Of a stretch of 64,000 nucleotides of DNA, positions 1 to 64,000 are shown in pieces. Within the stretch, counting starts at the first letter, position 1, and every line of letters starts with the position of its first letter. A program made the translations under genes and the position numbers. Below the pieces are notes generated by a model that saw only the letters and a list, made by a program, of their open reading frames with translations, was not told the DNA's origin and did no database searches. The DNA is from Nesterenkonia ebinurensis. Lineage in GTDB: Bacteria; Actinomycetota; Actinomycetes; Actinomycetales; Micrococcaceae. Location: the NCBI RefSeq assembly GCF_008711175.1, contig NZ_VWNF01000005.1:1-64000 (forward strand), read 5' to 3'.

Positions 1-87
1 ACCGGGAAGGGCCGAGCACGCTGGGCCACCCGCTGGAAGCCAGCCCTAAACGCCTTCGCCATCACCTTCGAAGGACGCCTCAACTAA
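1..87 (+). pseudogene. IS256-family (Mutator-type) transposase, 3' end only
   Basis: Twenty-eight codons ending in TAA are visible, with the ending W..ALNAFAITFEGRL. That is the characteristic C terminus of IS256/Mutator-family transposases. The gene runs off the left edge of the window, so its integrity cannot be judged. About 40 bp after the stop comes the start of the unrelated DedA gene, so the right end of the insertion sequence should lie near position 130. Confidence 0.7.
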
Positions 88-90
88 AAA

Positions 91-128
91 AGCGCCAGAC
101 CAGATACACCGTTAATCAGACACTCCCC
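91..128. repeat. Probable right terminal inverted repeat of the IS256-type element
   Basis: The non-coding bases after the transposase stop (AGCGCCAGACC... to ...CACTCCCC) occupy the place where an IS256-type terminal inverted repeat is expected. The partner repeat is outside the window, so this is inferred from position only. Confidence 0.35.
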
Positions 129-143
129 ACTGGCGCGCTGACT

Positions 144-806
144 ATGATCGTCAGTCTGTTCAAGCGGTTGTGGTGGGCCGCAGGTACCGGTGAAGCTGTT
201 GCCGTGTCCGCTCTTGATTTCTCCGATTTCTACACAGAATGGGGTTTCTGGTTTTTCCTTGTGCAGGGAATTGCCGTGGCACTGACCGCTCTGGTGCCGC
301 CCCTGCCTGCCGAGTTCATGGTCATCACTTCTGGTGCCATGTCCGCCGAGGGGATCTTGCCCCTCTCTGGGGCATTCGTGGCAGCGTTCCTCGGCTGTTT
401 GGTCGGGGACATTAGTTTGTATGCACTTTTTAGGTACAAATTAATACGGATATTTTTACGATGGAAATGGGGACGCCGACTACACCGGCAGATTCTTCAT
501 ATCTCATTGCACACCGGCGGGATCTCCACCTGGTTCGGCCTACTGCTGGTCTTCGCCATGCCGTTTGGCCGATCTGCTGCCATGGCTACTGCCGGGATGA
601 TGCAGATGAGCTGGGGGCGGCTACTCGGCCTCGCAGTCGTCGGAGGGTTTCTCTGGTCCTGGTGGCTGATCGGACTTGGCTACGTCCCCGCTATTGCTAC
701 GAATCTTCCCCCTTGGGGCAGCACGATTGCTGGGATTGCAGTAGGCACAGTAGCTGGTGCCGCTATCGCTTTCATCGGCACTCGAGGACACCGTATAAGA
801 CTCTAA
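144..806 (+). CDS. DedA-family (VTT-domain) membrane protein
   Basis: A 220-residue polytopic membrane protein with the DedA/SNARE-associated Golgi signature. The reentrant-type motif PPLPAEFMVITSGAMSAEG (about residues 51-69) has the conserved Pro, Glu and Gly residues, and several later hydrophobic helices carry the family Arg (MPFGRSA). DedA proteins are inner-membrane proteins linked to lipid-carrier flipping and membrane homeostasis; the substrate here is unknown. The ATG at 144 is used, but a GTG near 204 would give a more typical N terminus. The gene stands alone, downstream of an IS end and convergent with the mrp operon. Confidence 0.75.
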   Translation: MIVSLFKRLWWAAGTGEAVAVSALDFSDFYTEWGFWFFLVQGIAVALTALVPPLPAEFMVITSGAMSAEGILPLSGAFVAAFLGCLVGDISLYALFRYKLIRIFLRWKWGRRLHRQILHISLHTGGISTWFGLLLVFAMPFGRSAAMATAGMMQMSWGRLLGLAVVGGFLWSWWLIGLGYVPAIATNLPPWGSTIAGIAVGTVAGAAIAFIGTRGHRIRL

Positions 807-827
807 AATTAAGATAAGGATCTCTGT

Positions 828-844
828 GAGGCGATCCACGCCTC
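828..844. terminator. Short hairpin between convergent dedA and mrpG
   Basis: Inverted repeat GAGGCG-atcca-CGCCTC lies in the gap between the convergent dedA and mrpG genes. The stem is only 6 bp and no T-run follows, so it is a weak candidate terminator. The rest of this 118-bp gap shows no gene. Confidence 0.3.
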
Positions 845-924
845 GGAGAACAACACGATCCAGTTTGCTGAGGTCCCCTTTTAGCAACGTGAGCATCCAG
901 CGCGGAGCCGGCCCATGAGGGTGG

Positions 925-1305
925 CTAGCCCCTCTCGGCGTCAGCTTCAAGGGCTTTGCGATGTGAGCTCATTTCGTCGTACTGCAGAGGCTCCGGCAGG
1001 GCCGCCCCGGACCGGAATGTCCCGCGACTGAGGGCGAGTCCGCCGATGGGCGCGGTAAGCAGTTGCAACACGATGGACAGCCCAAGCTTGATGCCGGTGG
1101 CAAGGCTGGGGTCGGTGACCATCACACCCAGCAGCACGAGTACCAAACCGAGAGTTCCGGATTTGGTGACGGCGGTCAGGCGTGTATAGGGGTCAGGGAA
1201 ACGGGTGAGTCCGACGCCAGCGACTACGAACAGTGCGATACCACCAGCCAGCAGCACTGCGCCGGTGGTAGTTTGGATCGTCTCCAGCAGCATGGGGGCG
1301 CTCAT
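925..1305 (-). CDS. mrpG: Monovalent cation/H+ antiporter subunit G
   Basis: 126 residues with three hydrophobic helices and the MrpG/MnhG core GVGLTRFPDPYTRLTA. MrpG is a small membrane subunit required for assembly of the hetero-oligomeric Mrp Na+(K+)/H+ antiporter. It is the last gene of the operon, and its start codon overlaps the mrpF stop by 4 nt (ATGA), which suggests translational coupling. The C terminus has a charged tail of about 30 residues that should lie in the cytoplasm. Confidence 0.9.
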   Translation of the reverse strand: MSAPMLLETIQTTTGAVLLAGGIALFVVAGVGLTRFPDPYTRLTAVTKSGTLGLVLVLLGVMVTDPSLATGIKLGLSIVLQLLTAPIGGLALSRGTFRSGAALPEPLQYDEMSSHRKALEADAERG

Positions 1306-1634
1306 TCGGCATCACCTGCCGAGAGAGCGCTTTTTGGTGCGGGTCGGCTGCGGCCCAGGTAACGCCCCAGGATCAACGCGGAGATGAATCCGATCAGGGT
1401 AACAACTACGACTAGGTCCATCAGTAGGTGACGTTCCCAGAGCAGGCCGAGCATGGCCAGGGAAGCCACGAGCACGAAGAAGACATGGTCAGCGCCGATG
1501 GCTCGGTCGGCCTCAGCAGGGCCACGGGCTGCCCGGTAGATGGCCGGCAGGACTGTGGCGACCAGCAGTGCCAGGGCTGCCCAGCCAATCGGCACTCCGA
1601 GGATCTCGTAGGTGAGCAGTTCCCGAGGTGTCAT
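1302..1634 (-). CDS. mrpF: Monovalent cation/H+ antiporter subunit F
   Basis: 110 residues, three predicted transmembrane helices, with the MrpF motif ARGPAEADRAIGADHV between helices 1 and 2. This is a structural subunit of the Mrp antiporter. It overlaps mrpE upstream and mrpG downstream by 4 nt each. The short C-terminal tail (RYLGRSRPAPKSALSAGDAE) is polar and variable, as usual for this family. Confidence 0.9.
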   Translation of the reverse strand: MTPRELLTYEILGVPIGWAALALLVATVLPAIYRAARGPAEADRAIGADHVFFVLVASLAMLGLLWERHLLMDLVVVVTLIGFISALILGRYLGRSRPAPKSALSAGDAE

Positions 1635-2014
1635 CGGCGCACCTCCGCTCTGTCACCCTGGACGCTGATGCGGGTGATGTACAACAGTTTGTTCTCAAGC
1701 TCTCTGAGCTCTGTATGGAAGTCCTCCGGTTTGGCGGGTGCATAGAGGCCCAGGACGTAGAGGATCTGCCCTTGGCCGGGTGACTCATCGATGTCGATGG
1801 TCAGCGTGCCGGGGGTCAGGGTGATCAGGTTGCTCAGCGCTGTGATCTCCTTCGGTGTCAGCCCCCGGGTCTGGTAGGCCACGATCGCGGGTGTCAGCGC
1901 GCTTCCCGGGGTGAGGATGTCAGCGGCGACTTGCCAGTTCGCCCGGATCATCTCCCAAATGAACCACATCAGGAAACCGGGCAGCCGGATGAATCGTCTG
2001 AAGGTCTTGGTCAT
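1631..2014 (-). CDS. mrpE: Monovalent cation/H+ antiporter subunit E
   Basis: 127 residues with the MrpE/MnhE pattern: a hydrophobic N-terminal hairpin (FLMWFIWEMIRANWQVAADI), then the soluble portion containing LITLTPGTLTIDIDE. It is slightly shorter than many MrpE proteins (about 150-170), having lost part of the first helix. It is part of the Mrp complex and overlaps mrpD and mrpF by 4 nt each. Confidence 0.88.
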   Translation of the reverse strand: MTKTFRRFIRLPGFLMWFIWEMIRANWQVAADILTPGSALTPAIVAYQTRGLTPKEITALSNLITLTPGTLTIDIDESPGQGQILYVLGLYAPAKPEDFHTELRELENKLLYITRISVQGDRAEVRR

Positions 2015-3582
2015 GGCTGCATCACCGCCTCGGTGTAGGCGGTGGTGTCGCTGAGCCCTTCTGCTGCGGTGGTGGCAAACTCCATCAGCACCTCTGCACC
2101 GAACCCGATGCCCACGGTGCAGAGAACCAGTACGGCTCCGGGGAGGATCAGCCGGCGTGGGACACGATCCAGGCTGGTGGGGGCGATCCTGACGAACTTG
2201 CGGCGCAGCCTCCCCGCGGCCGGGTCGGTGGCATCCGGTGCAGTAGCCGACGAGGCGGTCAGCACCCGCTCTCTGGGCGGCTCGGGGTCGGAGCCCCAGA
2301 AGGCGCCGTTCCAGATCTTAAGCATCGAGAGCAGGGTGAAGAGGCTGACCACCACGGCGCAGGCGGCGGCCAGGTAGAGTCCGGCCTCCATGGATGCGTG
2401 GATCAACGACATCTTGGCCACGAATCCCGACAGCGGCGGGATGCCGACCAGTGAGAGGGCGGCCAGAATGAACACCAGGCCCAGCCAGGGTTCCCGGCGG
2501 GCGTAGCCGCCCAGCTGGGCGAGCTTGCCGGTGCCGGCGTGGTGTTCCACGGCTCCGCAGGCAAGGAAGAGCGCGGCTTTGACGATGATGTGGTGGATCA
2601 TATAGAAGATCCCAGCGGCCATCCCCAGGGGTCCGAAGAAGGCCAGGGGCAGCATGATGTAGCCGACCTGGCTGGTCATGTGGAAGCTGAGGATCGAGCG
2701 CATCCCGGATTCGCCCAGGGCACCGAAGACTCCGATGATCATGGTGGCCAGCAGCACCACCAGCCAGACGGTCTCCAGTCCGGTGCCGTCATAGACCAGC
2801 CCGTAGACCCGGAAGACCCCGTAGACCCCGATCTTGGTCAGCAGCCCGGAGAGCAGGGCAGTGACTGCTACTGAGGCGAAGGGGTAGGAGCGTGGTAGCC
2901 AGGTGTGTACCGGCACCAGGGCGGCTTTCGCACCCAGGGCCAGCAGCACCACCCCGGTGGCTAGTGCCGCCGCGGTCGATTCTGTGGCTGCCCCGGCCAG
3001 TTCTGCCAGGTTCACCGTCCCGGCGGTGCCGTAGACCAGGCCGACGCCGGCCAGCAGCACCGCAGAGACCAGCAGGTTGACCCCGAAGTAGATTCTGCCT
3101 GCAGTCATCGCCGGTGCCTTGCCGCTGCGGGTCAGCAGCACGTAGGAGGGGATGAGTGCGACCTCGATCATCACGAACAGGTTGAACAGGTCCCCGGTGA
3201 GGAAGGCTCCGTAGACGCCTGCGGAGAGCACCAGCACCAGGGGGTGGAAGTAGGGGTCTGTGTCATCACCGGTGAAGACAGCGAACAGGGTGCAGACCAG
3301 CACCATCAAAGCGGCCACTGCCAGCATCAGCCCGGCGAAGGTGTCCAGTACGAACGGGATGGAGATCCCGGGGATCCACCCAGAGACCTGCTCGGCAATC
3401 ACTGTGCCGTCGCTGACCGCGGTGATGCCCGCCAGCGCCCCGGCCAGGGCCAGGGCATGGACTGTGAGGGCGAGGAACCGTTGCAGATCCTTTGACCTCT
3501 TGGTCAGCAGGGTGAGAGCGGCGATGAGGATCGGCAGCCAGAGGAAGGCCGGCAGCATCGCGGAGAGCACCTCGGGGTTCAT
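2011..3582 (-). CDS. mrpD: Monovalent cation/H+ antiporter subunit D
   Basis: 523 residues with about 14 membrane helices, homologous to the complex-I proton-pumping subunits NuoM/NuoN (proton_antipo_M domain). Family features include the conserved Glu in FNLFVMIEVALIPSY and the Lys/His residues in the VPVHTWLPRSYP and HIIVKAALF segments. It forms one ion path of the Mrp antiporter, which exports Na+ in exchange for H+ under alkaline or saline stress. A charged insert near residues 425-465 separates the last helices. It overlaps mrpC and mrpE by 4 nt each. Confidence 0.93.
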   Translation of the reverse strand: MNPEVLSAMLPAFLWLPILIAALTLLTKRSKDLQRFLALTVHALALAGALAGITAVSDGTVIAEQVSGWIPGISIPFVLDTFAGLMLAVAALMVLVCTLFAVFTGDDTDPYFHPLVLVLSAGVYGAFLTGDLFNLFVMIEVALIPSYVLLTRSGKAPAMTAGRIYFGVNLLVSAVLLAGVGLVYGTAGTVNLAELAGAATESTAAALATGVVLLALGAKAALVPVHTWLPRSYPFASVAVTALLSGLLTKIGVYGVFRVYGLVYDGTGLETVWLVVLLATMIIGVFGALGESGMRSILSFHMTSQVGYIMLPLAFFGPLGMAAGIFYMIHHIIVKAALFLACGAVEHHAGTGKLAQLGGYARREPWLGLVFILAALSLVGIPPLSGFVAKMSLIHASMEAGLYLAAACAVVVSLFTLLSMLKIWNGAFWGSDPEPPRERVLTASSATAPDATDPAAGRLRRKFVRIAPTSLDRVPRRLILPGAVLVLCTVGIGFGAEVLMEFATTAAEGLSDTTAYTEAVMQP

Positions 3583-4019
3583 GCGTGCTCCTTTCCGTCG
3601 GTGCGTCCGGTCGGCTGATCTCCGGTGCTGGTGGTGCCCAGAGGTTCCCCTCGCCAGGGTGGGGTGTCCACTACGGTGCCGTGGCGCTCAGCGGCGTCTG
3701 AGGGCTCGGCGTCTGAGGTGTTGCCGTCCTCGTCACCGCCGTGGCCGGCCAGGGCGAAGAGATAGACGGTCAGCGCGAAGGTGATCACGATGGCAGTGAG
3801 GCTGAATGCCTGCAGCAGCGGGTCGGAGAGTCCTTCCGTTGGCATACCCTCAGCGACGTAGGCGGGTTCCCGGTCCTGTTGGCCCCCAGCGGCGAGGATG
3901 ATGATGTTGGCTGCGTGCCCTATCAGCACGAAGCCCAATGCGGCACGGACCAGCCCGCGCTGCAGGATCAGGTACACCCCTCCTGCTACGAGCACGGTGA
4001 CGAGGACTGCTGCGCTCAT
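3579..4019 (-). CDS. mrpC: Monovalent cation/H+ antiporter subunit C
   Basis: 146 residues. The first 95 form three helices like NuoK/MrpC, with the motifs GFVLIGHAANIIILAAGG and DPLLQAFSLTAIVITFA. Residues 96-146 are an Asp/Glu/Thr-rich hydrophilic tail not seen in short MrpC proteins. It overlaps mrpA and mrpD by 4 nt each. Confidence 0.92.
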   Translation of the reverse strand: MSAAVLVTVLVAGGVYLILQRGLVRAALGFVLIGHAANIIILAAGGQQDREPAYVAEGMPTEGLSDPLLQAFSLTAIVITFALTVYLFALAGHGGDEDGNTSDAEPSDAAERHGTVVDTPPWRGEPLGTTSTGDQPTGRTDGKEHA

Positions 4020-6856
4020 CGGTGTCCTCCTTCCGCGGCAGTGGGTTGGTTCTGAGCGGGGTGTGTCGTCTGATCGGTGTGGGGTTCTCCCGCATCAGGC
4101 GAGGGTGCTGTGGCGGGGTCAAGGCGGTCGGTGTGCGGGACGGCGCCGCGGGTGAAGCGGTCCAGGGCGGCGACCACCAGGCCTAGCACGGCGAAGAAGA
4201 CACCGAGGTCGAAGATCAGCGAGGTGGTCAGGCCCTGGTACAAAGCCCCGATCTCCAGGCTGCCGGTAATCGGGCTGAGGAAGGAGCCCTGGATCAGCCC
4301 GAGTGCTCCAGCTCCCACTGCCACGATGAGCCCGGCAGCCAACAGCACGGTGGGCCGCAGCCGGGAGGGGTACTCGGCGGAGCGGGGCAGCCGGGCGATC
4401 ACAACGGCAAGAGCGGCCACTAGCGCGGAGACGAAGCCCCCGCCAGGCTCATAGTGGCCGCGCCACAGCAACCACAGGGCCACTGCAGCAATCAACGGCA
4501 CCAGGATCATCCGGGCGGTGTTCAGCACCGTTTTGTCTCCGGGGAGGTCCATAGTGCGGGCCTTCTCATCAGCCGGGGCCTCACCGCGCAGCAGAGCCAG
4601 CAGACCGACAGCGGCCACCGCCAGCACAGTCATCTCCCCGAAGGTGTCCAGGCCGCGGAAGTCCACCAGGATCGAGTTGACCAGATTGGTGCCACCTGCG
4701 GCATCTTCGGTCTCATCGATGTACCACTGGGCGGCCTCGGTAGCCTCGCGCTGGCCGGTCAGTGCCCAGGTGGCTGCCCCCGCTGCCAGGCCCAGGACGA
4801 CAGCGACCAGGGCGGCTCCTCCGCGTCGAAGCATGCTGACCGGGGAGAAAGTATCCGGGAGCCGTCGCAGGATGAGCACAGCCACCGCCACGGTGAGGAT
4901 CTCTACCAACATCTGGGTCAGGGCGAGGTCAACTCCGCCGAGCAGGACGAACCATCCGGCGATCAGGAATCCGATGACCCCCATCATGGCCACCGCCCCG
5001 ATCCGCGAACCAGTGGCACACAGTCCCAGCACCGCCACGGCGGTCAGGCCCACCACGAACCAGTCCTCCGGCCGCGACACTGGCGGACCGAGGACCTCGA
5101 GCCCTCCCAGGAGCGGCACCGCCAGGGCCAGGGCAGCCACTGCTCCCAGCGGCCAGAGCAGGTGCGGGGCCAGGGCCCCGGAGCGGGCCGGCCGGGCCAC
5201 CCAGTCGCAGAACCTCAGCGCAGCAGCGTAGGCGGCGTCGTAGACCTTCACCCCGCTGACCGGCAGCACGAGTCGCTGCAAGGCACGGTCCACCGGCTCC
5301 CGGGCCGCGAACAGCCCAAGGCCGAGCACCACGGTGGCCACCGACATCCACAAAGCCGGAGAGGCGATCGAGCTGGGGAGCAGGCTGAGCCCGGCGTAGG
5401 CCTCCTCCGAGAGCACAGTGGCTTGAACGGAACGGTCGAACAGCGGATTGAGGTAGACCACGAAGAGGCCCAGCAGCAGCCCTGCCACAGCGGGTACGGC
5501 GGCGGGGGCCAGAAAGCTGGGGGCGGCGTCGTAAAGTCCTCGCTGCTGGGTAGGCCCGGCGAAGGCACCCCAGAGCAGCCGGAAGCTGTAGGCGAAGGTC
5601 ACCGCCGCAGCGGCCACCGCCACCGCACCTACAACCAGCCCCCAGGAGCCGGGCAGCTCCAGGAAGGCGTAGTAGCCCTCCTCCTTGGAAACGAATCCGA
5701 GGAATGGCGGTAGCCCTGCCATGGACATGGCCGCCAGGGCGGTGAGCACCGCGGTGAAGGGCATCACCCGGTACAGCCCAGAGAGCTCGCGGATGTCCCT
5801 GCTGCCGGCCTCCTTGTCGATCACCCCGACCAGCATGAACAGGGTCGCCTTGAACAGCGCGTGGGAGAAGGCATGCAGGCCGGCCACCCCGAGCGCCTCG
5901 TGGGTTCCCACACCGATCAGTGCGACGATCCAGCCCAGCTGGCTGACCGTGGAGTAGGCCAGCAGGGCTTTCAGGTCATGCTGCTGCAGGGCGAAGACCG
6001 CCCCGATCACTGTGGTGATCAGCCCGACAGCTACCAGCACAGTGGTCCACCACCAGAAATCGGTGAAGGGCTCGGAGAAGCGCATCAGCACATAGATCCC
6101 GGCCTTCACCAGGGTCGCGGCATGCAGGTAGGCACTCACCGGGGTAAGCGCGACCATTGCGTCAGGCAGCCAGAAGTGGAAGGGGAACTGCGCGGACTTT
6201 GTCATTGCTGCGTAGATGATCAGCCCGCCGATCCACGGCGCATAGGGCGAGGAAGTGACGGTGCCGGCGTCGTCGAGAATCTCGGTGAGGTTGGTGGTGC
6301 CGGTGACGTGCCACAGCAGCAGCACCGCGGTCAGCAGCGCCAATCCTCCGGATGCGGTGACCACGAAGGCTCGGGTGGCCGGCCGGGCCTGATGCAGCCC
6401 CTGGGCGCCGATGAGGAAGAACGAGCACAGCGTGGTGATCTCGAAGAAGACGAACAGGGTGATGATATCGGCGGAGAGCACCATGCCCAGCATGGCGGTG
6501 GCGAACAGGCTCAGCAGCATGTAGAGCCGGCCGTGGTCGTACTCCTCGCTGAGGTAGCGGGCGCAGTAGGACATGATCAGCGCCCCGACCCCCAGCGCCA
6601 GGATGGCGAAGACCAGACTCAGCCCGTCCAGATGCAGCCGCAGAGCAATATCAAAGCTCTCGATCCACATCCACTCACCGGTGACCACCCCGCCAGCCAG
6701 CACCTCGGGAGCATCGCTCAGCACCAGTCCGAGGGAGACCAGGAAGAGCACCGCCACGTGGTACCCGGCGTTTCGGCCCCACCGGTAGGACAGCGGCCGC
6801 GCGAGAATCACTGCTGCGATCATCGTTATCAGGGCGAACAGCAGCGTCAACAGCAC
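4016..6856 (-). CDS. mrpA: MrpA-MrpB fusion, large subunit of the cation/H+ antiporter
   Basis: 946 residues. Residues 1 to about 560 are a NuoL-like antiporter domain (proton channel segments such as LPDAMVALTPVSAYLHAAT and HALFKATLFMLVG). Residues about 600-690 are the MrpA-specific DUF4040 helices. Residues about 770-925 are a complete MrpB domain (GHYEPGGGFVSALVAALA). The MrpA/MrpB fusion is common in Actinobacteria and explains the absence of a separate mrpB. It is the first gene of the operon and is transcribed away from the cst-like operon. The tail after residue 925 is Pro/Thr/His-rich. Confidence 0.94.
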   Translation of the reverse strand: MLLTLLFALITMIAAVILARPLSYRWGRNAGYHVAVLFLVSLGLVLSDAPEVLAGGVVTGEWMWIESFDIALRLHLDGLSLVFAILALGVGALIMSYCARYLSEEYDHGRLYMLLSLFATAMLGMVLSADIITLFVFFEITTLCSFFLIGAQGLHQARPATRAFVVTASGGLALLTAVLLLWHVTGTTNLTEILDDAGTVTSSPYAPWIGGLIIYAAMTKSAQFPFHFWLPDAMVALTPVSAYLHAATLVKAGIYVLMRFSEPFTDFWWWTTVLVAVGLITTVIGAVFALQQHDLKALLAYSTVSQLGWIVALIGVGTHEALGVAGLHAFSHALFKATLFMLVGVIDKEAGSRDIRELSGLYRVMPFTAVLTALAAMSMAGLPPFLGFVSKEEGYYAFLELPGSWGLVVGAVAVAAAAVTFAYSFRLLWGAFAGPTQQRGLYDAAPSFLAPAAVPAVAGLLLGLFVVYLNPLFDRSVQATVLSEEAYAGLSLLPSSIASPALWMSVATVVLGLGLFAAREPVDRALQRLVLPVSGVKVYDAAYAAALRFCDWVARPARSGALAPHLLWPLGAVAALALAVPLLGGLEVLGPPVSRPEDWFVVGLTAVAVLGLCATGSRIGAVAMMGVIGFLIAGWFVLLGGVDLALTQMLVEILTVAVAVLILRRLPDTFSPVSMLRRGGAALVAVVLGLAAGAATWALTGQREATEAAQWYIDETEDAAGGTNLVNSILVDFRGLDTFGEMTVLAVAAVGLLALLRGEAPADEKARTMDLPGDKTVLNTARMILVPLIAAVALWLLWRGHYEPGGGFVSALVAALAVVIARLPRSAEYPSRLRPTVLLAAGLIVAVGAGALGLIQGSFLSPITGSLEIGALYQGLTTSLIFDLGVFFAVLGLVVAALDRFTRGAVPHTDRLDPATAPSPDAGEPHTDQTTHPAQNQPTAAEGGHR

Positions 6857-6989
6857 GTCCTTCCGTCAGCTTCGGCGGGGTGTCGTCCTGGTGGCGCTGC
6901 CCACAAGCAACAGCGCGTCAAAGATTCATCCAGGGAGTAACAAGATATAGCACCTCACGCAGGCCTTTTATTCCCGCCCTGATGACTAG

Positions 6990-7031
6990 GGCTCCTTCCT
7001 CCCGACACACTTACCTCTGGAGAAAGGAGCC
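6990..7031. promoter_or_regulatory. Leader-type stem-loop between mrpA and the cst-like operon
   Basis: A perfect 8-bp inverted repeat, GGCTCCTT (6990-6997) and AAGGAGCC (7024-7031), encloses a 26-nt loop in the divergent intergenic region, 134 bp upstream of the mrpA start. It could be part of the mrp 5' leader or the edge of a promoter. No known riboswitch was recognised. The remaining intergenic bases 6857-7107 show no gene. Confidence 0.3.
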
Positions 7032-7107
7032 ATCTGGAGCAGTTCCCAACACTTAGGCCAGACGCATAGGGCATCGAATTTTCTAGCTTTCCCTGACACA
7101 GCCTTGC

Positions 7108-7123
7108 ATACCCCCAGGGGTAT
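7108..7123. promoter_or_regulatory. CsoR/CstR-family operator 1
   Basis: ATACCCCCAGGGGTAT matches the AT-flanked C-tract/G-tract palindrome bound by CsoR-family repressors (CsoR, CstR). It lies 64 bp upstream of the start of the persulfide dioxygenase gene. It is the exact reverse complement of operator 2. A possible -35/-10 pair (TTGCAT at 7104, CAGTAT at 7128) overlaps it. Confidence 0.8.
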
Positions 7124-7140
7124 ATGGCAGTATCTCAAAT

Positions 7141-7156
7141 ATACCCCTGGGGGTAT
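7141..7156. promoter_or_regulatory. CsoR/CstR-family operator 2
   Basis: ATACCCCTGGGGGTAT is the exact reverse complement of operator 1. Start to start the two sites are 33 bp apart, about three helical turns, so two repressor tetramers could sit on the same face of the DNA. It ends 30 bp before the start codon at 7187. The probable cognate repressor is encoded at 10419-10697 at the end of the operon. Confidence 0.8.
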
Positions 7157-7186
7157 TTTATCAGACTATTTCAAAGGAGGCGTGTA

Positions 7187-8572
7187 ATGCTGTTGGAACG
7201 TATCTATGACGAGGATTTGGCGCAGGCCAGCTACTTTGTCGGTTGCCAGGCCAAGAACGAAGCCGTGGTGGTGGATGCCCGCCGCGACGTCACCGAGTAT
7301 CTGGACCTGGCTCAACGCCATGGCATGAAGATCGTGGCTGTCACTGAGACTCACATCCACGCCGATTATCTTTCTGGCACCCGGGAGCTGGCCGCCGCTA
7401 CCGGCGCTGAGGTCTACGTCTCCGGAGAAGGGGATGAGGAGTGGCAGTACGGCTTCCGAGGACACCGTCTGCATGACGGTGATGTGATCAGCATCGGGAA
7501 CATCAGCATCAAGGCCCGGCATACCGCGGGGCATACCCCCGAGCACCTGATCTTCGAAATCACAGACGGCGCATTCAGCGATGGCCCTGGGTACGTCCTC
7601 TCCGGAGATTTCGTCTTCGCCGGCGAACTCGGACGCCCTGACCTGCTCGACGAAGCCGCTGGCGGCGTCGATACCCGGTATGCAGGTGCCAAACAGCTCT
7701 TCGACAGCCTGAAGAATGTCTTCCTGGCCATGAAGGACCATGTGTTGGTCTACCCCGGTCACGGTGCGGGGAGCGCCTGCGGCAAATCCTTGGGAGCACT
7801 GCCGGCGACAACAGTCGGTTACGAGCGGGCCAATGCCTGGTGGTCTTCCTACCTGCAGAACGACGACGAGGCTGGTTTCGTCGCGCAACTGCTAGAGGGT
7901 CAGCCGGATGCCCACGCCTATTTCGGGCGGATGAAGCGGCAGAACAAGAACGGCCCCGAGATCCTGGGGACGCTCCCAGAGCTCACAGAACTTTTGGCCG
8001 ACCAGGTCGCCGCGGCCGTGGAGACCGATGAACTGATCGTGGTCGACACTCGCTCGCACCAGGAGGTTCACAGCGGCACAGTACTAGGTGCCTTGAACAT
8101 CCCCTCAGAGAAGCCTGCAAGCTTCGGCGCCTGGGCCTACGATCCCGAACAAGAGACTCGGCCATTGGTGGTCCTGGCCGTAGACCAGACTGAGGCTCAC
8201 CGGCTGCGGAGCCATCTCATCCGGGTAGGAATCGACCGTTATGCCGGTTTCATCAGCAGTCTTGATGGATTGCCGGTGATCAGTCCCGCGAGCATCACCC
8301 CGGCGGAACTCGTCACCTCTGAGGCGGAGGTACTGCTCGATGTTCGCAACGCTACCGAATACGCCGAAGGCCATATCCCAGGTGCCCAGAACCTCAGCGC
8401 TGGGAAGGTCCTCTGGCACCTGGACAAGCTACCTAAGGACGCCACGATTATCTCCTACTGCCAATCCGGAAAACGAAACTCCGTGGCAGCCAGTGTCTTG
8501 CGACGCAAGGGTTACCGCGTCCACGAACTCGAAGGCAGTTACAACGGCTGGCTCGCACACCAAAACCGCTAA
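7187..8572 (+). CDS. CstB-like persulfide dioxygenase-sulfurtransferase (MBL fold plus two rhodanese domains)
   Basis: 461 residues. Residues 1 to about 245 are an ETHE1/CstB-type metallo-beta-lactamase dioxygenase (THIHADYLSG, HTAGHTPEH, SGDFVFAGELGRPD, YPGHGAGSACG). Residues about 262-350 are a rhodanese domain whose catalytic Cys is missing. Residues about 365-460 are an active rhodanese domain with SYCQSGKRN. This order is that of CstB, which oxidises low-molecular-weight persulfides to thiosulfate. The start is set at ATG 7187 because AAAGGAGG lies 6 nt upstream and the family N terminus (MLLERIYDEDLAQASY) begins there; an upstream ATG at 7124 lies inside the operator region. It is the first gene of the operon and probably repressed by the CstR-like protein. 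Confidence 0.9.
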   Translation: MLLERIYDEDLAQASYFVGCQAKNEAVVVDARRDVTEYLDLAQRHGMKIVAVTETHIHADYLSGTRELAAATGAEVYVSGEGDEEWQYGFRGHRLHDGDVISIGNISIKARHTAGHTPEHLIFEITDGAFSDGPGYVLSGDFVFAGELGRPDLLDEAAGGVDTRYAGAKQLFDSLKNVFLAMKDHVLVYPGHGAGSACGKSLGALPATTVGYERANAWWSSYLQNDDEAGFVAQLLEGQPDAHAYFGRMKRQNKNGPEILGTLPELTELLADQVAAAVETDELIVVDTRSHQEVHSGTVLGALNIPSEKPASFGAWAYDPEQETRPLVVLAVDQTEAHRLRSHLIRVGIDRYAGFISSLDGLPVISPASITPAELVTSEAEVLLDVRNATEYAEGHIPGAQNLSAGKVLWHLDKLPKDATIISYCQSGKRNSVAASVLRRKGYRVHELEGSYNGWLAHQNR

Positions 8573-8607
8573 TTCACACCTCATCTTTATACTGACGAAA
8601 GGTTCAC

Positions 8608-9192
8608 ATGACTATCACGCAATGTGCCCCCGATGAACTGCTCCAGAACAAGCGCCCTGCATCCCAAGCAGTACTCATTGACGTCCGGACACCGGCAGAA
8701 TTCGAGACCGCTCATATCAATGGTTCCCGCAACCTGCCACTGGACTTGCTTCAGAAGAGCCCTTCCACGGTGGCATCCTCTCTGCCAGAGAGCGCCATAT
8801 TGCTCTGTCAATCTGGTACCCGCAGCCAACAAGCTGCACAGACCTTGACCCAGGCCGGAGCTGAGCATTTCCAAACTCTCAACGGTGGCATCAACGCCTT
8901 CGTACAGGCAGGCGGGGAACTGTTGCGCGGAAGACAACATTGGGCCATGGAACGACAGGTCCGCATGGGCGCTGGAGCCTTGGTGACCACTGGCATTCTC
9001 GCCAGTCACTTCATCCACCCGAAGCTGAAGTGGCTCTCCTTCGGCGTCGGTTCCGGACTGGTTTTCGCGGCTGCAACCAACACGTGCGGCATGTCGTACG
9101 CGCTGAGCCGTATGCCGTGGAACAGGACAGAGTCAGATCCGACATTGGAATCTGTGCTCCAAAGTATTCCCGACGCCACCGGCACACTCTAA
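8608..9192 (+). CDS. Rhodanese with C-terminal DUF2892 membrane domain (YgaP-like)
   Basis: 194 residues. Residues 1-110 form a rhodanese domain (LIDVRTPAEFETAHI; active-site loop LLCQSGTRS). Residues about 115-175 form a two-helix DUF2892 membrane anchor with the typical CGMSYALSRMPWN. Such proteins pass persulfide sulfur at the inner face of the membrane. A Shine-Dalgarno sequence (GAAAGG) precedes the ATG. It sits 35 nt after the dioxygenase gene and 5 nt before the exporter start, clearly within the same operon. Confidence 0.9.
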   Translation: MTITQCAPDELLQNKRPASQAVLIDVRTPAEFETAHINGSRNLPLDLLQKSPSTVASSLPESAILLCQSGTRSQQAAQTLTQAGAEHFQTLNGGINAFVQAGGELLRGRQHWAMERQVRMGAGALVTTGILASHFIHPKLKWLSFGVGSGLVFAAATNTCGMSYALSRMPWNRTESDPTLESVLQSIPDATGTL

Positions 9193-9197
9193 ACTCC

Positions 9198-9962
9198 GTG
9201 GATTTCTTGACTCTGCTCGTCGTCGGCTTGGCTGTGCTCATCGGTATATCGCTGGGTCTGCTGGGCGGCGGTGGCTCCATTCTCGCTGTCCCCCTGTTGG
9301 CCTACGTAGCAGAGATGGAGCCGCAGGAAGCGATAGCCGGTTCCCTGTTCGTGGTCGCTGTGACCTCTGCGGTGAGTCTGCTCAGCCACGCACGCCGGGG
9401 AAACATCCAGTGGAGGATCGGGGCAATCTTCGGAGGTGCCAGCATGCTCGGGGCTTTCTCCGGCGGACTGATCGGGGGCCGCATCCCCGGCACAGTGCTG
9501 ATGATCGCCTTCGCGATGATGATGCTAGCCACCGCCGCAGCCATGCTCCGGCGCAGAAAACCGGCAAGTGCATCATCGACACGCGAAGAACGCATCTCAC
9601 ACCGCTGGTGGCGGATCCTCATCGACGGACTGGTCGTCGGCCTGGTGACAGGCATGGTGGGTGCGGGAGGCGGCTTCCTCGTTGTCCCTGCAATGGTCCT
9701 GCTTGCCGGGTTATCTATGCCCGCAGCAGTGGGGACCTCCCTGATGGTCATCACCATGAAATCGGTCGCCGGACTGGGGGGGTACCTGACCACCGTGACC
9801 CTGGACTGGACGCTGATCGTAATGGTCACCGCCGCCGCCGTCGCAGGGGCGCTGCTGGGATCACAGTTCACCGACCGCATCCCCGAGACAAGACTCCGCA
9901 GAGCCTTCGGGATCTTCGTCCTCATCATGGGTGGACTAGTGCTGACCATGGAACTCATCTGA
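9198..9962 (+). CDS. TauE/SafE-family sulfite/organosulfonate exporter
   Basis: 254 residues, about eight helices in two TSUP repeats. The repeat signature appears as GISLGLLGGGGSILAVPLL and as TGMVGAGGGFLVVPAMVL. TauE proteins in cst operons are thought to export sulfite or related oxidised sulfur. The start is GTG at 9198, 5 nt after the rhodanese stop, which gives the normal family N terminus. An ATG in the same frame at 8940 lies inside the preceding gene and is not used. Confidence 0.88.
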   Translation: MDFLTLLVVGLAVLIGISLGLLGGGGSILAVPLLAYVAEMEPQEAIAGSLFVVAVTSAVSLLSHARRGNIQWRIGAIFGGASMLGAFSGGLIGGRIPGTVLMIAFAMMMLATAAAMLRRRKPASASSTREERISHRWWRILIDGLVVGLVTGMVGAGGGFLVVPAMVLLAGLSMPAAVGTSLMVITMKSVAGLGGYLTTVTLDWTLIVMVTAAAVAGALLGSQFTDRIPETRLRRAFGIFVLIMGGLVLTMELI

Positions 9963-9979
9963 ACAGAAAGAACACCACA

Positions 9980-10288
9980 ATGACCACCAACATCCACGCC
10001 CTGAACCAACACACTTTCACTAGTACGATCCAGCAAGAGGGCATCGTCCTGTTGGACTTCTGGGCTGGATGGTGTGGCCCGTGCCGCTCCTTCACCCCAA
10101 TTTTTGAAGGTGCCGCTGCCGAGCACCCTGAGATCACCTTTGCCACAGTGGACACCGACGCCGAAACTGCCCTAGCCACTGCAGCCAAGATCACCTCAAT
10201 ACCCACCCTCATGGCATTCCGCGACGGAGTTCTGGTCTACTCCCAACCTGGAGTCCCTGCCCCCTCCTGGACTCCAAGAACTCATTGA
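9980..10288 (+). pseudogene. trxA: Thioredoxin, frameshifted near its C terminus
   Basis: The reading frame gives 102 residues with the thioredoxin active site WCGPC (residues 31-35), the cis-Pro segment SIPTL and the strand FRDGVLVY. It then diverges from the family after QPGVPAP. Removing one C from the run of five at 10260-10264 restores PPGLQELIESVKN and extends the protein to a TGA at 10341-10343, about 120 residues, normal thioredoxin length. The missing part is the last helix. Either this is a real frameshift or a homopolymer sequencing error. In context it would reduce persulfides made by the other proteins of the operon. Confidence 0.85.
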
Positions 10289-10418
10289 ATCCGTCAAAAA
10301 CATTGATATGAACGAAGTCCACACCCGACTTTCCCACGAGTGACCTCCTACACCTTTTCAGAATCGTGGGATCATTATCCGTCGTGTTCTCTCACCCAAG
10401 TCACCGGAAGGAAACCTC

Positions 10419-10697
10419 ATGCGCAACGCGGACCCCGAAACCCAGCGCAAGATCATTAACAGGCTCAAGCGGGCCCGTGGTCAACTAGACTCCGTCATCA
10501 ACTCAGTAGAGAACAACGGCTCATGCCGAGAAGTCGTGACCCAACTGGCAGCGGTCTCGACAGCCCTTGATCGCGCTGGTTTCGTCATTGTCTCCGGGGC
10601 TATGCAGTACTGCATCACAGATCCTGAGATCGCGGCTGAGGAAGAAGACGGCCTCACCATCGAAGAACTCGAAAAGCTCTTCCTCACCCTTTCCTGA
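10419..10697 (+). CDS. CsoR-family repressor, CstR-like persulfide sensor
   Basis: 92 residues, all-helical CsoR/RcnR/CstR (DUF156) fold. In the numbering of mycobacterial CsoR, the metal ligands would be Cys36, His61 and Cys65. Here Cys36 (NGSCREVV) and Cys65 (AMQYC) are present but position 61 is Ala. Loss of the His argues against copper sensing and fits the two-Cys persulfide sensing of CstR. It is preceded by GGAAGGAAA and a 75-nt gap, so it may also have its own promoter. It should bind the two operators at 7108-7156. Confidence 0.88.
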   Translation: MRNADPETQRKIINRLKRARGQLDSVINSVENNGSCREVVTQLAAVSTALDRAGFVIVSGAMQYCITDPEIAAEEEDGLTIEELEKLFLTLS

Positions 10698-10724
10698 TAG
10701 CCCCAGCGCCAAGCAGAGGCGGGA

Positions 10725-11350
10725 GTGTCTACTGTGCACCACGGGATAGTCATCACACACGAGCAGCTTCGGCAACTAGAAAACGAGATCCACGGATTCA
10801 TGGCCTGTGATCTCGGAGCGATACACGGAGTGAACGTTCCCATTGGCGCTGAACTCCACGCTCATCGCATCATGCACTCCGCCGATGAGTGGTCAGCCCT
10901 CGGAACGGACATGGGCAAGAAGTTGCTCATCTGCTCTCGTGTTCTCCAGGCCGCCAAGGATTGCGGGGCAGTGGTTATCATCGAAGGTGTAGACACTGCC
11001 GCCCTCAATAGACGCTATCGATACCCGGATCCACCCCACCTGGTCGCCTTTCGCTATGCTCTCGAGCGAATCGAGGGTCACGCAAGACGAGCGCAGCTTC
11101 CTCAGGTCAAGGTGGCGGGATCTAGTGGTGGTTGCAACGGCCTGACTTTCAGGAGCTGCATTGACCACGCCGCGAGGACCTCGGGAGCTGCACCGGAAGT
11201 ACACCGAAGATGACCGCCGCACAGTGCTGGAACGTATCGACTGAACGGCATTCACCCTTCGATTTCCTACGAAGACTCGCGTGCCCACCTGGGGCTGCAA
11301 GTTGCGGACTTCGTGGCCTACTTCAGCAGGCGACACCTCGAAGCGCACAA
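10725..11350 (+). pseudogene. DUF3800-family gene, decayed and cut by an insertion sequence
   Basis: Recognisable pieces are spread over several frames: LHAHRIMHSADEWSAL and VVIIEGVDTAALNRRY in the first frame, then RELHRKYTEDDRRTVLERI in another, then SRAHLGLQVADFVAYFSRRH, the typical DUF3800 ending (xLQxADxxAY). The usual N terminus with the acidic (I)DDSG motif is absent. At least two frameshifts are needed to join the pieces. The gene is truncated exactly where the IS1249-type element begins at 11351. DUF3800 proteins have an RNase H-like fold and are often found on mobile DNA. Confidence 0.65.
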
Positions 11351-12646
11351 GGGTTATAGGCAAGAATGTGTGTACAGAACGGCCGGGGATCGTTGATCTG
11401 ACACCGATGTAGGGGTTTGTACATGCTTTGAAAGCATATGGGGTGACTCCTGCTTCAAATCAGCCGGTCTGTGGTGTATGTGGCACCAAGCTGGTGCGCA
11501 ACGGTAAGACCAGTGCAGGCAGGACCCGGTGGCGGTGCAAAGCCTGCGGCTCCTCAGCCACTCAGTTCCGCACCGATGTGACCCGCAGAGCCCAGCTGAA
11601 CGCGTTTTTGGGCTGGCTGTTAGACAAAGACAGCCAGAAGGATGCCGGCGGGGGTACGGGGCGGTCACTGCGCTTCTCCACCGGCTGGTGCTGGCATATC
11701 GAGGCCCCCCAGCCTGATCCCACCGGGGAGGTTCACCGGCAGATCATCGTCGATGGCACCTACGTCAACGGCTGGTGCGTGCTGATTGCCCACAACGGCA
11801 CCCACATCATCGGCTGGCAATGGTGCGATAAGGAATCCAAAGCCGCCTGGGTGGCCCTGTTCAAGCGCATACCGGCCCCGGATGTGGTAGTCACCGACGG
11901 GCCACCGGACTCAGAGCAGCCCTGGACCAGCAGTGGCGAGGTACCAGGATCCAGCGGTGTTACTTCCACATCCGCGCCGCTGTTATCGGCCACACCACCC
12001 TGAACCCCCGACTTGAGGCAGGTCAAGAGATCCTGGCTCTGACCAGGGAACTCATGCGGGTCCAGGATCTGGATGCGGCGGCAGCATGGATGGGCGCCTA
12101 CGCCTCCTGGGAAGCCAAATGGGCGGGGTTCCTCAAGCAGCGCATCTACGCAAAGAAAGGCATAGAGCGGCCCTCCTGGGCGAAACCGAACCAGCAGTGG
12201 TGGTTACCCACATCCGGCTACGCCGAGTCCAGGGCCTCTACCGGCAGCTGATCCGGGATAAGTCATTGTTCACCTTCCTCGACCAGGACTACACCGAGCA
12301 GGGTGTTAGGACCGTTGAGCGAGCCACCTCACGGCTAGAGGGCGGGCCAAACAGTGCGATCAAACACCTGCTACGCCACCACCGCGGCATGCCCGACCAG
12401 CACGCAGAGCAGTGGACTGGCTGCTCAACAGCCTCACAGAACACCCACATGACCCGTGGAAACTGGCGCAACGCCACCACCGGGCAGCAACCAAATCCGC
12501 AAAGCAGAAGCCCGAGCCAGTAGAGCCTCTCAACCCGGAAACCTATAGCACCGCTGCTAACGCAGAAGAAGGCCTATAGGCCCGCTCAGGCTGGGCAGCC
12601 AGGAGCTGACACGCCCGGACCATACACACATTTCTGCCTATAACCC
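11351..12646. mobile_element. IS1249-type insertion sequence with intact inverted repeats but broken transposase
   Basis: The element is bounded by 23-bp terminal inverted repeats at 11351-11373 and 12624-12646, identical at 21 of 23 positions (left end GGGTTATAGGCAAGAATGTG). The body carries one transposase gene with three frameshifts. The flanking 8-mers (GCGCACAA left, AGTTACTG right) do not match, so no target duplication is seen. It inserted into, or recombined with, a DUF3800 gene. Confidence 0.85.
11428..12579 (+). pseudogene. IS1249-family transposase, three frameshifts
   Basis: The N-terminal part (from TTG 11428) has a zinc ribbon (CGVCGTKLVRNGKTSAGRTR, then WRCKACGSS) and the DDE-type region QIIVDGTYVNGW and VVVTDG, matching IS1249 transposases. 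The frame breaks near 11900; the sequence continues in the next frame as TRIQRCYFHIRAAVIGHTTL. It breaks again near 12205, continuing as RLRRVQGLYRQLIRD and SRLEGGPNSAIKHLLRHHRG. It breaks a third time near 12405, continuing as AVDWLLNSLTEHPHDPWKLA and ending at TAG 12577-12579. The element is therefore not autonomous. Confidence 0.85.
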
Positions 12647-12714
12647 AGTTACTGGCGAGTAGATAACGACATACAAATAGGTTCCGATCCCTTGTGTTTA
12701 CTGGGATCGGGGCT

Positions 12715-12790
<76 letters not shown>

Positions 12791-12872
12791 GGGGGTCAGC
12801 AGCACGTGGCGGCCGTCGAGCTGACCGATACAGATTACCAGCTGAAGCGCCAACAGCCCAGCCGGAATCGCA

Positions 12873-13187
12873 TCATCCGGTGGTGGAGACGGTGTAGCTC
12901 CACAGTTCACTGGACATGCCCACCGGTTTCTTCTTCGGCGCGCCCTCCCCCTCCCCGTGGGACTTGGCAAAGTGCTGGGAGTTCCGCCAGTTCTCGAAAT
13001 CCTCCTCGGAGTCCCAGCGGGTGATCACCAGCCACACATTGCGCTCATCTGTGGGCTGCAGCAGCTCGTAGCCCTGAAAGCCCGGGGTACCGTCCATGGA
13101 GCCGTGCCGTGCGGCGAATCGCCGGCCCAGCTCATCGTCTGAGTCCTGGGGAACTGTGATCGCATTGATCTTGATAACACTGCTCAT
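12873..13187 (-). CDS. MhuD-like haem-degrading monooxygenase (ABM fold)
   Basis: 104 residues, antibiotic-biosynthesis-monooxygenase fold. The opening MSSVIKINAITVPQ, GFQGYELLQPTDE and VITRWDSEEDFENW closely follow mycobacterial MhuD. The family's key Asn (KINAI), Trp (FENW) and a nearby His (KSHGE) are all present. MhuD opens haem to release iron without producing CO. The start is ATG 13187; an in-frame start at 13205 would add six unconserved residues. It is followed upstream by the radical SAM gene with a 20-nt gap, so the two may be co-transcribed. Confidence 0.75.
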   Translation of the reverse strand: MSSVIKINAITVPQDSDDELGRRFAARHGSMDGTPGFQGYELLQPTDERNVWLVITRWDSEEDFENWRNSQHFAKSHGEGEGAPKKKPVGMSSELWSYTVSTTG

Positions 13188-13207
13188 AGCTCCCCATTCT
13201 CTCACTG

Positions 13208-14278
13208 TCAGAACAGCGCCGGCTGAGCGGGTCCGGCAGCAGCCTCCAGGCTCTCCAGATTCGGCTGCTCGTCTGCTGACTGCTCAGGCGAGGTGCGGCC
13301 GCGCCAGACCCTCTCCTCCCTGTTCACAAAGCCGTGGCGGCGTCGTGCTGCAGCAGCCCGGGCACCCAGCCACTTCTTGTACTCGGCGGAGGCGTAGCTG
13401 GTGAAACCGCCGCGTCTGCCCCGGTAGAGCCTGCGGTACTTGGGCACCAGTGCGGGGAACTCGGCCTGCAGCCACTGCATAAACCACTCGCGGGCCCCAG
13501 GCCGCAGGTGCAGCGCCCCGGTGGTCACCCAGCTGGCGCCAGCCTCAGCGAGTGCGGCGTGCAGAGTGTCCAGGTGCTCCTGGGAGTCGGTGAGCCAGGG
13601 CAGGATCGGCATCGCCAGCACAGTGCAGTCCAGCCCAGCATCAGTAATTGCTTTGACCAGACCCAGCCTGGCCCGGGGATCAGGTGTGCCGGGCTCCACC
13701 CGCTGCTGCAACTCGGTGTCCATGATCGCCAGCGAGACTGCCACGGAGACCGGCACCTGCTGGGCAGCCTCTTTCAGCAGGGGAAGGTCACGCTTGAGCA
13801 GCGGTCCCTTGGTGAGGATGGAGAACGGTGTGCCGGACTCGGCCAAGGCCTGGATGATCCCGGGCATCAACTGGTACCTGCCCTCGGCCCGTTGGTAAGG
13901 GTCAGTGTTGGTGCCCAGTGCCACATGCTCGCGCTTCCAGCTGGGTCTGGCCAGCTCGGCCCGCAGCACCTCGGCCACATTGGTCTTCACCACGATCTGG
14001 GTGTCGAAGTCCCGTCCGGAATCCAAATCCAAATATTCGTGCGTTTTCCTTGCAAAGCAGTATTTACATTGATGTAGACATCCGCGTGTTGGATTTATTG
14101 TCCACATAAATGGCATATTTGACTGAGATGGAACTTTATTCAAGGCAGTCTTGGCAGCCACCTCGTGGAAGGTCACCCCGTCGAACTCCGGGGTGCGCAC
14201 GGAACGGACCAGCCCCTTCATGGGCAGCAGAGCCGGCTCCGCGGCGTCGTCGGTGATCCTCTGCCCTTCCCAGCGCAT
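13208..14278 (-). CDS. Rv2578c-family radical SAM protein
   Basis: 356 residues. The 4Fe-4S cluster motif is C67-xxx-C71-xx-C74 in PTRGCLHQCKYCFARKTHEYLDLD, which is typical of the Rv2578c/SplB-like radical SAM group. GTNTDPYQRAEGRYQLM and FSILTKGPLLKRDLPLL are also family hallmarks. The start ATG 14278 gives the family opening MRWEGQ. Members are thought to act in DNA-damage responses, but the reaction is not established. Codons for residues 45-80 (about 14040-14145) are clearly AT-richer than the rest. An SOS-like box lies just upstream. Confidence 0.87.
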   Translation of the reverse strand: MRWEGQRITDDAAEPALLPMKGLVRSVRTPEFDGVTFHEVAAKTALNKVPSQSNMPFMWTINPTRGCLHQCKYCFARKTHEYLDLDSGRDFDTQIVVKTNVAEVLRAELARPSWKREHVALGTNTDPYQRAEGRYQLMPGIIQALAESGTPFSILTKGPLLKRDLPLLKEAAQQVPVSVAVSLAIMDTELQQRVEPGTPDPRARLGLVKAITDAGLDCTVLAMPILPWLTDSQEHLDTLHAALAEAGASWVTTGALHLRPGAREWFMQWLQAEFPALVPKYRRLYRGRRGGFTSYASAEYKKWLGARAAAARRRHGFVNREERVWRGRTSPEQSADEQPNLESLEAAAGPAQPALF

Positions 14279-14286
14279 GCCGTTAT

Positions 14287-14302
14287 TCGAACACAGTTTC
14301 TA
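14287..14302 (-). promoter_or_regulatory. Candidate LexA (SOS) box of the radical SAM gene
   Basis: Read toward the gene the site is TAGAAACTGTGTTCGA. It matches 10 of the 12 half-site bases of the actinobacterial SOS box TCGAAC-N4-GTTCGA, and it starts 9 bp upstream of the start codon. The mycobacterial homologue is, from memory, LexA-controlled, which supports the assignment. No other LexA site was checked. Confidence 0.45.
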
Positions 14303-14310
14303 CTTCCCGG

Positions 14311-14340
14311 TCAAGACATATCAAGACATATATTCGAACA
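14311..14340. repeat. Tandem 10-bp repeat plus second TTCGAACA element
   Basis: TCAAGACATA occurs twice in direct tandem at 14311-14330, followed by TATTCGAACA (14331-14340), a second copy of the TATTCGAACA that begins the SOS-like box (14284-14293). This AT-rich block is upstream of the radical SAM gene and probably belongs to its promoter. Confidence 0.6.
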
Positions 14341-14356
14341 GCGGCGGGCTGAGGGC

Positions 14357-15403
14357 TCACAGAAGGATCACGACGCCGCCCAAGGCAGTGCCTGCCGTCA
14401 ACAGGCTGCCTGCCCCGCCCAGCAGCAGGGCGGGCATTCCGGTAGCTGCCAGTTCGCGCAGGTTCACCTGGGAGCCGATGCCGACCATGGCGATGGTGAT
14501 CAGCAGCTCGGTGGCCCCGGTGAGCAGCTGCTGCTGGTCTGCCGGGACCCCGAAAGCCGAGTTGAGCGCCACTGCGGCCAGGAACCCCATCACGAACCAA
14601 GGCAGCAGAGGGGGCCGCTTGCCGCGCCCCGGTGAGTCTGCGCCGTGGCGCCCTCTGCTCCCCAGGCGCAGGGCCACCACCGCGGGAGCCAGCAGCAGCA
14701 CCCGAGCCAGTTTGACCATAGTGGCCACGGCCAGGGCTGTGGCACCGACCATGCCGCCTGCGGCCACCACCTGACCCACCTCATGCACACTGGCGCCGAT
14801 CCAGACCCCTCCGGCGTGCTCTCCCAGACCCAGCAGCGGAATCAGAGCCGGCAGGGCGAGCATCGCCACCGTTCCCCAGAGCGTCACCACGGCCAGCGCC
14901 GTGGCAGTAGGTCCGCCCAGTGAACGACTCTGCCGGTCACGGCCGTCGCCACGGTCCAGCACCGCAGCTGCTGCGGCCACCGCGGAGGCCCCGCAGATGG
15001 CAGTGCCGGTGGCCACCAGGGAGGCGGTGGTGGCATCGGCACCGAACAGCGGGCCCAGCAGTCGGATCCCGACGAAGGTCACTGTGACGGTGACCAGCAC
15101 GATCACCAGGACCTGCCAGCCCAGCCCGAGGATGTCGCTGAAGGCAAGCTGCAGGCCCAGCAGCACAATCCCGAGCCGCAGCGGAAACTTGGCGGCCCAT
15201 CTGAACCCGGCCTCGCCCCAGCTGGGAACCAGTTCCAGGGTGCGCAGGGCAATACCGAGCAGCACGGCGATCAGCAGTGATGAGACCGGGATCCAATCAT
15301 CCAGGAAGTAGTGGGCCGCTGCTGCGCCCACAAAGGCGAGGATCGCCCCGGGATAGATCTGTTCTGCGCGCTGGGCCCAGGCTTGATGATCGAATCTCGG
15401 CAC
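14357..15403 (-). CDS. YeiH/PSE-family putative sulfate exporter (UPF0324)
   Basis: 348 residues with about ten helices. Family signatures are FPLRLGIVLLGLQL, GTAICGASAVAAAA and IGASVHEVGQVVAAG, all characteristic of YeiH (Pfam Cons_hypoth698). The substrate is not proven; the 'sulfate exporter' name comes from distant homology. A charged cytoplasmic loop near residues 245-265 is enriched in Arg/Gly. It ends 79 bp before the radical SAM gene and runs divergently from tgt. Confidence 0.85.
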   Translation of the reverse strand: MPRFDHQAWAQRAEQIYPGAILAFVGAAAAHYFLDDWIPVSSLLIAVLLGIALRTLELVPSWGEAGFRWAAKFPLRLGIVLLGLQLAFSDILGLGWQVLVIVLVTVTVTFVGIRLLGPLFGADATTASLVATGTAICGASAVAAAAAVLDRGDGRDRQSRSLGGPTATALAVVTLWGTVAMLALPALIPLLGLGEHAGGVWIGASVHEVGQVVAAGGMVGATALAVATMVKLARVLLLAPAVVALRLGSRGRHGADSPGRGKRPPLLPWFVMGFLAAVALNSAFGVPADQQQLLTGATELLITIAMVGIGSQVNLRELAATGMPALLLGGAGSLLTAGTALGGVVILL

Positions 15404-15490
15404 CGGTTCAGTCTATGCGGCGCCTCCGGCTGCTGCGGCTGCTGCGGCGGAGGGGCGTTTCGGAGGGATGGCCGCCAGTAGACTGTTCCG

Positions 15491-16816
15491 GTGTCTGAAC
15501 CTGATACTGCCGCCGCGGCGTCGTCGCTGCGCTCTGGCTCCTCAATCGCTTCGGGAGACTCGGAGCACACTCTGGTCTCCGCTCAGCTCAATCGGGCGTT
15601 CTCCTTCACCGTCCATGACCGGGTGGAGGGCGCGCTGGGCCGCACCGGCACCATCTCCACCCCGCATGGGGAGATTCAGACCCCAGCGTTCATCCCGGTG
15701 GCCACCAAAGCCACGGTCAAGGCGGTCCGCCCGGAGGAGATGTCCGAGCTGGGCGCGCAGGCGGTGCTGGCCAATGCCTATCACCTGAACCTGCAGCCGG
15801 GCACTGATGTGCTCGACGCCGCCGGCGGGCTGGGGCGGTTCATGAACTGGCCCGGGCCCACCTTCACCGACTCCGGGGGGTTCCAGGTGATGAGCCTGGG
15901 CGTGGGGTTCAAGAAGACCATCTCCATGGATGCCCAGCGGGTCACCGACGACGACGCCATCGCCGCTGAGCATGAGCGACGAGCCTTTGTGGACGAGGAC
16001 GGGGTGACCTTCAAATCCCATATCGACGGCACCGAGCATCGGTTCACCCCGGAGATCTCGATGCGGCTGCAGCATGAGATCGGCGCGGACATCATCTTTG
16101 CCTTCGATGAGCTGACCACCCTGTTCAACACCCGCGCCTACCAGGAGGAGTCCCTGGAGCGCACCCGGCTGTGGGCTGAGCGGTGCTTGGCGGCGCATGC
16201 ACGGCTGACCGAGGCCCGCAGCCACCGGCCCTACCAGGCGCTGTTCGGAGTGCTGCAGGGCGCCCAGTACCAGGATCTGCGCCGCAAGGCCGCCCGGGAC
16301 CTGGCCGCTATGGAGGTGGCCGGCCAGGTCTTCGACGGCTTCGGCATCGGTGGGGCCCTGGAGAAGGAGAACCTGGGCACCATCGTCGGCTGGGTCAGTG
16401 AGGAGCTGCCGGAGAGCAAGCCCCGGCACCTGCTGGGGATCTCCGAGCCGGAGGACTTCTTCACCGCCATCGAGAACGGGGCCGACACCTTCGACTGCGT
16501 ACAGCCCTCACGGGTGGCCCGCAACGGCCGGGTCTATACCCCCGATGGCTACTTCAACATCCCGCAGACCAAGTACAAGAAGGACTTCTCCCCCATCCAG
16601 GACGACTGCGGCTGCTACACCTGCCAGCACTACTCCAAGGCCTATCTGCACCACCTGTTCAAGGCCAAGGAGATGCTGGTACACACCCTGATGACCATTC
16701 ACAACGAGTACTTCACGATAAAGCTGGTCGATGAGATCCGGGCCTCGATCGCTGCCGGGCGGTTTGCCGAGTTCCGCGACGAGACGCTGAGCCGCTACCA
16801 GGGCCGGATCGCTTAG
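15491..16816 (+). CDS. tgt: Queuine/preQ1 tRNA-guanine transglycosylase
   Basis: 441 residues. The catalytic core starts near residue 37 (FSFTVHDRVEGALGRTGTI). It includes DSGGFQVMSLG with the active-site Asp, the second Asp region HLLGISEPEDFF, and the zinc site CGCYTCQHYSKAYLHH. The enzyme exchanges G34 of GUN-anticodon tRNAs for a 7-deazaguanine. No queuosine synthesis genes are nearby, so a salvaged base may be used. The start is GTG 15491. Residues about 17-36 are encoded by a dispersed repeat (see 15541-15599), so the N-terminal extension is unusual and the true start could be later. Confidence 0.94.
   Translation: MSEPDTAAAASSLRSGSSIASGDSEHTLVSAQLNRAFSFTVHDRVEGALGRTGTISTPHGEIQTPAFIPVATKATVKAVRPEEMSELGAQAVLANAYHLNLQPGTDVLDAAGGLGRFMNWPGPTFTDSGGFQVMSLGVGFKKTISMDAQRVTDDDAIAAEHERRAFVDEDGVTFKSHIDGTEHRFTPEISMRLQHEIGADIIFAFDELTTLFNTRAYQEESLERTRLWAERCLAAHARLTEARSHRPYQALFGVLQGAQYQDLRRKAARDLAAMEVAGQVFDGFGIGGALEKENLGTIVGWVSEELPESKPRHLLGISEPEDFFTAIENGADTFDCVQPSRVARNGRVYTPDGYFNIPQTKYKKDFSPIQDDCGCYTCQHYSKAYLHHLFKAKEMLVHTLMTIHNEYFTIKLVDEIRASIAAGRFAEFRDETLSRYQGRIA
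15541..15599 (+). repeat. Dispersed ~59-bp repeat, copy 1 (5' end of tgt)
   Basis: This segment (begins CTCAATCGCTTCGG, ends GCTCAATCGGGCGT) matches the reverse complement of 51364-51422 at about 48 of 59 positions. It also partly matches 50496-50542. In tgt it encodes the non-conserved N-terminal extension just before the catalytic core. Confidence 0.65.
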
Positions 16817-16867
16817 GGGACATGTAAAGCAGTACGACGCCGCCTACCCACCTGGGTACCAGAAGTC

Positions 16868-17836
16868 TCAGCTGCTCACCGGGGTAAGTGGGTCTTCCCC
16901 GTTCAGGACCGCGACCATATTGCGGAAGGCCAGGGAGGCCATGTCGTAGCGGGTCTTATCGCCTGCAGAGCCGATATGGTGCAGCAGCACCACCTGGTCC
17001 ATGGCGCGCAGCCGTGGGTTGGTCTCAGGCTCGAACTCGTGGACGTCCAGCCCGGCTCCGGCCAGGTGACCTGATGCCAACGCATCGGCCAGTGCTTCCT
17101 CGTCCACCAGGGGCCCGCGGCCGGTGTTGATCAGATGACTGCCGGGCTTCATCTGGGCCAGTGTGTCACCGTTGATGAGGTGACGGGTTTCGGGTTTCAG
17201 CGGGCAGTGCAGGCTCACCACGTTGGAGGTGGCGAGCAGGTCGGGGAGCTCAGCGGGGCGCACCCCCAGTGCGGCGGCGTCGTCGTTGTGGGCGCGGCGT
17301 CCGGTGGCGATGATGTCCATGCCGAAGGCTGCTGCGCGCTTGGCCACGGCCATGCCGATCCGGCCCAGGCCCACGATGCCCAGGGTGGCTCCGGCGGAGA
17401 TCTGCAGGCCCACATAGTCCTGGGGTCCCCAGATCCAGGGCTCACCGGTGCGGATGCGCCGGTCGGATTCGACCACCCGCCGGGTGGAGGCCAGGATCAG
17501 CGCCAAGGTGAGGTCTGCGACCGCATCGTCGAGCACTCCGGGGGTATTGGTGACGGTGACGCCGCGCTCTGTGGCGGTATCTACATCGATGTTGTCATAG
17601 CCCACGCCCACATTGGCCACGATCTTCAGCTGGTCTCCGGCGGCGTCAAGGGTCTCAGCGTCGATCCGGTCGGTGACCAGGCTGATGATGGCTTCAGCCC
17701 CGCGGACCCCGTCCAGGAATTCCTCCCGGCTGGGCGGCGCGGAGCTCTGCGAACCGATGCGCAGTTCTCTGCCCAGCTGCGGGGTGAACTCTTCGACTGC
17801 ATTGCCGACTGACCGCGAGAGATACACATGCCCCAT
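16868..17836 (-). CDS. D-isomer-specific 2-hydroxyacid dehydrogenase (glyoxylate/hydroxypyruvate reductase type)
   Basis: 322 residues. The substrate-domain motif VANVGVGYDNIDVDTA is followed by the Rossmann fingerprint TLGIVGLGRIGMAVAKRA. The catalytic triad is present: Arg in INTGRGPLVDE, Glu in FEPETNP, and His in LLHHIGSAG. It reduces a 2-oxoacid with NAD(P)H; glyoxylate or hydroxypyruvate is most likely from the sequence. ATG 17836 gives the expected length. A much longer open frame upstream to 18619 is the shadow of nrtR. The gene is divergent from the NAD operon. Confidence 0.88.
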   Translation of the reverse strand: MGHVYLSRSVGNAVEEFTPQLGRELRIGSQSSAPPSREEFLDGVRGAEAIISLVTDRIDAETLDAAGDQLKIVANVGVGYDNIDVDTATERGVTVTNTPGVLDDAVADLTLALILASTRRVVESDRRIRTGEPWIWGPQDYVGLQISAGATLGIVGLGRIGMAVAKRAAAFGMDIIATGRRAHNDDAAALGVRPAELPDLLATSNVVSLHCPLKPETRHLINGDTLAQMKPGSHLINTGRGPLVDEEALADALASGHLAGAGLDVHEFEPETNPRLRAMDQVVLLHHIGSAGDKTRYDMASLAFRNMVAVLNGEDPLTPVSS

Positions 17837-17869
17837 GTGCCCCACATTACAGCCAGTCAGCCCTTCAGG

Positions 17870-17897
17870 TTGACGTGACCACAAGTAGGGGTACATA
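17870..17897 (+). promoter_or_regulatory. Candidate promoter of the NAD operon
   Basis: TTGACG (17870-17875) and TACATA (17892-17897) are separated by 16 bp, 57 bp before the nrtR start. The bases right after the -10 (AGTGTCATCG) could be a half of an NrtR operator, but no full palindrome was recognised. Confidence 0.4.
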
Positions 17898-17953
17898 GTG
17901 TCATCGAAACCAAAAGCCTTTATCCGGGCGATCAACCTCATCAGGACGGTGCG

Positions 17954-18658
17954 ATGACCGAAGACCCTCCGGCGCAGCATATGGTGCTGGCCGTCTCCAC
18001 GGTGATCTTCTCCCTGCGGCCCCATCCGGACACCGGCGAGCTGACCCTGTGGCTTCCCCTGGTGCGGCGGATCCGCGAGCCCTTCCACCGCCGGTGGGCG
18101 CTTCCCGGAGGTCCCCTGCAGGACTCCCAGGACCTGGGCGAGGCCGCCCGGACCGCGATGCGGCAAACCACCGGACTGCAGCCGCGGCACCTGGAGCAGC
18201 TCTATGCCTTCGGCGATGTGGACCGCTCCCCCAATGTCCCGGAACGTGTGGTCTCCATTGTCTACTGGGCGCTGGTCCGCCGGGATGAGGATGCCCATGC
18301 CGTGGACGCCGAGAATGTGGCCTGGCACCCGGTGGAGGAGGTCCCCGGCCCGCTGGCCTTCGACCATGATCTGATCGTCCGGTATGCGGTGGACCGGCTG
18401 CGGGCCAAGGTCGCCTACTCCCCCATCGCCCATGCATTCCTCCCGGAGGAGTTCCCGCTGGCCGAACTGCGCCGGGTCTATGAGGCTGTCCTGAACCGGG
18501 CGCTGGACCCTTCGAACTTCCGCCGGCAGATCCTCTCCCAAGGCACAGTGGAGGACACCGGCCGGAGGATGACCGGCACCGCCCACCGACCGCCCCGACT
18601 CTACCGCTCCGCACCGCACAGCAGCCGCTACACACTCACCATTGAGGAGAACCCGTGA
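17954..18658 (+). CDS. nrtR: NrtR, Nudix-fold regulator of NAD synthesis
   Basis: 234 residues. A Nudix-like domain (residues about 8-140; WALPGGPLQDSQDLGEAARTA corresponds to the Nudix box with partly lost catalytic residues) is followed by a winged-helix domain (residues about 150-225; PLAELRRVYEAVLNRALDPSNFRRQ). This two-domain order defines NrtR, which binds ADP-ribose and represses NAD biosynthesis and salvage genes. It is translationally coupled to nadA by a GTGA overlap (18655-18658), so it probably autoregulates the operon. Confidence 0.88.
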   Translation: MTEDPPAQHMVLAVSTVIFSLRPHPDTGELTLWLPLVRRIREPFHRRWALPGGPLQDSQDLGEAARTAMRQTTGLQPRHLEQLYAFGDVDRSPNVPERVVSIVYWALVRRDEDAHAVDAENVAWHPVEEVPGPLAFDHDLIVRYAVDRLRAKVAYSPIAHAFLPEEFPLAELRRVYEAVLNRALDPSNFRRQILSQGTVEDTGRRMTGTAHRPPRLYRSAPHSSRYTLTIEENP

Positions 18659-19929
18659 CCCTGTCCGTCAACGACCGCATCCAGCTCACCCCGGCGAAGA
18701 CCTGCAGCCCCAGCCTGGCCGCGGACCCCTGGAAGTTCGACCCGGTGCCCGGCTACGGGCCTGGATCCTCTCAGGCCGATCCGGTGCCCGAGCCTGCTGT
18801 CCACCCGGGTCAGCTGCCGGCGGCCTACCGTCAGATGCCGGAGGATGAGCTGCACCGACGCATCCTGGCTGCCAAGGCCCAGCTGGGTGATGAGCTGGTG
18901 ATTCTGGGCCATTTCTATCAGCGCGACGAGGTGGTCCAGCACGCCGACTTCCTCGGCGACTCCTTCCAGCTGGCCAAGGCTGCGCTGAGCCGCCCGGAAG
19001 CCCGGAGTATTGTCTTCTGCGGGGTGCACTTCATGGCCGAGACCGCCGATATCCTCTCCCGGGGCGACCAGCGGGTGATCCTGCCGAATCTGGCCGCAGG
19101 CTGCTCCATGGCCGATATGGCTGATGAAGACTCCGTGGAGAGCGCCTGGGAGGAGATCTGTGAGGTCTACGGCGCGGATCCGCAGAACGTCCGGCCAGGT
19201 GCTGACGGCAAGCTGCCTGTGCTTCCGGTGACCTATATGAATTCCTCCGCCGCGCTGAAGGCCTTCTGCGGGCGCCACGGCGGGATCGTCTGCACCTCCT
19301 CCAATGCTGAGGCTGTCCTGGAGTGGGCTTTTGAGCGGGCGCACCGGGTGCTGTTCTTCCCCGACCAGCACCTGGGCCGCAATACCGCCAAGGCGATGGG
19401 GGTGCCGCTGGAGCAGATGCCGATATGGAACCCGCGCAGACCTCTGGGCGGGAACACCGAACAGCAGCTGGTGGAGGCCCGGGTACTGCTCTGGCACGGG
19501 TTCTGCTCGGTGCACCGGCGCTTCACGGTGGCGCAGATTGACCAAGCCCGGGCGGAGCACCCGGGCTGCCGGGTGATCGTGCACCCGGAGTGCCCCATGC
19601 CGGTGGTGGACGCCGCCGACGCCGCAGGCTCCACCGATGCGATCAGGAAGTACGTGGCGGCCAGCTCCCCAGGAGAGGTGATCGCCATCGGCACGGAGAT
19701 CAACCTGGTCAACCGGCTGGCTGCCGAATACCCGGACCGCACCATCTTCTGCCTGGACCCGGTGATCTGCCCCTGCTCCACGATGTACCGGATTCATCCC
19801 GGGTACCTGGCCTGGGTGCTGGATGAACTGGTGGAGGGCCGGGCGCCCAATCAGATCACCGTGAACGCCGAGGTCGCAGAGCCGGCCCGGGTGGCGCTGG
19901 ACCGGATGCTGGCGGCTGTGCCGAAATGA
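18655..19929 (+). CDS. nadA: Quinolinate synthase
   Basis: 424 residues, the actinobacterial type with a long N-terminal extension. It condenses iminoaspartate with dihydroxyacetone phosphate. Motifs include LGHFYQRDEVVQHADFLGDS, the cluster cysteines in VFCGVHFMAETADI, WHGFCSVH and VICPCSTMYRI, and GTEINLVNRL. It uses a GTG start overlapping the nrtR stop, and its stop overlaps nadC by ATGA. It needs a 4Fe-4S cluster, which fits the cysteine desulfurase in the same operon. Confidence 0.95.
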   Translation: MTLSVNDRIQLTPAKTCSPSLAADPWKFDPVPGYGPGSSQADPVPEPAVHPGQLPAAYRQMPEDELHRRILAAKAQLGDELVILGHFYQRDEVVQHADFLGDSFQLAKAALSRPEARSIVFCGVHFMAETADILSRGDQRVILPNLAAGCSMADMADEDSVESAWEEICEVYGADPQNVRPGADGKLPVLPVTYMNSSAALKAFCGRHGGIVCTSSNAEAVLEWAFERAHRVLFFPDQHLGRNTAKAMGVPLEQMPIWNPRRPLGGNTEQQLVEARVLLWHGFCSVHRRFTVAQIDQARAEHPGCRVIVHPECPMPVVDAADAAGSTDAIRKYVAASSPGEVIAIGTEINLVNRLAAEYPDRTIFCLDPVICPCSTMYRIHPGYLAWVLDELVEGRAPNQITVNAEVAEPARVALDRMLAAVPK

Positions 19930-20831
19930 GCGAAGCGATGTTCTCCCCGGGCTCATCTGCGGGGCCGTTCGCCCCGGTGCTCAGCACAGCCCAGATCGAC
20001 CGCGTGATCCGCACCGCCTTGGATGAGGATCTGCCGTTCGGGGATCTGACCACCGAGTCCCTGGTTCCGCAGACGGCTCAGGCCGCGGCGGTGCTCACCG
20101 CCCGTGAGCCGGGCATCTTCAGCGGCGGGCAGGTCTTCGCCCGGGCCATGCGCACCCTGGACCCGGAGGTCTCCGTGGAGCTTGAGGCCGCCGAGGGCGC
20201 CCAGTTCCTCGCCGGGGATCATCTGGCCAGGGTCAGCGGCCCTGCCCGGCCGATCCTCACTGCTGAGCGGATCGCGCTGAACCTGGTACAGCGGATGTGC
20301 GGGGTTGCTGCGCTGACCGCGCAGTATGCGGCGGCAGTGAAAGGTACCGGGGTACGGATCACCGACACCCGGAAAACCACCCCTGGGCTGCGGGTGCTGG
20401 AGCGGTATGCGGTGCGGTGCGGAGGCGGGCGCAACCACCGGTTCAGCCTCTCGGACGCGGTGATGGCCAAGGACAACCACCTGGCTGCAGTGGCGGCTGC
20501 CGGTATTCCGCTCGCCCAGGCGCTGGCGGAGGCCAGGACCCGGCTGCCGCATACGGCTCATCTCGAGGTGGAGGTGGACAGGATGGACCAGATTCCTGCC
20601 GCACTGCAGGGCGGGGCTGACACCATCATGCTGGACAACTTCCCCGTGGAGGACATGCGCCGGGCGGTGGAGCTGATCGACGGCCGCGCCCAGGTGGAGG
20701 CCTCCGGCGGGGTCTCCCTGGAGACGGTGGGCGCGATTGCGCGCACCGGAGTCGATGTCATCAGCGTCGGGGCTCTCACCCACAGCGCACGCGGGCTGGA
20801 CCTGGGCCTGGACTTCAGGGTGGAGCCGTGA
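19926..20831 (+). CDS. nadC: Quinolinate phosphoribosyltransferase
   Basis: 301 residues, full length. Family motifs are DLPFGDLTTESLVP, NLVQRMCGVAALT, TDTRKTTPGLRVLERYAV and GGGRNHRFSLSDAVMAKDNH, with the C-terminal barrel segments VEVDRMDQI and EASGGVSLETV. It converts quinolinate and PRPP to nicotinate mononucleotide. It overlaps nadA (ATGA) and the desulfurase gene (GTGA). Confidence 0.96.
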   Translation: MSEAMFSPGSSAGPFAPVLSTAQIDRVIRTALDEDLPFGDLTTESLVPQTAQAAAVLTAREPGIFSGGQVFARAMRTLDPEVSVELEAAEGAQFLAGDHLARVSGPARPILTAERIALNLVQRMCGVAALTAQYAAAVKGTGVRITDTRKTTPGLRVLERYAVRCGGGRNHRFSLSDAVMAKDNHLAAVAAAGIPLAQALAEARTRLPHTAHLEVEVDRMDQIPAALQGGADTIMLDNFPVEDMRRAVELIDGRAQVEASGGVSLETVGAIARTGVDVISVGALTHSARGLDLGLDFRVEP

Positions 20832-21949
20832 TCTATCTGGATGAGGCCGCCGCTGCCCCGCCCCGGCCTGAGGTGCTGGAGGCGATGTGGCCGCACCTGA
20901 CCCGCAGCTTCGCGAACCCGGCCAGCAGACACGATCCCGGGCTGGAGGCACATCGGGCGCTCGATGAGGCCAGGCGCCGGGTAGCCCACCAGCTGGGTGC
21001 CCGTCCTGCTGAGATCACCTTCACATCCGGGGGCACCGAGTCGGATAACGCGGCGGTGAAGGGGATCGCCCTGGCCGCACCCCGTGGCCGCCATGTGCTG
21101 GTCTCTGCCGTGGAGCATCCTGCAGTACTGGAGTCTGTGGCCTGGCTGGGCCGAATGGGATTCCAGGTGGAGCAGATTCCGGTGGATTCTGCGGGGGTGG
21201 TCACCGGTGAGGCGCTGGCCGCTGCCCTGCGCCCGGATACCACCCTGGTCAGCGTGCAGTACGCCAATGGTGAGGTCGGCACCGTGCAGGACATTCCTTT
21301 GCTCAGCGCGATGGCCTCCCGCCATGAAGTGCCTTTCCACACCGATGCGGTGCAGGCGGCCGGTGCGATGCCGCTGGAGGTGACGCAGCTCGGGGTTCAG
21401 GCGCTCAGCCTGGCCGGCCATAAGCTCGGCACGCCCAAGGGGGTCGGGGTGCTGTATCTGCGCCGGCGGACTCCCTTTGAGCCGCTCATCCATGGCGGCG
21501 GCCAGCAGCGCGGCCACCGCTCGGGGACGGAGAATGTGGCCGGAGCGGTGGGGATGGCCACGGCGCTGGGGCTGGCCTCCGGGCGTGATGTGCAGGCGTG
21601 GCGGCGGCGTCGTGACCTGTTCGTCTCCGCAGTGGAGCAGGCTGTTCCCGGGACTCGGCTGACCGGGCACCGCAGCCAGCGGCTTCCGGGACATGCCTCC
21701 TTTGTGCTGGAGGGCCGCAGTGGGGAGTCTGTGCTACTGGACCTGCAGGAGCAGGGGGTGTTCTGCTCCTCAGGGTCGGCCTGTGCTGCCGGCAGCAGCG
21801 AACCGAGCCCGGTGCTGCGTGCGATGGGCTACTCGGATGATCAGGCGCAGGCTGCTCTACGCTTCACTTTCGGGCCGGAGACACCGGAGGCAGATCTGGA
21901 CCACACCGTGGAGGCCCTGCGATCCCGCGGCCCGGGATTGCGGGTTTGA
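20828..21949 (+). CDS. Cysteine desulfurase (NifS/IscS-like) of the NAD operon
   Basis: 373 residues, class V aminotransferase fold. The PLP Lys lies in SLAGHKLGTPKGVGVL, the catalytic Cys loop is GSACAAGSSEPS, and the N terminus YLDEAAAAPPRPEV is typical. In this position it most likely supplies sulfur for the NadA iron-sulfur cluster. It starts with GTG overlapping the nadC stop. It is the last gene of the operon; a 127-bp gap without features follows. Confidence 0.92.
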   Translation: MIYLDEAAAAPPRPEVLEAMWPHLTRSFANPASRHDPGLEAHRALDEARRRVAHQLGARPAEITFTSGGTESDNAAVKGIALAAPRGRHVLVSAVEHPAVLESVAWLGRMGFQVEQIPVDSAGVVTGEALAAALRPDTTLVSVQYANGEVGTVQDIPLLSAMASRHEVPFHTDAVQAAGAMPLEVTQLGVQALSLAGHKLGTPKGVGVLYLRRRTPFEPLIHGGGQQRGHRSGTENVAGAVGMATALGLASGRDVQAWRRRRDLFVSAVEQAVPGTRLTGHRSQRLPGHASFVLEGRSGESVLLDLQEQGVFCSSGSACAAGSSEPSPVLRAMGYSDDQAQAALRFTFGPETPEADLDHTVEALRSRGPGLRV

Positions 21950-22076
21950 TTCCGTGACCTGGGCAGCAGAGACCTTCGGGGCACCAATTCCTGCACCAGC
22001 CTCCGATCCGCTCACGGCATGATCGGGACATTAATCTTCAATCTTCGTGCACACTCTGGGCTACAGTGGTGTCATC

Positions 22077-24761
22077 ATGCTGGTAGGCCGACAGGACGAT
22101 CTTGACGCTATCCGTAGCGCGATCGGGCACGCTGCATCCGGCTCCCCCCAGCTTGTCGTCATCGAAGGCGATCCGGGAATAGGCAAGCGTTCCCTGGCCC
22201 GAGCGGCTCTAGCTGGCGCCGGCGGCGCACAAATCGTCAGAGTCACCTGTGATCGTTCTGAAACCTCAGTCGCCTATGCGGCCCTCGACCAGCTATTGCG
22301 CGCCGCCGATCTCGACCCCGGACCTCCGGAGGCCCTCGGCTCGACTCTTCCAGCTGCCCGCCGCCTGTTGAACGCCCTGAACCAACTCGACGAGACCATC
22401 AGTCCGCTGTGCGTTCTCATCGAGGAAGCTCATCTGATGGACGAATCCTCCGCCGAGGTGCTGGCCATCGTCGCACGGCGCCTGTCTGCGGAGTGCCTCC
22501 TGGTGATCGCCACATGCGAACCAGCTTCGGGCGGGTTCGCAGACGCGGCCAAGGGCTTGTCCGGCGGACAGGTCCTGCGATTGGACGGCCTCAGCTTCGA
22601 TGACCTCGTCGTTCTGACCCGCCACCGGGGTCTGACCGTTCCAGAACGGCGGCTCCGACACTGGCTGGAGACCACCGGAGGCAATCCCGCCTACCTGACG
22701 GCGATCCTCGAGGGATACAGCGCTGCCCCAGCTGGTCAGGCCGAAAACGTCCCCCTGCCTGCCTCGCTCACCGAAGCTGCCTCGGCACGGATAGCGGTGG
22801 CTTCACCCCCCGCCCGCGCGCTGTTGGAGTTGCTCTCCGTCGCCGAGAATCCGATGACTGTGGCCCAGGTCTCCGCGGCAGCCGCCAGTGAAGGAATAGA
22901 GGTCAGTGTCCCCGAGGCTCAGGAGGTCGGATTGTTGGACACCGGGCAGGGCGGACAGCTACGCACCCTCCGCCCTGCTTCTAACATCTTGCGGCATACC
23001 GCACGTGTCCTCATGCCGCCTGCCAGGCGCCGCGATATGCACCGAGCCGTGGCCGGAGTAGTCAACGGCGAGACACGCCTGGTCCATCTCGCGGCCTCGG
23101 TGGAAGACACCGACCCTGAGGTAGCCCGGCTGCTGGTGCAGGGGGCGGAAGAAGCACTTGATGGTGGCCGGTACCGGCGTGCCTGCGAGCTGCTGCTCAG
23201 GGCCGCTGATGTCACCCCCGATGCCAGCATTTTCGAGAATCTCGTGCTGCGTGCCGGTCTCGTCATCGCCTACGCGGAGGATCCGGGCATGACAGCCGAG
23301 ATCAATCCGCTGGTGCGGCGCTGCCAACCTTCCCCGCTGCGCACGATGCTCCTGGGCATGGAGGCGTTCCTCGCCCAGGATTACGCCAACGCCGAGCATC
23401 AGGCGACAACCGCGCTTGAACAGGCCGTCCGAGCCGGCAAGGACCAGACCGCCATTGGCGCGGCGGTCCTGGCTGGCTCGCTGCGCGCCCACAGCACCGA
23501 ACCCGCCTCAGCCCTGGAGGCCTTCGATGCCGCCCGTCAGGCCACCGAGCGCCTTCCAGATGCCCCTATCACCCGGGCCTACCATGTCCAGCGAGCCTGG
23601 GCCGAGTGGATGAATGGGCGGTTCGAGGCCGCCCTGGAAGAGCTGGAATGGCTGGATAGAGACCCCCGCCCGCTGCCCGAGCGCACCGATACACACTTTG
23701 TCCGAGCCCGGATCCGGTTCTACCAGGGCAATTCCTCCGGTGCGGCCGAGGATGTGGCAGCTGGCCTTGCTGTCATGGACGACCTGTCCATCCCCACCGG
23801 TGTACTTCGCGGACTCGGTGAACTGGCCCTCCTGGACTGGCATGCAGGACGCTGGGAGACAGCCCAGGAGCGCGCCCGGCTCGTGTTGGACACCGGAAAG
23901 GACGTGCGCCGCAACTACGGGCTCGTCGCCTCACGGGCCACCCTGGCCAACATCGCCGCCGCCCAAGGCTCATGGTCTGAGGCTGAGCGGCACCTCGCAG
24001 CGGCAGCAAAGGTCCCAAGTGAGCTGGCTGCCATCCAAACTCGGGTTCATCTCGCTTCTGCTTCAGCGGGCCTTGAACGGGCCCGTCGTAACCCCGCTGC
24101 AATGCTCGCCGCCCTGGATCCCCTCAGGGAAGCACCCTTCGCCCTGGCGGCCGCCAGGATTAATAACGGCTGGTGGAGAGCCTTTGAGGTCGAAGCCCTC
24201 GTCGCTCTGGACAGGCTGACCGAGGCAGCTGATGCCCAGGAACGCTTCCGCGAGGAAAGCGGGCACCAGCCGACGCTTGCCCTGCACGGACACCCCGACT
24301 GGACCGGGGCGTTGCTGGCCCGCGCCCGCGGTGAGCATGACACGGCCCTAGAGATATCGGCACGATCAGTCGCCGCCACCGCACCGCCGCTGGTGCACGC
24401 CCTGCAGATGCGAGACCATGCGAGTCTTCTCAGCGGCTCTGGACGTCACCAGGAGGCTCGGCGGGCGCGTGAGCGGGCGGAGAGCCTCCTGCAACGCCTC
24501 GGTGCCACTGCCTACCTCGGTAGTGCCGCAGACGACCCAGACCAGCGCGCAGACGGACTACCGGCGCACCTCACCTCCCGAGAGCGAGAAGTGGCGCGCC
24601 TTGCCGCCGAAGGCTGGACGAATAAGGAGATCGCGGCCCGGCTCTTTGTCACTGCGAAGACGATCGAGTACCACCTGGGCAACGTCATGGCCAAACTCGG
24701 GCTCCGCAGCCGCCGCCAGCTCCGGCCCCTGCTTGCCAGGTCCGCGGCAGTGCAGCCTTAG
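22077..24761 (+). CDS. Large ATP-binding LuxR-family (LAL) transcriptional regulator
   Basis: 894 residues. It opens with MLVGRQDDLDAI, then a Walker A motif GDPGIGKRS (residues 31-39) and an ATPase of the AAA16/MalT type. A long helical TPR-like middle follows (about 330-810). The C-terminal LuxR helix-turn-helix reads LTSREREVARLAAEGWTNKE and continues to residue about 890. ATG 22077 is preferred over a GTG at 22047 because it begins the conserved fold. It is followed by the SipW/TasA-like locus in the same direction and is the obvious candidate activator of it. The ligand is unknown. Confidence 0.87.
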   Translation: MLVGRQDDLDAIRSAIGHAASGSPQLVVIEGDPGIGKRSLARAALAGAGGAQIVRVTCDRSETSVAYAALDQLLRAADLDPGPPEALGSTLPAARRLLNALNQLDETISPLCVLIEEAHLMDESSAEVLAIVARRLSAECLLVIATCEPASGGFADAAKGLSGGQVLRLDGLSFDDLVVLTRHRGLTVPERRLRHWLETTGGNPAYLTAILEGYSAAPAGQAENVPLPASLTEAASARIAVASPPARALLELLSVAENPMTVAQVSAAAASEGIEVSVPEAQEVGLLDTGQGGQLRTLRPASNILRHTARVLMPPARRRDMHRAVAGVVNGETRLVHLAASVEDTDPEVARLLVQGAEEALDGGRYRRACELLLRAADVTPDASIFENLVLRAGLVIAYAEDPGMTAEINPLVRRCQPSPLRTMLLGMEAFLAQDYANAEHQATTALEQAVRAGKDQTAIGAAVLAGSLRAHSTEPASALEAFDAARQATERLPDAPITRAYHVQRAWAEWMNGRFEAALEELEWLDRDPRPLPERTDTHFVRARIRFYQGNSSGAAEDVAAGLAVMDDLSIPTGVLRGLGELALLDWHAGRWETAQERARLVLDTGKDVRRNYGLVASRATLANIAAAQGSWSEAERHLAAAAKVPSELAAIQTRVHLASASAGLERARRNPAAMLAALDPLREAPFALAAARINNGWWRAFEVEALVALDRLTEAADAQERFREESGHQPTLALHGHPDWTGALLARARGEHDTALEISARSVAATAPPLVHALQMRDHASLLSGSGRHQEARRARERAESLLQRLGATAYLGSAADDPDQRADGLPAHLTSREREVARLAAEGWTNKEIAARLFVTAKTIEYHLGNVMAKLGLRSRRQLRPLLARSAAVQP

Positions 24762-24799
24762 CCGCACCCTGTGGCTCCTGTCCGAATTCGAACCCAGAA

Positions 24800-24816
24800 C
24801 TAGGGAAAATCCCTAG
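24800..24816. promoter_or_regulatory. Perfect palindrome upstream of the surface-protein operon
   Basis: CTAGGGA-AAA-TCCCTAG has 7-bp perfect arms, 75 bp upstream of the 24891 start and 39 bp after the LAL regulator stop. LuxR-type regulators bind palindromes of this kind, so it is a candidate site for one of the two flanking LuxR proteins. This assignment is inference. Confidence 0.5.
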
Positions 24817-24890
24817 GGACTTCGCCTGTACCGCCCTCTAGCGTGGTTTCTTGCGGCTGATCGACCGCGCCCCGAACGCGAAGAGGTGTT

Positions 24891-25550
24891 ATGTCCACGG
24901 CGGAAATCTGTGTCCTGGAAGTAGCCAGCACTCCCGGCGACGGCGCCGGCAGTGCCCTACCGGACACCGGCACCGACCTCACCGTGTTGCTCGTCCTGGC
25001 CGGCGTGCTGGTGATCCTCGGCCTCATCGTGGTCCGCCGGATCCCGGGCACGCGCAGCCCAGAGGGCTCGGGCCGAGGTGGCGGCGCGGCCGTCCTGGCC
25101 GTGGCTGTCCTTAGCCTGGGTCTTTTTGCCCCGTCCACGCCGGCCGCCGCGAGCGAGGGCTCCCCGTCGGATGAGGACTGCCGCCTGATCGAGATCGAGG
25201 GGATCACCATCGACCTCGAGGCCGGAGACGATCTCATTCCTGGCGATTCCCGTTCGGCGCTGTCCTTCACGGTCCACAACAGCGTGGACTTCCCCATCGA
25301 GTTGAGCATCGGCTCCGAGGTCGTCCAGGACGGCGACGGCCTCGCTCGCTGGATCCTCACCGATCTCACCGCCGGGGCGCGCAGTGTCCAGGAGAGCCTC
25401 GGCGCTGGCCCTGCGCTCGCCCCGCAGACGCTCGAACCGGGTGAGAGCGCCGTTGTCGACTACGTCCTCAAGCTCGACCCGACCGCCGGCAATGACACCC
25501 AGGGCGCCGAGCTGGCCTTCGTCTCAATCATCGACGTCCGCCAGAGCTAG
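24891..25550 (+). CDS. Two-segment membrane/surface protein with N-terminal LPXTG-like signal and TasA-like beta domain
   Basis: 219 residues. LPDTG (23-27) is followed at once by a hydrophobic stretch (30-48) and RR (49-50). This is the layout of a sortase signal, yet it is at the N terminus. A second hydrophobic segment (about 65-82, ending STPAAA) could be a signal anchor with a cleavage site. Residues 95-219 form a beta-rich, acidic extracellular domain resembling the camelysin/TasA class (ALSFTVHNSVDFPIELSI; LEPGESAVVDYVLKLD). AGAGGTG precedes the ATG. It is the first gene of the SipW cluster. No close function is recognised. Confidence 0.7.
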   Translation: MSTAEICVLEVASTPGDGAGSALPDTGTDLTVLLVLAGVLVILGLIVVRRIPGTRSPEGSGRGGGAAVLAVAVLSLGLFAPSTPAAASEGSPSDEDCRLIEIEGITIDLEAGDDLIPGDSRSALSFTVHNSVDFPIELSIGSEVVQDGDGLARWILTDLTAGARSVQESLGAGPALAPQTLEPGESAVVDYVLKLDPTAGNDTQGAELAFVSIIDVRQS

Positions 25551-25632
25551 ACCATCCCCTCTGTCCATCCGTCCCCGACCCCAACCCGCGCCTGTCCCGA
25601 TGGCAGGTAACCCACCAAGGAAGGAAACACCC

Positions 25633-26211
25633 ATGTCCGAGAACACCACCACCGCTCAGGCGACCACCCGTCGCCCCTGGCGCACTCGTGCCGCCATCGC
25701 CGGCGCCGGCGTCCTCGCTTTGACTGGTGGTCTGATGGCCACTAACGCCTATTTCACCGACCAGGAGACCATCGGCCCGCAGAACGTCGGCACCGCCACA
25801 CTCAGCATCGGCGAGACCAGCAGCCCCTTCGCCGTCGAGGATCTCCTGCCCGGTGTTTCCCAGAGCGAGACGCTGTCCTTCGAGAACGACGGCAGCGTGC
25901 CCTTCGCCTACTCCATCGAGCTGGACGGGATCGACCCGGTCTTCGACCCTGATGACCCAGACGCCGACGTCGAGGATCTGCTCGGCTGGGTGACCATCTC
26001 GGTCGAGGTCGGCAGCGAGGTTGAGACCGGTACGTTGCTGAACCCGCCCGACGCCGTGACCGGCACCGTTGATGAAGGCGAGGATCTGGACATCGACGTG
26101 GCGGTCGGCCTGGTCTCGGACGCCACCAACGCCGCCCAGGACGAAGAACTCCAGTTCGACGTCGTCATCGACGCCACTCAGGTGCCTCAGTCTCCTCCCA
26201 CCGGTTCCTGA
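25633..26211 (+). CDS. TasA/camelysin-like secreted protein with SipW-type signal peptide
   Basis: 192 residues. A twin-Arg-containing N region (TTRRPWRTRAA), a hydrophobic core (IAGAGVLALTGGLMA) and then TNAYFTDQE form the A-x-FTD junction typical of SipW-processed proteins (TasA, camelysin). The mature part is a very acidic beta-sandwich (NVGTATLSIG; LPGVSQSETLSFENDGSVPF; repeated DPDDPDADVEDL). Such proteins polymerise into fibres or act at the cell surface. AAGGAAGG lies upstream of the ATG. A strong hairpin follows the stop. Confidence 0.8.
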   Translation: MSENTTTAQATTRRPWRTRAAIAGAGVLALTGGLMATNAYFTDQETIGPQNVGTATLSIGETSSPFAVEDLLPGVSQSETLSFENDGSVPFAYSIELDGIDPVFDPDDPDADVEDLLGWVTISVEVGSEVETGTLLNPPDAVTGTVDEGEDLDIDVAVGLVSDATNAAQDEELQFDVVIDATQVPQSPPTGS

Positions 26212-26222
26212 CCGTAAGAACT

Positions 26223-26280
26223 GATGACCGGGTCCTTCCCCTCAAAGTCCCCCGCCCCTAAGCGGGAGGATCCGGTCATC
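26223..26280 (+). promoter_or_regulatory. Strong intercistronic stem-loop between the TasA-like and RCC1 genes
   Basis: GATGACCGG (26223-26231) pairs perfectly with CCGGTCATC (26272-26280). A second stem, CCCGC (26251-26255) with GCGGG (26262-26266), sits inside. There is no T-run, so it is more likely an mRNA-stabilising or attenuating element than a simple terminator. It could raise TasA-like protein output relative to the distal genes. Confidence 0.6.
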
Positions 26281-26340
26281 GATCACTGAGATCGCCTGAC
26301 GGCCGTCGAGCGAGAACCGACTTACGAGGAGCCCCTTCAT

Positions 26341-27795
26341 ATGCGTGCACGGACGAGACTGTCCCTGCTGGCCGCCACAGCCCTGGCACTGCTGCCCGGC
26401 CTGGCGGTGACCTCGGCCTCCTTCACCGACCAGGCCGTCATCGACGGCAACCAGGCCAGCACCGCGACTCTGACCCAGGAGCGCCCCATCGCAGAAGAGG
26501 TCACCGCGACCTCGATCGAGCTGTCCTGGAGCGCCGACCCCGCAGGCGGCCTGACCCCGGGGTACGTCGTCCAACGCTCCCTGACCACGGGCTTCGAGGA
26601 TCCCGCCACCGTGTATGAGGGCGATGCCACGAGCGTCCTTGATGACGAGATCCCGCCGGTGCCGCCGGAGCTTGAGGTGACGGCGGTCGCGGCCGGGTCG
26701 TTCCACTCGTGTGCGGTGGCCGACAGTGAGGTGTACTGCTGGGGCCAGAATAGTAATGGCGAGGCGCCGGGCGGTGGCATGGATCCGGTGCCGATCGGCG
26801 ACGGCACAGCAGAGGCCACAGCGGTCGCCACCGGGCTGAGCCACTCGTGTGCGGTAGCCGACAGTCAGGTGTACTGCTGGGGCTCGAACAGTGGGGGTCG
26901 GGCACCGGGCGGCGGCGTGGATCCGGTGCCGATCGGCGACGGCACAGCAGAGGCCACAGCGGTCGCCGCAGGACTGAGCCACTCGTGTGCCGTGGCCGAC
27001 AGTGAGGTGTACTGCTGGGGCCGGAACAACTACGGCCAAGCGCCGGGCGGCGGCGTAGATCCGGTACCAATCGGCGACGGCACAGCAGAGGCCACAGCGG
27101 TCGCCGCAGGACAGCTCCACTCGTGTGCCGTGGCCGACGGTGAGGTGTACTGCTGGGGCCTGACCATCAATGGCCAGGCGCCGGGCGGCGGCGTGGATCC
27201 GGTACCAATCGGCGACGGCACAGCCCCGGTGACGGCCACAGCGGTCGCCACCGGAGACAACCACTCGTGTGCGGTCGCCGATGGTGAGGTGTACTGCTGG
27301 GGCCTGAACAATGGGGGTCAGGCGCCGGGCGGCGGCGTGGAACCGGTACCGATCGGCGACGGCACAGCCCCGGTGACGGCGATCACCGGCGGGCAGTGGC
27401 ACTCATGTGCGGTGGCTGGGGGCCAGGCCTACTGCTGGGGTTTTTACACCGAGGACGAGCCGGCCGGAGATGGTACGGATCCAGTGCCGATCGGCGACGG
27501 CACAGCCCCGGTGACGGCCACGGCGGTCGCCGCCGGAGAGAGCCACTCGTGTGCGGTCGCCACAGGCCAAATGTACTGCTGGGGCCTGGACAACCACGGT
27601 CAGGCACCGGGCGGTGGTGCGGTGCCGGTGAGCATCGGCCCGTGGTGCCCGCCTGATATGGTGCTCGCCTCTGACGAGAGTGCCTGCACGCTGATCCCCG
27701 GCACCGACTACCACTACCGCGTCAGCCACGGGATCGGGAGCTGGACCTCCCCCTGGTCCGAGGCGCTGACCGTGACCACGGAGCCGGCGCCGTGA
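26341..27795 (+). CDS. SipW-type secreted RCC1-repeat protein with split fibronectin-III domain
   Basis: 484 residues. The signal region (LLAATALALLPGLAVTSA) ends in SASFTDQAV, like the TasA-like neighbour. Residues about 53-105 look like the first strands of a fibronectin-III domain (TSIELSWSADPAGG; GYVVQRS). Residues 115-430 are seven RCC1 repeats, each containing HSCAVA...YCWG and most containing DPVPIGDGT. The last 40 residues resume Fn3 (LIPGTDYHYRVSHG; WTSPWSEALTVTT). Each repeat has two Cys that could form a disulfide. Its stop overlaps the SipW start (GTGA). It is probably a surface adhesin or matrix protein. Confidence 0.82.
   Translation: MRARTRLSLLAATALALLPGLAVTSASFTDQAVIDGNQASTATLTQERPIAEEVTATSIELSWSADPAGGLTPGYVVQRSLTTGFEDPATVYEGDATSVLDDEIPPVPPELEVTAVAAGSFHSCAVADSEVYCWGQNSNGEAPGGGMDPVPIGDGTAEATAVATGLSHSCAVADSQVYCWGSNSGGRAPGGGVDPVPIGDGTAEATAVAAGLSHSCAVADSEVYCWGRNNYGQAPGGGVDPVPIGDGTAEATAVAAGQLHSCAVADGEVYCWGLTINGQAPGGGVDPVPIGDGTAPVTATAVATGDNHSCAVADGEVYCWGLNNGGQAPGGGVEPVPIGDGTAPVTAITGGQWHSCAVAGGQAYCWGFYTEDEPAGDGTDPVPIGDGTAPVTATAVAAGESHSCAVATGQMYCWGLDNHGQAPGGGAVPVSIGPWCPPDMVLASDESACTLIPGTDYHYRVSHGIGSWTSPWSEALTVTTEPAP
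26683..27637 (+). repeat. Seven tandem RCC1 units (about 138-144 bp each)
   Basis: The DNA repeats closely, for example GTGTACTGCTGGGGCC and CCGATCGGCGACGGCACAGC recur in most units. Units 1-5 are nearly uniform; units 6 and 7 have diverged. A seven-unit count is what is needed to close a seven-bladed RCC1 propeller. Confidence 0.85.
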
Positions 27796-28292
27796 GCGTG
27801 CACAGCGGTCTGCGACTGCTGCGCACGCTCGCGGTGGCGCTCCTCGGCGCCCTGCTTCTTCTCCCGCTCGCGATCGTGCCGCTGGACCACCGGCTCGTGG
27901 TCGTCGACGGCGCCTCCATGGCTCCCACCTACCAGGTCGGCGACGTCATCCTTGTCGGCCCGGCGGATCAGGACTTCGAGGTCGGTGCGGTGGTGACCGC
28001 TCGCGGAGTAGGCGGGCTGTACACCCATCGGATCGTGGACGTCACGGAGGAAGACGGCCAGCCGGTGGCCACCACCCGGGGCGATGCCAATGCCTACGAC
28101 GATGCCGCCCCGCTGCACCCTGAGAACGTCGAGGGCACTGTCCGCTTCCACACCAGCCAGCCCTGGGCCGGGCTCATCGGGATCACCCAGAGCATGCCCG
28201 GGCGCATCACCCTCGCCGCGCTGATCGCCATCGTCCTGCTGCTGCCGATCCGCGATAGAGAAGCCACCACGGCGACCCTGAGGAACCGTTGA
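27792..28292 (+). CDS. sipW: SipW-type (ER-type) signal peptidase I
   Basis: 166 residues. N-terminal helix (about 10-30), then the nucleophile Ser42 in VDGASMAPTYQVGDVI, His79 in LYTHRIVDV in place of the general-base Lys of ordinary bacterial enzymes, and Asp98 in TTRGDANAYDD. A second helix lies near residues 140-157 (ITLAALIAIVLLLP). The Ser-His-Asp arrangement and two helices define the SipW/ER-type signal peptidase. It should cleave the FTD-type signal peptides of the two upstream genes. Start GTG overlaps the RCC1 gene stop. Confidence 0.9.
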   Translation: MSVHSGLRLLRTLAVALLGALLLLPLAIVPLDHRLVVVDGASMAPTYQVGDVILVGPADQDFEVGAVVTARGVGGLYTHRIVDVTEEDGQPVATTRGDANAYDDAAPLHPENVEGTVRFHTSQPWAGLIGITQSMPGRITLAALIAIVLLLPIRDREATTATLRNR

Positions 28293-28385
28293 ACAGAGTT
28301 TAAGAACATCGTCGTCTTCATGCAGGACAGTAAAACACTCAATCCATCAAGAGACCGGGGCCGGCCTATCCCGGAAAGGAAGCAC

Positions 28386-28682
28386 ATGATTCGATCCCAG
28401 AAGAACACCCCGACGGTGGCAGATATGGTCCGCCACCAGCCCCAGGGAGTCACTGCACCAGCAGAGGATCCCGAACTCCGGGACAAGCTCTCAAAGCTCA
28501 CAGGACGTGAAAGAGAGATCTCTCTGCATATCGCGGAAGGTAAGACCAACTCCGAAATTGCGGAGGACCTCTGCATCTCCATCCGAACAGTCGAACGACA
28601 CGTCGCCAACATCTTCAATAAGCTCGACGTCTCATCTCGAGTCAAAGTCCGACAACTCCTGCGCTCCAGAACCTCCCTATGA
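28386..28682 (+). CDS. Small LuxR-type DNA-binding protein
   Basis: 98 residues, no receiver or sensor domain. The LuxR/GerE helix-turn-helix spans about residues 36-95 (LTGREREISLHIAEGKTNSE; RTVERHVANIFNKLDVSSR). ATG 28386 is chosen because GGAAAGGAAG lies just upstream; an in-frame ATG at 28320 has none. It sits 93 bp after sipW in the same direction and may be a second regulator of the surface-protein locus, comparable to GerE-like small regulators. Confidence 0.8.
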   Translation: MIRSQKNTPTVADMVRHQPQGVTAPAEDPELRDKLSKLTGREREISLHIAEGKTNSEIAEDLCISIRTVERHVANIFNKLDVSSRVKVRQLLRSRTSL

Positions 28683-28998
28683 GGGTCGAATACCTTGGAG
28701 GGTCCGGTGGATCTCCGGTCTCCCCAGCTCGTCTCGGGAACTCGGGGATTCCCTTGTGTTGACAGGGAACAGGGTTGTTCTCCTAGTCAGAATGGAGCGG
28801 GTTGGTGACGATCTGTGGCGGGCGATCAGGACGGGCTCGCAGGTCTCGGTGCGTCAGGCCTCCTTGGTGACACACCTAACCTACCGAGTGGGGCCAGCCG
28901 TCTGACCAGTGCAACCGGCCTGCCTGGGCAGCGCAGCGACCGCTGTAAGCGAAGAAGGATTGCCACATACTGACACCATGCCTTAGAGTTTGACAGTG
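28683..28998. other. Intergenic region, no gene seen
   Basis: 316 bp between the small LuxR gene and the TetR gene. No coding frame with support was found. TTGACA at 28759-28764 followed by TAGTCA at 28784-28789 (19-bp spacer) is a poor promoter candidate. The last 14 bases carry the TetR-type palindrome listed separately. Confidence 0.5.
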
Positions 28999-29004
28999 AT
29001 GTCA
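28991..29004. promoter_or_regulatory. Candidate TetR operator overlapping the tetR start codon
   Basis: TGACA-GTGA-TGTCA is a perfect inverted repeat that contains the ATG (28999-29001) of the TetR gene. This placement suits autorepression by blocking transcription. Confidence 0.45.
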
Positions 29005-29625
29005 GCAAATGGTCAAGAGCGCCAGCCGTCGCGCTCATTCATCGAGGAGGCGCGTCGGGAGCAGATCGTGGCGAGCGCTATTGCGGTGATTGCCGAGCAC
29101 GGCTACCCCGCGGCAACGATGGGACGGATCGCCCAGCATGCCGGTGTCAGCCGAAGTCTGATCAACTATCACTTCGCCGGTCGCGAGGACCTGATCGGTC
29201 AGCTCGTCGTGGATGTCTTCACCCGTGGCGCGCAAGCCATCGTTCCCAGGGTGGAGACTGCGTCCACACCCGCCGAGAGACTGGCCGCCTACATCGGAGC
29301 CAACCTGGACTTCATCGCCGGCAACCGTCGTGACATTGTCGCGTTGGTCCGTGTGGCTGCGGCCCTCGACACTGCTGACGGGTTGCCGGGGGTTGATCCG
29401 GCGGGGGCCGACCAAGGACTGGAGTACCTGCGCCGGATTCTGCGCGATGGTCAGGACGCCGGGCAGTTCGCGGCTTTCGACGTGCATCAGATGGCTGTGG
29501 CGGTCCGCAATGTCATCGACGGAGTCTCCACCCAAGTGGCCACCGACCCTAACCTCGATCTGGCCATGGTGACCCGAGAGGTCGCCGCCCTTTTCCATCG
29601 CGCTACCCGAGATACCGGAGAATGA
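28999..29625 (+). CDS. TetR-family transcriptional regulator of an ABC exporter
   Basis: 208 residues. The N-terminal helix-turn-helix is clear (REQIVASAIAVIAEHGYPAA, MGRIAQHAGVSRSLINYHF). The C-terminal ligand-binding helices are of the TetR_C type. ATG 28999 is used. Its stop overlaps the ATP-binding protein start (ATGA), so it heads the exporter operon and probably represses it in the absence of an exported compound. Confidence 0.88.
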   Translation: MSANGQERQPSRSFIEEARREQIVASAIAVIAEHGYPAATMGRIAQHAGVSRSLINYHFAGREDLIGQLVVDVFTRGAQAIVPRVETASTPAERLAAYIGANLDFIAGNRRDIVALVRVAAALDTADGLPGVDPAGADQGLEYLRRILRDGQDAGQFAAFDVHQMAVAVRNVIDGVSTQVATDPNLDLAMVTREVAALFHRATRDTGE

Positions 29626-30395
29626 CCATGGACCACCTTCGCCCACCCGCACTGTCGATTCACGGCCTGCACAAAGCCTTCGGTGAGAAGGTCTCGGTCA
29701 ACCAGGTGGACCTCGAGGTGCCCCAAGGCTCCTTCTTCGGTCTGGTCGGCCCGAACGGCGCCGGCAAGACGACACTGCTTTCCATGGCGGTGGGGCTGCT
29801 CCGGCCCGATGCGGGCGCCTCAGCCGTCCTGGATGCCGACGTCTGGACCGACCCTCTGCGAGCTAAGACCTACCTGGGTGTCCTGCCCGACGGCCTGGCC
29901 ATGCCGGAGTTCCTCACCGGACGTGAAGCACTCACCTTCCTGGGCAGGCTGAGAGGCCTGGAGGCAGAAGTGGTCGACACCCGCGCCCAGGAACTGCTGG
30001 AGGTGATGGACCTCCTCGGAGCCGAGCGAACCCTGATCGTGGACTACTCCACAGGCATGCGCAAGAAGATCGGGCTGGCCACCGCCCTGCTGCACAATCC
30101 GAAGGTGCTGGTCCTGGACGAACCGTTCGAGGCCGTCGACCCGGTCTCGGCACTGACCCTCAAGCGCATCCTGACCCGATTCGTCGTCCAGGGCGGCTCC
30201 GTGGTGCTCTCCAGCCACGTGATGGCTCTGGTGGAGCAGCTTTGCGACACAGTGGCGGTGATGTCCGACGGGGTGGTGGTGGCCAGCGGGCCGGTGGCAC
30301 AGGTACGTGGCGAGACCAGCTTGGAAGAGACCTTCGTTTCGTTAGTGGGAGCCGGAACGGGAACCGTGGATGGGCTGTCATGGTTGGGGACCTGA
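29622..30395 (+). CDS. ABC-2 exporter ATP-binding protein
   Basis: 257 residues with Walker A GPNGAGKTTLLS, signature VDYSTGMRKKIGLATAL, Walker B KVLVLDEPFEAVDP and the switch His (LSSHVMAL). This is a drug/lipid type exporter ATPase. It couples to the membrane protein encoded immediately downstream, whose start overlaps by 16 nt. Confidence 0.92.
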   Translation: MTMDHLRPPALSIHGLHKAFGEKVSVNQVDLEVPQGSFFGLVGPNGAGKTTLLSMAVGLLRPDAGASAVLDADVWTDPLRAKTYLGVLPDGLAMPEFLTGREALTFLGRLRGLEAEVVDTRAQELLEVMDLLGAERTLIVDYSTGMRKKIGLATALLHNPKVLVLDEPFEAVDPVSALTLKRILTRFVVQGGSVVLSSHVMALVEQLCDTVAVMSDGVVVASGPVAQVRGETSLEETFVSLVGAGTGTVDGLSWLGT

Positions 30396-32233
30396 TCCGG
30401 TTGAAACTGGCGCTGACGCGCAACGCGGTCACCGGAACCCGGGCCGTATGGGCCTGGACCGGTGCAATCGTCGGCGCGGTGCTCGCAGCAGGCGTGGTGG
30501 CGCTGGCGGCCTGGCCCCTGCAGCCGGCATCGATCGTGCCAGACCTGCTCGCGGCCGCCTATCTCACCTGGCTGATCGGCTGGGTGATCGGGCCGGTGAT
30601 GTCACCGGCCCCGCCGCTGCGCCCGGCCCACCTGGCGATGCTCCCGCTGACGCGGAGCCGGATGGCGGCCGGGATGCTGGTGGCCGGCTTTGTGGGGTTG
30701 ACCACCGCTGTCACCGTTCTGCTGTTCAGCAGTCTGATCGTGTACGGCGCGCGACTGGGCGTCGTGCCGGCCCTGCTCGCCGTCCCGCTGGCCGTGCTCC
30801 AGGTCTGCCTGCTGGTGCTGCTGTCGCGAGTGGCGCACGTGGGCTTCGGCCGTCTTGCCCGAGCCCGATCCGGTGCCGCGCTCAACGGTGTGGTGCTGGC
30901 GATAGTGCTGGTCCTCAGCCAATCCGGCTGGATGCTGCTGGTCGGCCTGCTGTCCTCCGGCGTTCTTGAGCAGGGCTTCCCGGAGAACTTCTCCGCCGCA
31001 CTGCGATGGGCACCATCCGGATGGGCGCTGGCGGCAGTGGAAGCGGCAGCCGCCGGCGCCTGGGGCCGCACGGCGCTCATCGTGATGGCGATGCTCGTCC
31101 TGGCCGCGATCCTGCTGGCCCTGTGGGGCACCAGCCTGGGTGAGGCCCGTGGTGCCAGGGTGGTGGTCCGCGGCTCGAGTCGACGCCCCACACCACGCAG
31201 CGCACTACTCCGTGGTCCCCTGGGTGCCATCGTCGGCAAGGAACTGCGCTCCTGGTGGCGTGACCCGGCCCGGGCCGCAGCGCTTTCGGCACCGCTGGCC
31301 TGGGGAGTGCTCACCGCCGTCCTGCCACTGACCTTCGGAGCGGTCGAGCTTCTGCCGTGGGCGGGAGCACTGATCGCGGTGATGGCCGCCACCTGGATGG
31401 CCAACATGTACTCCTTCGACGGCACCGGCCTGTGGCTGACCCTGCAGACCGGCACCGCACGGCACGACGTCCGAGCCCGGCAATGGGCCTACCTCATCAT
31501 CTACGGACCAATCGCGCTGCTGGTCACCATCGGGTTCACCGCCTGGAGCGGACTGTCCTGGGCCTGGCCCTGGGCGCTGGCAGCGGTCACAGCAGCCCTC
31601 GGTGGCGGCGCCGGCCTGACCGCCTACACCTCGGTGTTCATGCCTGCACCCGGCCCTGACGCACAACGGCGGGCCGAGAACCCAGCCGAAGGCAACGAGG
31701 AGATAGGCGCAGCCTTCCTGGTGTTCTTCGCCGCTCTCCTCCCGCCGCTCGCCGGCATCGCCGTGGTCTACCTCGGTGCCACTCAGGACAGCCTGGCCCT
31801 GCAATGGGCAGGCGTAGGGATCAGCGTCCTCATCGGTGCGCTGCTCAGCTGGGGACTGGGCCTGGCTGCCGCCATCAAACTGGAGCGCACCGCCACGGAG
31901 ATGCTGCTGCTGATGCGCACCGGCCGGTCCATCGCCGAGAGCGACCCCGACCAACCGACACTCACCTGGCGAGAGAGCACTGTGGAGACCATCTGCTGGA
32001 CCCTGGGGATTCTCGCCCTCATCCCCCAGGGGTTGCTGACCATAGTGTTCAAACTCACCGGCAACCACGACGTGCAGGTGTGGTTCCTCGCGATGTACCT
32101 GCCCGAACCATGGGGCTGGCTCACCAGCATCGTCATGGTTCTCCTCGGTGGATACCTGATCTGGTCCGCCTCCCAAGTGCGCAAACGCACCGCAGCCCAA
32201 TCAGAGAAGGCCGCAGTGCCGCTCGACGGGTGA
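30380..32233 (+). CDS. ABC-2-type exporter membrane protein
   Basis: 617 residues with about 12-14 hydrophobic helices and short loops (for example AWTGAIVGAVLAAGVVALAA, ALVAVPLAVLQ-like and WGVLTAVLPLTFGAVELL segments). ATG 30380 is used because it is within coupling distance of the ATPase gene; earlier in-frame codons lie inside that gene. Substrate unknown. It is the last gene of the TetR-ABC operon; mobile-element debris begins after it. Confidence 0.8.
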   Translation: MVGDLIRLKLALTRNAVTGTRAVWAWTGAIVGAVLAAGVVALAAWPLQPASIVPDLLAAAYLTWLIGWVIGPVMSPAPPLRPAHLAMLPLTRSRMAAGMLVAGFVGLTTAVTVLLFSSLIVYGARLGVVPALLAVPLAVLQVCLLVLLSRVAHVGFGRLARARSGAALNGVVLAIVLVLSQSGWMLLVGLLSSGVLEQGFPENFSAALRWAPSGWALAAVEAAAAGAWGRTALIVMAMLVLAAILLALWGTSLGEARGARVVVRGSSRRPTPRSALLRGPLGAIVGKELRSWWRDPARAAALSAPLAWGVLTAVLPLTFGAVELLPWAGALIAVMAATWMANMYSFDGTGLWLTLQTGTARHDVRARQWAYLIIYGPIALLVTIGFTAWSGLSWAWPWALAAVTAALGGGAGLTAYTSVFMPAPGPDAQRRAENPAEGNEEIGAAFLVFFAALLPPLAGIAVVYLGATQDSLALQWAGVGISVLIGALLSWGLGLAAAIKLERTATEMLLLMRTGRSIAESDPDQPTLTWRESTVETICWTLGILALIPQGLLTIVFKLTGNHDVQVWFLAMYLPEPWGWLTSIVMVLLGGYLIWSASQVRKRTAAQSEKAAVPLDG

Positions 32234-32389
32234 TGGCCTGGGCAATGGTGAGGAAGTGCGCGATGTCGTTCGAAGCAGGAAGACAGTCCGGGCTTGGCCC
32301 CTACTGACGCGCTCCAAGAGCATCGAGCCAACGCTCAGGTTAGTTCTCGTCGGAGAGACCGAATTCCCTGGGCGAATTCAAGAACCCAG

Positions 32390-32770
32390 TACGATTCGCA
32401 ACAGCTTCGAAGCCTTATTGGCTGATTACGGGATCACGCAGAAGAAACGGGGCACCAGGACACCCCCGAACCCAGGGCAAGATCGAACGGCTCCACCAGA
32501 GCCTGAAACGCTGGTTAGGCGTACCGCCTCACACCCAGACTCTGAGCCAGTTAAAGCTCATGCTGGATGAATTCATCGGCTGGTACAACCATGACGCCCG
32601 CACCGGGCCTTGGGCCGGAAGACCCCAGAAGAGGCCTACTAAGCCTTGTCGAAAGCGACCCCTCCATCAACCACCGGGGGAATACCGGAACCACGGTGAC
32701 CGGGTCGATGCAAGTGGGAAGGTCATCATCAGATACGTAGCCCAGGCGCACTTTCGTATGTACTTCTCAC
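32390..32770 (+). pseudogene. IS481-family transposase remnant (C-terminal part)
   Basis: Fragments over three frames match the end of IS481-type transposases: FEALLADYGITQKKRGT, then GHPRTQGKIERLHQSLKRWL (with the catalytic Glu of the DDE core) and LMLDEFIGWYN, then HRALGRKTPEEAY, then HRVDASGKVIIRY. At least two frameshifts are present, and the N-terminal half and both ends are missing. Bases 32234-32389 show nothing recognisable. Confidence 0.75.
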
Positions 32771-32897
32771 GCCCCCTGAAGTCGGTCAAACCCTGGTTCG
32801 CCGTGTTCTCGAGGGAACTGACCGATCAAGAACGACGCGTTCAGATTATTGTCTGATGACTTTGCTGACAGGGGCCAGGAGAGAACGTGAGCGAAGA

Positions 32898-34256
32898 CTA
32901 CTCAGAGCCCTCTTTTGACAGATCCTCGCCTGAAGCGATTTCTTCTGAGGAGAACGTCTCTTGTTCCGCGGGTTGTTCCCCCGCTGCGGGCTTGTACTTC
33001 GGGGCGGGCGGCGACCAGGGCCTCTGCCTTTGCAGAATACTCACATAAAATTCGTCAACAGCCCCAATCACCGACGTAATGAAAGAGGACCGCCCTGCGA
33101 CAGTCTTCTGTAATCCCATTGGATGCATCTGCGACACAGTAAAACGAGTGATCTCTGGAAAACCTGGAGGAAGAACCTCCCTGAGGTCTTCTCTGAACTC
33201 AGCGATGCCTGCGGCATGGCTGCGTCTTGGCCCATGGACTTCGATCACTACATCCGTCAAACTTTCTTCCAGCGGGCGAAGGAGCCAGTTCACACGTGTT
33301 TGGTTACGCGCCTGACCCGAGGCGGGAACAACGGCGAATGTGCTGATTTGGCGAGCACGCATGTCGCACCGAAGCTGAAGATCGGCCACTGTCCCAGGGA
33401 TGTGGATCTTCGCCGACATTGTGTAGTCCTTCTCTAGCTCCTCAGCGAGTCCGCGAGTCCGCTCTTCGGGGTTCTCAAGCTCTCTCCGGGTAAGACGCGG
33501 ACTAACCTCTACGCCAAGACGCTGGCCCAGTTTTAGACAGATGTAACGGATCAGACCGTCAAATTTTCCGGCAACATCTATCACGTCGTCGCTGTCTTTT
33601 CGGACGATCCCCTGGCGAACAGCATTTACCACTGGGGTCCAGGAGGGTCCCATATCGGTGAAGTCCAGGGCACCGGACTTCTCATGTTCCAAGTACCTAA
33701 TCAACTCACCAAGAATCCACGATTGCTCAGGGTCTTCGATTCCATGAACTTCTTTTTCCATCACAGCAATGGAGATCAAGCGTATCCAGGAGAAGTGATA
33801 GACAGGTGTCCGACGTAGTTTGTGTCCTGACAGACTAAGTGGATGCGCTCCCAATACAGGCGGGATCTCATTCGAGATTGTAATAACAGCATCGAAATCT
33901 CTTTCTCGGGCTACGTCCATATAGCTCTCTACTTGCTCTTTGCTAAGGGCGTTCGATTCTGTTTTGACTTCTACCAGTGCAGTCCACGTCGTACTGCCGC
34001 GTGATACACGGATCAATCCGTCTGGGCGAGGAGATCGTTTGCTCTTCTTGTCCTCGAACGCAACCTCCACGAAGGATTCCACGTTGGCGCGAACCCTACC
34101 CAATGGTGCTCCGCAAGGTTTCAGCACCGCATGGGCGAAGCTCGGGACGATGCTGAGGACTGACAGAAGTGCGGAAGTGGCTCGCGCCTCTTGCTCGGCA
34201 GCCCCTCTGATGCCAGAGGTCGGGATGAGACGGGCTTCTCGCCATTCTTCAGCCAT
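32898..34256 (-). CDS. PD-(D/E)XK-like protein of unknown function
   Basis: 452 residues. The opening MAEEWREARLIPTSGIRGAA marks a conserved actinobacterial family often labelled 'stress response protein'. Residues 79-98 carry D79...E96-V-K98 (PDG...ALVEVKT) and then KEQVESYMDVARERDFDAVI, the layout of a PD-(D/E)XK nuclease core. The rest is a mixed, unrecognised domain with a Pro/Glu-rich tail. ATG 34256 is chosen for GAGAAAGGT just upstream; a longer frame to 34652 has no conservation. Codon use is less GC-biased than the flanking chromosome. A 97-bp internal segment is duplicated at 36871-36967. Confidence 0.65.
   Translation of the reverse strand: MAEEWREARLIPTSGIRGAAEQEARATSALLSVLSIVPSFAHAVLKPCGAPLGRVRANVESFVEVAFEDKKSKRSPRPDGLIRVSRGSTTWTALVEVKTESNALSKEQVESYMDVARERDFDAVITISNEIPPVLGAHPLSLSGHKLRRTPVYHFSWIRLISIAVMEKEVHGIEDPEQSWILGELIRYLEHEKSGALDFTDMGPSWTPVVNAVRQGIVRKDSDDVIDVAGKFDGLIRYICLKLGQRLGVEVSPRLTRRELENPEERTRGLAEELEKDYTMSAKIHIPGTVADLQLRCDMRARQISTFAVVPASGQARNQTRVNWLLRPLEESLTDVVIEVHGPRRSHAAGIAEFREDLREVLPPGFPEITRFTVSQMHPMGLQKTVAGRSSFITSVIGAVDEFYVSILQRQRPWSPPAPKYKPAAGEQPAEQETFSSEEIASGEDLSKEGSE
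33643..33739. repeat. 97-bp segment duplicated at 36871-36967
   Basis: This stretch inside the PD-(D/E)XK-like gene has a direct copy 3.2 kb away with 8 differences in 97 bp. In both copies it encodes (minus strand) a segment ending HEKS..DFT.MGPS. Confidence 0.9.
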
Positions 34257-34666
34257 ACTGCGACCTTTCTCACAGGATTCTTTCAGTAATCGTAGCCCAA
34301 CCTGGACTCTTGCTGGGGAGGCGCTCAAGTTTGCTGTCTCTCCGTGTCTGGCCCTGCCCCTAGCGCGATGCCTCAGTATCAGAGTGAGTGATGCTGCAGG
34401 TGTTGCGATGGTTGGATACTTTTCACCTGATGATTGAGTCATAGTGTGGATGCTGCCCCTGGTGCGGGGTTGGACTGCATACGTAATGCCGACCCCGGGT
34501 GGAAGGACCGGCCGGGGTGGCTTGAATAGGAACGTGTTGGTGCCCCACTGAGGTTTGTCCCGACCGGCCCAATCTGCCAATCTCAGTATTGATCGAGGTA
34601 GGAATGTCAGTCTGAAGGGTGCGCTACATAGTCTTCCAATTGATGAGGTCATCGCCGTGCAGCACC
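34257..34666. other. Non-coding stretch with a hairpin, no gene seen
   Basis: No supported gene. A hairpin, ACCCCGG...CCGGGGT, lies near 34492-34518, and CGACCGGCCCAAT follows near 34560, resembling an insertion-sequence end, but no transposase accompanies it. The frame open through it is an extension of the PD-(D/E)XK-like gene without conservation. Confidence 0.4.
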
Positions 34667-34977
34667 TTATTGGTGAATCTTCTGACCGAATCGTTGACGT
34701 AGATGATCACCGTATTCGACTGCATCAACACGAACTCCAAGGAGTTCTTCCAACTCACGATTAAGCCTTGCATCCTCGAACATGGTGAAGCCCTCACCTG
34801 AGTCGATCAGCAGATCCAAGTCACTTCAGAATCGTCATCTCCTCGTGCCGCTGATCCGAACACACGGGGATTTTTAGCGTGGTGAGACTGCTGGTGGATC
34901 AATCTGTTGTCTGGTCGTCGCGCAACATGTGATCGTACCAGCCGGTGCACGCAATCTCGCAGGGCGATGTCTGGCAT
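34667..34977 (-). pseudogene. MNT-type nucleotidyltransferase (antitoxin-like), frameshifted
   Basis: Reading from ATG 34977: MPDIALRDCVHRLVRSHV, then KNPRVFGSAARGDDDSE, the nucleotidyltransferase fingerprint GSxARGD. The frame breaks near 34845. It resumes as LDLLIDSGEGFTMFEDARLN and ELEELLGVRVDAVEY, ending at TAA 34667-34669. MNT proteins are the AMPylating antitoxins of HepT-MntA pairs. No HepT partner remains beside it. This is a dead toxin-antitoxin remnant. Confidence 0.7.
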
Positions 34978-35061
34978 AAGTCTCCTTAAAGCATAAATGC
35001 GCCCTGGGCGGAACCTGGGCACTGAGCGTCTATTAGGGCTAGGTGGGCGTAGTGTCAGGTG

Positions 35062-35199
35062 GTGGATACTTTTTTAGCGGTCTGGGACTTTGCATCTCAG
35101 TGGTCACCTGTAGTCGGTTCGGCTTTTCTGTTGCTCGCGGCGACTCTTGCCTGGGTTCACTTAGCCCGTGAGCGTTCGCGGGTGTATATCGTGGCCTAA
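35062..35199 (+). CDS. Possible small single-helix membrane protein
   Basis: A 45-codon frame from GTG 35062: an N-terminal WDFASQW, one hydrophobic helix (PVVGSAFLLLAATLAWVHLA) and a basic end RERSRVYIVA. No good ribosome-binding site and no recognised family. It could be chance coding or a remnant, and nothing else is seen in 34978-35250. Confidence 0.25.
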   Translation: MDTFLAVWDFASQWSPVVGSAFLLLAATLAWVHLARERSRVYIVA

Positions 35200-35255
35200 C
35201 AGCGCCCTCTCAGAACTCTCGGGTGGAGGGGTGGCTAGTCGAATTCTTCGCCGTT

Positions 35256-35440
35256 GAATGGCGCGCCCAGAGCAATGGGATGACAGAGCGACGGCGCCTC
35301 GCTTCTGCCTCCGGACCCTATGAATCAGCAGTCCCCGCCCCGATCGCGGCCCTGAGGATGACCCTTCCCCAGAGCTAGCGGCGGATCTGGATGAGGCCAC
35401 GATGGCACTGAGCCGGTTCGATCACCATGCCCAGAAGACC
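35256..35440 (+). pseudogene. Fic-family N-terminal remnant
   Basis: The first frame reads EWRAQSNGMTERRRLASASG and then PYESAVPAPIAALRMTLPQ before a stop. One base later the sequence continues ELAADLDEATMALSRFDHHA. Together these resemble the N-terminal Fic_N region of Fic/AMPylating proteins. The catalytic HPFxxGNG part is absent. The call rests on weak similarity recalled by eye. Confidence 0.4.
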
Positions 35441-35576
35441 CTGCCCACCGCAGGATCGCGCCGGTGAGGCAGCAGAGCGCGAGGGCGAGGAAGACGCCCT
35501 GGTACCCCAGGATGTCGATCAGGACGAAGACGGGGATGAACACGGCCCAGCTTCCGGGCGATACGAAGTAGCTCAA
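35400..35576 (-). pseudogene. MFS-like transporter fragment
   Basis: A hydrophobic segment, SPGSWAVFIPVFVLIDILGY and VFLALALCCLTGAILRW, looks like two membrane helices of a major-facilitator transporter. No complete gene surrounds it. It abuts the decayed TetR gene, which suggests a deleted regulator-transporter pair. Low certainty. Confidence 0.35.
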
Positions 35577-36126
35577 GCCGTGTGGCGCGTGATCCTCCGG
35601 TCAGGGCTGGCCCGGGCGTCGGTGCGCGCGGTCGCCCAGGAGGCAGGACTATCGGTCGGATCGTTGCGCCATTATTTCAGCGAGCAGCGGGAACTGCAGA
35701 TCTACGCTCTCGAGCTCATCAACGAGCGAGCACACCAGCGCTACATCGCGGTGGACAGGAGTCTGCCTGTCCGAGAACGGATAGAGAGTTCCGATGTGGG
35801 CCGTGCTGCCGGTGACCCCAGAGCAGGCCAAGGAAGATCAGGTGTGGCTCGCCTTCCGGAACGAGTCCGCCACCGATCCCGAACTCGCTGAGCTGGTCGC
35901 TGAGGACCGTGCCATGTCACTCGGCCTTGCCCGCCACACAATCACCTCGCTCCGCGATGCCGGTCAGGCCAATCCAGAGATCGACGTCGACGCTGCCGCT
36001 ACTGAACTCGTCGCCCTTTTCGACGGCCTGTGTCTTGCTGCCGTACTCACTCCCTCCGATATGCCTGCGGCTAAGCTCAAAGACACCGTCACCAGGTGGC
36101 TCGATGCCCTTGCCACACGCCAGTAG
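35564..36126 (+). pseudogene. TetR-family regulator with one frameshift
   Basis: The first part contains a TetR helix-turn-helix (YEVAQAVWRVILRSGLARAS, VRAVAQEAGLSVGSLRHYF) followed by ELQIYALELINERAHQRY. The frame breaks near 35790. The C-terminal half continues in the next frame from MWAVLPVTPEQAKEDQVW to LDALATRQ at 36126. The original start is uncertain because the 5' end merges with the MFS fragment. Confidence 0.75.
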
Positions 36127-36204
36127 GAGCGAGACCCACGCCGAGCGATGCCGTGCTATGTTCACCAGTGGATCGACGGTCGCCCGCATCGGGAAGGGAA
36201 CAGC

Positions 36205-36855
36205 ATGAGCACCTCCATCGACTTGGCCTATCCATTCACGGGCCGCTGGCTCATCCAGAACAGCCCGGCCAATCGGGTTCCCAGCCACGGCACGCGGGTG
36301 CTCGCCACCTCGTTTGCCATCGACTTCGTGGCGGTCACTGACACCGGACGCACCGCACCGATCACCCTTAATTCTCTCCTGCGGCCTGAACCCGCCGACA
36401 GGTTCCCCGGATTCGATCGCCCGATCCTGGCACCCATAAAAGGCATCGTCACAGCCGCACATGACAGTGAGCCCGATCATCCGGCCCATCGCGGACTGCC
36501 CTCGATCCGCTATGCGCTGACTCAGCGTCGCCGAGCTGCGGCGGGCTGGGTGGCTCTCGCCGGCAACCACGTCATGATCGAAAGCGGCGGCATTATCGTC
36601 GCGCTCTGCCATCTACGCCAGGGCAGCATCAACGTCCATACGGGTCAGCAGGTGCAGGCCGGAGACGTGCTCGGTGGCTGCGGGAACTCCGGCAACAGCA
36701 CTGAACCCCATGTCCATGTTCAGGCGATAGACAACCGCGACATCGAGCGCGCCAACGCAGTGCCTCTGACATTCGACGGGGCCCTACCGGTCAACGGCGA
36801 GGTCATCCACGTACCAGAACCGCACAACCAAGTAGACCAAAATCGCAGCGGATAG
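36205..36855 (+). CDS. M23-like metallopeptidase
   Basis: 216 residues without a signal peptide. The peptidase M23 core shows SHGT...FAIDF (His28, Asp40), GNHVMIESGGIIVALCHL, the lysostaphin-type strand VQAGDVLGGCGNSGNS and HVHVQ, which supplies zinc ligands. Family members cleave peptidoglycan cross-links, but lack of a signal peptide makes the location uncertain. ATG 36205 is preceded by GGGAAGGGA; an upstream in-frame start at 36148 has no such site. It follows the broken TetR gene by 79 bp. Confidence 0.75.
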   Translation: MSTSIDLAYPFTGRWLIQNSPANRVPSHGTRVLATSFAIDFVAVTDTGRTAPITLNSLLRPEPADRFPGFDRPILAPIKGIVTAAHDSEPDHPAHRGLPSIRYALTQRRRAAAGWVALAGNHVMIESGGIIVALCHLRQGSINVHTGQQVQAGDVLGGCGNSGNSTEPHVHVQAIDNRDIERANAVPLTFDGALPVNGEVIHVPEPHNQVDQNRSG

Positions 36856-36870
36856 CTGATCAAGACCGAG

Positions 36871-36967
36871 GAGGGTCCCATAGCGGTGAAGTCCGGGGCA
36901 CAGGACTTCTCATGCTCCACGTACCTGATCAACTCACCAAGAATCCACGATTGCTCGGCGTCTTCGA
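36871..36967. repeat. 97-bp copy of part of the PD-(D/E)XK-like gene
   Basis: Identical at 89 of 97 positions to 33643-33739 and in the same orientation. The encoded minus-strand peptide keeps ILGELIRYVEHEKS. No more of the gene surrounds it, so it is the stump of a deleted paralogue. The rest of 36856-37123 shows no gene. Confidence 0.9.
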
Positions 36968-37123
36968 CGAAGTGGTTACGTGGAAGGTGGTCATGTTCAC
37001 CACGGGAATCTCTCCTCCTTTCTGAGTATAGGAAGACCCCGTGCACAGGCGGGGTCATGGTTGGCTAGGTAGGTTTCAGGGGTGATCGCGTAACGCGGGA
37101 TACCCCTCTATGGAAGGTTCGCC

Positions 37124-37498
37124 ATGATCGAGGTACTTTCAACAGCCGATGGACTGGTGTCGATCCGAGTCAGCGGCAAGGTCGAAAAGCAGGAATGGGA
37201 ACAGGTCACAACGGCAGTCGAGGAGGCTCTATCTGAGCACGAGCAAGTCTCCCTGTATGCCAACCTCTCCGAGCTTGAAGGCATGAGCGCAGGAGCAATC
37301 ATCGAGGACTTGAGGACCTCACTAAAGAACCTCACCAACATGGATCAGGTGGGCCGTCTGGCGGTGGTCACCGAATCTGCGTGGATCGAGAAGATGATCG
37401 ATGCAAGCAAAAAGCTCTTCTCCGACCTGGATGCACGAGTGTTCAGTCAGGACGAGGTCGCTGAAGCGCGCCTGTGGGTGGAGCCCCAGCCCACTTGA
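37124..37498 (+). CDS. SpoIIAA-like (STAS/SEC14-fold) protein
   Basis: 124 residues: MIEVLSTADGLVSIRVSGKV, LYANLSELEGMSAGAII, GRLAVVTESAWIEKM and ARVFSQDEVAEARLWV match the SpoIIAA-like family (DUF3478). These small proteins are thought to bind lipids or other ligands; no phosphorylation motif is assigned. It appears intact and monocistronic. Confidence 0.8.
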   Translation: MIEVLSTADGLVSIRVSGKVEKQEWEQVTTAVEEALSEHEQVSLYANLSELEGMSAGAIIEDLRTSLKNLTNMDQVGRLAVVTESAWIEKMIDASKKLFSDLDARVFSQDEVAEARLWVEPQPT

Positions 37499-37568
37499 TC
37501 TCTATACCCTCGGTGGTCACGAGCAGGCCCCCACCGTGTGATGAGGGCCGGATAGTCGGGGTTGGAGG

Positions 37569-37922
37569 TTATGTGGTGGCCTCCGGTACGTAAAGGATGG
37601 TCAGGGGCGCCAGGTGCTTCACAGCATCCTCAAAAGTTGACCATTCCTCCCACCAGACCATGCGATCACCAGTTATTCGCCCTGTCTCTGCAAGCTGACC
37701 AGTACAAGCACGCATGACCGTATTGTCTGGCAGCCCCTCCAGCTCTTCCACGGTGCTCATGGTCTCTCCGACCCGGCCACGCGCCCAGAGGGCGCCCCTG
37801 GTGAATCCGTGCATCCATGACAAGCCGCGCCGGTTATGCCGATCAGCCATCGACTCAGCATCAGTCCAATGCGGGCCCCACTGCCGTTCAGCCTCGGCGT
37901 GCGCTTTTTCTTCGAAGCTCAT
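37569..37922 (-). CDS. Hypothetical protein
   Basis: 117 residues, soluble, Trp- and Glu-rich (EEKAHAEAERQWGPHWTDAE; WMHGFTRGALWARGRV; GDRMVWWEEWSTFEDAV). No family is recognised. The size and composition resemble phage or mobile-element accessory proteins. Divergent from the next small membrane protein. Confidence 0.5.
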   Translation of the reverse strand: MSFEEKAHAEAERQWGPHWTDAESMADRHNRRGLSWMHGFTRGALWARGRVGETMSTVEELEGLPDNTVMRACTGQLAETGRITGDRMVWWEEWSTFEDAVKHLAPLTILYVPEATT

Positions 37923-37952
37923 GCCCTGTCCTTTCGTTGGTAGCCTCAGGGT

Positions 37953-38150
37953 ATGGAAATTTTTGCAGTTCTCGTAAGTGCCCTCATCGGGTTGGCATAC
38001 ATTGCTTTCGCGATAGCTGCCATCCTGTCGATCTTAAACTCACGCAGCTACACCAGCGGCCTCAAGGCGCTATGGGTTCTCGCAGTACTAGCTTTCCCGT
38101 TCCTCGGGTCGCTGGTGTGGTTCTTGGTGGGCCGAAACTCAAGCGGCTAA
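37953..38150 (+). CDS. PLDc_N-domain small membrane protein
   Basis: 65 residues, two helices: LVSALIGLAYIAFAIAAI and ALWVLAVLAFPFLGSLVWFL, then VGRNSSG. The segment LWVLAVLAFPFLGSLVWFLV is the signature of the PLDc_N domain, found free-standing in many Actinobacteria. Function unknown. Confidence 0.75.
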   Translation: MEIFAVLVSALIGLAYIAFAIAAILSILNSRSYTSGLKALWVLAVLAFPFLGSLVWFLVGRNSSG

Positions 38151-38184
38151 GAACACTGGAGTGCCACTTCGGTAGGGTTGAGAT

Positions 38185-38421
38185 ATGCCGCTGTGGATTC
38201 TGTGGGCTATAGGGTTGCTGTTGATTGTCGGCGGCGTGCTGCTGTTCATCTATCGCAATCAGGCCTTCAACGTCATCTACAAGACCAACACCTTGGGGCG
38301 CAAAGACCCTGAGAAGGCGTTCGGGGATGGCTCGTTCCTGATATTGCCCGCCATCATGGCCCCGCTTATGGGTGTCGCATTTCTGTTCTTCGCTGCTTCC
38401 GAAACCTTCGGCTGGGACTAA
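38185..38421 (+). CDS. Small two-helix membrane protein
   Basis: 78 residues with helices at about 4-24 (ILWAIGLLLIVGGVLLFIY) and 52-72 (ILPAIMAPLMGVAFLFFAAS), separated by a polar loop. Family not recognised. It lies 34 bp after the PLDc_N gene and just before the att-like repeat. Confidence 0.55.
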   Translation: MPLWILWAIGLLLIVGGVLLFIYRNQAFNVIYKTNTLGRKDPEKAFGDGSFLILPAIMAPLMGVAFLFFAASETFGWD

Positions 38422-38457
38422 ATCAATCCGCTGGCTCTCCGGGAGGCGGGCCCAAAC

Positions 38458-38482
38458 TGGTCGGGATAGCCGGATTTGAACC
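38458..38482. other. Attachment-site repeat (att), partial tRNA-Pro copy
   Basis: TGGTCGGGATAGCCGGATTT and the next five bases (GAACC) are identical to the 3' end of the tRNA-Pro gene at 41707-41731: CCA end, acceptor strand and part of the T-arm. The D and anticodon arms are missing here. This is the expected distal attachment site of an element integrated in tRNA-Pro. Confidence 0.85.
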
Positions 38483-38684
38483 ACCTAAGCACTCTGTCAC
38501 AAATGCCCCTGCATCCGCATGATTCCGGATTTTTCGGAAGATCGGCTGCTCTAACTCCATTGGCAACCATGGACCCGCAAATCCGGGCATGGATTTACAT
38601 GGTTTCCCCATTGGGGAACGGCGTGTCGCCCCCTCCCCCAAGGCTCTCCAGGGCTGAGGTCACTCCCCACGACTACCCTGTCCT

Positions 38685-38880
38685 CATGGACGAGCGCACC
38701 CGCCCCTACGGCACCATGCTGCAGGCCCGCACCGACGCCTTCGGAGCCCCACCGGCGGAGCAGAAGCGCTACCTGTGGGGCCTGGCCGGAGAGCTCGTGG
38801 AGTGTGAGCAGCTGCGCATCGTCTCCGGCACAAAGTTCCCCGGCTCCACCGGCCCGACCCGTGAGATACTGACCAGGGAT
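38685..38880 (+). pseudogene. Fragment of an unrecognised gene
   Basis: From ATG 38685 the frame reads MDERTRPYGTMLQARTDAFG, KRYLWGLAGELVECEQLRIV, SGTKFPGSTGPTREILTRD, with coding-like GC third positions. After about 38880 the coding signal switches to the other strand (XRE gene). It therefore looks truncated at a recombination junction. Family not recognised. Confidence 0.4.
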
Positions 38881-38881
38881 C

Positions 38882-39012
38882 CTGCGGTAGCTCATGTACT
38901 CGGTGATAACGCCGCGACTCAATCCAGACTCTCTAGCGAGGCGAGACTTGTTCCATCCGTCACGATTGTCGATTTGGGCTTGTAGGTACCGGGCGAACTC
39001 GGTCACAGACAC
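38882..39012 (-). pseudogene. XRE-type helix-turn-helix gene, 5' part only
   Basis: From GTG 39012 (or GTG 39006): VTEFARYLQAQIDNRDGW, NKSRLARESGLSRGVITEYM, SYRRIPG, a clear Cro/C1-type helix-turn-helix. The usual C-terminal half is missing because the coding signal stops near 38880. It is divergent from the P63C gene, as is common for element regulators. Confidence 0.55.
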
Positions 39013-39040
39013 AACCTTTGATGGGCGGGCTGAGGAGTTG

Positions 39041-39834
39041 ATGGGCAATGCTGAGCATCCCGCCCCCAATACCCAGGCCCCAGGGAGTGGCACCGGAAGC
39101 GCCACCGCCAAAGTCCCGCCATTCCTCGCCGCGAAGAACCTCCAGAAGTACGCTTCGGATGACCTGAGGTCCAAGTGGGGAGCTGTGCGCTATCGACTTC
39201 CCAATGGTGGTCAGGCATATGGTTATAACGCAGAGATTCTCCCTGAGGTCTGTGAGATTTACTTAGCCGCCAGTGAAGATGAGGCCATTCTGTCGAGCCA
39301 GAAAGCGTCCGCCAAAGCAGCCGGGATTATCATGCGCGGATTGGCGCGAGTGGGCATCACTGCACTCGTGGACGAGGCTACCGGGTACCAGGAAGTGCGC
39401 GCCCGGAACGAACTCCAGTTGATCCTGGAGGAATTCGTGCAGGCTGAGCTCCGCCCTGGATGAAGCGGTTCCCCGATGAGTTCTTCGAGCAGATGTACCG
39501 CCTTCACGGTTGGGAGTACAAGCCTGGAACCTCTCAGCGGACACCCCAAGCGGGAAAGCTGGTCAACAAGTACATCTATGACCAACTAGCCCCAGGCGTC
39601 CGCGAAGAGATGGAGCGCTTGAATCCCAAGAACGAGAAGGGGAACCGCTCGCACAAGCATCGCCAACATCTGACCGATGGGACGGGGCTTACTGCGCTGG
39701 ATCGACAAATCTCGACAGTAACCACACTGATGCGGATCTCCGAGAATAGAGAGCACTTCGAGGAATTGTTCAATCGGGCTTACCCGCCACGACAGGCGAG
39801 GCTCCCGCTCGTCCTGGATGTTGATTACGCTTAG
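39041..39834 (+). pseudogene. P63C-domain protein split into two overlapping frames
   Basis: The first frame (39041-39463) contains KYASDDLRSKWGAVRYRLPN, GYNAEILPEVCEIYLAA and ALVDEATGYQEVRARNELQL. The second (39460-39834) begins MKRFPDEFFEQMYRLHGW and contains KYIYDQLAPGVREEMERLNP and HRQHLTDGTGLTALDRQI. Together they form a full P63C domain. A one-base gap between ELRP and W(MKRFP) would restore one protein. The frames overlap by ATGA, so coupled translation of two halves cannot be excluded. P63C genes are phage/element cargo of unknown role. Confidence 0.75.
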
Positions 39835-39901
39835 CATCTCCTGCCCTGCCTCTAGGATCTGGGTGTAGGTCGCATCTAGAGGGGATAGCGCGCCGGCTGG
39901 G

Positions 39902-40206
39902 GTGCGCATTGAGCATCAGGACCACCTGCCGCAGGGCCGGTGGGGTGAGTATAGGCACCACCACCGGAGGATCCGACTGCTGTCCTGCCTGGCACCGGTG
40001 CAGTACCGCTCCACCCTGGCTCATGAGCTGGGGCACGCCGTCTATGGGCACAGGCGCTCGACGGCACGCACAGAGCTGGAAGCTGATGCGTGGGCCGCTC
40101 GGTACCTGATCCGCCCGGAGTGGAGACACGGGCCACGGCGGCCTATGATGACGTTCTGACGGTCGCTGATGAGCTGCAAGTGCTCCCACAGCTAGTGGTG
40201 GTCTAG
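39902..40206 (+). pseudogene. ImmA/IrrE-type metallopeptidase, frameshifted
   Basis: The gluzincin motif is intact: STLAHELGHAVYGH and ELEADAWAARYLI. After PEWRHG the frame is lost and the ORF stops at 40159. In another frame the sequence continues TAAYDDVLTVADELQVLPQL to a TAG at 40204-40206. ImmA proteases cleave element repressors such as the nearby XRE protein. The N terminus is also short. Confidence 0.65.
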
Positions 40207-40280
40207 GCAGAGCACCTAGCGCGACACCCGGCTATCAGGCAGTATTGAGGAATCACTCAAAACCTTGAGGAGGGAAGATC

Positions 40281-40604
40281 ATGACAGAGCAGCACCCGCA
40301 GCAACCCGAGTATCCGCAGCAGCCCCAACATCCGCAGCCCACGTATCAGCATCCCGGACATCAACAGCATTCCGTACACCACTACTACCACCCGACCGGC
40401 GCCCCGAAGAGTCACATTGCCGCGATTCTGCTCTCATTTTTCCTCGGCACCCTTGGGATCGACCGCTTCTACCTGGGCCACGTCGGGCTCGGCATTGCTA
40501 AGCTGTTGCTCAGTTGGGCAACGTTCGGAGTGTGGCAGCTCATCGACTTCATTCTGATTATTCTCAAGGGCACGAACGGGCTCAAGCAGATCAACTGGCA
40601 GTGA
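40281..40604 (+). CDS. TM2-domain protein
   Basis: 107 residues. A Gln/Pro/His-rich N-terminal tail (residues 1-40) precedes a TM2 domain of two helices with HIAAILLSFFLGTLGIDRFY, LGHVGLGIAKLLLSWATFG and a C-terminal WQLIDFILIIL. Intact, with GAGGAGGGA upstream. Role unknown. It is probably the only undamaged gene inside the relic element. Confidence 0.85.
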   Translation: MTEQHPQQPEYPQQPQHPQPTYQHPGHQQHSVHHYYHPTGAPKSHIAAILLSFFLGTLGIDRFYLGHVGLGIAKLLLSWATFGVWQLIDFILIILKGTNGLKQINWQ

Positions 40605-40735
40605 CATAGCTCAATACAGTCGCTTCTCAGGACCCACTCTGAGGACCGCACTGGAGGCGAGAACTACGCAGTGATTGCCAGTCGAGTCCCGGGCCCGCTG
40701 AGGAGCTTCGAGGCTGCGCTCTCCCGCGCTGGCAC

Positions 40736-41695
40736 CAGGCGGCCGTAGAACCTTTATCCGTAAAGGCCGACGACACGTGCCCGAGGCGCCGTGAGAACTC
40801 ATGCAGGGGCATTTTTCCCAAGGCGAGCATATGCGAGGCGTGAGAGTGTCGCAGAGAGTGAACCGTGGGGGCTTTGGTGAAGCCGGCCGCCTGTGCCCTG
40901 CGGATCGCAGGCTTTCACATCGACTTATTCAACGCTGCCGAGTGCCCAGGCTTCGGGTAGGTGAAGATCTTGTTCCCGTGTCCCGCCGCCCGGATCAGCG
41001 GCCACACCTCAGACATGGTGCCCTCATCCACATCAATGCGCCGCCGGGATCGCTCCGACTTTGGCAGCCCGGTGATCGCACTCTTGCCGTCGCCACCCGT
41101 CTTCACGTTCTTGGACACACTCACGTAGGTCACACCATCTGCCACGGTAAAGTCCTCCGGGGTCAGCACCAGCAGCTCACCAGCACGCAGGCCGGTGTTG
41201 AACAGGAAGGTCACATAGGGCCGATATCGGGCCTCGACATGCGGCATGAGCGTGGTGACTTCCTCGGCGGTGAGGAACTTGTTTCGGTCGTCGGTGACTG
41301 ACTTCTTCGGCAGCCGGGTCTCAGCGGCGGGGTTGTCCATCCTGTGCCCACGGCGCACGGCCCACTGGAAGATGCTGTAGAGGAAGCTGTGGGAGTTCTT
41401 GATGGACTTGGGGCTGTACCCGCTGCGGGAGATGACTTCGCCATTGTTGCGGCTGCGCTTCGCCTTACCCTCGGTGGCTATCCATGAGACCCATCGGGCC
41501 ACGTCGTCCTCATCTATGGAGTCCACGGGTGCCTCAAGTGGTGCGAAGTGATCCCGGACGGTCTGCCGGTAGGTTTTCAGCGTGAAGGGCTCGCAGTCGA
41601 TCAGGCTGTCGACATACCGGGCCGCGACCTCAGAGAGCGCTGGGGCTGTGGAAGATGACTTCAGCAGCGCCTGGTCTCCGAAAGTCCTGTTATTT
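40736..41695 (-). pseudogene. Tyrosine recombinase (integrase) with nonsense mutation and truncated ends
   Basis: The frame from about 41695 contains a core-binding domain (RYVDSLIDCEPFTLKTYRQT) and the catalytic Arg region FLFNTGLRAGELLVLTPEDF. A TGA at 40915-40917 interrupts it after AALNKSM. In the same frame beyond the stop come HSLRHSHASHMLALGK and RRLGHVSSAF, the HxxR and H motifs. The catalytic Tyr segment is no longer readable and no good start codon exists. It lies beside tRNA-Pro, as expected for the element's own integrase. Confidence 0.85.
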
Positions 41696-41706
41696 CAGGG
41701 CAAAAT

Positions 41707-41783
41707 TGGTCGGGATAGCCGGATTTGAACCGACGACCTTCCGTCCCCCAGACGGACGCGCTACCAAGCTGCGCTATATCCCG
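41707..41783 (-). tRNA. tRNA-Pro (anticodon GGG)
   Basis: Complete cloverleaf on the minus strand: acceptor CGGGATA pairs with TATCCCG, D-arm GCGCAGCTTGGTAGCGC, anticodon stem TCCGT/ACGGA with loop CTGGGGG, T-arm with GTTCAAATCC, and encoded CCA. Its 3' end is the attachment site shared with 38458-38482. Confidence 0.95.
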
Positions 41784-42002
41784 TGGCCGTGCTCCGGAAA
41801 CCGATCACCGGCCGGAGCACCGGAACAGTCTACATCATTCCGGCCCCCTCACACCGCACTGACTGCCCCCCTCAGAAAACCCAGGTGAGGCGGCGTCGTG
41901 TGCTAAATCCTGGGCCAGCACACACTGCCTGTAACCAAACCGTGACTGTGTCTCGGCACGGATTTCCACAGATCCGCGCCCGCTGCTGGTTACCGTTGCC
42001 CC

Positions 42003-43286
42003 ATGCACCTGCGCCTTCCCCTGATTGCGGGTGTGCCCGGACGAGCCTGCGCGGCTGCGCTGACTGTGGCGCTGCTGGCCGCCGGATGCACACCCAACTT
42101 CCATGCCCCTGAGCCTGCCGAGATCCAGCCGGCCAGCGCCTCCGAGGCTCTCCCTGCGGCTGTCCACAACTCCGCCGAAACCACCATGCGCGATGCCGCC
42201 ACCGTGGTGGTCCATCAGGTCGCTGAGTCCCGCCCACCGGAGGAAACCGCACCGGCAGGTCAGGTGACAGAGGACGACGCCGCCACCAGCCAAGAACCCG
42301 GAGCCGACTCTGAGCCCGCCGAGACCGACCAGGAGGCGGAGGAGGCCGCGGCAGCAGAAGAGTCCGAGCCGAAGATCTCACAGCGCCGGCAGAGCCTGGA
42401 TGCATGGTCTGCCTCGCTGACCCGGGCCTATGAGTCTGCCCAGGAACACGAGCAGCGCCAGGCTGAGCAGGAGGCTCAGCGGCAGGCGGAAGCTGAAGCC
42501 GAAGCTGAGCAGCGCCGGCAGGCCGAAGCCGAGCGCCAGGCCGAGCAGGAGGAGCAGCCTGAACCGGAGCAGACCCAGCCTCCCGAGCCGCCGGTGCAGA
42601 ATGTGCACTTCGACGGGGATCTCAACGCGCTGCTCGGTCAGCTCGCGGCTCAGCACCCGGGCCGGATCTCGATCAGCGTCCAGGAACTGGGCGGACAGAA
42701 CCGCAGTGCCTCCACCGGAGCGGCAGATTCCTTCGTGACAGCCAGCACCTACAAGATTTTTGTGGCCTACAGCATCCTCCGCGAGGTGGAGGCCGGTCTG
42801 CGCAGTTGGTCCGATCCCGTGCTCGGAGAGCGCGATCTGGCCCAGTGCTTCCACGACATGATTGTGCTCAGCGACAATCCGTGCCCGGAGAAGCTGGGCC
42901 CAGAGATCGGCTGGGGCAATATTTGGACTGATGCCTCTGCCCAGGGTGCGGCAAACACTCGCGGCGGTGAAGGCGGCATCCGCACCAATGCCCAGGATCT
43001 GACCAACTTCATGACTAATCTGGCCGCAGGAAATCTTGCGATAAACGGGCAGGGGCATGACCGGCTGCGAAATGCTCTGGGGGCGAATGTGCACCGTCAG
43101 GGAATCCCTGCCGGCTCGGCTGGCCAGGTGCTGAACAAGCCGGGATTCATCAACGGCAACCTTCATGACACCGCCATTGTGCACCACCCCTCCGGGACCT
43201 ATGTGCTGACTATCCTGACCCAGGGCTCCAGCTGGTCTTCGGTGGCTGCCATCACCCGGGAGATCGAGGCTGCCCTCTACGGCTGA
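42003..43286 (+). CDS. Lipoprotein serine hydrolase of the class A beta-lactamase fold
   Basis: 427 residues. Lipoprotein signal with lipobox LLAAGC (Cys29). A long Ala/Glu/Gln-rich linker (residues about 75-195, including coiled-coil-like EQRRQAEAERQAEQEEQ) leads to a hydrolase domain. The active-site motif is S248-T-Y-K251 (VTASTYKIF), followed by LSDNPC (SDN-type motif) and NKPGF in place of KTG. Weak KTG replacement argues for a cell-wall or peptidase-type hydrolase rather than an antibiotic-degrading lactamase. It stands alone after tRNA-Pro. Confidence 0.78.
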   Translation: MHLRLPLIAGVPGRACAAALTVALLAAGCTPNFHAPEPAEIQPASASEALPAAVHNSAETTMRDAATVVVHQVAESRPPEETAPAGQVTEDDAATSQEPGADSEPAETDQEAEEAAAAEESEPKISQRRQSLDAWSASLTRAYESAQEHEQRQAEQEAQRQAEAEAEAEQRRQAEAERQAEQEEQPEPEQTQPPEPPVQNVHFDGDLNALLGQLAAQHPGRISISVQELGGQNRSASTGAADSFVTASTYKIFVAYSILREVEAGLRSWSDPVLGERDLAQCFHDMIVLSDNPCPEKLGPEIGWGNIWTDASAQGAANTRGGEGGIRTNAQDLTNFMTNLAAGNLAINGQGHDRLRNALGANVHRQGIPAGSAGQVLNKPGFINGNLHDTAIVHHPSGTYVLTILTQGSSWSSVAAITREIEAALYG

Positions 43287-43328
43287 GCTGCCAGGCCAGC
43301 TACCATTGCCTTGGGCAACAATCCTGTA

Positions 43329-43343
43329 ACACGATGATCGTGT
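43329..43343. promoter_or_regulatory. Perfect palindrome upstream of the chitin-binding protein gene
   Basis: ACACGAT-G-ATCGTGT lies 51 bp before the ATG. GTAACAC occurs at both 43326 and 43351. The regulator is not identified; MtrA-type sites contain GTAAC repeats, but the match is only suggestive. Confidence 0.4.
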
Positions 43344-43393
43344 AATTTCGGTAACACCCAGGATCACTCTGTTCACTTGATGAGGATACGGAC

Positions 43394-45175
43394 ATGCCCA
43401 CAAGCTTCCGGGGCTTAACTGCTCTGCTGCTGGCCTTCTCGATGCTGTTCATCGGTCTGCTGCCAGCTGCCCAAGCAAACACTGGAACACTTGATGTCGA
43501 CCGGATCACCACAGTCGCCGAGTGGAACCGAATCGCCCACGGCGAGTCCTTCGAGTTCACCTCCACCATCCATGTTTCCGGGGCCGCAGCGGAGCTGCCG
43601 GGCGAAGGTCAGGTGGAAGTCTATGAGACCGCAGACGCACAGCGCTCCACGCCACTTGGGGTCGGTGAGGTGAATGAGGACTGGACCGCGGACATCACGG
43701 TATCCGGACTGGACGTTGGCACTTACCATTTCACCTTTGTCTACACCGGAACTGACCAGTTCGCAGGTGCCGAGCACAACCGCCTGCTCTCCCATGTGGT
43801 CCATGACCCCGCAACGATGGATGCCATCTCCATCACCTCAGTAAGCGCAGAGGGACCGGTGTTCGTCGGTGATGACCTCCTGGTCGACATTATTGCCGAT
43901 GTAGACGGCATCTGGCGCAGGCCGGTGCTGTTCGAGATCTACTCCGCCGATGATGTGAACTTCGAGAACCCTGTGGCGACCTATGAAGACTCCTCGATCG
44001 GCCGGAGCGGAGAGCGTGAGGCCTCCCTGACGCTCGGCAATCTCGACCAGGGAAGCCACGAGTTCGTAGCCCGGGTAAGCAACGACGCCGGCCCGGTCGG
44101 CCGGGTGCCCATGCTCCCCGACTACACAGAGTTCAGTGTCGAGGTGCTGGCACCGGAGATCACCCCCGAGCTGAGTGTCACGAACCCCACAGGCGAAATC
44201 TGGCGCGGCGAGACGGTGACCGCCACCGTTGAGATCGTGCTGCCTGACGGGGTTGAACCGGAGGACATCACGGTGGATGGGCGCATCGAGATTTTCCGGC
44301 CCTCTGCCTTTGCTGGTGGCCAGGAGACCATCTACTCCACCGCTGAGGTTGACGGCGAGCTGCTGGTTGAGGTTCCGTTGGACACTACGGTCGGCACTTC
44401 GTGGAACGGCAGCTTCTCCGCCGCCGTCCGCCTGGTCGAGGCCACCGATCTGGCCGATGTATGCCTTGGATGCGGGCGCAATGAGTGGCAGATGCCCATC
44501 GAGTACACCGCCCAAGATCCCGAGATCCTGGTCACCCCCGTGGAGCAGACCGTCGCCGAGGGTGCCGACGCCGCTGTCACCCTCAGGCTGGGGCTGCCCG
44601 AGGACTATCCGCTCCCACCAGAGGACCTTGAGGGTCAGTTCGAGGTAGTCACTGGCGGAAGCCTGGAGCACGTCCTCTTTGCAAACCTCTCGGAGATGAA
44701 TGAGGACTACCAGGTTGAGGTCAGCGTCCCGGCCGAGCACTTCAACGATCCGGACTTCCCGCTGGCCGCCCGCTTCGAGGTGCGCGTGGTGGACTCGATC
44801 TACCAACGCCTGGCAGTGCAGGGGAACTGGCCTACTTTCAGCGTATGGACCGAGGCTGAGCCGGAGCACCCAGCCTGGGATGCCTCCACCGTCTACACCG
44901 GTGGGCAGATCGTGGAGTACGACGGTCGGGTCTTCGAAGCCCTGTGGTGGACCCAGAACCAGCAGCCCGGGGCTTCCCCGTACAGCGCCTGGTCCGAGAT
45001 CGGTGCACCCACCGTCTGCGCGTCCGGCACCTACCCGGCCTGGGCAGCCAGCACCGAGTTCACCGGCGGGGAGACCGTGGTGTTCAACGGCACCGTCTAC
45101 ACCGCCAAGTGGTACAGCCGAAACCAGGAACCGGGGGACCAGTGGGGCCCCTGGGAGGAGATCGGCGACTGCTGA
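43394..45175 (+). CDS. Secreted Ig-like protein with two C-terminal chitin-binding (CBM5/12) modules
   Basis: 593 residues. A signal peptide (residues 1 to about 28, LLLAFSMLFIGLLPAAQA) leads to several Ig-like beta domains of about 100 residues (GEVNEDWTADITVSGLDVG; ETVTATVEIVLPDGVEP). Two aromatic carbohydrate-binding modules close the protein: HPAWDASTVYTGGQIVEYDG and YPAWAASTEFTGGETVVFNG, each ending in W..WEEIG/W..WSEIG. No catalytic domain is seen. It probably anchors to or senses chitin-like polymers. Monocistronic; convergent with der. Confidence 0.82.
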   Translation: MPTSFRGLTALLLAFSMLFIGLLPAAQANTGTLDVDRITTVAEWNRIAHGESFEFTSTIHVSGAAAELPGEGQVEVYETADAQRSTPLGVGEVNEDWTADITVSGLDVGTYHFTFVYTGTDQFAGAEHNRLLSHVVHDPATMDAISITSVSAEGPVFVGDDLLVDIIADVDGIWRRPVLFEIYSADDVNFENPVATYEDSSIGRSGEREASLTLGNLDQGSHEFVARVSNDAGPVGRVPMLPDYTEFSVEVLAPEITPELSVTNPTGEIWRGETVTATVEIVLPDGVEPEDITVDGRIEIFRPSAFAGGQETIYSTAEVDGELLVEVPLDTTVGTSWNGSFSAAVRLVEATDLADVCLGCGRNEWQMPIEYTAQDPEILVTPVEQTVAEGADAAVTLRLGLPEDYPLPPEDLEGQFEVVTGGSLEHVLFANLSEMNEDYQVEVSVPAEHFNDPDFPLAARFEVRVVDSIYQRLAVQGNWPTFSVWTEAEPEHPAWDASTVYTGGQIVEYDGRVFEALWWTQNQQPGASPYSAWSEIGAPTVCASGTYPAWAASTEFTGGETVVFNGTVYTAKWYSRNQEPGDQWGPWEEIGDC

Positions 45176-45206
45176 TCTGCCGGCTCCAGCCTGCTGCGGA
45201 ACGAAC

Positions 45207-46736
45207 TCAGCGGCGTTTGCGCTTCTCGCGCACGCGCATCTGGACTTCGATAGGGGTGCCGGTGAAGTCGAAGGTCTCGCGCAGCCGGCGGGTGATGAAC
45301 CGCCGGTAGCCGGGATCTAGGAACCCGGTGGTGAACAGCACGAATTTCGGCGGCCGGGTGGCGGGCTGTGTCCCGAAAAGTATCCGGGGCTGCTTGCCGC
45401 CGCGCACCGGATGCGGGTGCGCGGCCACCAGTTCGCCCAGGAACGCGTTGAGCCGGCCGGTAGGAATCCGCTGCTCCCAATTCTCCAAGGAGCGCTGCAG
45501 TGCCGGAGCCAGCTTGTCCTTGTGCCAGCCGGTCTTCGCCGAGACATTGACCCGCGGGGCCCAGGACACATGCGCTAGGTCCCGTTCGATCTCCCGCTCC
45601 AGGTAGTAGCGGCGCTCCTCGTCCAGCAGATCCCATTTGTTATAAGCCAGCACCAGAGCCCGCCCGGCATCCAGGGCCATCTGCACAATCCGGATGTCCT
45701 GCTCACTGACCGGTTCATCAACAGCCAGCAGCACCACAGCCACCTCGGCTTTGTCCACGGCGCGCTGGGTGCGCAGCATCGCGTAGTACTCGGAGCCGGA
45801 GGCCATATGCTGCCGGCGCCGGATCCCGGCGGTGTCCACGAACCGCCACTGCTCCCCGCCGAGGGTCACCAGCTCGTCCACCGGATCACGGGTAGTGCCG
45901 GCCACTTTGTCCACCACCACCCGGTCGGCCCCGGCCAGCTTGTTCAGCAGGGAGGACTTGCCCACATTCGGCCGGCCCACCAGGGCCACCCGGCGGGGTC
46001 CGTCCAGGGGGACCAGTCCCCTGTGCTGGGCGGTCTGAGGCAGGTGCTTCAGTGCGGCGTCGAGCAGGTCACCGGTACCGGTGCCGTGCAGTGCGGAGAC
46101 CGGATAGGGTTCGCCCAGGCCCAGGTTCCACAGCGGGTAGACCTCGGACATCTGGGCCGAGGAATCGATCTTATTGGCCGCCAGCAGCACCGGTTTCTTC
46201 TTCCGGCGCAGCATCTTCACCACGGCCTCATCCACCGCGCTGGCACCGACCAGTCCGTCGAGCACGAACACCACCGCATCGGCCTCATCCACTGCGAGCT
46301 CGGCCTGTTCAGCCACCCGTTTATGGATACCCTTGGCATCGGCCTCCCAGCCGCCGGTGTCCACCAGGGTGAAGTCGCGGCCGTTCCACTCCGCCGGATA
46401 GGAGACCCGGTCGCGGGTGACTCCGGGAACGTCCTCCACCACAGCTTCGCGGGAGCGGATGATCCGGTTGACCAGGGTGGACTTGCCCACGTTTGGCCGG
46501 CCCACAATGGCGAGCACTGGTAGGGCGGGCACATAGGGCAGTCCGGCGTCGTCCTCCTGTGTTTCCTCCAGCAGCGCGGCATCAGCATCATCGAGCTCAT
46601 AGTCCTGAAGGCCGGCGCGCAGTGCGGCGGCGCGGGCCTCAGCCTCATCCTCGGTGATCTCGGCAAGGCGAGCTGCTACCCGGTCCTCACCGGTGGGGAC
46701 GTACTCCTCGCCGCCCTGGGCCTGTTGGCTCATCAA
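45207..46736 (-). CDS. der: Ribosome-biogenesis GTPase Der (EngA)
   Basis: 509 residues with two tandem GTPase domains: [13 protein letters not shown] with DVPGVTRD, and [16 protein letters not shown] with DTAGIRRR. The C-terminal KH-like domain follows ([20 protein letters not shown]). The N-terminal 60 residues are acidic, as in other actinobacterial Der proteins. It acts in 50S subunit assembly. It overlaps cmk by 4 nt (ATGA) and ends the parA-der operon. Confidence 0.97.
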
Positions 46737-47476
46737 GCGCCAGCTTCCCGGGCCAGCTGCACGCGGCCGATCAGCGAGTCCACGGTCTCCTCGAAGCTCA
46801 GCTCTGAGGAGTCCAGCACGGCCACCCCGTCGGCGGCCTCGGTGAAGTTCGACGCCGCGGAGTCCTTCTTATCCCGCTCCAGCACCTGACGCTTGAGCGC
46901 CTCAGCATCCTGACTGCCGCCCAGCTGGGCGCCACGGCGGCGCAGCCGGGCCTCGGCGGAGGCGGTCAGCAGCACCCGCACCTGAGCATCGGGGGCCACT
47001 ACGGTAGTGATATCGCGCCCTTCGGCCACAATGAACCCCTGTGCGTCGATGATCCGGCGCTGAGCGTCCACCAGCAGGGCCCGGGCCCGGCGGTTTGTGG
47101 CCACCTCGGAGACCTTCTCGGAGATGCGCGGCTCACGGATCTCCGCGGTCACATCGGTCTCCCCCACAGTGATGGTCTGGTGCTGCGGGTCGGTGGAGAT
47201 GTTCAGCGGCAGCTCCTCCACCGCTACGGCCACCGCGTCCTCATCGTCCAGGTCCACCTGCTGGTCCAGGCAGTACCAGGTGGCGGCACGGTACATGGCC
47301 CCGGTGTCCAGATAGGCGGCACCCAGCTGAGTAGCGGCAGCACGGCAGACGCTGGACTTCCCGGAGCCGGAGGGCCCGTCCACGGCGATCACCAGGCGCA
47401 GCGCCGGCTCCGCGGGGGAGCCCGTGACCGGAACCGCCTGATCTGTGTGTGTGCTCAATGCAGTACTACCTTCCAT
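46733..47476 (-). CDS. cmk: Cytidylate kinase
   Basis: 247 residues including an N-terminal tail. P-loop [26 protein letters not shown], and the family segments [16 protein letters not shown] and [11 protein letters not shown] identify CMP kinase. It makes CDP/dCDP. ATG 47476 lies inside tyrA; a TTG at 47458 would give the 4-nt TTGA overlap typical of this operon, so the exact start is open. Confidence 0.93.
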
Positions 47477-48565
47477 CCCATCTCGGTCAGCGCTTCGGCC
47501 AGCTCATCACGGCGGCCGGGCAGCACTGACACCTCCAACATACCGACTTGGTGGCCGGCGGAGTGCTCCATGCGCAGGTCCTCGACATTGACCCCGACTT
47601 TGGCCACATCGTTGAGCACCGCAGAGATCTGCCCGGGCCGGTCGTCAACAATAACAGTGACCACCGCGAAGGACTGCGGCGGGGCTCCGTGCTTGCCGGG
47701 CACCCGGGCCACCCCGGCATTGCCGGCCTCGATCAGCCGGGCGATATCAGCCTGTCCCCCAGGCACTTCAGGGTCCTCCAATGTGCCGATCAGCTGCTGA
47801 ATATCCTCACGCAGCCCGTAGAGGATCTCCACTACGGGCCGGGCGTTGGCGGAGAGGATCTGCACCCACAGGTTGGGGTCGCTGGCAGCTATCCGGGTGA
47901 CATCGCGCAGACCATTTCCAGACAGTGCCAGTGCACCGGCTGCTGCGTCCTGCAACCGGGAAGCCACCAGGGAAGCGGCCACCTGCGGCAGATGTGAGAT
48001 CAGCGCCACCGACTCATCATGCTTAGCGGTATCCATCCGGTGCACACTGGCCCCCAGGCTGCGCGCCAGGCTGGTGGCCGCCTCCACCGCGGCCGGGGCG
48101 CAGTACTCATGCGGGCAGATCACCCAGGGCATCGAGGTGAACAGCTCACCGCGGGCGGCCACCGGCCCGGACTGCTCCCGCCCGGCCATCGGGTGGGTGC
48201 CCACATACCTGCTCAGGTGCTGCATGGTGAGCGGGGCGGCGTCGTCATCTGTCTGCTTGAGCAGATCGGTGAGGATCGCCGCCTTGACCGAGGCGATATC
48301 CACTACGACGCCGCCGGGGAACCTCACCAACGCATCTGCTACCTCAGCTGCGGTCACCTCGGGCGGGGCAGCGATGACGATCAGCTCCGGATCAGGTGTG
48401 CCCTCCGGTTCCCAGACCGTGCCGGCGCCGATGTCCTGGGCGATCCGCTGGGCGGTGGGCGAGGGGTCAGAGAGGTGCACCTGGTGGCCGGCCGCCCGCA
48501 GACCGAGCCCGATACTGGCGCCCAGCAGACCGGTGCCGCGGATGAGCACGGTGGCCTTGGCCGGT

Positions 48566-49516
<951 letters not shown>

Positions 49517-49547
49517 GCGGATCATCCTACCGGCCTTCCGCGGCGGT

Positions 49548-49617
49548 GCTTTTCATGTACTTCTTGAGTTCTCATGTACCTATAGGGCAATGATTCTCCA
49601 ACAACCCCATGAAAAGC
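49548..49617. promoter_or_regulatory. Inverted repeat in the scpB-rluB gap
   Basis: GCTTTTCATG (49548-49557) and CATGAAAAGC (49608-49617) are perfect complements with a 50-nt loop. A weak minus-strand promoter (TTGGAG, TACATG, 17-bp spacing) lies inside. The pair could be a protein-binding site or an RNA stem. Confidence 0.35.
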
Positions 49618-49655
49618 GGCGGAGGCGACGACTGAGGGACCGCGGGCCGAGGCAA

Positions 49656-49675
49656 CGGCAGGGCACTAGGCGGCG
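49656..49675. repeat. 20-bp direct repeat, copy outside scpB
   Basis: CGGCAGGGCACTAGGCGGCG is repeated exactly at 49690-49709, where it contains the scpB stop codon. The spacing is 34 bp. It looks like a small tandem duplication of the end of scpB. Confidence 0.8.
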
Positions 49676-49699
49676 GCAGGCGGAGGCAGCGGCAGGGCA

Positions 49700-50347
49700 C
49701 TAGGCGGCGTCGTGGTTGTCCAGCTCCTCGACCCCCGGCAGGTGCGGACTGAGTTTGGGCAGCTCCTCAATCGAGTCCAGGCCCAACCGCTCCAGAAATT
49801 CTGGCGTGGTGACATACAGGGTGGCCCCGGTGACCGGGTCGGTGCCAGCGGTGTCCAATAGCCCGCGCTGGACCAGGCTGCGCACTACACCGTCCACGTT
49901 GACCCCGCGGATGGCCGCCACTGCGGAGCGTGCCACCGGCTGCCGGTAGGCAATCACGGCCAGGGTCTCTAGGGCGGCCGGGGAGAGCCGGGAGGTTTGA
50001 CCGTCCAGCACGAAGACCGAGACCTGCTCGGCATAACGTGCCCGTGAGTAGTAGCGCCAGCCCCCGGCCACCTCACGCAGCTCATAGCCGCGCTGGCGGG
50101 GGGCGGGCATCGGGGCGTCACCGGGCCAGTTCTCGACAACACCGTCTGCCTCGGCACGCAGTTCGTCCAGCAGTGCCTGCACCTGATGCTGGGGCAGGTT
50201 GACCGCTGTGGCCAGCTCGGCCGGGGTCACCGGCTCCTCGGCCACCATGAGCACTGCTTCGACAGCGGCCAGGTAGTCCTCATGGGAGACCAGGTGGGAG
50301 GATTCAGCCTCCTCCAGGGCCGGGTTGACGGTGTTGCGCTCAGTCAT
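49700..50347 (-). CDS. scpB: Segregation and condensation protein B
   Basis: 215 residues from ATG 50347. Tandem winged-helix domains: DYLAAVEAVLMVAEEPVTPA, RGYELREVAGGWRYYSR, SPAALETLAVIAYRQPVARS and IRGVNVDGVVRSLVQRGLL. ScpB binds ScpA and SMC to form bacterial condensin. Its start lies within the end of scpA (8-nt overlap), so translation is coupled. Confidence 0.95.
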   Translation of the reverse strand: MTERNTVNPALEEAESSHLVSHEDYLAAVEAVLMVAEEPVTPAELATAVNLPQHQVQALLDELRAEADGVVENWPGDAPMPAPRQRGYELREVAGGWRYYSRARYAEQVSVFVLDGQTSRLSPAALETLAVIAYRQPVARSAVAAIRGVNVDGVVRSLVQRGLLDTAGTDPVTGATLYVTTPEFLERLGLDSIEELPKLSPHLPGVEELDNHDAA

Positions 50348-51362
50348 CGGCACTCTCCTGACCTGGGGCACTCTCCCCCGCTACGGCGTCATTTCGCGCA
50401 CGCTCCTCAATCGCCTGCCCGCATTGCGGGCAACCCTCAGTCGCCTCGGACATAGCCCCGCAAGCGCCGCATTTCGCTCGGCTCAGCTGGGTCTTGGAAG
50501 ACTCGGAGCCCGCCCCGGTCTTCGCTGGGCTGAATCGGGGGTCGTTCTCATCCCATTCTGCCGCAGCCCGGTCCAGGGTGTCCTGGGAGGTTTCGGCCGG
50601 CCCGGACCAGGTGACCCTGAGCTCGCCGAGCGGTACCTGCTGGTCGAACTCCACGGATCTATCCCGGAAGAGCTCCAGCAGTCCCAGAAAGCGGACCACC
50701 ACAACCAGCCGGTTCTCCGCGTCAGCTACCAGCTCGGTGAAGGTGCACTGGCCTGCTGCGCAGAGCTGCTGTGTCATCGCGGCCATCTCCTCACGAACGT
50801 TGACCGCATGGGCGTGCAGATGCGCCAGACCCACCTCATCCGGTTCGGCCTGCTGGCGGGCCAGAGCACGCTCAGCCAGTGCTTTGAGGTCCTCGGCGGT
50901 GGTGTTCCACACCAGTTCGGGCAGCAGATTGGCCATATCCGGATGCTGACCGGTGCGGCGGGGGAACCGGCCGGTGTTCTCGGCCGCAGCCTGGCCCATC
51001 TGCTCGGCGATCTGCTTGAACGCCTTGTACTGCAGCAGCCGGGCGAACAGCAGGTCCCGGGCCTCCAGGGCGGCGATATCCTCCTCGGATTCCACCTGTG
51101 AGCCCGGCAGCAGCTGCACCAGCTTCATGTCCAGCAAGGTGGCTGCGACAAACACAAAGTTGGAGGACTCGTCCAGGGCCCGCTGGGCGTCCAAGGTGCG
51201 CACATAGCTGATGAACTCATCGGTGACTTCAGCGAGGGCAACTTTGGTGACATCCAGCTGACGTTTGGCGATCAGTCCCAGCAGCAGGTCGAAGGGCCCG
51301 TCGAAGCCGTCCAGGCTGACGGTGAAGCCCGTGCGGATCTCCTCGCCGGTTTCCTCCAGCAT
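50340..51362 (-). CDS. scpA: Segregation and condensation protein A with C-terminal zinc-ribbon-like tail
   Basis: 340 residues from ATG 51362. The conserved core begins FTVSLDGFDGPFDLLLGLIA and includes DVTKVALAEVTDEFISYV, then the winged helix ending VVVVRFLGLLELFRDRSV. The last 75 residues are an unusual extension with C-G-A-C and C-P-Q-C pairs (RAKCGACGAMSEATEGCPQC), a possible zinc ribbon. An in-frame codon at 51497 would add 45 residues encoded largely by a dispersed repeat, so the later ATG is preferred. Bridges SMC and ScpB in condensin. Confidence 0.9.
   Translation of the reverse strand: MLEETGEEIRTGFTVSLDGFDGPFDLLLGLIAKRQLDVTKVALAEVTDEFISYVRTLDAQRALDESSNFVFVAATLLDMKLVQLLPGSQVESEEDIAALEARDLLFARLLQYKAFKQIAEQMGQAAAENTGRFPRRTGQHPDMANLLPELVWNTTAEDLKALAERALARQQAEPDEVGLAHLHAHAVNVREEMAAMTQQLCAAGQCTFTELVADAENRLVVVVRFLGLLELFRDRSVEFDQQVPLGELRVTWSGPAETSQDTLDRAAAEWDENDPRFSPAKTGAGSESSKTQLSRAKCGACGAMSEATEGCPQCGQAIEERARNDAVAGESAPGQESADD
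50496..50542. repeat. Dispersed repeat, partial copy inside scpA 3' region
   Basis: GGAAGACTCGGAGCC... to ...AATCGGGGGT matches about 40 of 47 positions of the 51364-51422 copy, in inverted orientation to it. It encodes part of the scpA C-terminal extension. Confidence 0.55.
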
Positions 51363-51363
51363 C

Positions 51364-51422
51364 ACGCCCGATTGAGCCGAGTGAAGACCGGAGCTGGCTC
51401 CGAGTCCTCCGAGGCGATTGCG
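51364..51422 (-). repeat. Dispersed ~59-bp repeat, copy immediately upstream of the scpA start
   Basis: The reverse complement (CGCAATCGCCTCGGAGGACT... GGCTCAATCGGGCGT) matches the tgt copy at about 48 of 59 positions. It ends 1 nt before the scpA ATG. The frame through it differs from that in tgt, so the similarity is at the DNA level, not a shared peptide. Confidence 0.65.
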
Positions 51423-51580
51423 GGGCGTGAGCGAAGCGACGCCACCGGGTTCGGTCTCCGGTACCGACGCCGTCTCCGCCAGGGAAGGTTCAGCCACTAC
51501 GGTGTGCCCGTTCCCTCGCTTCCCGTGCTGCGCATAGCACAGTACGGGTACCCGGCTCGTTCTCTTATCCGTCGTCGCAC

Positions 51581-52468
51581 CTACGGTGCTCCTCCTCGCC
51601 CGATGAGCTCCCGGGCCACCTGGCGGTAGGCCTTGGCGCCGTCGTGCTTGTCCGCGTAGTTGGTGATCGGCTCTGCTGCCACGGTGGCGTCGGGGAACTT
51701 CACCGAGCGTTTGATCACGGTCTCGAAGACTTTGTCCCCGAAGGCCTCCACAATCCGCTGGACGACTTCTTTGGCGTGGGTGGTGCGCAGGTCCACCATA
51801 GTGACTAACACCCCGTCGATCTCCAGGTCCGGGTTGATCCGGTCCTGGACCTTCTCAATGGTGTCCTTGAGCAGAGCCACTGCGCGCAGGGCGAAGAACT
51901 CGGCCACCAGCGGGATGATCACTCCGTGGGCGGCGGTGAGCGCATTGACGGTCAGCAGTCCCAAGGAGGGCTGGCAGTCGATGATGATCACGTCATAGTC
52001 GTTGCGGACTAGGCGCAGGGCGCGCTCCAGCACCTGTTCGCGGCCCACCTCGGTGACCAGCTGGACCTCGGCGGCGGAGAGGTCGATATTGGCCGGCAGC
52101 AGGTCCACCCCGGGCACGTGGGTGGAGATCAGTGCGTCGGTGACCTCCACATCCTTTTCCATCAGCACGTTGTAGACGCTGGTCTCCAGATCATGCGGGT
52201 TCGCGCCCAGTCCTGCGGAGAGTGCCCCCTGGGGGTCGAAGTCCACCATGAGCACCTTGCGCCCGTATTCGGCGAGTGCGGCAGCCAGGTTGATGGCGCT
52301 GGTGGTCTTGCCCACTCCGCCTTTCTGGTTGACCATGGCGATGATCCGTGCCGGGCCGTGGGAATCCAGCGGCTCAGGCTCGGGGAACTCATGCTTGGGG
52401 CGGCCGGTGGGGCCGATGATCACGTCACCGTGGACGGTGAAGAGCTCCTTCGGCTGCTCGGCGTTCAC
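51581..52468 (-). CDS. parA: ParA-family ATPase
   Basis: 295 residues. Deviant Walker A KGGVGKTTSAINLAAALA, MVDFDPQGALSAGLG, IIIDCQPSLGLLTVNAL and GVLVTMVDLRTTHAKEVV identify a Soj/ParA ATPase. This copy, linked to scpAB, is the actinobacterial paralogue rather than the origin-linked parAB; no parB is adjacent. It starts the parA-scpAB-rluB-tyrA-cmk-der run. A hairpin (CCCGT...ACGGG) lies near 51528 in the gap before scpA. Confidence 0.92.
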   Translation of the reverse strand: MNAEQPKELFTVHGDVIIGPTGRPKHEFPEPEPLDSHGPARIIAMVNQKGGVGKTTSAINLAAALAEYGRKVLMVDFDPQGALSAGLGANPHDLETSVYNVLMEKDVEVTDALISTHVPGVDLLPANIDLSAAEVQLVTEVGREQVLERALRLVRNDYDVIIIDCQPSLGLLTVNALTAAHGVIIPLVAEFFALRAVALLKDTIEKVQDRINPDLEIDGVLVTMVDLRTTHAKEVVQRIVEAFGDKVFETVIKRSVKFPDATVAAEPITNYADKHDGAKAYRQVARELIGRGGAP

Positions 52469-52559
52469 GTGCGGCCCTCCGGTCTGGTATCTGCAACAGC
52501 GGTCGATGTTCTGACCAGATTACCCCGTGTGGTGTGGCGGGCAACCGCAAACCTTCCAC

Positions 52560-53360
52560 TTATGAACGCCGGGCGATGAAGAAGATGCGCCGGAACGGCA
52601 GTACCGTGCCCAACGACGACGCCGGGTAGGCGTCCCGAAGCGCTGCCTTGTACTCTGCCACGAACCGTTCGCGTACCCCCTCGGGGAGCTGCTCGAGCAC
52701 GGGCTGGGCTCCGGTGGCGGAGATCCAGGTGAAGACCGGGTCCTCCCCCTGCAGAGTGTGGTAGTAGGTGGTCTCCCAGGCCTCCACCTCCCAGCCGGGC
52801 TGGGCGATGTCGTACATATAGTCCTGCGGGTCCGCGGTGGGCTTCAGCAGCTGGGAGAAGTCCACGTACTGGGCGTAGGGCTCGGCGCCCGCGAACTCGT
52901 AGAGCAGCCGGTGGCTGGGGTTGGAAAAGTTCCCAGGGACTTGGACGGCGAGGACTCCTCCAGCTGCTATCAGGTTCATCAGTCCCGGCAGCAGCTCCCG
53001 GTGATCGGGCAGCCACTGCAGGGCGGCATTAGAGACCAGCACATCCGGCTGCTGGCCTTCCGGCAGGCCTTCGGCGGCCATGGTACGGATATCTGCTTGG
53101 AGGAATGAGACCCGCGCATCATTCAGACTCTGCCCAGCACGTTCCAGCATCTCTGCGCTGGAGTCGATACCCAGGATCTGCGCCTGCGGCCAGGCGGTGC
53201 GCAGCACCGGCACCCCGTTACCGGCCCCGCAGCCGAGATCCACGATCCACTGGGCCTGCGGGTGCCGAACCCGGGCTACCAGGTCCACCAGGGGCTGGAG
53301 TCGCTCGGAGCTGAAGGTGAGGTAGACCTGGGGATTCCACCCGGTGCGCTGGTCTTTCAT
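52560..53360 (-). CDS. tam: Trans-aconitate 2-methyltransferase
   Basis: 266 residues. SAM-binding motif I IVDLGCGAGNGVPVL, then ILGIDSSAEMLERAG, VSNAALQWLPDH and AVQVPGNF. WNPQVYLTFSSERLQP at the N terminus is characteristic of Tam. It methylates trans-aconitate, an inhibitor of aconitase, which may matter next to the methylcitrate genes. Start ATG 53360; 25 nt from the MFS gene and probably co-transcribed with it. Confidence 0.88.
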   Translation of the reverse strand: MKDQRTGWNPQVYLTFSSERLQPLVDLVARVRHPQAQWIVDLGCGAGNGVPVLRTAWPQAQILGIDSSAEMLERAGQSLNDARVSFLQADIRTMAAEGLPEGQQPDVLVSNAALQWLPDHRELLPGLMNLIAAGGVLAVQVPGNFSNPSHRLLYEFAGAEPYAQYVDFSQLLKPTADPQDYMYDIAQPGWEVEAWETTYYHTLQGEDPVFTWISATGAQPVLEQLPEGVRERFVAEYKAALRDAYPASSLGTVLPFRRIFFIARRS

Positions 53361-53384
53361 AGCCGAATTATCCCCTAATCCGGA

Positions 53385-54653
53385 TCAGCCGCGGCCGCGC
53401 ACTGCCTGCAGGGCCTTCTCAGTGCCTGAGGCGCCCAGCAGCAGGCAGGTGAACCAGATGGCCCCGGCCGGACCGATCGGTGCTGCCACCGCCCCGGCTG
53501 CCAGCGGGATGACCACCACGCCGAGCCGGTTGCCGGTCAGCCGCACCGCCAGCGCTGAGGAACGCCAATGGTCGGGGACTGACTGGGTGACCAGGCTCAT
53601 GGTCAGCGGCTGACCGAGGCCGGCGAAGAAGCCGGCCACCCCCAGGGTGAGGAAGGCCAGCCACAGATGGTGCAGTGCCAGGGGCGGGACGAAAAGCGCA
53701 GCGCCGGTGACCAGCAGTGAGGCCAGCACCAGAACCTCCCGTGAGAAGTGCCGCCGCAGGAAGGAGAGCATGGTCCGCGAAAGGATGGTCATGCCGGCTC
53801 GCAGCGCCAGCAGGAGCCCCACCCAGAAGGGCGAGACGCCGGCCTCATTGGCCACCAGGGGCAGGAATGCGGTCAGCACATCCATAGTGGCCACCAGGGC
53901 CATCGAGGCCACCAGGTGCGAGAGAATCCCAGGGCGCTTCAGAATCTCTGCTGCGGAGGCCCTGCTGGTGTCCTGTGGTTGGTCTTGGCTGCCAGCCTGT
54001 GACTTCTGCAGCTGGGTCTGCCGCCTGTACCGCTTCCCGGAGAACTGCAGCAGCAGAATCGCCGGCACTGAGATGGCGGTGCCCACCCAGAGGGCCTGGT
54101 TGATATCAGGCATCGAGAGTCCCAGCTGCGGGTCTGCGGGAGCTCCTACCGGACCGCCGCTGAGCAGGATCCCACCCAGCAGGGGTCCGATCATCTGGCC
54201 GGCGGCGAAGCCCGCGGTGAACCACCCGAAGCTCATGTCCAGCTGGGAGTTGCTGGCGAATCGGGCCACCGCCGACTGGCCACCGATGGTGAAGATCAGC
54301 TGGCCCATCCCCATCAGGGCGGAGGCCGCCAGGATGGTGGCGAAGCTCTCTGCCCAGGAGACGGCGGCTGCGCCCAGGGTGGTCAGCACCGCTCCGCCTA
54401 CCAGCAGGGGTTTGAGTGAGGGCAGCCGCTGGGCGAGCCCGCCCAGATACAGGGCCAGGATGAGAGGAAGCACTGCGTAGCCGGCAGTCACCGCACCCAC
54501 CATGAAACTGTCAGCACCGAGCTCGATGAGCTTATAGGTGGTGGTGGGGCGGACCAGATGGACAGTGACCTGGTTGAGCACTGCAGCCATGACCAGGATC
54601 CAGAGCCAGCGCTGTGATCTGTTGCCTGGGGTGCCGCTGAGACTGCCGCCCAT
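53385..54653 (-). CDS. MFS transporter
   Basis: 422 residues, about 12 helices, no signal for a specific substrate. The N-terminal half has RPTTTYKLIELGADSFMVGA and the typical loop GGLAQRLPSLKPLLVGG; the central loop is basic (KRYRRQTQLQKSQ). Possibly exports small organic acids or drugs. Divergent from prpE, with a GTATAC-containing element between. Confidence 0.82.
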   Translation of the reverse strand: MGGSLSGTPGNRSQRWLWILVMAAVLNQVTVHLVRPTTTYKLIELGADSFMVGAVTAGYAVLPLILALYLGGLAQRLPSLKPLLVGGAVLTTLGAAAVSWAESFATILAASALMGMGQLIFTIGGQSAVARFASNSQLDMSFGWFTAGFAAGQMIGPLLGGILLSGGPVGAPADPQLGLSMPDINQALWVGTAISVPAILLLQFSGKRYRRQTQLQKSQAGSQDQPQDTSRASAAEILKRPGILSHLVASMALVATMDVLTAFLPLVANEAGVSPFWVGLLLALRAGMTILSRTMLSFLRRHFSREVLVLASLLVTGAALFVPPLALHHLWLAFLTLGVAGFFAGLGQPLTMSLVTQSVPDHWRSSALAVRLTGNRLGVVVIPLAAGAVAAPIGPAGAIWFTCLLLGASGTEKALQAVRGRG

Positions 54654-54699
54654 TCTCCTCCTTGGTTCTGCCGAGCGCCCTCACTCAACATTTATGAAT

Positions 54700-54716
54700 T
54701 CTTGTATACATTAAGC
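54700..54716. promoter_or_regulatory. GTATAC-type site between MFS and prpE genes
   Basis: TTCTTGTATACATTAAG contains the same GTATAC core as the two palindromes upstream of the second gntR gene. It may be a weaker site for the same regulator. The arms are imperfect, so this is tentative. Confidence 0.35.
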
Positions 54717-54816
54717 AGCCCGCGTGACCCCAGGCCGTGATGTCAACTGTGATCACGCTCTGAGGCGCTTCTCGGTTTATCCTGTGAGAAGCACACCCGG
54801 ACAAAGGAGTCTGATT

Positions 54817-56736
54817 ATGCCACCTGTTGCTTTTGGCAACTATCGCGAGACGCACGCCCAATCTATCACTGACCCACAGAGCTTCTGGCTGCAGACCGCC
54901 GCCCAGCTCGAGTGGGATGTGCCGCCCACTCAGGCAGTGGACGGCTCCAATGCCCCGCTCTACCGGTGGTTCCCCGACGGCAGGCTGAACATCACCCATA
55001 ACGCCCTGGACCGGCATGTGGCCGCCGGCAACGGGGAGCGCACCGCGCTGATCTACGACTCCGCGGTCACGGACAAATCCCGCAGCTACACCTACGCCGA
55101 ACTGCGCGAAGAGGTGGCCGCAGCTGCCGGAGCGCTGAGCGCACTGGGCGTCTCCGCCGGCGACCGGGTGCTGCTCTATCTGCCGATGATCCCCCAGGCG
55201 GTGATCGCCATGCTGGCCTGTGCCCGACTCGGCGCAGTGCATTCGGTAGTCTTCGGCGGGTTCGCCGCCAAGGAGATCGCCTCAAGGATCGACGACGCCG
55301 CTCCCGACACGGTGATCACCGCAACCGGGGGGATTGAGCCGGCCCGCCGGGTGGAATACCTGCCCAAGGTGGCAGAAGCCCTTCAGCTGGCACAGCATAA
55401 GGTGCGCGACGTCGTCGTGGTTGACCGGGACGGCTTTGCGGCAACTGTGGAGCAGGTGGCGGGGGCGACTGAAGCCAGTTGGCATGATTGGGATGCCTTG
55501 GTGGGGCAGGCTGAGCCTGCGCCACCGGTGAGTGTGGCCGCCACCCATCCGCTCTATGTGCTCTACACCTCCGGCACCACCGGCAAGCCCAAAGGGGTGG
55601 TGCGCGACCATGGTGGCACTGCGGCAGCGCTGAACTGGACCATGCCCTCGATCTTCAACATCGGGCCGGGACAGGTGATTCTGTGTGCCTCCGATGTCGG
55701 GTGGGTGGTGGGGCATTCCTATATCGTCTACGCCCCGCTGCTGGCCGGAGCCACCAGCGTGCTCTATGAGGGCAAACCGGTGGGCACCCCGGATGCCGGG
55801 GCCTTCTGGCGCATGGTGGAGGAGCACAGGATCAACACGCTGTTCACCGCACCCACCGCACTGCGGGCCATCCGCAAGGCGGATCCAACCGCTTCTAAGG
55901 TCACCGACTATGACATCTCCAGCCTGAACTACCTGTTCAGCGCTGGGGAGCGGCTGGATCCAGAGACCCAGCGCTGGATCGGCGAAGTGCTGGATGTACC
56001 GGTGATCGACAACTGGTGGCAGACCGAGACCGGCTGGCCGATTGCGGCCAATCCGGTGGGCATCGAGCAGCTGCCGGTCAAGGTGGGCTCGGCTACGCTG
56101 CCGATGGTCGGCTATGACGTGGCGGTGCTGGACCCGCTGGGTGAGCCGCTTCCGGCTGGCCAGGAGGGCAATATCGCCATCAGGCTCCCTCTGCCCCCGG
56201 GCACCCTGTACTCGCTGTGGGGTGATGACCAGCGCTATGTGGAGGGCTATCTCTCGGCCTTCGAGGGCTACTACACCACCGGGGACTCCGGGTACATCGA
56301 TGAGGACGGCTATATCTATGTGATGGGCCGCACCGATGATGTCATCAACGTCTCCGGGCACCGGCTCTCCACCGGGGAGATCGAGGCTGCGGTGGCCGAG
56401 CACCCGGCAGTGGCTGAATGCGCGGTGATTGGCCTGGCTGATGAGCTCAAGGGCCAGCGGCCGGCCGGTTTCCTGGTGCTGAAGTCCGGGGCGGAGATCA
56501 GCCAGGAGCAGCTGCGTAAGGAACTGGTGGCTCATGTGCGGGCGAGCATCGGCCCGGTGGCCGACTTCAAAGAGGTGGCGGTGGTTGATGCCCTGCCCAA
56601 GACCCGTTCGGGCAAGATTCTGCGCAAGACCATGCGCCAGATCGCCGACGGCAAGGACTACACGGTGCCCTCCACCATCGAGGACGCCAGCGTCATAGAG
56701 GACCTCCTGCCGGTGCTGCGGGGCTCCGGCGCCTGA
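54817..56736 (+). CDS. prpE: Propionyl-CoA synthetase
   Basis: 639 residues. Acetyl-CoA synthetase family with YTSGTTGKPKGVVRDHGG, the PrpE-type SDVGWVVGHSYIVYAPLL, VIDNWWQTETGWPI and the C-terminal catalytic Lys in KTRSGKILRKTMRQIA. It activates propionate for the methylcitrate cycle. ATG 54817 is chosen for AAAGGAGT at 54803-54810. The gene is separate from prpDBC but in the same region. Confidence 0.92.
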   Translation: MPPVAFGNYRETHAQSITDPQSFWLQTAAQLEWDVPPTQAVDGSNAPLYRWFPDGRLNITHNALDRHVAAGNGERTALIYDSAVTDKSRSYTYAELREEVAAAAGALSALGVSAGDRVLLYLPMIPQAVIAMLACARLGAVHSVVFGGFAAKEIASRIDDAAPDTVITATGGIEPARRVEYLPKVAEALQLAQHKVRDVVVVDRDGFAATVEQVAGATEASWHDWDALVGQAEPAPPVSVAATHPLYVLYTSGTTGKPKGVVRDHGGTAAALNWTMPSIFNIGPGQVILCASDVGWVVGHSYIVYAPLLAGATSVLYEGKPVGTPDAGAFWRMVEEHRINTLFTAPTALRAIRKADPTASKVTDYDISSLNYLFSAGERLDPETQRWIGEVLDVPVIDNWWQTETGWPIAANPVGIEQLPVKVGSATLPMVGYDVAVLDPLGEPLPAGQEGNIAIRLPLPPGTLYSLWGDDQRYVEGYLSAFEGYYTTGDSGYIDEDGYIYVMGRTDDVINVSGHRLSTGEIEAAVAEHPAVAECAVIGLADELKGQRPAGFLVLKSGAEISQEQLRKELVAHVRASIGPVADFKEVAVVDALPKTRSGKILRKTMRQIADGKDYTVPSTIEDASVIEDLLPVLRGSGA

Positions 56737-56741
56737 AAAGG

Positions 56742-56786
56742 CTGCCAGCCCCGGCCCACTGGGAATCAGCGACCCGGGGCCGGCAG
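56742..56786. terminator. Bidirectional terminator hairpin between prpE and the citrate transporter gene
   Basis: CTGCCaGCCCCGG (56742-56754) pairs with CCGGGGCcGGCAG (56774-56786), a GC-rich 12-bp stem with mismatched bulges. It lies exactly between two convergent genes. Confidence 0.7.
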
Positions 56787-56803
56787 TCAGGTCAGTTGGA
56801 GGC

Positions 56804-58186
56804 TCAGACCTCCACCACGCCCAGCAGAATGGCGGCCAGGAACAGCAGCAGGCTGTAACCCCACATCCACAGGAATGCGTAGCGGATGAACTTGCCGATC
56901 TCCAGACGGGCCAGGCCCAGGCCCAGCCAGAGCGCCGGAGCGAAGGGACTGATCAGCGCACCGACGATATTTCCGATACCAGCGGAGTAGACCGCGGTGG
57001 TGGTGGAGATGCCCACCGAAGCCGTCACCTGTTCCACCACGGGGAAGAACGCGAACCAGAAGGCATCGGTGCTGAGCACGAAGTCCAGAGGAAGGGCAAT
57101 GATGCCCAGCACGATGTGCAGGTTCTGCAGCATCGGTTCGGGAGCCACCTGGATGATGTCCTCAGCGATGGATTCGAGCATTCCGCTCTCACCGAGGATG
57201 CCGAGGAAGGATCCTGCTGCCAGGATGATCACTGCCATGGAGAGCGCATTGGCCGCGTGGTCCTTAATGCGGTCCAGCTGATCCTGCATCTTGCGGTAGT
57301 TGATCAGCAGCGCCAGGCAGACGCCCACCATGAACACATAAGGAGTGGGCAGCCAGCCCAGCATCAAAATTGAGATGATCGCCGCGGTCAGTGCGGCGTT
57401 GACCCAGATGAGCTTGGGGCGCATCAGCTCCAGGCGGCGCTGTTCCTCCTCGGGGCTCTCCTCGTCCTCGTCGACGGCCCCAGCAGCCGCGGTGCTGTCT
57501 GCGGCCTCAGACCCCTCGGCTGCGGAGTCGCCGCCGCCCACGGTGGCGAGTTCCTTGGCCTCTTGGCGCTTGGCGATCCGGCGCTTCTCACGCATACCCA
57601 TCACCACAGCCATGGCGATAAGCAGCAGCAGGCCTGCAATCTGCACCGGGATCAAGGGACGGTAGAGCTCAGTGGGATCAATTCCGGTGACAGCTCCTGC
57701 ACGGCCAATGGGCCCGGCCCAGGGCAGCAGGTTCATCACGCCCACACTGGTGACCGCAAGGGTCAGCAGCAGATATGGGCTCATGCCCAGGCGCTTATAC
57801 ACCGGCAGCAGCGGCGGAATGGTGACCAGCAGCGTGGTGGCGCCGGAGCCGTCCAGGTGCGCCACAGCGCCCAGGCACACAGTACCGACAGCCACAGCGA
57901 TCACGTTCCCTCGGGAAATTCTCACGATGAACTTCACCAATGGTTCGAACAGACCGACATCACGCATGATGCCGAAGTAGAGGATCGCGAACACGAACAT
58001 GATCGCAACACTCATCACCGAGCCGATTCCTGACTCGAAGAATTCAGTGATCTCATCGAAGTCATAGCCGACCAGCAGTGCCGCGGTGAGCGGGACCAGT
58101 GTCAGGATGACCAAGGGCGATACCCGGTTGGAGATCAGCAAGGCGACAACCGCAATAATCGTCAGCAGCCCTACGGTGGTTAGCAT
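56804..58186 (-). CDS. CitMHS-family citrate/tricarboxylate:H+ symporter
   Basis: 460 residues, about 12 helices: VSPLVILTLVPLTAALLVGY, FFESGIGSVMSVAIMFVFAI, HLDGSGATTLLVTIPPLLP and DFVLSTDAFWFAFFPVVEQV match the CitM/CitH Mg-citrate symporter family. A charged cytoplasmic loop (residues about 205-260, EEE/AAE-rich) separates the halves. In this cluster it may import tricarboxylates such as citrate or methylcitrate. Divergent from gntR 1, whose operator candidate is in the intervening region. Confidence 0.85.
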   Translation of the reverse strand: MLTTVGLLTIIAVVALLISNRVSPLVILTLVPLTAALLVGYDFDEITEFFESGIGSVMSVAIMFVFAILYFGIMRDVGLFEPLVKFIVRISRGNVIAVAVGTVCLGAVAHLDGSGATTLLVTIPPLLPVYKRLGMSPYLLLTLAVTSVGVMNLLPWAGPIGRAGAVTGIDPTELYRPLIPVQIAGLLLLIAMAVVMGMREKRRIAKRQEAKELATVGGGDSAAEGSEAADSTAAAGAVDEDEESPEEEQRRLELMRPKLIWVNAALTAAIISILMLGWLPTPYVFMVGVCLALLINYRKMQDQLDRIKDHAANALSMAVIILAAGSFLGILGESGMLESIAEDIIQVAPEPMLQNLHIVLGIIALPLDFVLSTDAFWFAFFPVVEQVTASVGISTTTAVYSAGIGNIVGALISPFAPALWLGLGLARLEIGKFIRYAFLWMWGYSLLLFLAAILLGVVEV

Positions 58187-58286
58187 CTCGAGGTACTCTC
58201 TTCCTGTTCCTCGGCCCCGCCCGCAGGCACACCTGTGGACCTGCTGGTTGAGGTGGGGCTTTCTAAGTCGTGCGAGGATCCGTTCT

Positions 58287-58308
58287 GTCTACATGCATGC
58301 AAATAGAC
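58287..58308. promoter_or_regulatory. Candidate GntR operator 1
   Basis: GTCTA...TAGAC arms surround a perfect CATGCATG centre, in the 213-bp divergent region between the CitMHS gene and the first GntR gene. It is a plausible site for the regulator encoded at 58400. Confidence 0.4.
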
Positions 58309-58399
58309 TCGGTACTTTATATCCCAGTACACTCAGGGTGTCAAAGGTCACAGCAGCTCCTGCCACAGGGGGAACTGATCACAGAAAGTCCTTAAACTC

Positions 58400-59074
58400 A
58401 TGACTCCTGCACCGGGTGCTCGCCGCTACTCCGGGGCTGACTATGTGTACTCCACCCTACGGGCGCAGATCATCTCACTGGAGCTTCCGCCCGGGCACCG
58501 GCTCCGGGAGACTGCACTTGCCCAGCAGATGAAGGTCAGCCGCACACCCGTGCGGGAGGCTCTGAGCAGACTGCTCAGTGAGAACCTGGTGGAGCAGAGT
58601 CCCACGGGAGGCACCTACGTCACCCCGCTGGATTTGGAGGACCTCCGCGAGCTCTATCTCATCCGCTCCGCACTGGAGGCGGTGAGCGCACGTGAAGCCG
58701 CACAGCATGCTTCCGCCGAAGACCTGGCAGAGATGGCAGATCTGCTTGAGCAGATGGAGCGCCTGCTGGACCGGGAGTCCGAAACACACCGGCTGGGCGC
58801 GCTTCTGCACGATGTGATCTTCCGGGCCGCAGGCATCCATCGCAGTGATGAGATGCTCCGCCAGATCCGCGGACACCTGCACCGCTACCGGATTCTCAGC
58901 AACCAGAACGCCAGCCGCCGCGAAGAGGCCTTCGCAGAGCACCGCCAGATTGTGGATGCCATCGCCTCCCACGATCCGGAAGCCGCCGAGCAGGCTATCC
59001 GCCAGCATGTGATGTCGGCCTATCAGGAGGTCAAAGCCCACCTTGAGGCCCAGGAGCCCACTCCCGCTCCCTAG
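58400..59074 (+). CDS. GntR-family (FCD) regulator 1
   Basis: 224 residues. A GntR winged helix ([40 protein letters not shown]) and an all-helical FCD domain (residues about 85-215, DLRELYLIRSALEAVSAREA; HDVIF; HRQIVDAI) with His/Asp metal-site residues. FadR-type regulators respond to carboxylates. It likely controls the divergent transporter and/or the prp genes. Confidence 0.88.
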   Translation: MTPAPGARRYSGADYVYSTLRAQIISLELPPGHRLRETALAQQMKVSRTPVREALSRLLSENLVEQSPTGGTYVTPLDLEDLRELYLIRSALEAVSAREAAQHASAEDLAEMADLLEQMERLLDRESETHRLGALLHDVIFRAAGIHRSDEMLRQIRGHLHRYRILSNQNASRREEAFAEHRQIVDAIASHDPEAAEQAIRQHVMSAYQEVKAHLEAQEPTPAP

Positions 59075-59101
59075 CATTCTGCTCTGACTGAGATTGCTGC
59101 T

Positions 59102-59111
59102 GTGTATACAC
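59102..59111. promoter_or_regulatory. GTGTATACAC palindrome, copy 1
   Basis: Perfect 10-bp palindrome (TGTGTATACACA including flanks at 59101-59112) in the gap before the second gntR gene. A second identical 10-mer lies 64 bp downstream. Probable operator of one of the GntR proteins. Confidence 0.65.
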
Positions 59112-59165
59112 ATAGCTGCGTGATCGGTCCATATTTTGCAGCAAATGTGCCTACATTCCACATTG

Positions 59166-59175
59166 GTGTATACAC
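59166..59175. promoter_or_regulatory. GTGTATACAC palindrome, copy 2
   Basis: Identical to copy 1 and 7 bp upstream of the ATG at 59183, so a bound repressor would block transcription or initiation. The pair fits autoregulation of the gntR-prpDBC operon. Confidence 0.65.
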
Positions 59176-59182
59176 TAGAGGT

Positions 59183-59830
59183 ATGCGAGCAAGTGACGCG
59201 GCATACACTGCGCTGCAGGACGAGATCCTGGAAGGCAGTCTGGCCCCAGGGACTGCGCTGGGTGAGGTGGAACAGTCCCAGCGGCTGGGGGTCTCCCGCA
59301 CTCCGGTCCGGGAAGCCTTCTCCCGGCTGGTGGCCGCCGGCCTTGCCGTGCAGCACCCGCGCCGGGGCACCGTGGTCAGTGACATCTCCCTAGAAGATGT
59401 GGACCGCCTCTTCGAGGTCCGCATCCCTTTGGAGTCCCAAGCCGCCAGCCTGGCTGCTCAGCGCGGCCAGGCTGAGGTCTTCACCGGACTGGCAGAGGAG
59501 TTCGACGCCGCCCAGCTCACCCCAGACGCCGAGAGTCACTACCGCCTGGCCGCTCGGATGGACCAGGAGATCGACTCTGCGGTGGACAATCCCTACCTCA
59601 GCACCATGCTGAGCAATCTGCGGGTGCATCTGAGCCGGGTGCGTCGCCTGGCCAAGGACCAGCCCGAGCGGCTGGCCAAGTCTGCCGCGGAGCACCGTGA
59701 CATCTGCTTAGGGATCGCCTCCGGGGATCCCCAGATGGCAGAGGCCGCCGCCAGGCTGCACCTGCGCCGCAGCCTGGGCTACATCTCCCAGCAGAAGCAC
59801 CAGCTTTCCGAACCTGAACCAGCAACCTGA
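59183..59830 (+). CDS. GntR-family (FCD) regulator 2, probable prp operon regulator
   Basis: 215 residues. Winged helix [20 protein letters not shown] and [20 protein letters not shown], then an FCD domain. ATG 59183 is used; an in-frame ATG at 59102 lies within palindrome copy 1 and would put both operators inside the gene. Fifteen nt before prpD, so probably the first gene of the prpDBC operon and its regulator. Confidence 0.88.
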
Positions 59831-59844
59831 GAGGACACCATCCC

Positions 59845-61362
59845 ATGATCGAGCACACCGTAGGGGTCCACCCCAGCTCCGCGAACCTGGCCCGCCAGGA
59901 CCAGCTGGCCTATAAGATCGCCAAGGTCGCCGTGGACCCGGTGGCTGTGGAGGGCGAGGTCACCGAGATGGTGATCAACCGGATCATCGACAACGCCTCA
60001 GTGGCAGTGGCCTCCCTGAACCGGGCGCCCATCGTCTCGGCTCGGGCTCAGGCCCTGGCCAACCCGGTCTCCGCCGGCGGCAGCGGAGGCTCCGTGTTCG
60101 GCATCGGCCAGAAGTCCTCTCCCGAATGGGCTGCCTGGGCCAACGGGGTGGCCGTGCGCGAGCTGGACTACCACGACACCTTCCTGGCCGCCGACTACTC
60201 CCACCCCGGCGACAACATCCCGGCCATCCTGGCTGTGGCCGAGCACACCGGGCGCTCAGGTGCCGATCTGATCCGCGGAATCGCCACCGGCTACGAGATC
60301 CAGGTGGACCTGGTCAAGGCAATCTGCCTGCACAAGCACAAGATCGACCATGTCGCCCACCTGGGACCCTCCGCCGCAGCCGGCATCGGCACCCTGCTGG
60401 GCCTGGATGCCGAGACCATCTTCCAGGCCGTAGGTCAAGCCCTGCACACCACCACCGCCACCCGTCAGTCCCGCAAGGGCGAAATCTCCACCTGGAAGGC
60501 CCACGCCCCTGCTTTCGCCGGCAAGATGGCGGTGGAGGCCGTGGATCGTGCAATGCGCGGGCAGACCTCTCCGGTGCCGATCTATGAGGGTGAGGACGGT
60601 GTCATCGCCTGGATCCTGGACGGCCCGGATGCCGAGTACACCGTTCCGCTGCCCGCTGACGGGGAGCCTAAGCGCGCCATCCTGGACACCTACACCAAGG
60701 AGCACTCCGCCGAATATCAGGCTCAGGCCTGGATCGACCTGGCCCGCAAGCTGCACAAGGAGCACCCGGAGGTCACCGACCCGGCGAACGTGAAGTCGGT
60801 GCTGATCCGCACCAGCCATCACACCCACTATGTGATCGGCTCCGGGGCCAACGACCCGCAGAAATATGACCCCACCGCCTCCCGGGAGACCCTGGATCAC
60901 TCCATCCCCTATATCTTCACCGTGGCCCTGCAGGACGGCAGCTGGCACCATGTGGACTCCTACGCTCCCGAACGCGCCGCCCGCCCCGACACAGTGGAGC
61001 TGTGGCACAAGGTCACCACTGAGGAGGACCCGGAATGGACCCGCCGCTACCACTCGCTGGACATCTCGGAGAAGGCCTTCGGCGGCTCGGTGGTGATCAC
61101 TCTCAACGACGACAGCGTGATCACCGATGAGATCGCCGTGGCCGATGCTCACCCGCTGGGCGCCCGGCCGTTTGCCCGCGAGCAGTACATCAACAAGTTC
61201 CGCGTCCTGGCCGAGGACATTGTCGACGACGCCGAGGCCGACCGGTTCCTGGAGACCGTCCAGCGACTGCCCGAGCTCAGTGCCGAAGAGCTGGTGGGCC
61301 TCAATGTTCAGGCCGCCGGCGGCGTCGTCGATATTTCTGCCTCACCGAAGGGACTGTTCTAA
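59845..61362 (+). CDS. prpD: 2-methylcitrate dehydratase
   Basis: 505 residues, MmgE/PrpD family: [60 protein letters not shown] and [20 protein letters not shown]. It converts 2-methylcitrate to 2-methyl-cis-aconitate. The length is normal. GAGAGGA lies upstream of the ATG, and prpB begins 2 nt after the stop. Confidence 0.94.
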
Positions 61363-61364
61363 AG

Positions 61365-62276
61365 ATGCTGTACGCCAAGACCACGCCGGAGGCTAAGCGC
61401 AGAAAGCTGCGCGAGATCCTCACCCCCGGGGCGGCACGCCAGTTCCCGGGTACCTTTACTCCTCTGTCGGCGCCACTGATCCAGGAGAAGGGCTTCGATG
61501 GGCTCTATGTCTCCGGGGCGGTGCTGGCCAATGAGCTGGGGCTGCCGGATATCGGGCTGACCACCCTGACCGAGGTGGCACAGCGTGCCGGGCAGATTGC
61601 CCGGCTGAGCGATCTGCCTACCATTGTGGATGCCGACACCGGATTCGGTGAGCCGATGAACGTGGCCCGCACCATCCATGAGCTGGAGAACGCGGGGCTG
61701 GCCGGCTGCCATATTGAGGATCAGATCAACCCCAAACGCTGCGGGCACCTGGACGGTAAGGCCACTGTGGACACCGAGACCGCCACCAAGCGGATCAAGG
61801 CTGCCGCTGAGGCCCGCCGGGATGAGAACTTCCTGATCATGGCGCGCACCGACCTGCGGGCCGCCGAGGGCCTGGAGGCCGCCATCGACCGGGCCAAGGC
61901 CCTGGTAGCTGCCGGGGCTGATGCGATCTTCCCTGAGGCGATGAAGGACCTCTCCGAATTCGAGGCCGTCTGCCAGGCGGTGGATGTTCCGGTGCTGGCG
62001 AATATGACTGAGTTCGGCAAATCAGAGCTGTTCACCCGCGAGCAGCTGGCCAGCGTGGGCGTGGCGCTGATCATCTACCCGGTGACCTCGCTGCGCTCAG
62101 CCATGGGGGCGATCGAGCGGACGCTGGACACCCTGGTGGCCGAGGGCACCCAGGGGCCGGCGGTAGAGTCCATGATGACACGGGCCCGGCTCTACGAACT
62201 GGTGGACTATGAGGCCTACAGCAGCTTCGATGCCGGGATCTTCGACTTCGACGTACCCGGACAATTCAACAACTGA
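61365..62276 (+). CDS. prpB: 2-methylisocitrate lyase
   Basis: 303 residues, isocitrate lyase/PEP mutase superfamily. Signatures are FDGLYVSGAVLANELGLPDI, TIVDADTGFGEPMNVARTIH, the catalytic KRCGHLDGK loop and IMARTDLRAAEGLEAAIDRA. It splits methylisocitrate to succinate and pyruvate. It starts 2 nt after prpD. Confidence 0.95.
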   Translation: MLYAKTTPEAKRRKLREILTPGAARQFPGTFTPLSAPLIQEKGFDGLYVSGAVLANELGLPDIGLTTLTEVAQRAGQIARLSDLPTIVDADTGFGEPMNVARTIHELENAGLAGCHIEDQINPKRCGHLDGKATVDTETATKRIKAAAEARRDENFLIMARTDLRAAEGLEAAIDRAKALVAAGADAIFPEAMKDLSEFEAVCQAVDVPVLANMTEFGKSELFTREQLASVGVALIIYPVTSLRSAMGAIERTLDTLVAEGTQGPAVESMMTRARLYELVDYEAYSSFDAGIFDFDVPGQFNN

Positions 62277-62304
62277 TGTGCTGAACCAGACTGACAAGGA
62301 GACG

Positions 62305-63450
62305 ATGATGTCTGAAGAGACCGTCTATAAGGGGCTCGCCGGAGTGGTGGCCGACTACACCGCCATCTCCAAGGTCAACCCGGAGACCAACTCGCTGCTC
62401 TACCGCGGCTACCCCGTCCAGCAGCTGGCTGCCAAGCTCAGCTTCGAGGAGGTCGCCCTGCTGTTGTGGACCGGTGAGCTGCCCAGCGAATCCGAGCTGG
62501 CGGAGTTCATGACCTTCGAGCGGGCCAACCGGGCCTTAGACCCCAAGGTCAAGGCCTCCATCGACCTGCTGCCCACCGACTGCCACCCGATGGATGTGGG
62601 CCGCACGGCGGTCTCGGTGCTCGGTGCCAATGATCCGACCTCTGAGGAGTCGGACCCGGAGACTGAGCTGACCAAGTCCAAGAAGCTCTTCGCCGCCTTT
62701 CCCGCTGTGGTGGCCTATGACCAGCGACGACGCCGCGGCCAGCAGGTGGTCGAGCCCCGGGAGGACCTGGACTACTCGCAGAACTTCCTCTGGATGACCT
62801 TCGGCGAGGAGGCTGCCCCGGAAGTGGTCGATGCTTTCCGGGTCTCGATGGTGCTCTACGCTGAGCATTCCTTCAACGCCTCCACCTTCACCGCCCGGGT
62901 GGTCACCTCCACTCTGGCCGACCTGCACTCAGCGATCACCGCAGCGATCGGCGCGCTGAAGGGGCCGCTGCACGGCGGGGCGAACGAGGCGGTGATGCAC
63001 ACCTTCGAGGAGATCGGCATCCGCAAGGAGGAGACCCGCGAGGAGGCCGCCGCCCGGGCCAAGACCTGGATGGAGGAGGCTCTGGCGCAGAAGAAGAAGG
63101 TGATGGGCTTCGGCCACCGGGTCTACAAGAAGGGCGACTCCCGGGTGCCGACTATGAAGGCGGCCCTGGATGCGATGATCGAGCACTACGGCCGCGGTGA
63201 GATCCTAGGCCTCTACGACGGCCTGGAGCAGGCGATGGATGAGGCTAAGGGGATCAAGCCCAACCTGGACTACCCAGCAGGGCCCACCTATCACCTGATG
63301 GGCTTCGACACCGAGCTGTTCACCCCGCTGTTCATCGCCTCTCGGATCACCGGCTGGACCGCCCACATCCTGGAGCAGCGGGCCGCCAACTCCCTGATCC
63401 GCCCGCTGAGCGCCTACAACGGACCTGATGAGCGGCTCTTGGAGAGATAG
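62305..63450 (+). CDS. prpC: 2-methylcitrate synthase
   Basis: About 381 residues; the citrate-synthase family of the methylcitrate subgroup. Family segments are YKGLAGVVADYTAISKVNPE, LLYRGYPVQQLAAKLSF, KGPLHGGANEAVMHTFEEIG with the active-site His, MGFGHRVYKKGDSR with the second His, and SRITGWTAHILEQRAANSLI. It condenses propionyl-CoA and oxaloacetate. Two adjacent ATGs (62305, 62308) follow AAGGA; the second has the better spacing. It ends the prpDBC operon. Confidence 0.93.
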   Translation: MMSEETVYKGLAGVVADYTAISKVNPETNSLLYRGYPVQQLAAKLSFEEVALLLWTGELPSESELAEFMTFERANRALDPKVKASIDLLPTDCHPMDVGRTAVSVLGANDPTSEESDPETELTKSKKLFAAFPAVVAYDQRRRRGQQVVEPREDLDYSQNFLWMTFGEEAAPEVVDAFRVSMVLYAEHSFNASTFTARVVTSTLADLHSAITAAIGALKGPLHGGANEAVMHTFEEIGIRKEETREEAAARAKTWMEEALAQKKKVMGFGHRVYKKGDSRVPTMKAALDAMIEHYGRGEILGLYDGLEQAMDEAKGIKPNLDYPAGPTYHLMGFDTELFTPLFIASRITGWTAHILEQRAANSLIRPLSAYNGPDERLLER

Positions 63451-63479
63451 GCCCACCCGTTGAGGCACACATGTTCCTC

Positions 63480-63509
63480 GCAGGCCCTGCCGTATCAGGC
63501 AGGGCCTGC
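63480..63509. terminator. Strong terminator hairpin between prpC and the VOC gene
   Basis: GCAGGCCCTGCC (63480-63491) pairs perfectly with GGCAGGGCCTGC (63498-63509), a 12-bp stem with a 6-nt loop, followed by TTCTTT. It ends prpC transcription and overlaps the last codons of the convergent VOC gene. Confidence 0.8.
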
Positions 63510-63869
63510 TTCTTTCCAGCCGATGAGGCCCACGACATTGCCCTCCGGGTCAGCGATCTCCCCTTGAATCTCCACATGGCCGGCCGGTCCCAGTGCACCG
63601 TCCTGATGTGTGAACAGAGGCCGGGGCTCCACCAGCACCTGTGCGCGAGGACGCATCCGGTCTATCACCGCTTGAACATCGTCAACACTGAAATAGACGA
63701 TTGCACTGGTGGCCTTGGGATCGAGCATGAGCCTCAGCCCCTCGACATCGAAGAAGGTCATAGGGGGCTCAGGGAACTGCGCACTGGGTCCACGGCCCAG
63801 CAGCTCAGTATAGAAAGCCACCGAAACTTCCATATCTGTCGCCTTCTGAGCGACCTGATGCACTCTCAT
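63495..63869 (-). CDS. VOC-family (glyoxalase/dioxygenase-fold) protein
   Basis: 124 residues. One VOC module pair: VHQVAQKATDMEVSVAFYTE, FFDVEGLRLMLD, SAIVYFSVDDVQAVIDRM and IADPEGNVVGLIGWK. Metal ligand positions are plausible (His near the start, Glu-containing strand). Substrate unknown. ATG 63869 has GGAGG 5 nt upstream; the adjacent codon at 63872 is not needed. Divergent from the MarR-like gene. Confidence 0.8.
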   Translation of the reverse strand: MRVHQVAQKATDMEVSVAFYTELLGRGPSAQFPEPPMTFFDVEGLRLMLDPKATSAIVYFSVDDVQAVIDRMRPRAQVLVEPRPLFTHQDGALGPAGHVEIQGEIADPEGNVVGLIGWKEAGPA

Positions 63870-63923
63870 CACACCTCCATATATAGCTTTACTTGCTGTT
63901 CATAGCTATGCTAACATATTGCT

Positions 63924-64000
63924 GTGCCTCCAACAGATCTGACCACGGCCGGGCTGCTGAACTCCGGCGCTATCCACCTGCTGCGCGGCCTGCGTCCCGT
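63924..64000 (+). CDS. Start of a probable MarR-type regulator (runs off the window)
   Basis: GTG 63924 opens a frame with GLLNSGAIHLLRGLRP, resembling the first helix of MarR proteins (L..AI.LLR.LR). It is divergent from the VOC gene, a common MarR arrangement. The 54-bp spacer holds ATAGCT repeats (63887, 63903). Only 25 codons are visible. Confidence 0.45.
   Translation, partial: MPPTDLTTAGLLNSGAIHLLRGLRP

Follow-up and report, generated by a model that had tools for sequence, protein, structure and literature searches.

What might an actinobacterium assemble with a SipW-type signal peptidase whose gene is joined to one for an RCC1 propeller? In the window, the 64,000-nucleotide stretch of Nesterenkonia ebinurensis DNA analysed here, the interval 22077-28682 carries six + strand genes, for a LAL-type regulator, an LPXTG-bearing protein (P2), a TasA-like protein, an RCC1 protein, SipW and a 98-aa LuxR-type protein, each lying where an initial annotation had placed it. 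That annotation had proposed a SipW/TasA-type export module with an RCC1 propeller as second SipW-type substrate and a linked LAL regulator, and our analysis supports this description. Gene content, order, families, junction motifs, linkage in other families and an N-terminal resemblance were established from the sequence, and the recurrence of this gene partnership in distant relatives suggests a real variant, not yet described, of a known type of surface fibre. We give an even chance to the reading that this is an accessory SipW-dependent surface-assembly operon under LAL control, with the propeller joined to a TasA-type fibre and P2 serving as anchor.

The peptidase gene (27792-28292, + strand) encodes 166 aa and scores 70.3 bits against TIGR02228 (cut-off 51.85). 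SipW-type (ER/archaeal) peptidases have Ser/His/Asp in place of Ser/Lys, and the residues singled out earlier, Ser42, His79 and Asp98, are invariant with three relatives in a four-sequence alignment, confirming the class; the Bacillus SipW equivalog NF046067 is not reached (47.4 of 190 bits). The sipW start overlaps the RCC1 stop in GTGA (27792-27795), and two genes upstream do carry the SipW-type junctions previously read in them, TNAYFTD in the TasA-like protein and SASFTD in the RCC1 protein. The TasA-like protein (25633-26211, + strand) passes the SipW-type signal model TIGR04088 with 22.6 bits (cut-off 19) and from FTD onward has 34 D+E and no K/R in 152 residues. It stays below the gathering score of the TasA/camelysin family PF12389 (19.8 of 22.5), which its relative at locus L172 exceeds (29.2), and as a query it found no relatives in genome contigs. 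A profile of six TasA-like proteins matched the solved structures 5of1, 8aur, 9rhp and 9sj2 at E 2e-4 to 0.02, best for 5of1 (E 2.2e-4) and 8aur (E 2.3e-4) over about 50 positions; from their names we take these two to be TasA. Between this gene and the RCC1 gene lies a strong stem-loop with no T run (26223-26280, + strand; -36.8 kcal/mol; z -3.73, 0/200 shuffles as low), which may possibly set the TasA-like/RCC1 ratio at the mRNA level.

The RCC1 protein (26341-27795, + strand; 484 aa) combines RCC1 repeats with a propeller fold: it scores 166.9 bits against PF25390 (cut-off 150), has six RCC1_2 stretches, and its propeller (residues about 110 to 432; 26668-27636, + strand) is encoded by seven repeats of 138/144 nt. 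In the structure model of residues 111-430, most ten-residue blocks have pLDDT 67-92 and some fall to 54-62. TIGR04088 (cut-off 19) gives 17.5 bits on the protein and 20.7 in the genome search and matches none of the five RCC1 relatives scanned, and the TapA family is absent from the protein's Pfam and NCBIfam matches. No RCC1 relatives were found in viral contigs. Weak Pfam matches at 51-81 and 451-480, both below cut-off, had suggested a propeller inserted in a split Fn3 domain; the model, with pLDDT <50 in its flanks, lends this idea no support. Elsewhere in the window's genus another RCC1 propeller stands behind a type IV prepilin N-terminus, that is, on another filament.

P2 (24891-25550, + strand; 219 aa) consists of an N-terminal LPDTG, membrane segment and RR, a second signal-like segment (..APSTPAAASEG) and an acidic domain of TasA-fold type. 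Its sortase-type signal (LPDTG...VVRR, residues about 23-50; 24957-25040, + strand), recognised by TIGR01167 (19.2 bits, cut-off 15.9), hydropathy and charges, is N-terminal instead of C-terminal. One sortase match (PF04203, 87.8 bits) was found in the genome, at C50 and unlinked to the window. The TasA-like acidic beta domain claimed for this protein holds up in its acidity (pI 4.05) and in its kinship with TasA-like proteins, seen when profiles were compared (probability 93, E 3.4e-7); the fold stays putative because the structure model is poor (pLDDT 48, fold search without a useful match). Structure prediction, which had been proposed as a check, delivered the RCC1 propeller but not P2. 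Searching 396 genomes of the order with P2 gave one accepted relative, on an Agromyces contig; two other matches were discarded, having a stop inside and looking unrelated on reading.

Does the pairing of RCC1 and sipW recur? The RCC1 protein used as query in the 396 order genomes missed the Agromyces protein, and the RCC1_2 family was therefore used for the search. RCC1-positive genomes numbered 93, with 13 left out of the sipW search (nine of family f4, four with completeness <=77%). This search found 112 sipW places. The analysis covers 94 of them and leaves out 18 from the weaker end (E 3.5e-13 or above; one passes the cut-off with its neighbours in the frame); 29 of the 94 were read with at most 1.5 kb per side, among them L146, later extended as L331. 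An RCC1 gene stood beside sipW at 7/94 loci, window included, across five families. Under RCC1 densities that are assumptions, ten genes per 4-Mb genome and 3 kb on each side give 1.4 expected loci (P 5e-4), or P 0.003 for the 6/93 loci left without the window, and two genes per genome give 0.28 expected.

The initial annotation had made linkage in relatives its test, and the outcome is favourable outside the window's family and unfavourable within it. Outside, RCC1 lies beside sipW at six further loci from four other families, four of these six also having a P2-like protein that ends in a sortase-type signal; inside, the 41 other sipW loci that were read gave no RCC1 match. P2-like, RCC1 and SipW genes occur together at two loci of genome G467, in G412 and in Agromyces sp. 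S2-1-8, with TasA-type genes also at both G467 loci and in G412. Any RCC1 match was found in 2/30 genomes of the window's genus, the second (G205) having RCC1 proteins of another build. A broad scan showed sipW at one of 79 RCC1 loci (Agromyces), these loci being mostly from other phyla or Bifidobacterium. In family f15, RCC1 beside sipW was seen only in G276 (L192), and the stretches read around RCC1 genes at L324-L330 held no sipW nearby. SipW modules as such are common in the window's family (match in 105/197 genomes) and NCBIfam models for them exist; what stands out of the novelty once claimed for the combination is the RCC1 partner.

The junction pattern [AGST]-x-[FW]-[TSAQN]-[DGS] occurs in 6/8 sipW-linked RCC1 proteins (the misses being the distal RCC1 protein of L172, without the motif, and that of L331, with Y for F/W) and in 6/72 unlinked RCC1 ORFs whose N-terminus has a hydrophobic segment (Fisher P 7e-5). 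Compared at their mature N-termini, RCC1 and TasA-like proteins fit best with the partner from their own locus: over five loci, the actual pairing ranks first of 120. L331 entered with the best of its three proteins, one further exported protein without a clear junction being left out; L087, whose contig starts before any TasA-like gene is reached, and L119 are outside the test. In a gapped form the test did not reach significance (18 of 120), and including L059, an Ig-repeat module of the same genus whose pair is not the best match, weakens the result. We call the L331 and L192 proteins TasA-like by their junctions and our own reading: in NCBIfam, neither two of the L331 proteins nor the L192 protein matched TIGR04088 or a TasA family, and in Pfam the same two of L331 matched no TasA family.

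The module had also been described as framed by two regulators. The upstream gene (22077-24761, + strand; ATG start at 22077, longest ORF from GTG 22047) encodes 894 aa with an AAA_16 ATPase (58.8 bits, Pfam cut-off 32.6), TPR and a C-terminal LuxR HTH (GerE, 65 bits, Pfam cut-off 23.5), and so has the N-terminal AAA/STAND ATPase and C-terminal LuxR HTH of a LAL regulator in about 900 aa. Downstream, 28386-28682 (+ strand, ATG start at 28386) encodes 98 aa with little beyond a LuxR-type HTH. Both identities were borne out; as a frame, the LAL side recurs, with LAL genes near sipW at other loci, but the small LuxR-only gene was seen in the window alone among the seven RCC1-sipW loci. A 105-aa LuxR-only gene adjoins the LAL gene of another sipW locus (L072), 7 kb from sipW. 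Two large LuxR-type regulators also accompany a second sipW locus in the window's genome, and three of the genome's five LuxR-type ORFs of at least 700 aa lie within 6 kb of the two above-cut-off sipW genes (naive P 3e-6). The P2 gene is preceded by CTAGGGA-AAA-TCCCTAG (24800-24816, no strand assigned), an inverted repeat whose 7-nt arms match perfectly and a candidate operator of the LAL or LuxR protein; its core pattern TAGGGNNNNTCCCTA occurs at one other place in the genome (C49:165297), and a backward control pattern had one match. Among the literature entries listed for LAL or LuxR regulators combined with TasA, none was to the point.

From these elements we infer the following course. 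The LAL regulator, perhaps also the 98-aa LuxR protein, would control the operon, plausibly via the inverted repeat. Sec would export the TasA-like and RCC1 proteins, and SipW would cut both at the A-x-F-T-D junction, leaving each with an N-terminal strand that matches the other's. The fibre or coat would be built of the TasA-like protein; the RCC1 propeller would attach to it through a strand of this kind, taking the position of initiator or tip that TapA has in Bacillus subtilis, and would serve as a binding head, while P2 would be a TasA-fold wall or membrane anchor. TasA fibres were worked out in Bacillus, where TapA starts them. TapA is not conserved even within that genus, and in B. subtilis the stop of its gene overlaps the sipW start (PMC10151520). 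The products may form biofilm fibres in which the propeller replaces TapA. Two hints point to such a role, one of position, the stop/start overlap with sipW as in tapA-sipW, and one of N-terminus, the stretch shared with the TasA-like protein. If the propeller holds TapA's seat in actinobacteria, the starter or tip would be an exchangeable slot, and a number of secreted RCC1 proteins would gain a function. Rather doubtful as a whole is the extension to a class of propeller-headed TasA fibres, in which SipW would free like donor strands on the TasA-like subunit and RCC1, the propeller would cap or start the fibre instead of TapA, strands would be tuned per locus, RCC1 heads would have been gained and lost several times, and the window's P2 would be permuted, with its sortase signal N-terminal.

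The RCC1 protein might instead resemble BLIP-II in being soluble and secreted to bind or inhibit a target, sharing the export route without joining the TasA-like protein. Its closest solved relatives by sequence are chains of BLIP-II, a Streptomyces protein (E 4e-22 to 2e-21 for the chains), and the propeller model fits BLIP-II with TMt 0.77-0.80; however, UVR8, RPGR and RCC1 fit about equally, and the fold alone therefore says little. BLIP-II itself is a secreted binder (PMC9218822). The sipW linkage in five families, the SipW-type junction and the within-locus N-terminal resemblance all speak against such a binder here, and we regard it as unlikely. Less probable still is that an ordinary signal peptidase processes the products, with SipW serving another substrate and the linkage due to a common regulon or to reshuffled accessory surface genes. 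Cleavage after T-S-A or T-N-A would also be open to an ordinary type I peptidase, and by eye positions -1 and -3 of the junctions are occupied by small residues; besides another SipW gene above cut-off, the genome has two further weak matches below it; and the SipW tree, which does not unite the RCC1-linked peptidases, needs several RCC1 gains or losses (five changes, at least three forced). The overlap of RCC1 stop and sipW start, together with the repeated pairing in other families, speaks against this reading.

The misplaced P2 signal bears on a further and quite improbable reading, a freshly shuffled or partly decayed cassette in which P2 is the leftover of a tandem pair, its first copy reduced to the last strand and the sorting signal, and the system may therefore be partly broken. 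In all four P2-like relatives the sortase-type signal is C-terminal, whereas in the window it precedes the domain, behind a stretch (STAEICVLEVAS) that by eye resembles the domain's last strand, and at the 22 other loci read in the genus, the 1.5 kb around the same nifS-like gene never holds these genes (one locus ends just behind that gene). Yet the P2 frame is open, with a ribosome-binding site that looks good by eye and with the residues shared with the Agromyces protein kept, and the other five genes are intact frames.

The reading as a SipW-dependent surface-assembly operon can be set beside known systems. With tapA-sipW-tasA of B. subtilis the window shares a dedicated SipW, a TasA-family subunit and an overlap of the sipW start with the stop codon of a second substrate gene (PMC10151520); it differs in having an RCC1 propeller, not TapA, as that substrate, an extra LPXTG-bearing TasA-fold-type protein, and a LAL regulator instead of SinR/SlrR, the regulators of the B. 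subtilis operon (PMC13082335). In Bacillus cereus, which lacks tapA, several fibre proteins are processed by SipW and another partner, CapP, guides assembly (PMC13082335); the window would resemble this sipW-tasA/calY/capP system in having several SipW-processed fibre proteins and a partner other than TapA, and differs in that CapP is not a propeller and the regulators are others. TasA fibres and archaeal bundling pilins (5of1, 8aur, 9rhp, 9sj2) are alike in matching the six-protein profile, and the window protein departs from the TasA full-length equivalog model (14.8 of 450 bits). BLIP-II and other RCC1-type propellers share the secreted propeller, from which the window protein is distinguished by its SipW-type junction, fibre-gene neighbourhood and flanking segments. 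Among the NCBIfam SipW classes (TIGR02228, TIGR04088, TIGR04089, TIGR04090), for which the papers listed under six of the model names concern Bacillus, the window peptidase passes TIGR02228 and the TasA-like signal TIGR04088; the model descriptions seen name no RCC1 substrate, and by these descriptions the window, with a putative one, is set apart.

All six genes claimed in the initial annotation were found in place. On the forward strand, a LAL regulator (22077-24761; AAA_16 and a C-terminal LuxR HTH, both above Pfam cut-offs) is followed downstream, on the same strand, by genes for P2, an acidic protein of putative TasA-fold type with an LPDTG motif (24891-25550), a TasA-like protein (25633-26211), an RCC1 protein (26341-27795), SipW (27792-28292) and a 98-aa LuxR protein (28386-28682). 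The proposed SipW-type peptidase was borne out by a TIGR02228 score of 70.3 bits (cut-off 51.85), as was the TasA-like protein with a SipW-type signal by 22.6 bits against TIGR04088 (cut-off 19); the RCC1 protein's score against this second model was 17.5 when scanned as protein and 20.7 when the genome was searched.

Of the 396 genomes of the order, 93 have RCC1_2 repeats. The search for sipW covered 80 of these 93 genomes and found it in 57, at 112 places, 94 of which were read. RCC1 adjoins sipW at seven loci in five families: the window, Agromyces sp. S2-1-8, two loci each in genomes G467 and G412, and one in G276. The initial annotation had proposed looking for the gene order in other Actinobacteria; the RCC1-sipW partnership is present at six loci besides the window. 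Assuming RCC1 densities of two to ten genes per genome, chance would give 0.28 to 1.4 such loci, against the seven of 94 found (P 5e-4 at worst; P 0.003 for six of 93, with the window excluded). As a control, a broad scan of named genomes found sipW in one of 79 RCC1 loci, that one being from Agromyces.

Gene order is LAL-P2-TasA-RCC1-SipW-LuxR in the window; TasA-P2-RCC1-SipW both on G467 contig 1 and at 2.07 Mb in G412, the latter with a second RCC1 gene ~2 kb away; P2-RCC1-SipW with a convergent LAL in Agromyces, where the contig start cuts the locus; SipW-RCC1 with two LAL-size genes close by at 2.49 Mb in G412; and RCC1-TasA-SipW in G276. G467 contig 72 reads three exported proteins-P2-RCC1-exported protein-SipW-LAL, a larger version in which several exported TasA-type proteins stand in a single run with a P2-like protein, RCC1, SipW and LAL. 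The TasA label is supported by models in G412 (PF12389 29.2, cut-off 22.5; TIGR04088 21.8, cut-off 19), partly so on G467 contig 1 (TIGR04088 19.3, cut-off 19, without a TasA family match), and is our own reading on G467 contig 72 and in G276.

We then scored the junction pattern [AGST]-x-[FW]-[TSAQN]-[DGS] behind a hydrophobic segment. It is present in six of eight RCC1 proteins from sipW-linked loci versus 6 of 72 unlinked ones (Fisher P 7e-5), the 72 being those with an N-terminal hydrophobic segment among 117 unlinked ORFs. Leaving out the distal RCC1 protein at 2.07 Mb in G412 and the Y-bearing one of G467 contig 72, the linked figure is 6/6 (Fisher P 4e-6). TIGR04088 gave no junction match in the five RCC1 relatives scanned. 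In the window, the mature N-termini of the RCC1 and TasA-like proteins share an in-register FTDQ...TATL (TNAYFTDQETIGPQNVGTATL and TSASFTDQAVIDGNQASTATL). In a pairing test with a small sample, conceived after the window had been seen, the summed within-locus N-terminal score of five RCC1 loci was the best of 120 pairings, with the junction included or excluded; adding an Ig-repeat sipW module from the same genus (L059) gave ranks 2 and 9 of 720, and a first version, with four RCC1 loci plus L059, ranks 2 and 4 of 120 without gaps and rank 18 of 120 with gaps. A shared assembly strand would account for this resemblance, but so would gene conversion or coevolution with the local SipW.

The RCC1 model shows a propeller at residues ~110 to 432 (pLDDT mostly 67-92 per ten-residue block, with dips to 54-62) between unreliable flanks. 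Its fold relatives are UVR8, RPGR, RCC1 and BLIP-II, the last being closest by sequence. The propeller is built from seven repeats, each 138 or 144 nt long; the six others share 67 to 87% identity with the reference copy, and this similarity even in DNA (26676-27639) suggests recent amplification. In another genome of the genus (G205; L088:5346-6695), an RCC1 propeller follows an N-terminus of the type IV prepilin kind (N_methyl 26.2 bits, cut-off 21.2; TIGR02532 29.2 bits, cut-off 16.3) and is therefore carried by another filament.

The putative kinship of P2 with TasA-like proteins rests on profile comparison, its structure model being poor. Four P2-like relatives bear a C-terminal sortase-type motif (LAITG, LLATTG, LETTG, LAATG), membrane segment and basic tail; the G412 one, when read from the start as listed, shows no obvious signal peptide. 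In the window P2, the putative sorting signal (LPDTG, a membrane segment and RR) lies at residues 23-50 (24957-25040), N-terminal and not C-terminal, followed by a second signal-like segment and then the domain. The first residues of P2 resemble, by eye, the domain's last strand, an arrangement that would arise if a tandem P2 copy had lost its front part. The genome has one sortase gene, located elsewhere.

SipW-type peptidases are frequent in the family, with matches to the window's SipW in 105 of 197 genomes, the best outside its own genome at E 1.4e-13 and 36% identity. Besides the window, 41 family loci were read (40 from relatives, plus the window genome's second sipW locus). TasA-like proteins recur there with SipW, several also with a large modular surface protein; RCC1 (phmmer, four queries) and P2 each matched in 0/41. 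The second locus (contig C49, 134000-150000) has a divergent pair of large LuxR-type regulators and three or more exported proteins whose junctions are SipW-type or similar. It also encodes a SipW that is fused to an exported domain ending in an LAVTG-membrane-RR tail. In another locus, L058:8001-9377, a SipW ORF with an internal ASANFTS junction extends into a second domain that looks exported. The cassette is accessory, because the upstream nadC and nifS-like genes are conserved in the genus while a cassette-gene match follows them in 0/22 other genus loci (1.5 kb flank; one ends just behind the gene).

When 139 SipW sequences were placed on a quick tree, the seven RCC1-linked peptidases required five changes, of which well-supported branches force three or more, versus a shuffled mean of 6.9 (0/500 shuffles as low). 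The Agromyces and both G412 peptidases lie close together, and that of the window is on a long branch. On this tree, therefore, the partnership is clustered but has been gained or lost repeatedly.

The window's genome encodes five LuxR-HTH ORFs of at least 700 residues, three of them within 6 kb of its two above-cut-off sipW genes. LuxR-type ORFs of at least 600 aa also occur in six other family sipW loci (L045, L046, L065, L070, L072, L074); of the seven RCC1-sipW loci, four have such ORFs nearby (the window, Agromyces, 2.49 Mb in G412 and G467 contig 72). A tandem pair of large LuxR-type regulators was seen at L333:7643-13026, with sipW absent from the 20 kb read. Between LAL and P2, an inverted repeat (24800-24816) is a candidate operator, and a strong stem-loop without a T run (26223-26280) separates the TasA-like and RCC1 genes.

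RCC1 together with SipW was not found in the literature searched, which is weak evidence of absence as subscription journals lie mostly outside it; one passage with SipW, TasA and Actinobacteria concerns Bacillus, as do the papers with NCBIfam SipW class names. Taken together, the window system is a genuine, recurrent SipW/TasA variant with a propeller as putative second substrate. A fibre-and-tip mechanism is our best, unproven reading: SipW would process the propeller protein as well as the TasA-like one, and the propeller would sit on a TasA-type fibre, in the place of TapA or as a tip. According to passages of PMC10151520, TapA and TasA of Bacillus have N-terminal residues in common, by which TapA has been proposed to initiate fibre formation, and the tapA stop overlaps the sipW start, as the RCC1 stop does in the window.
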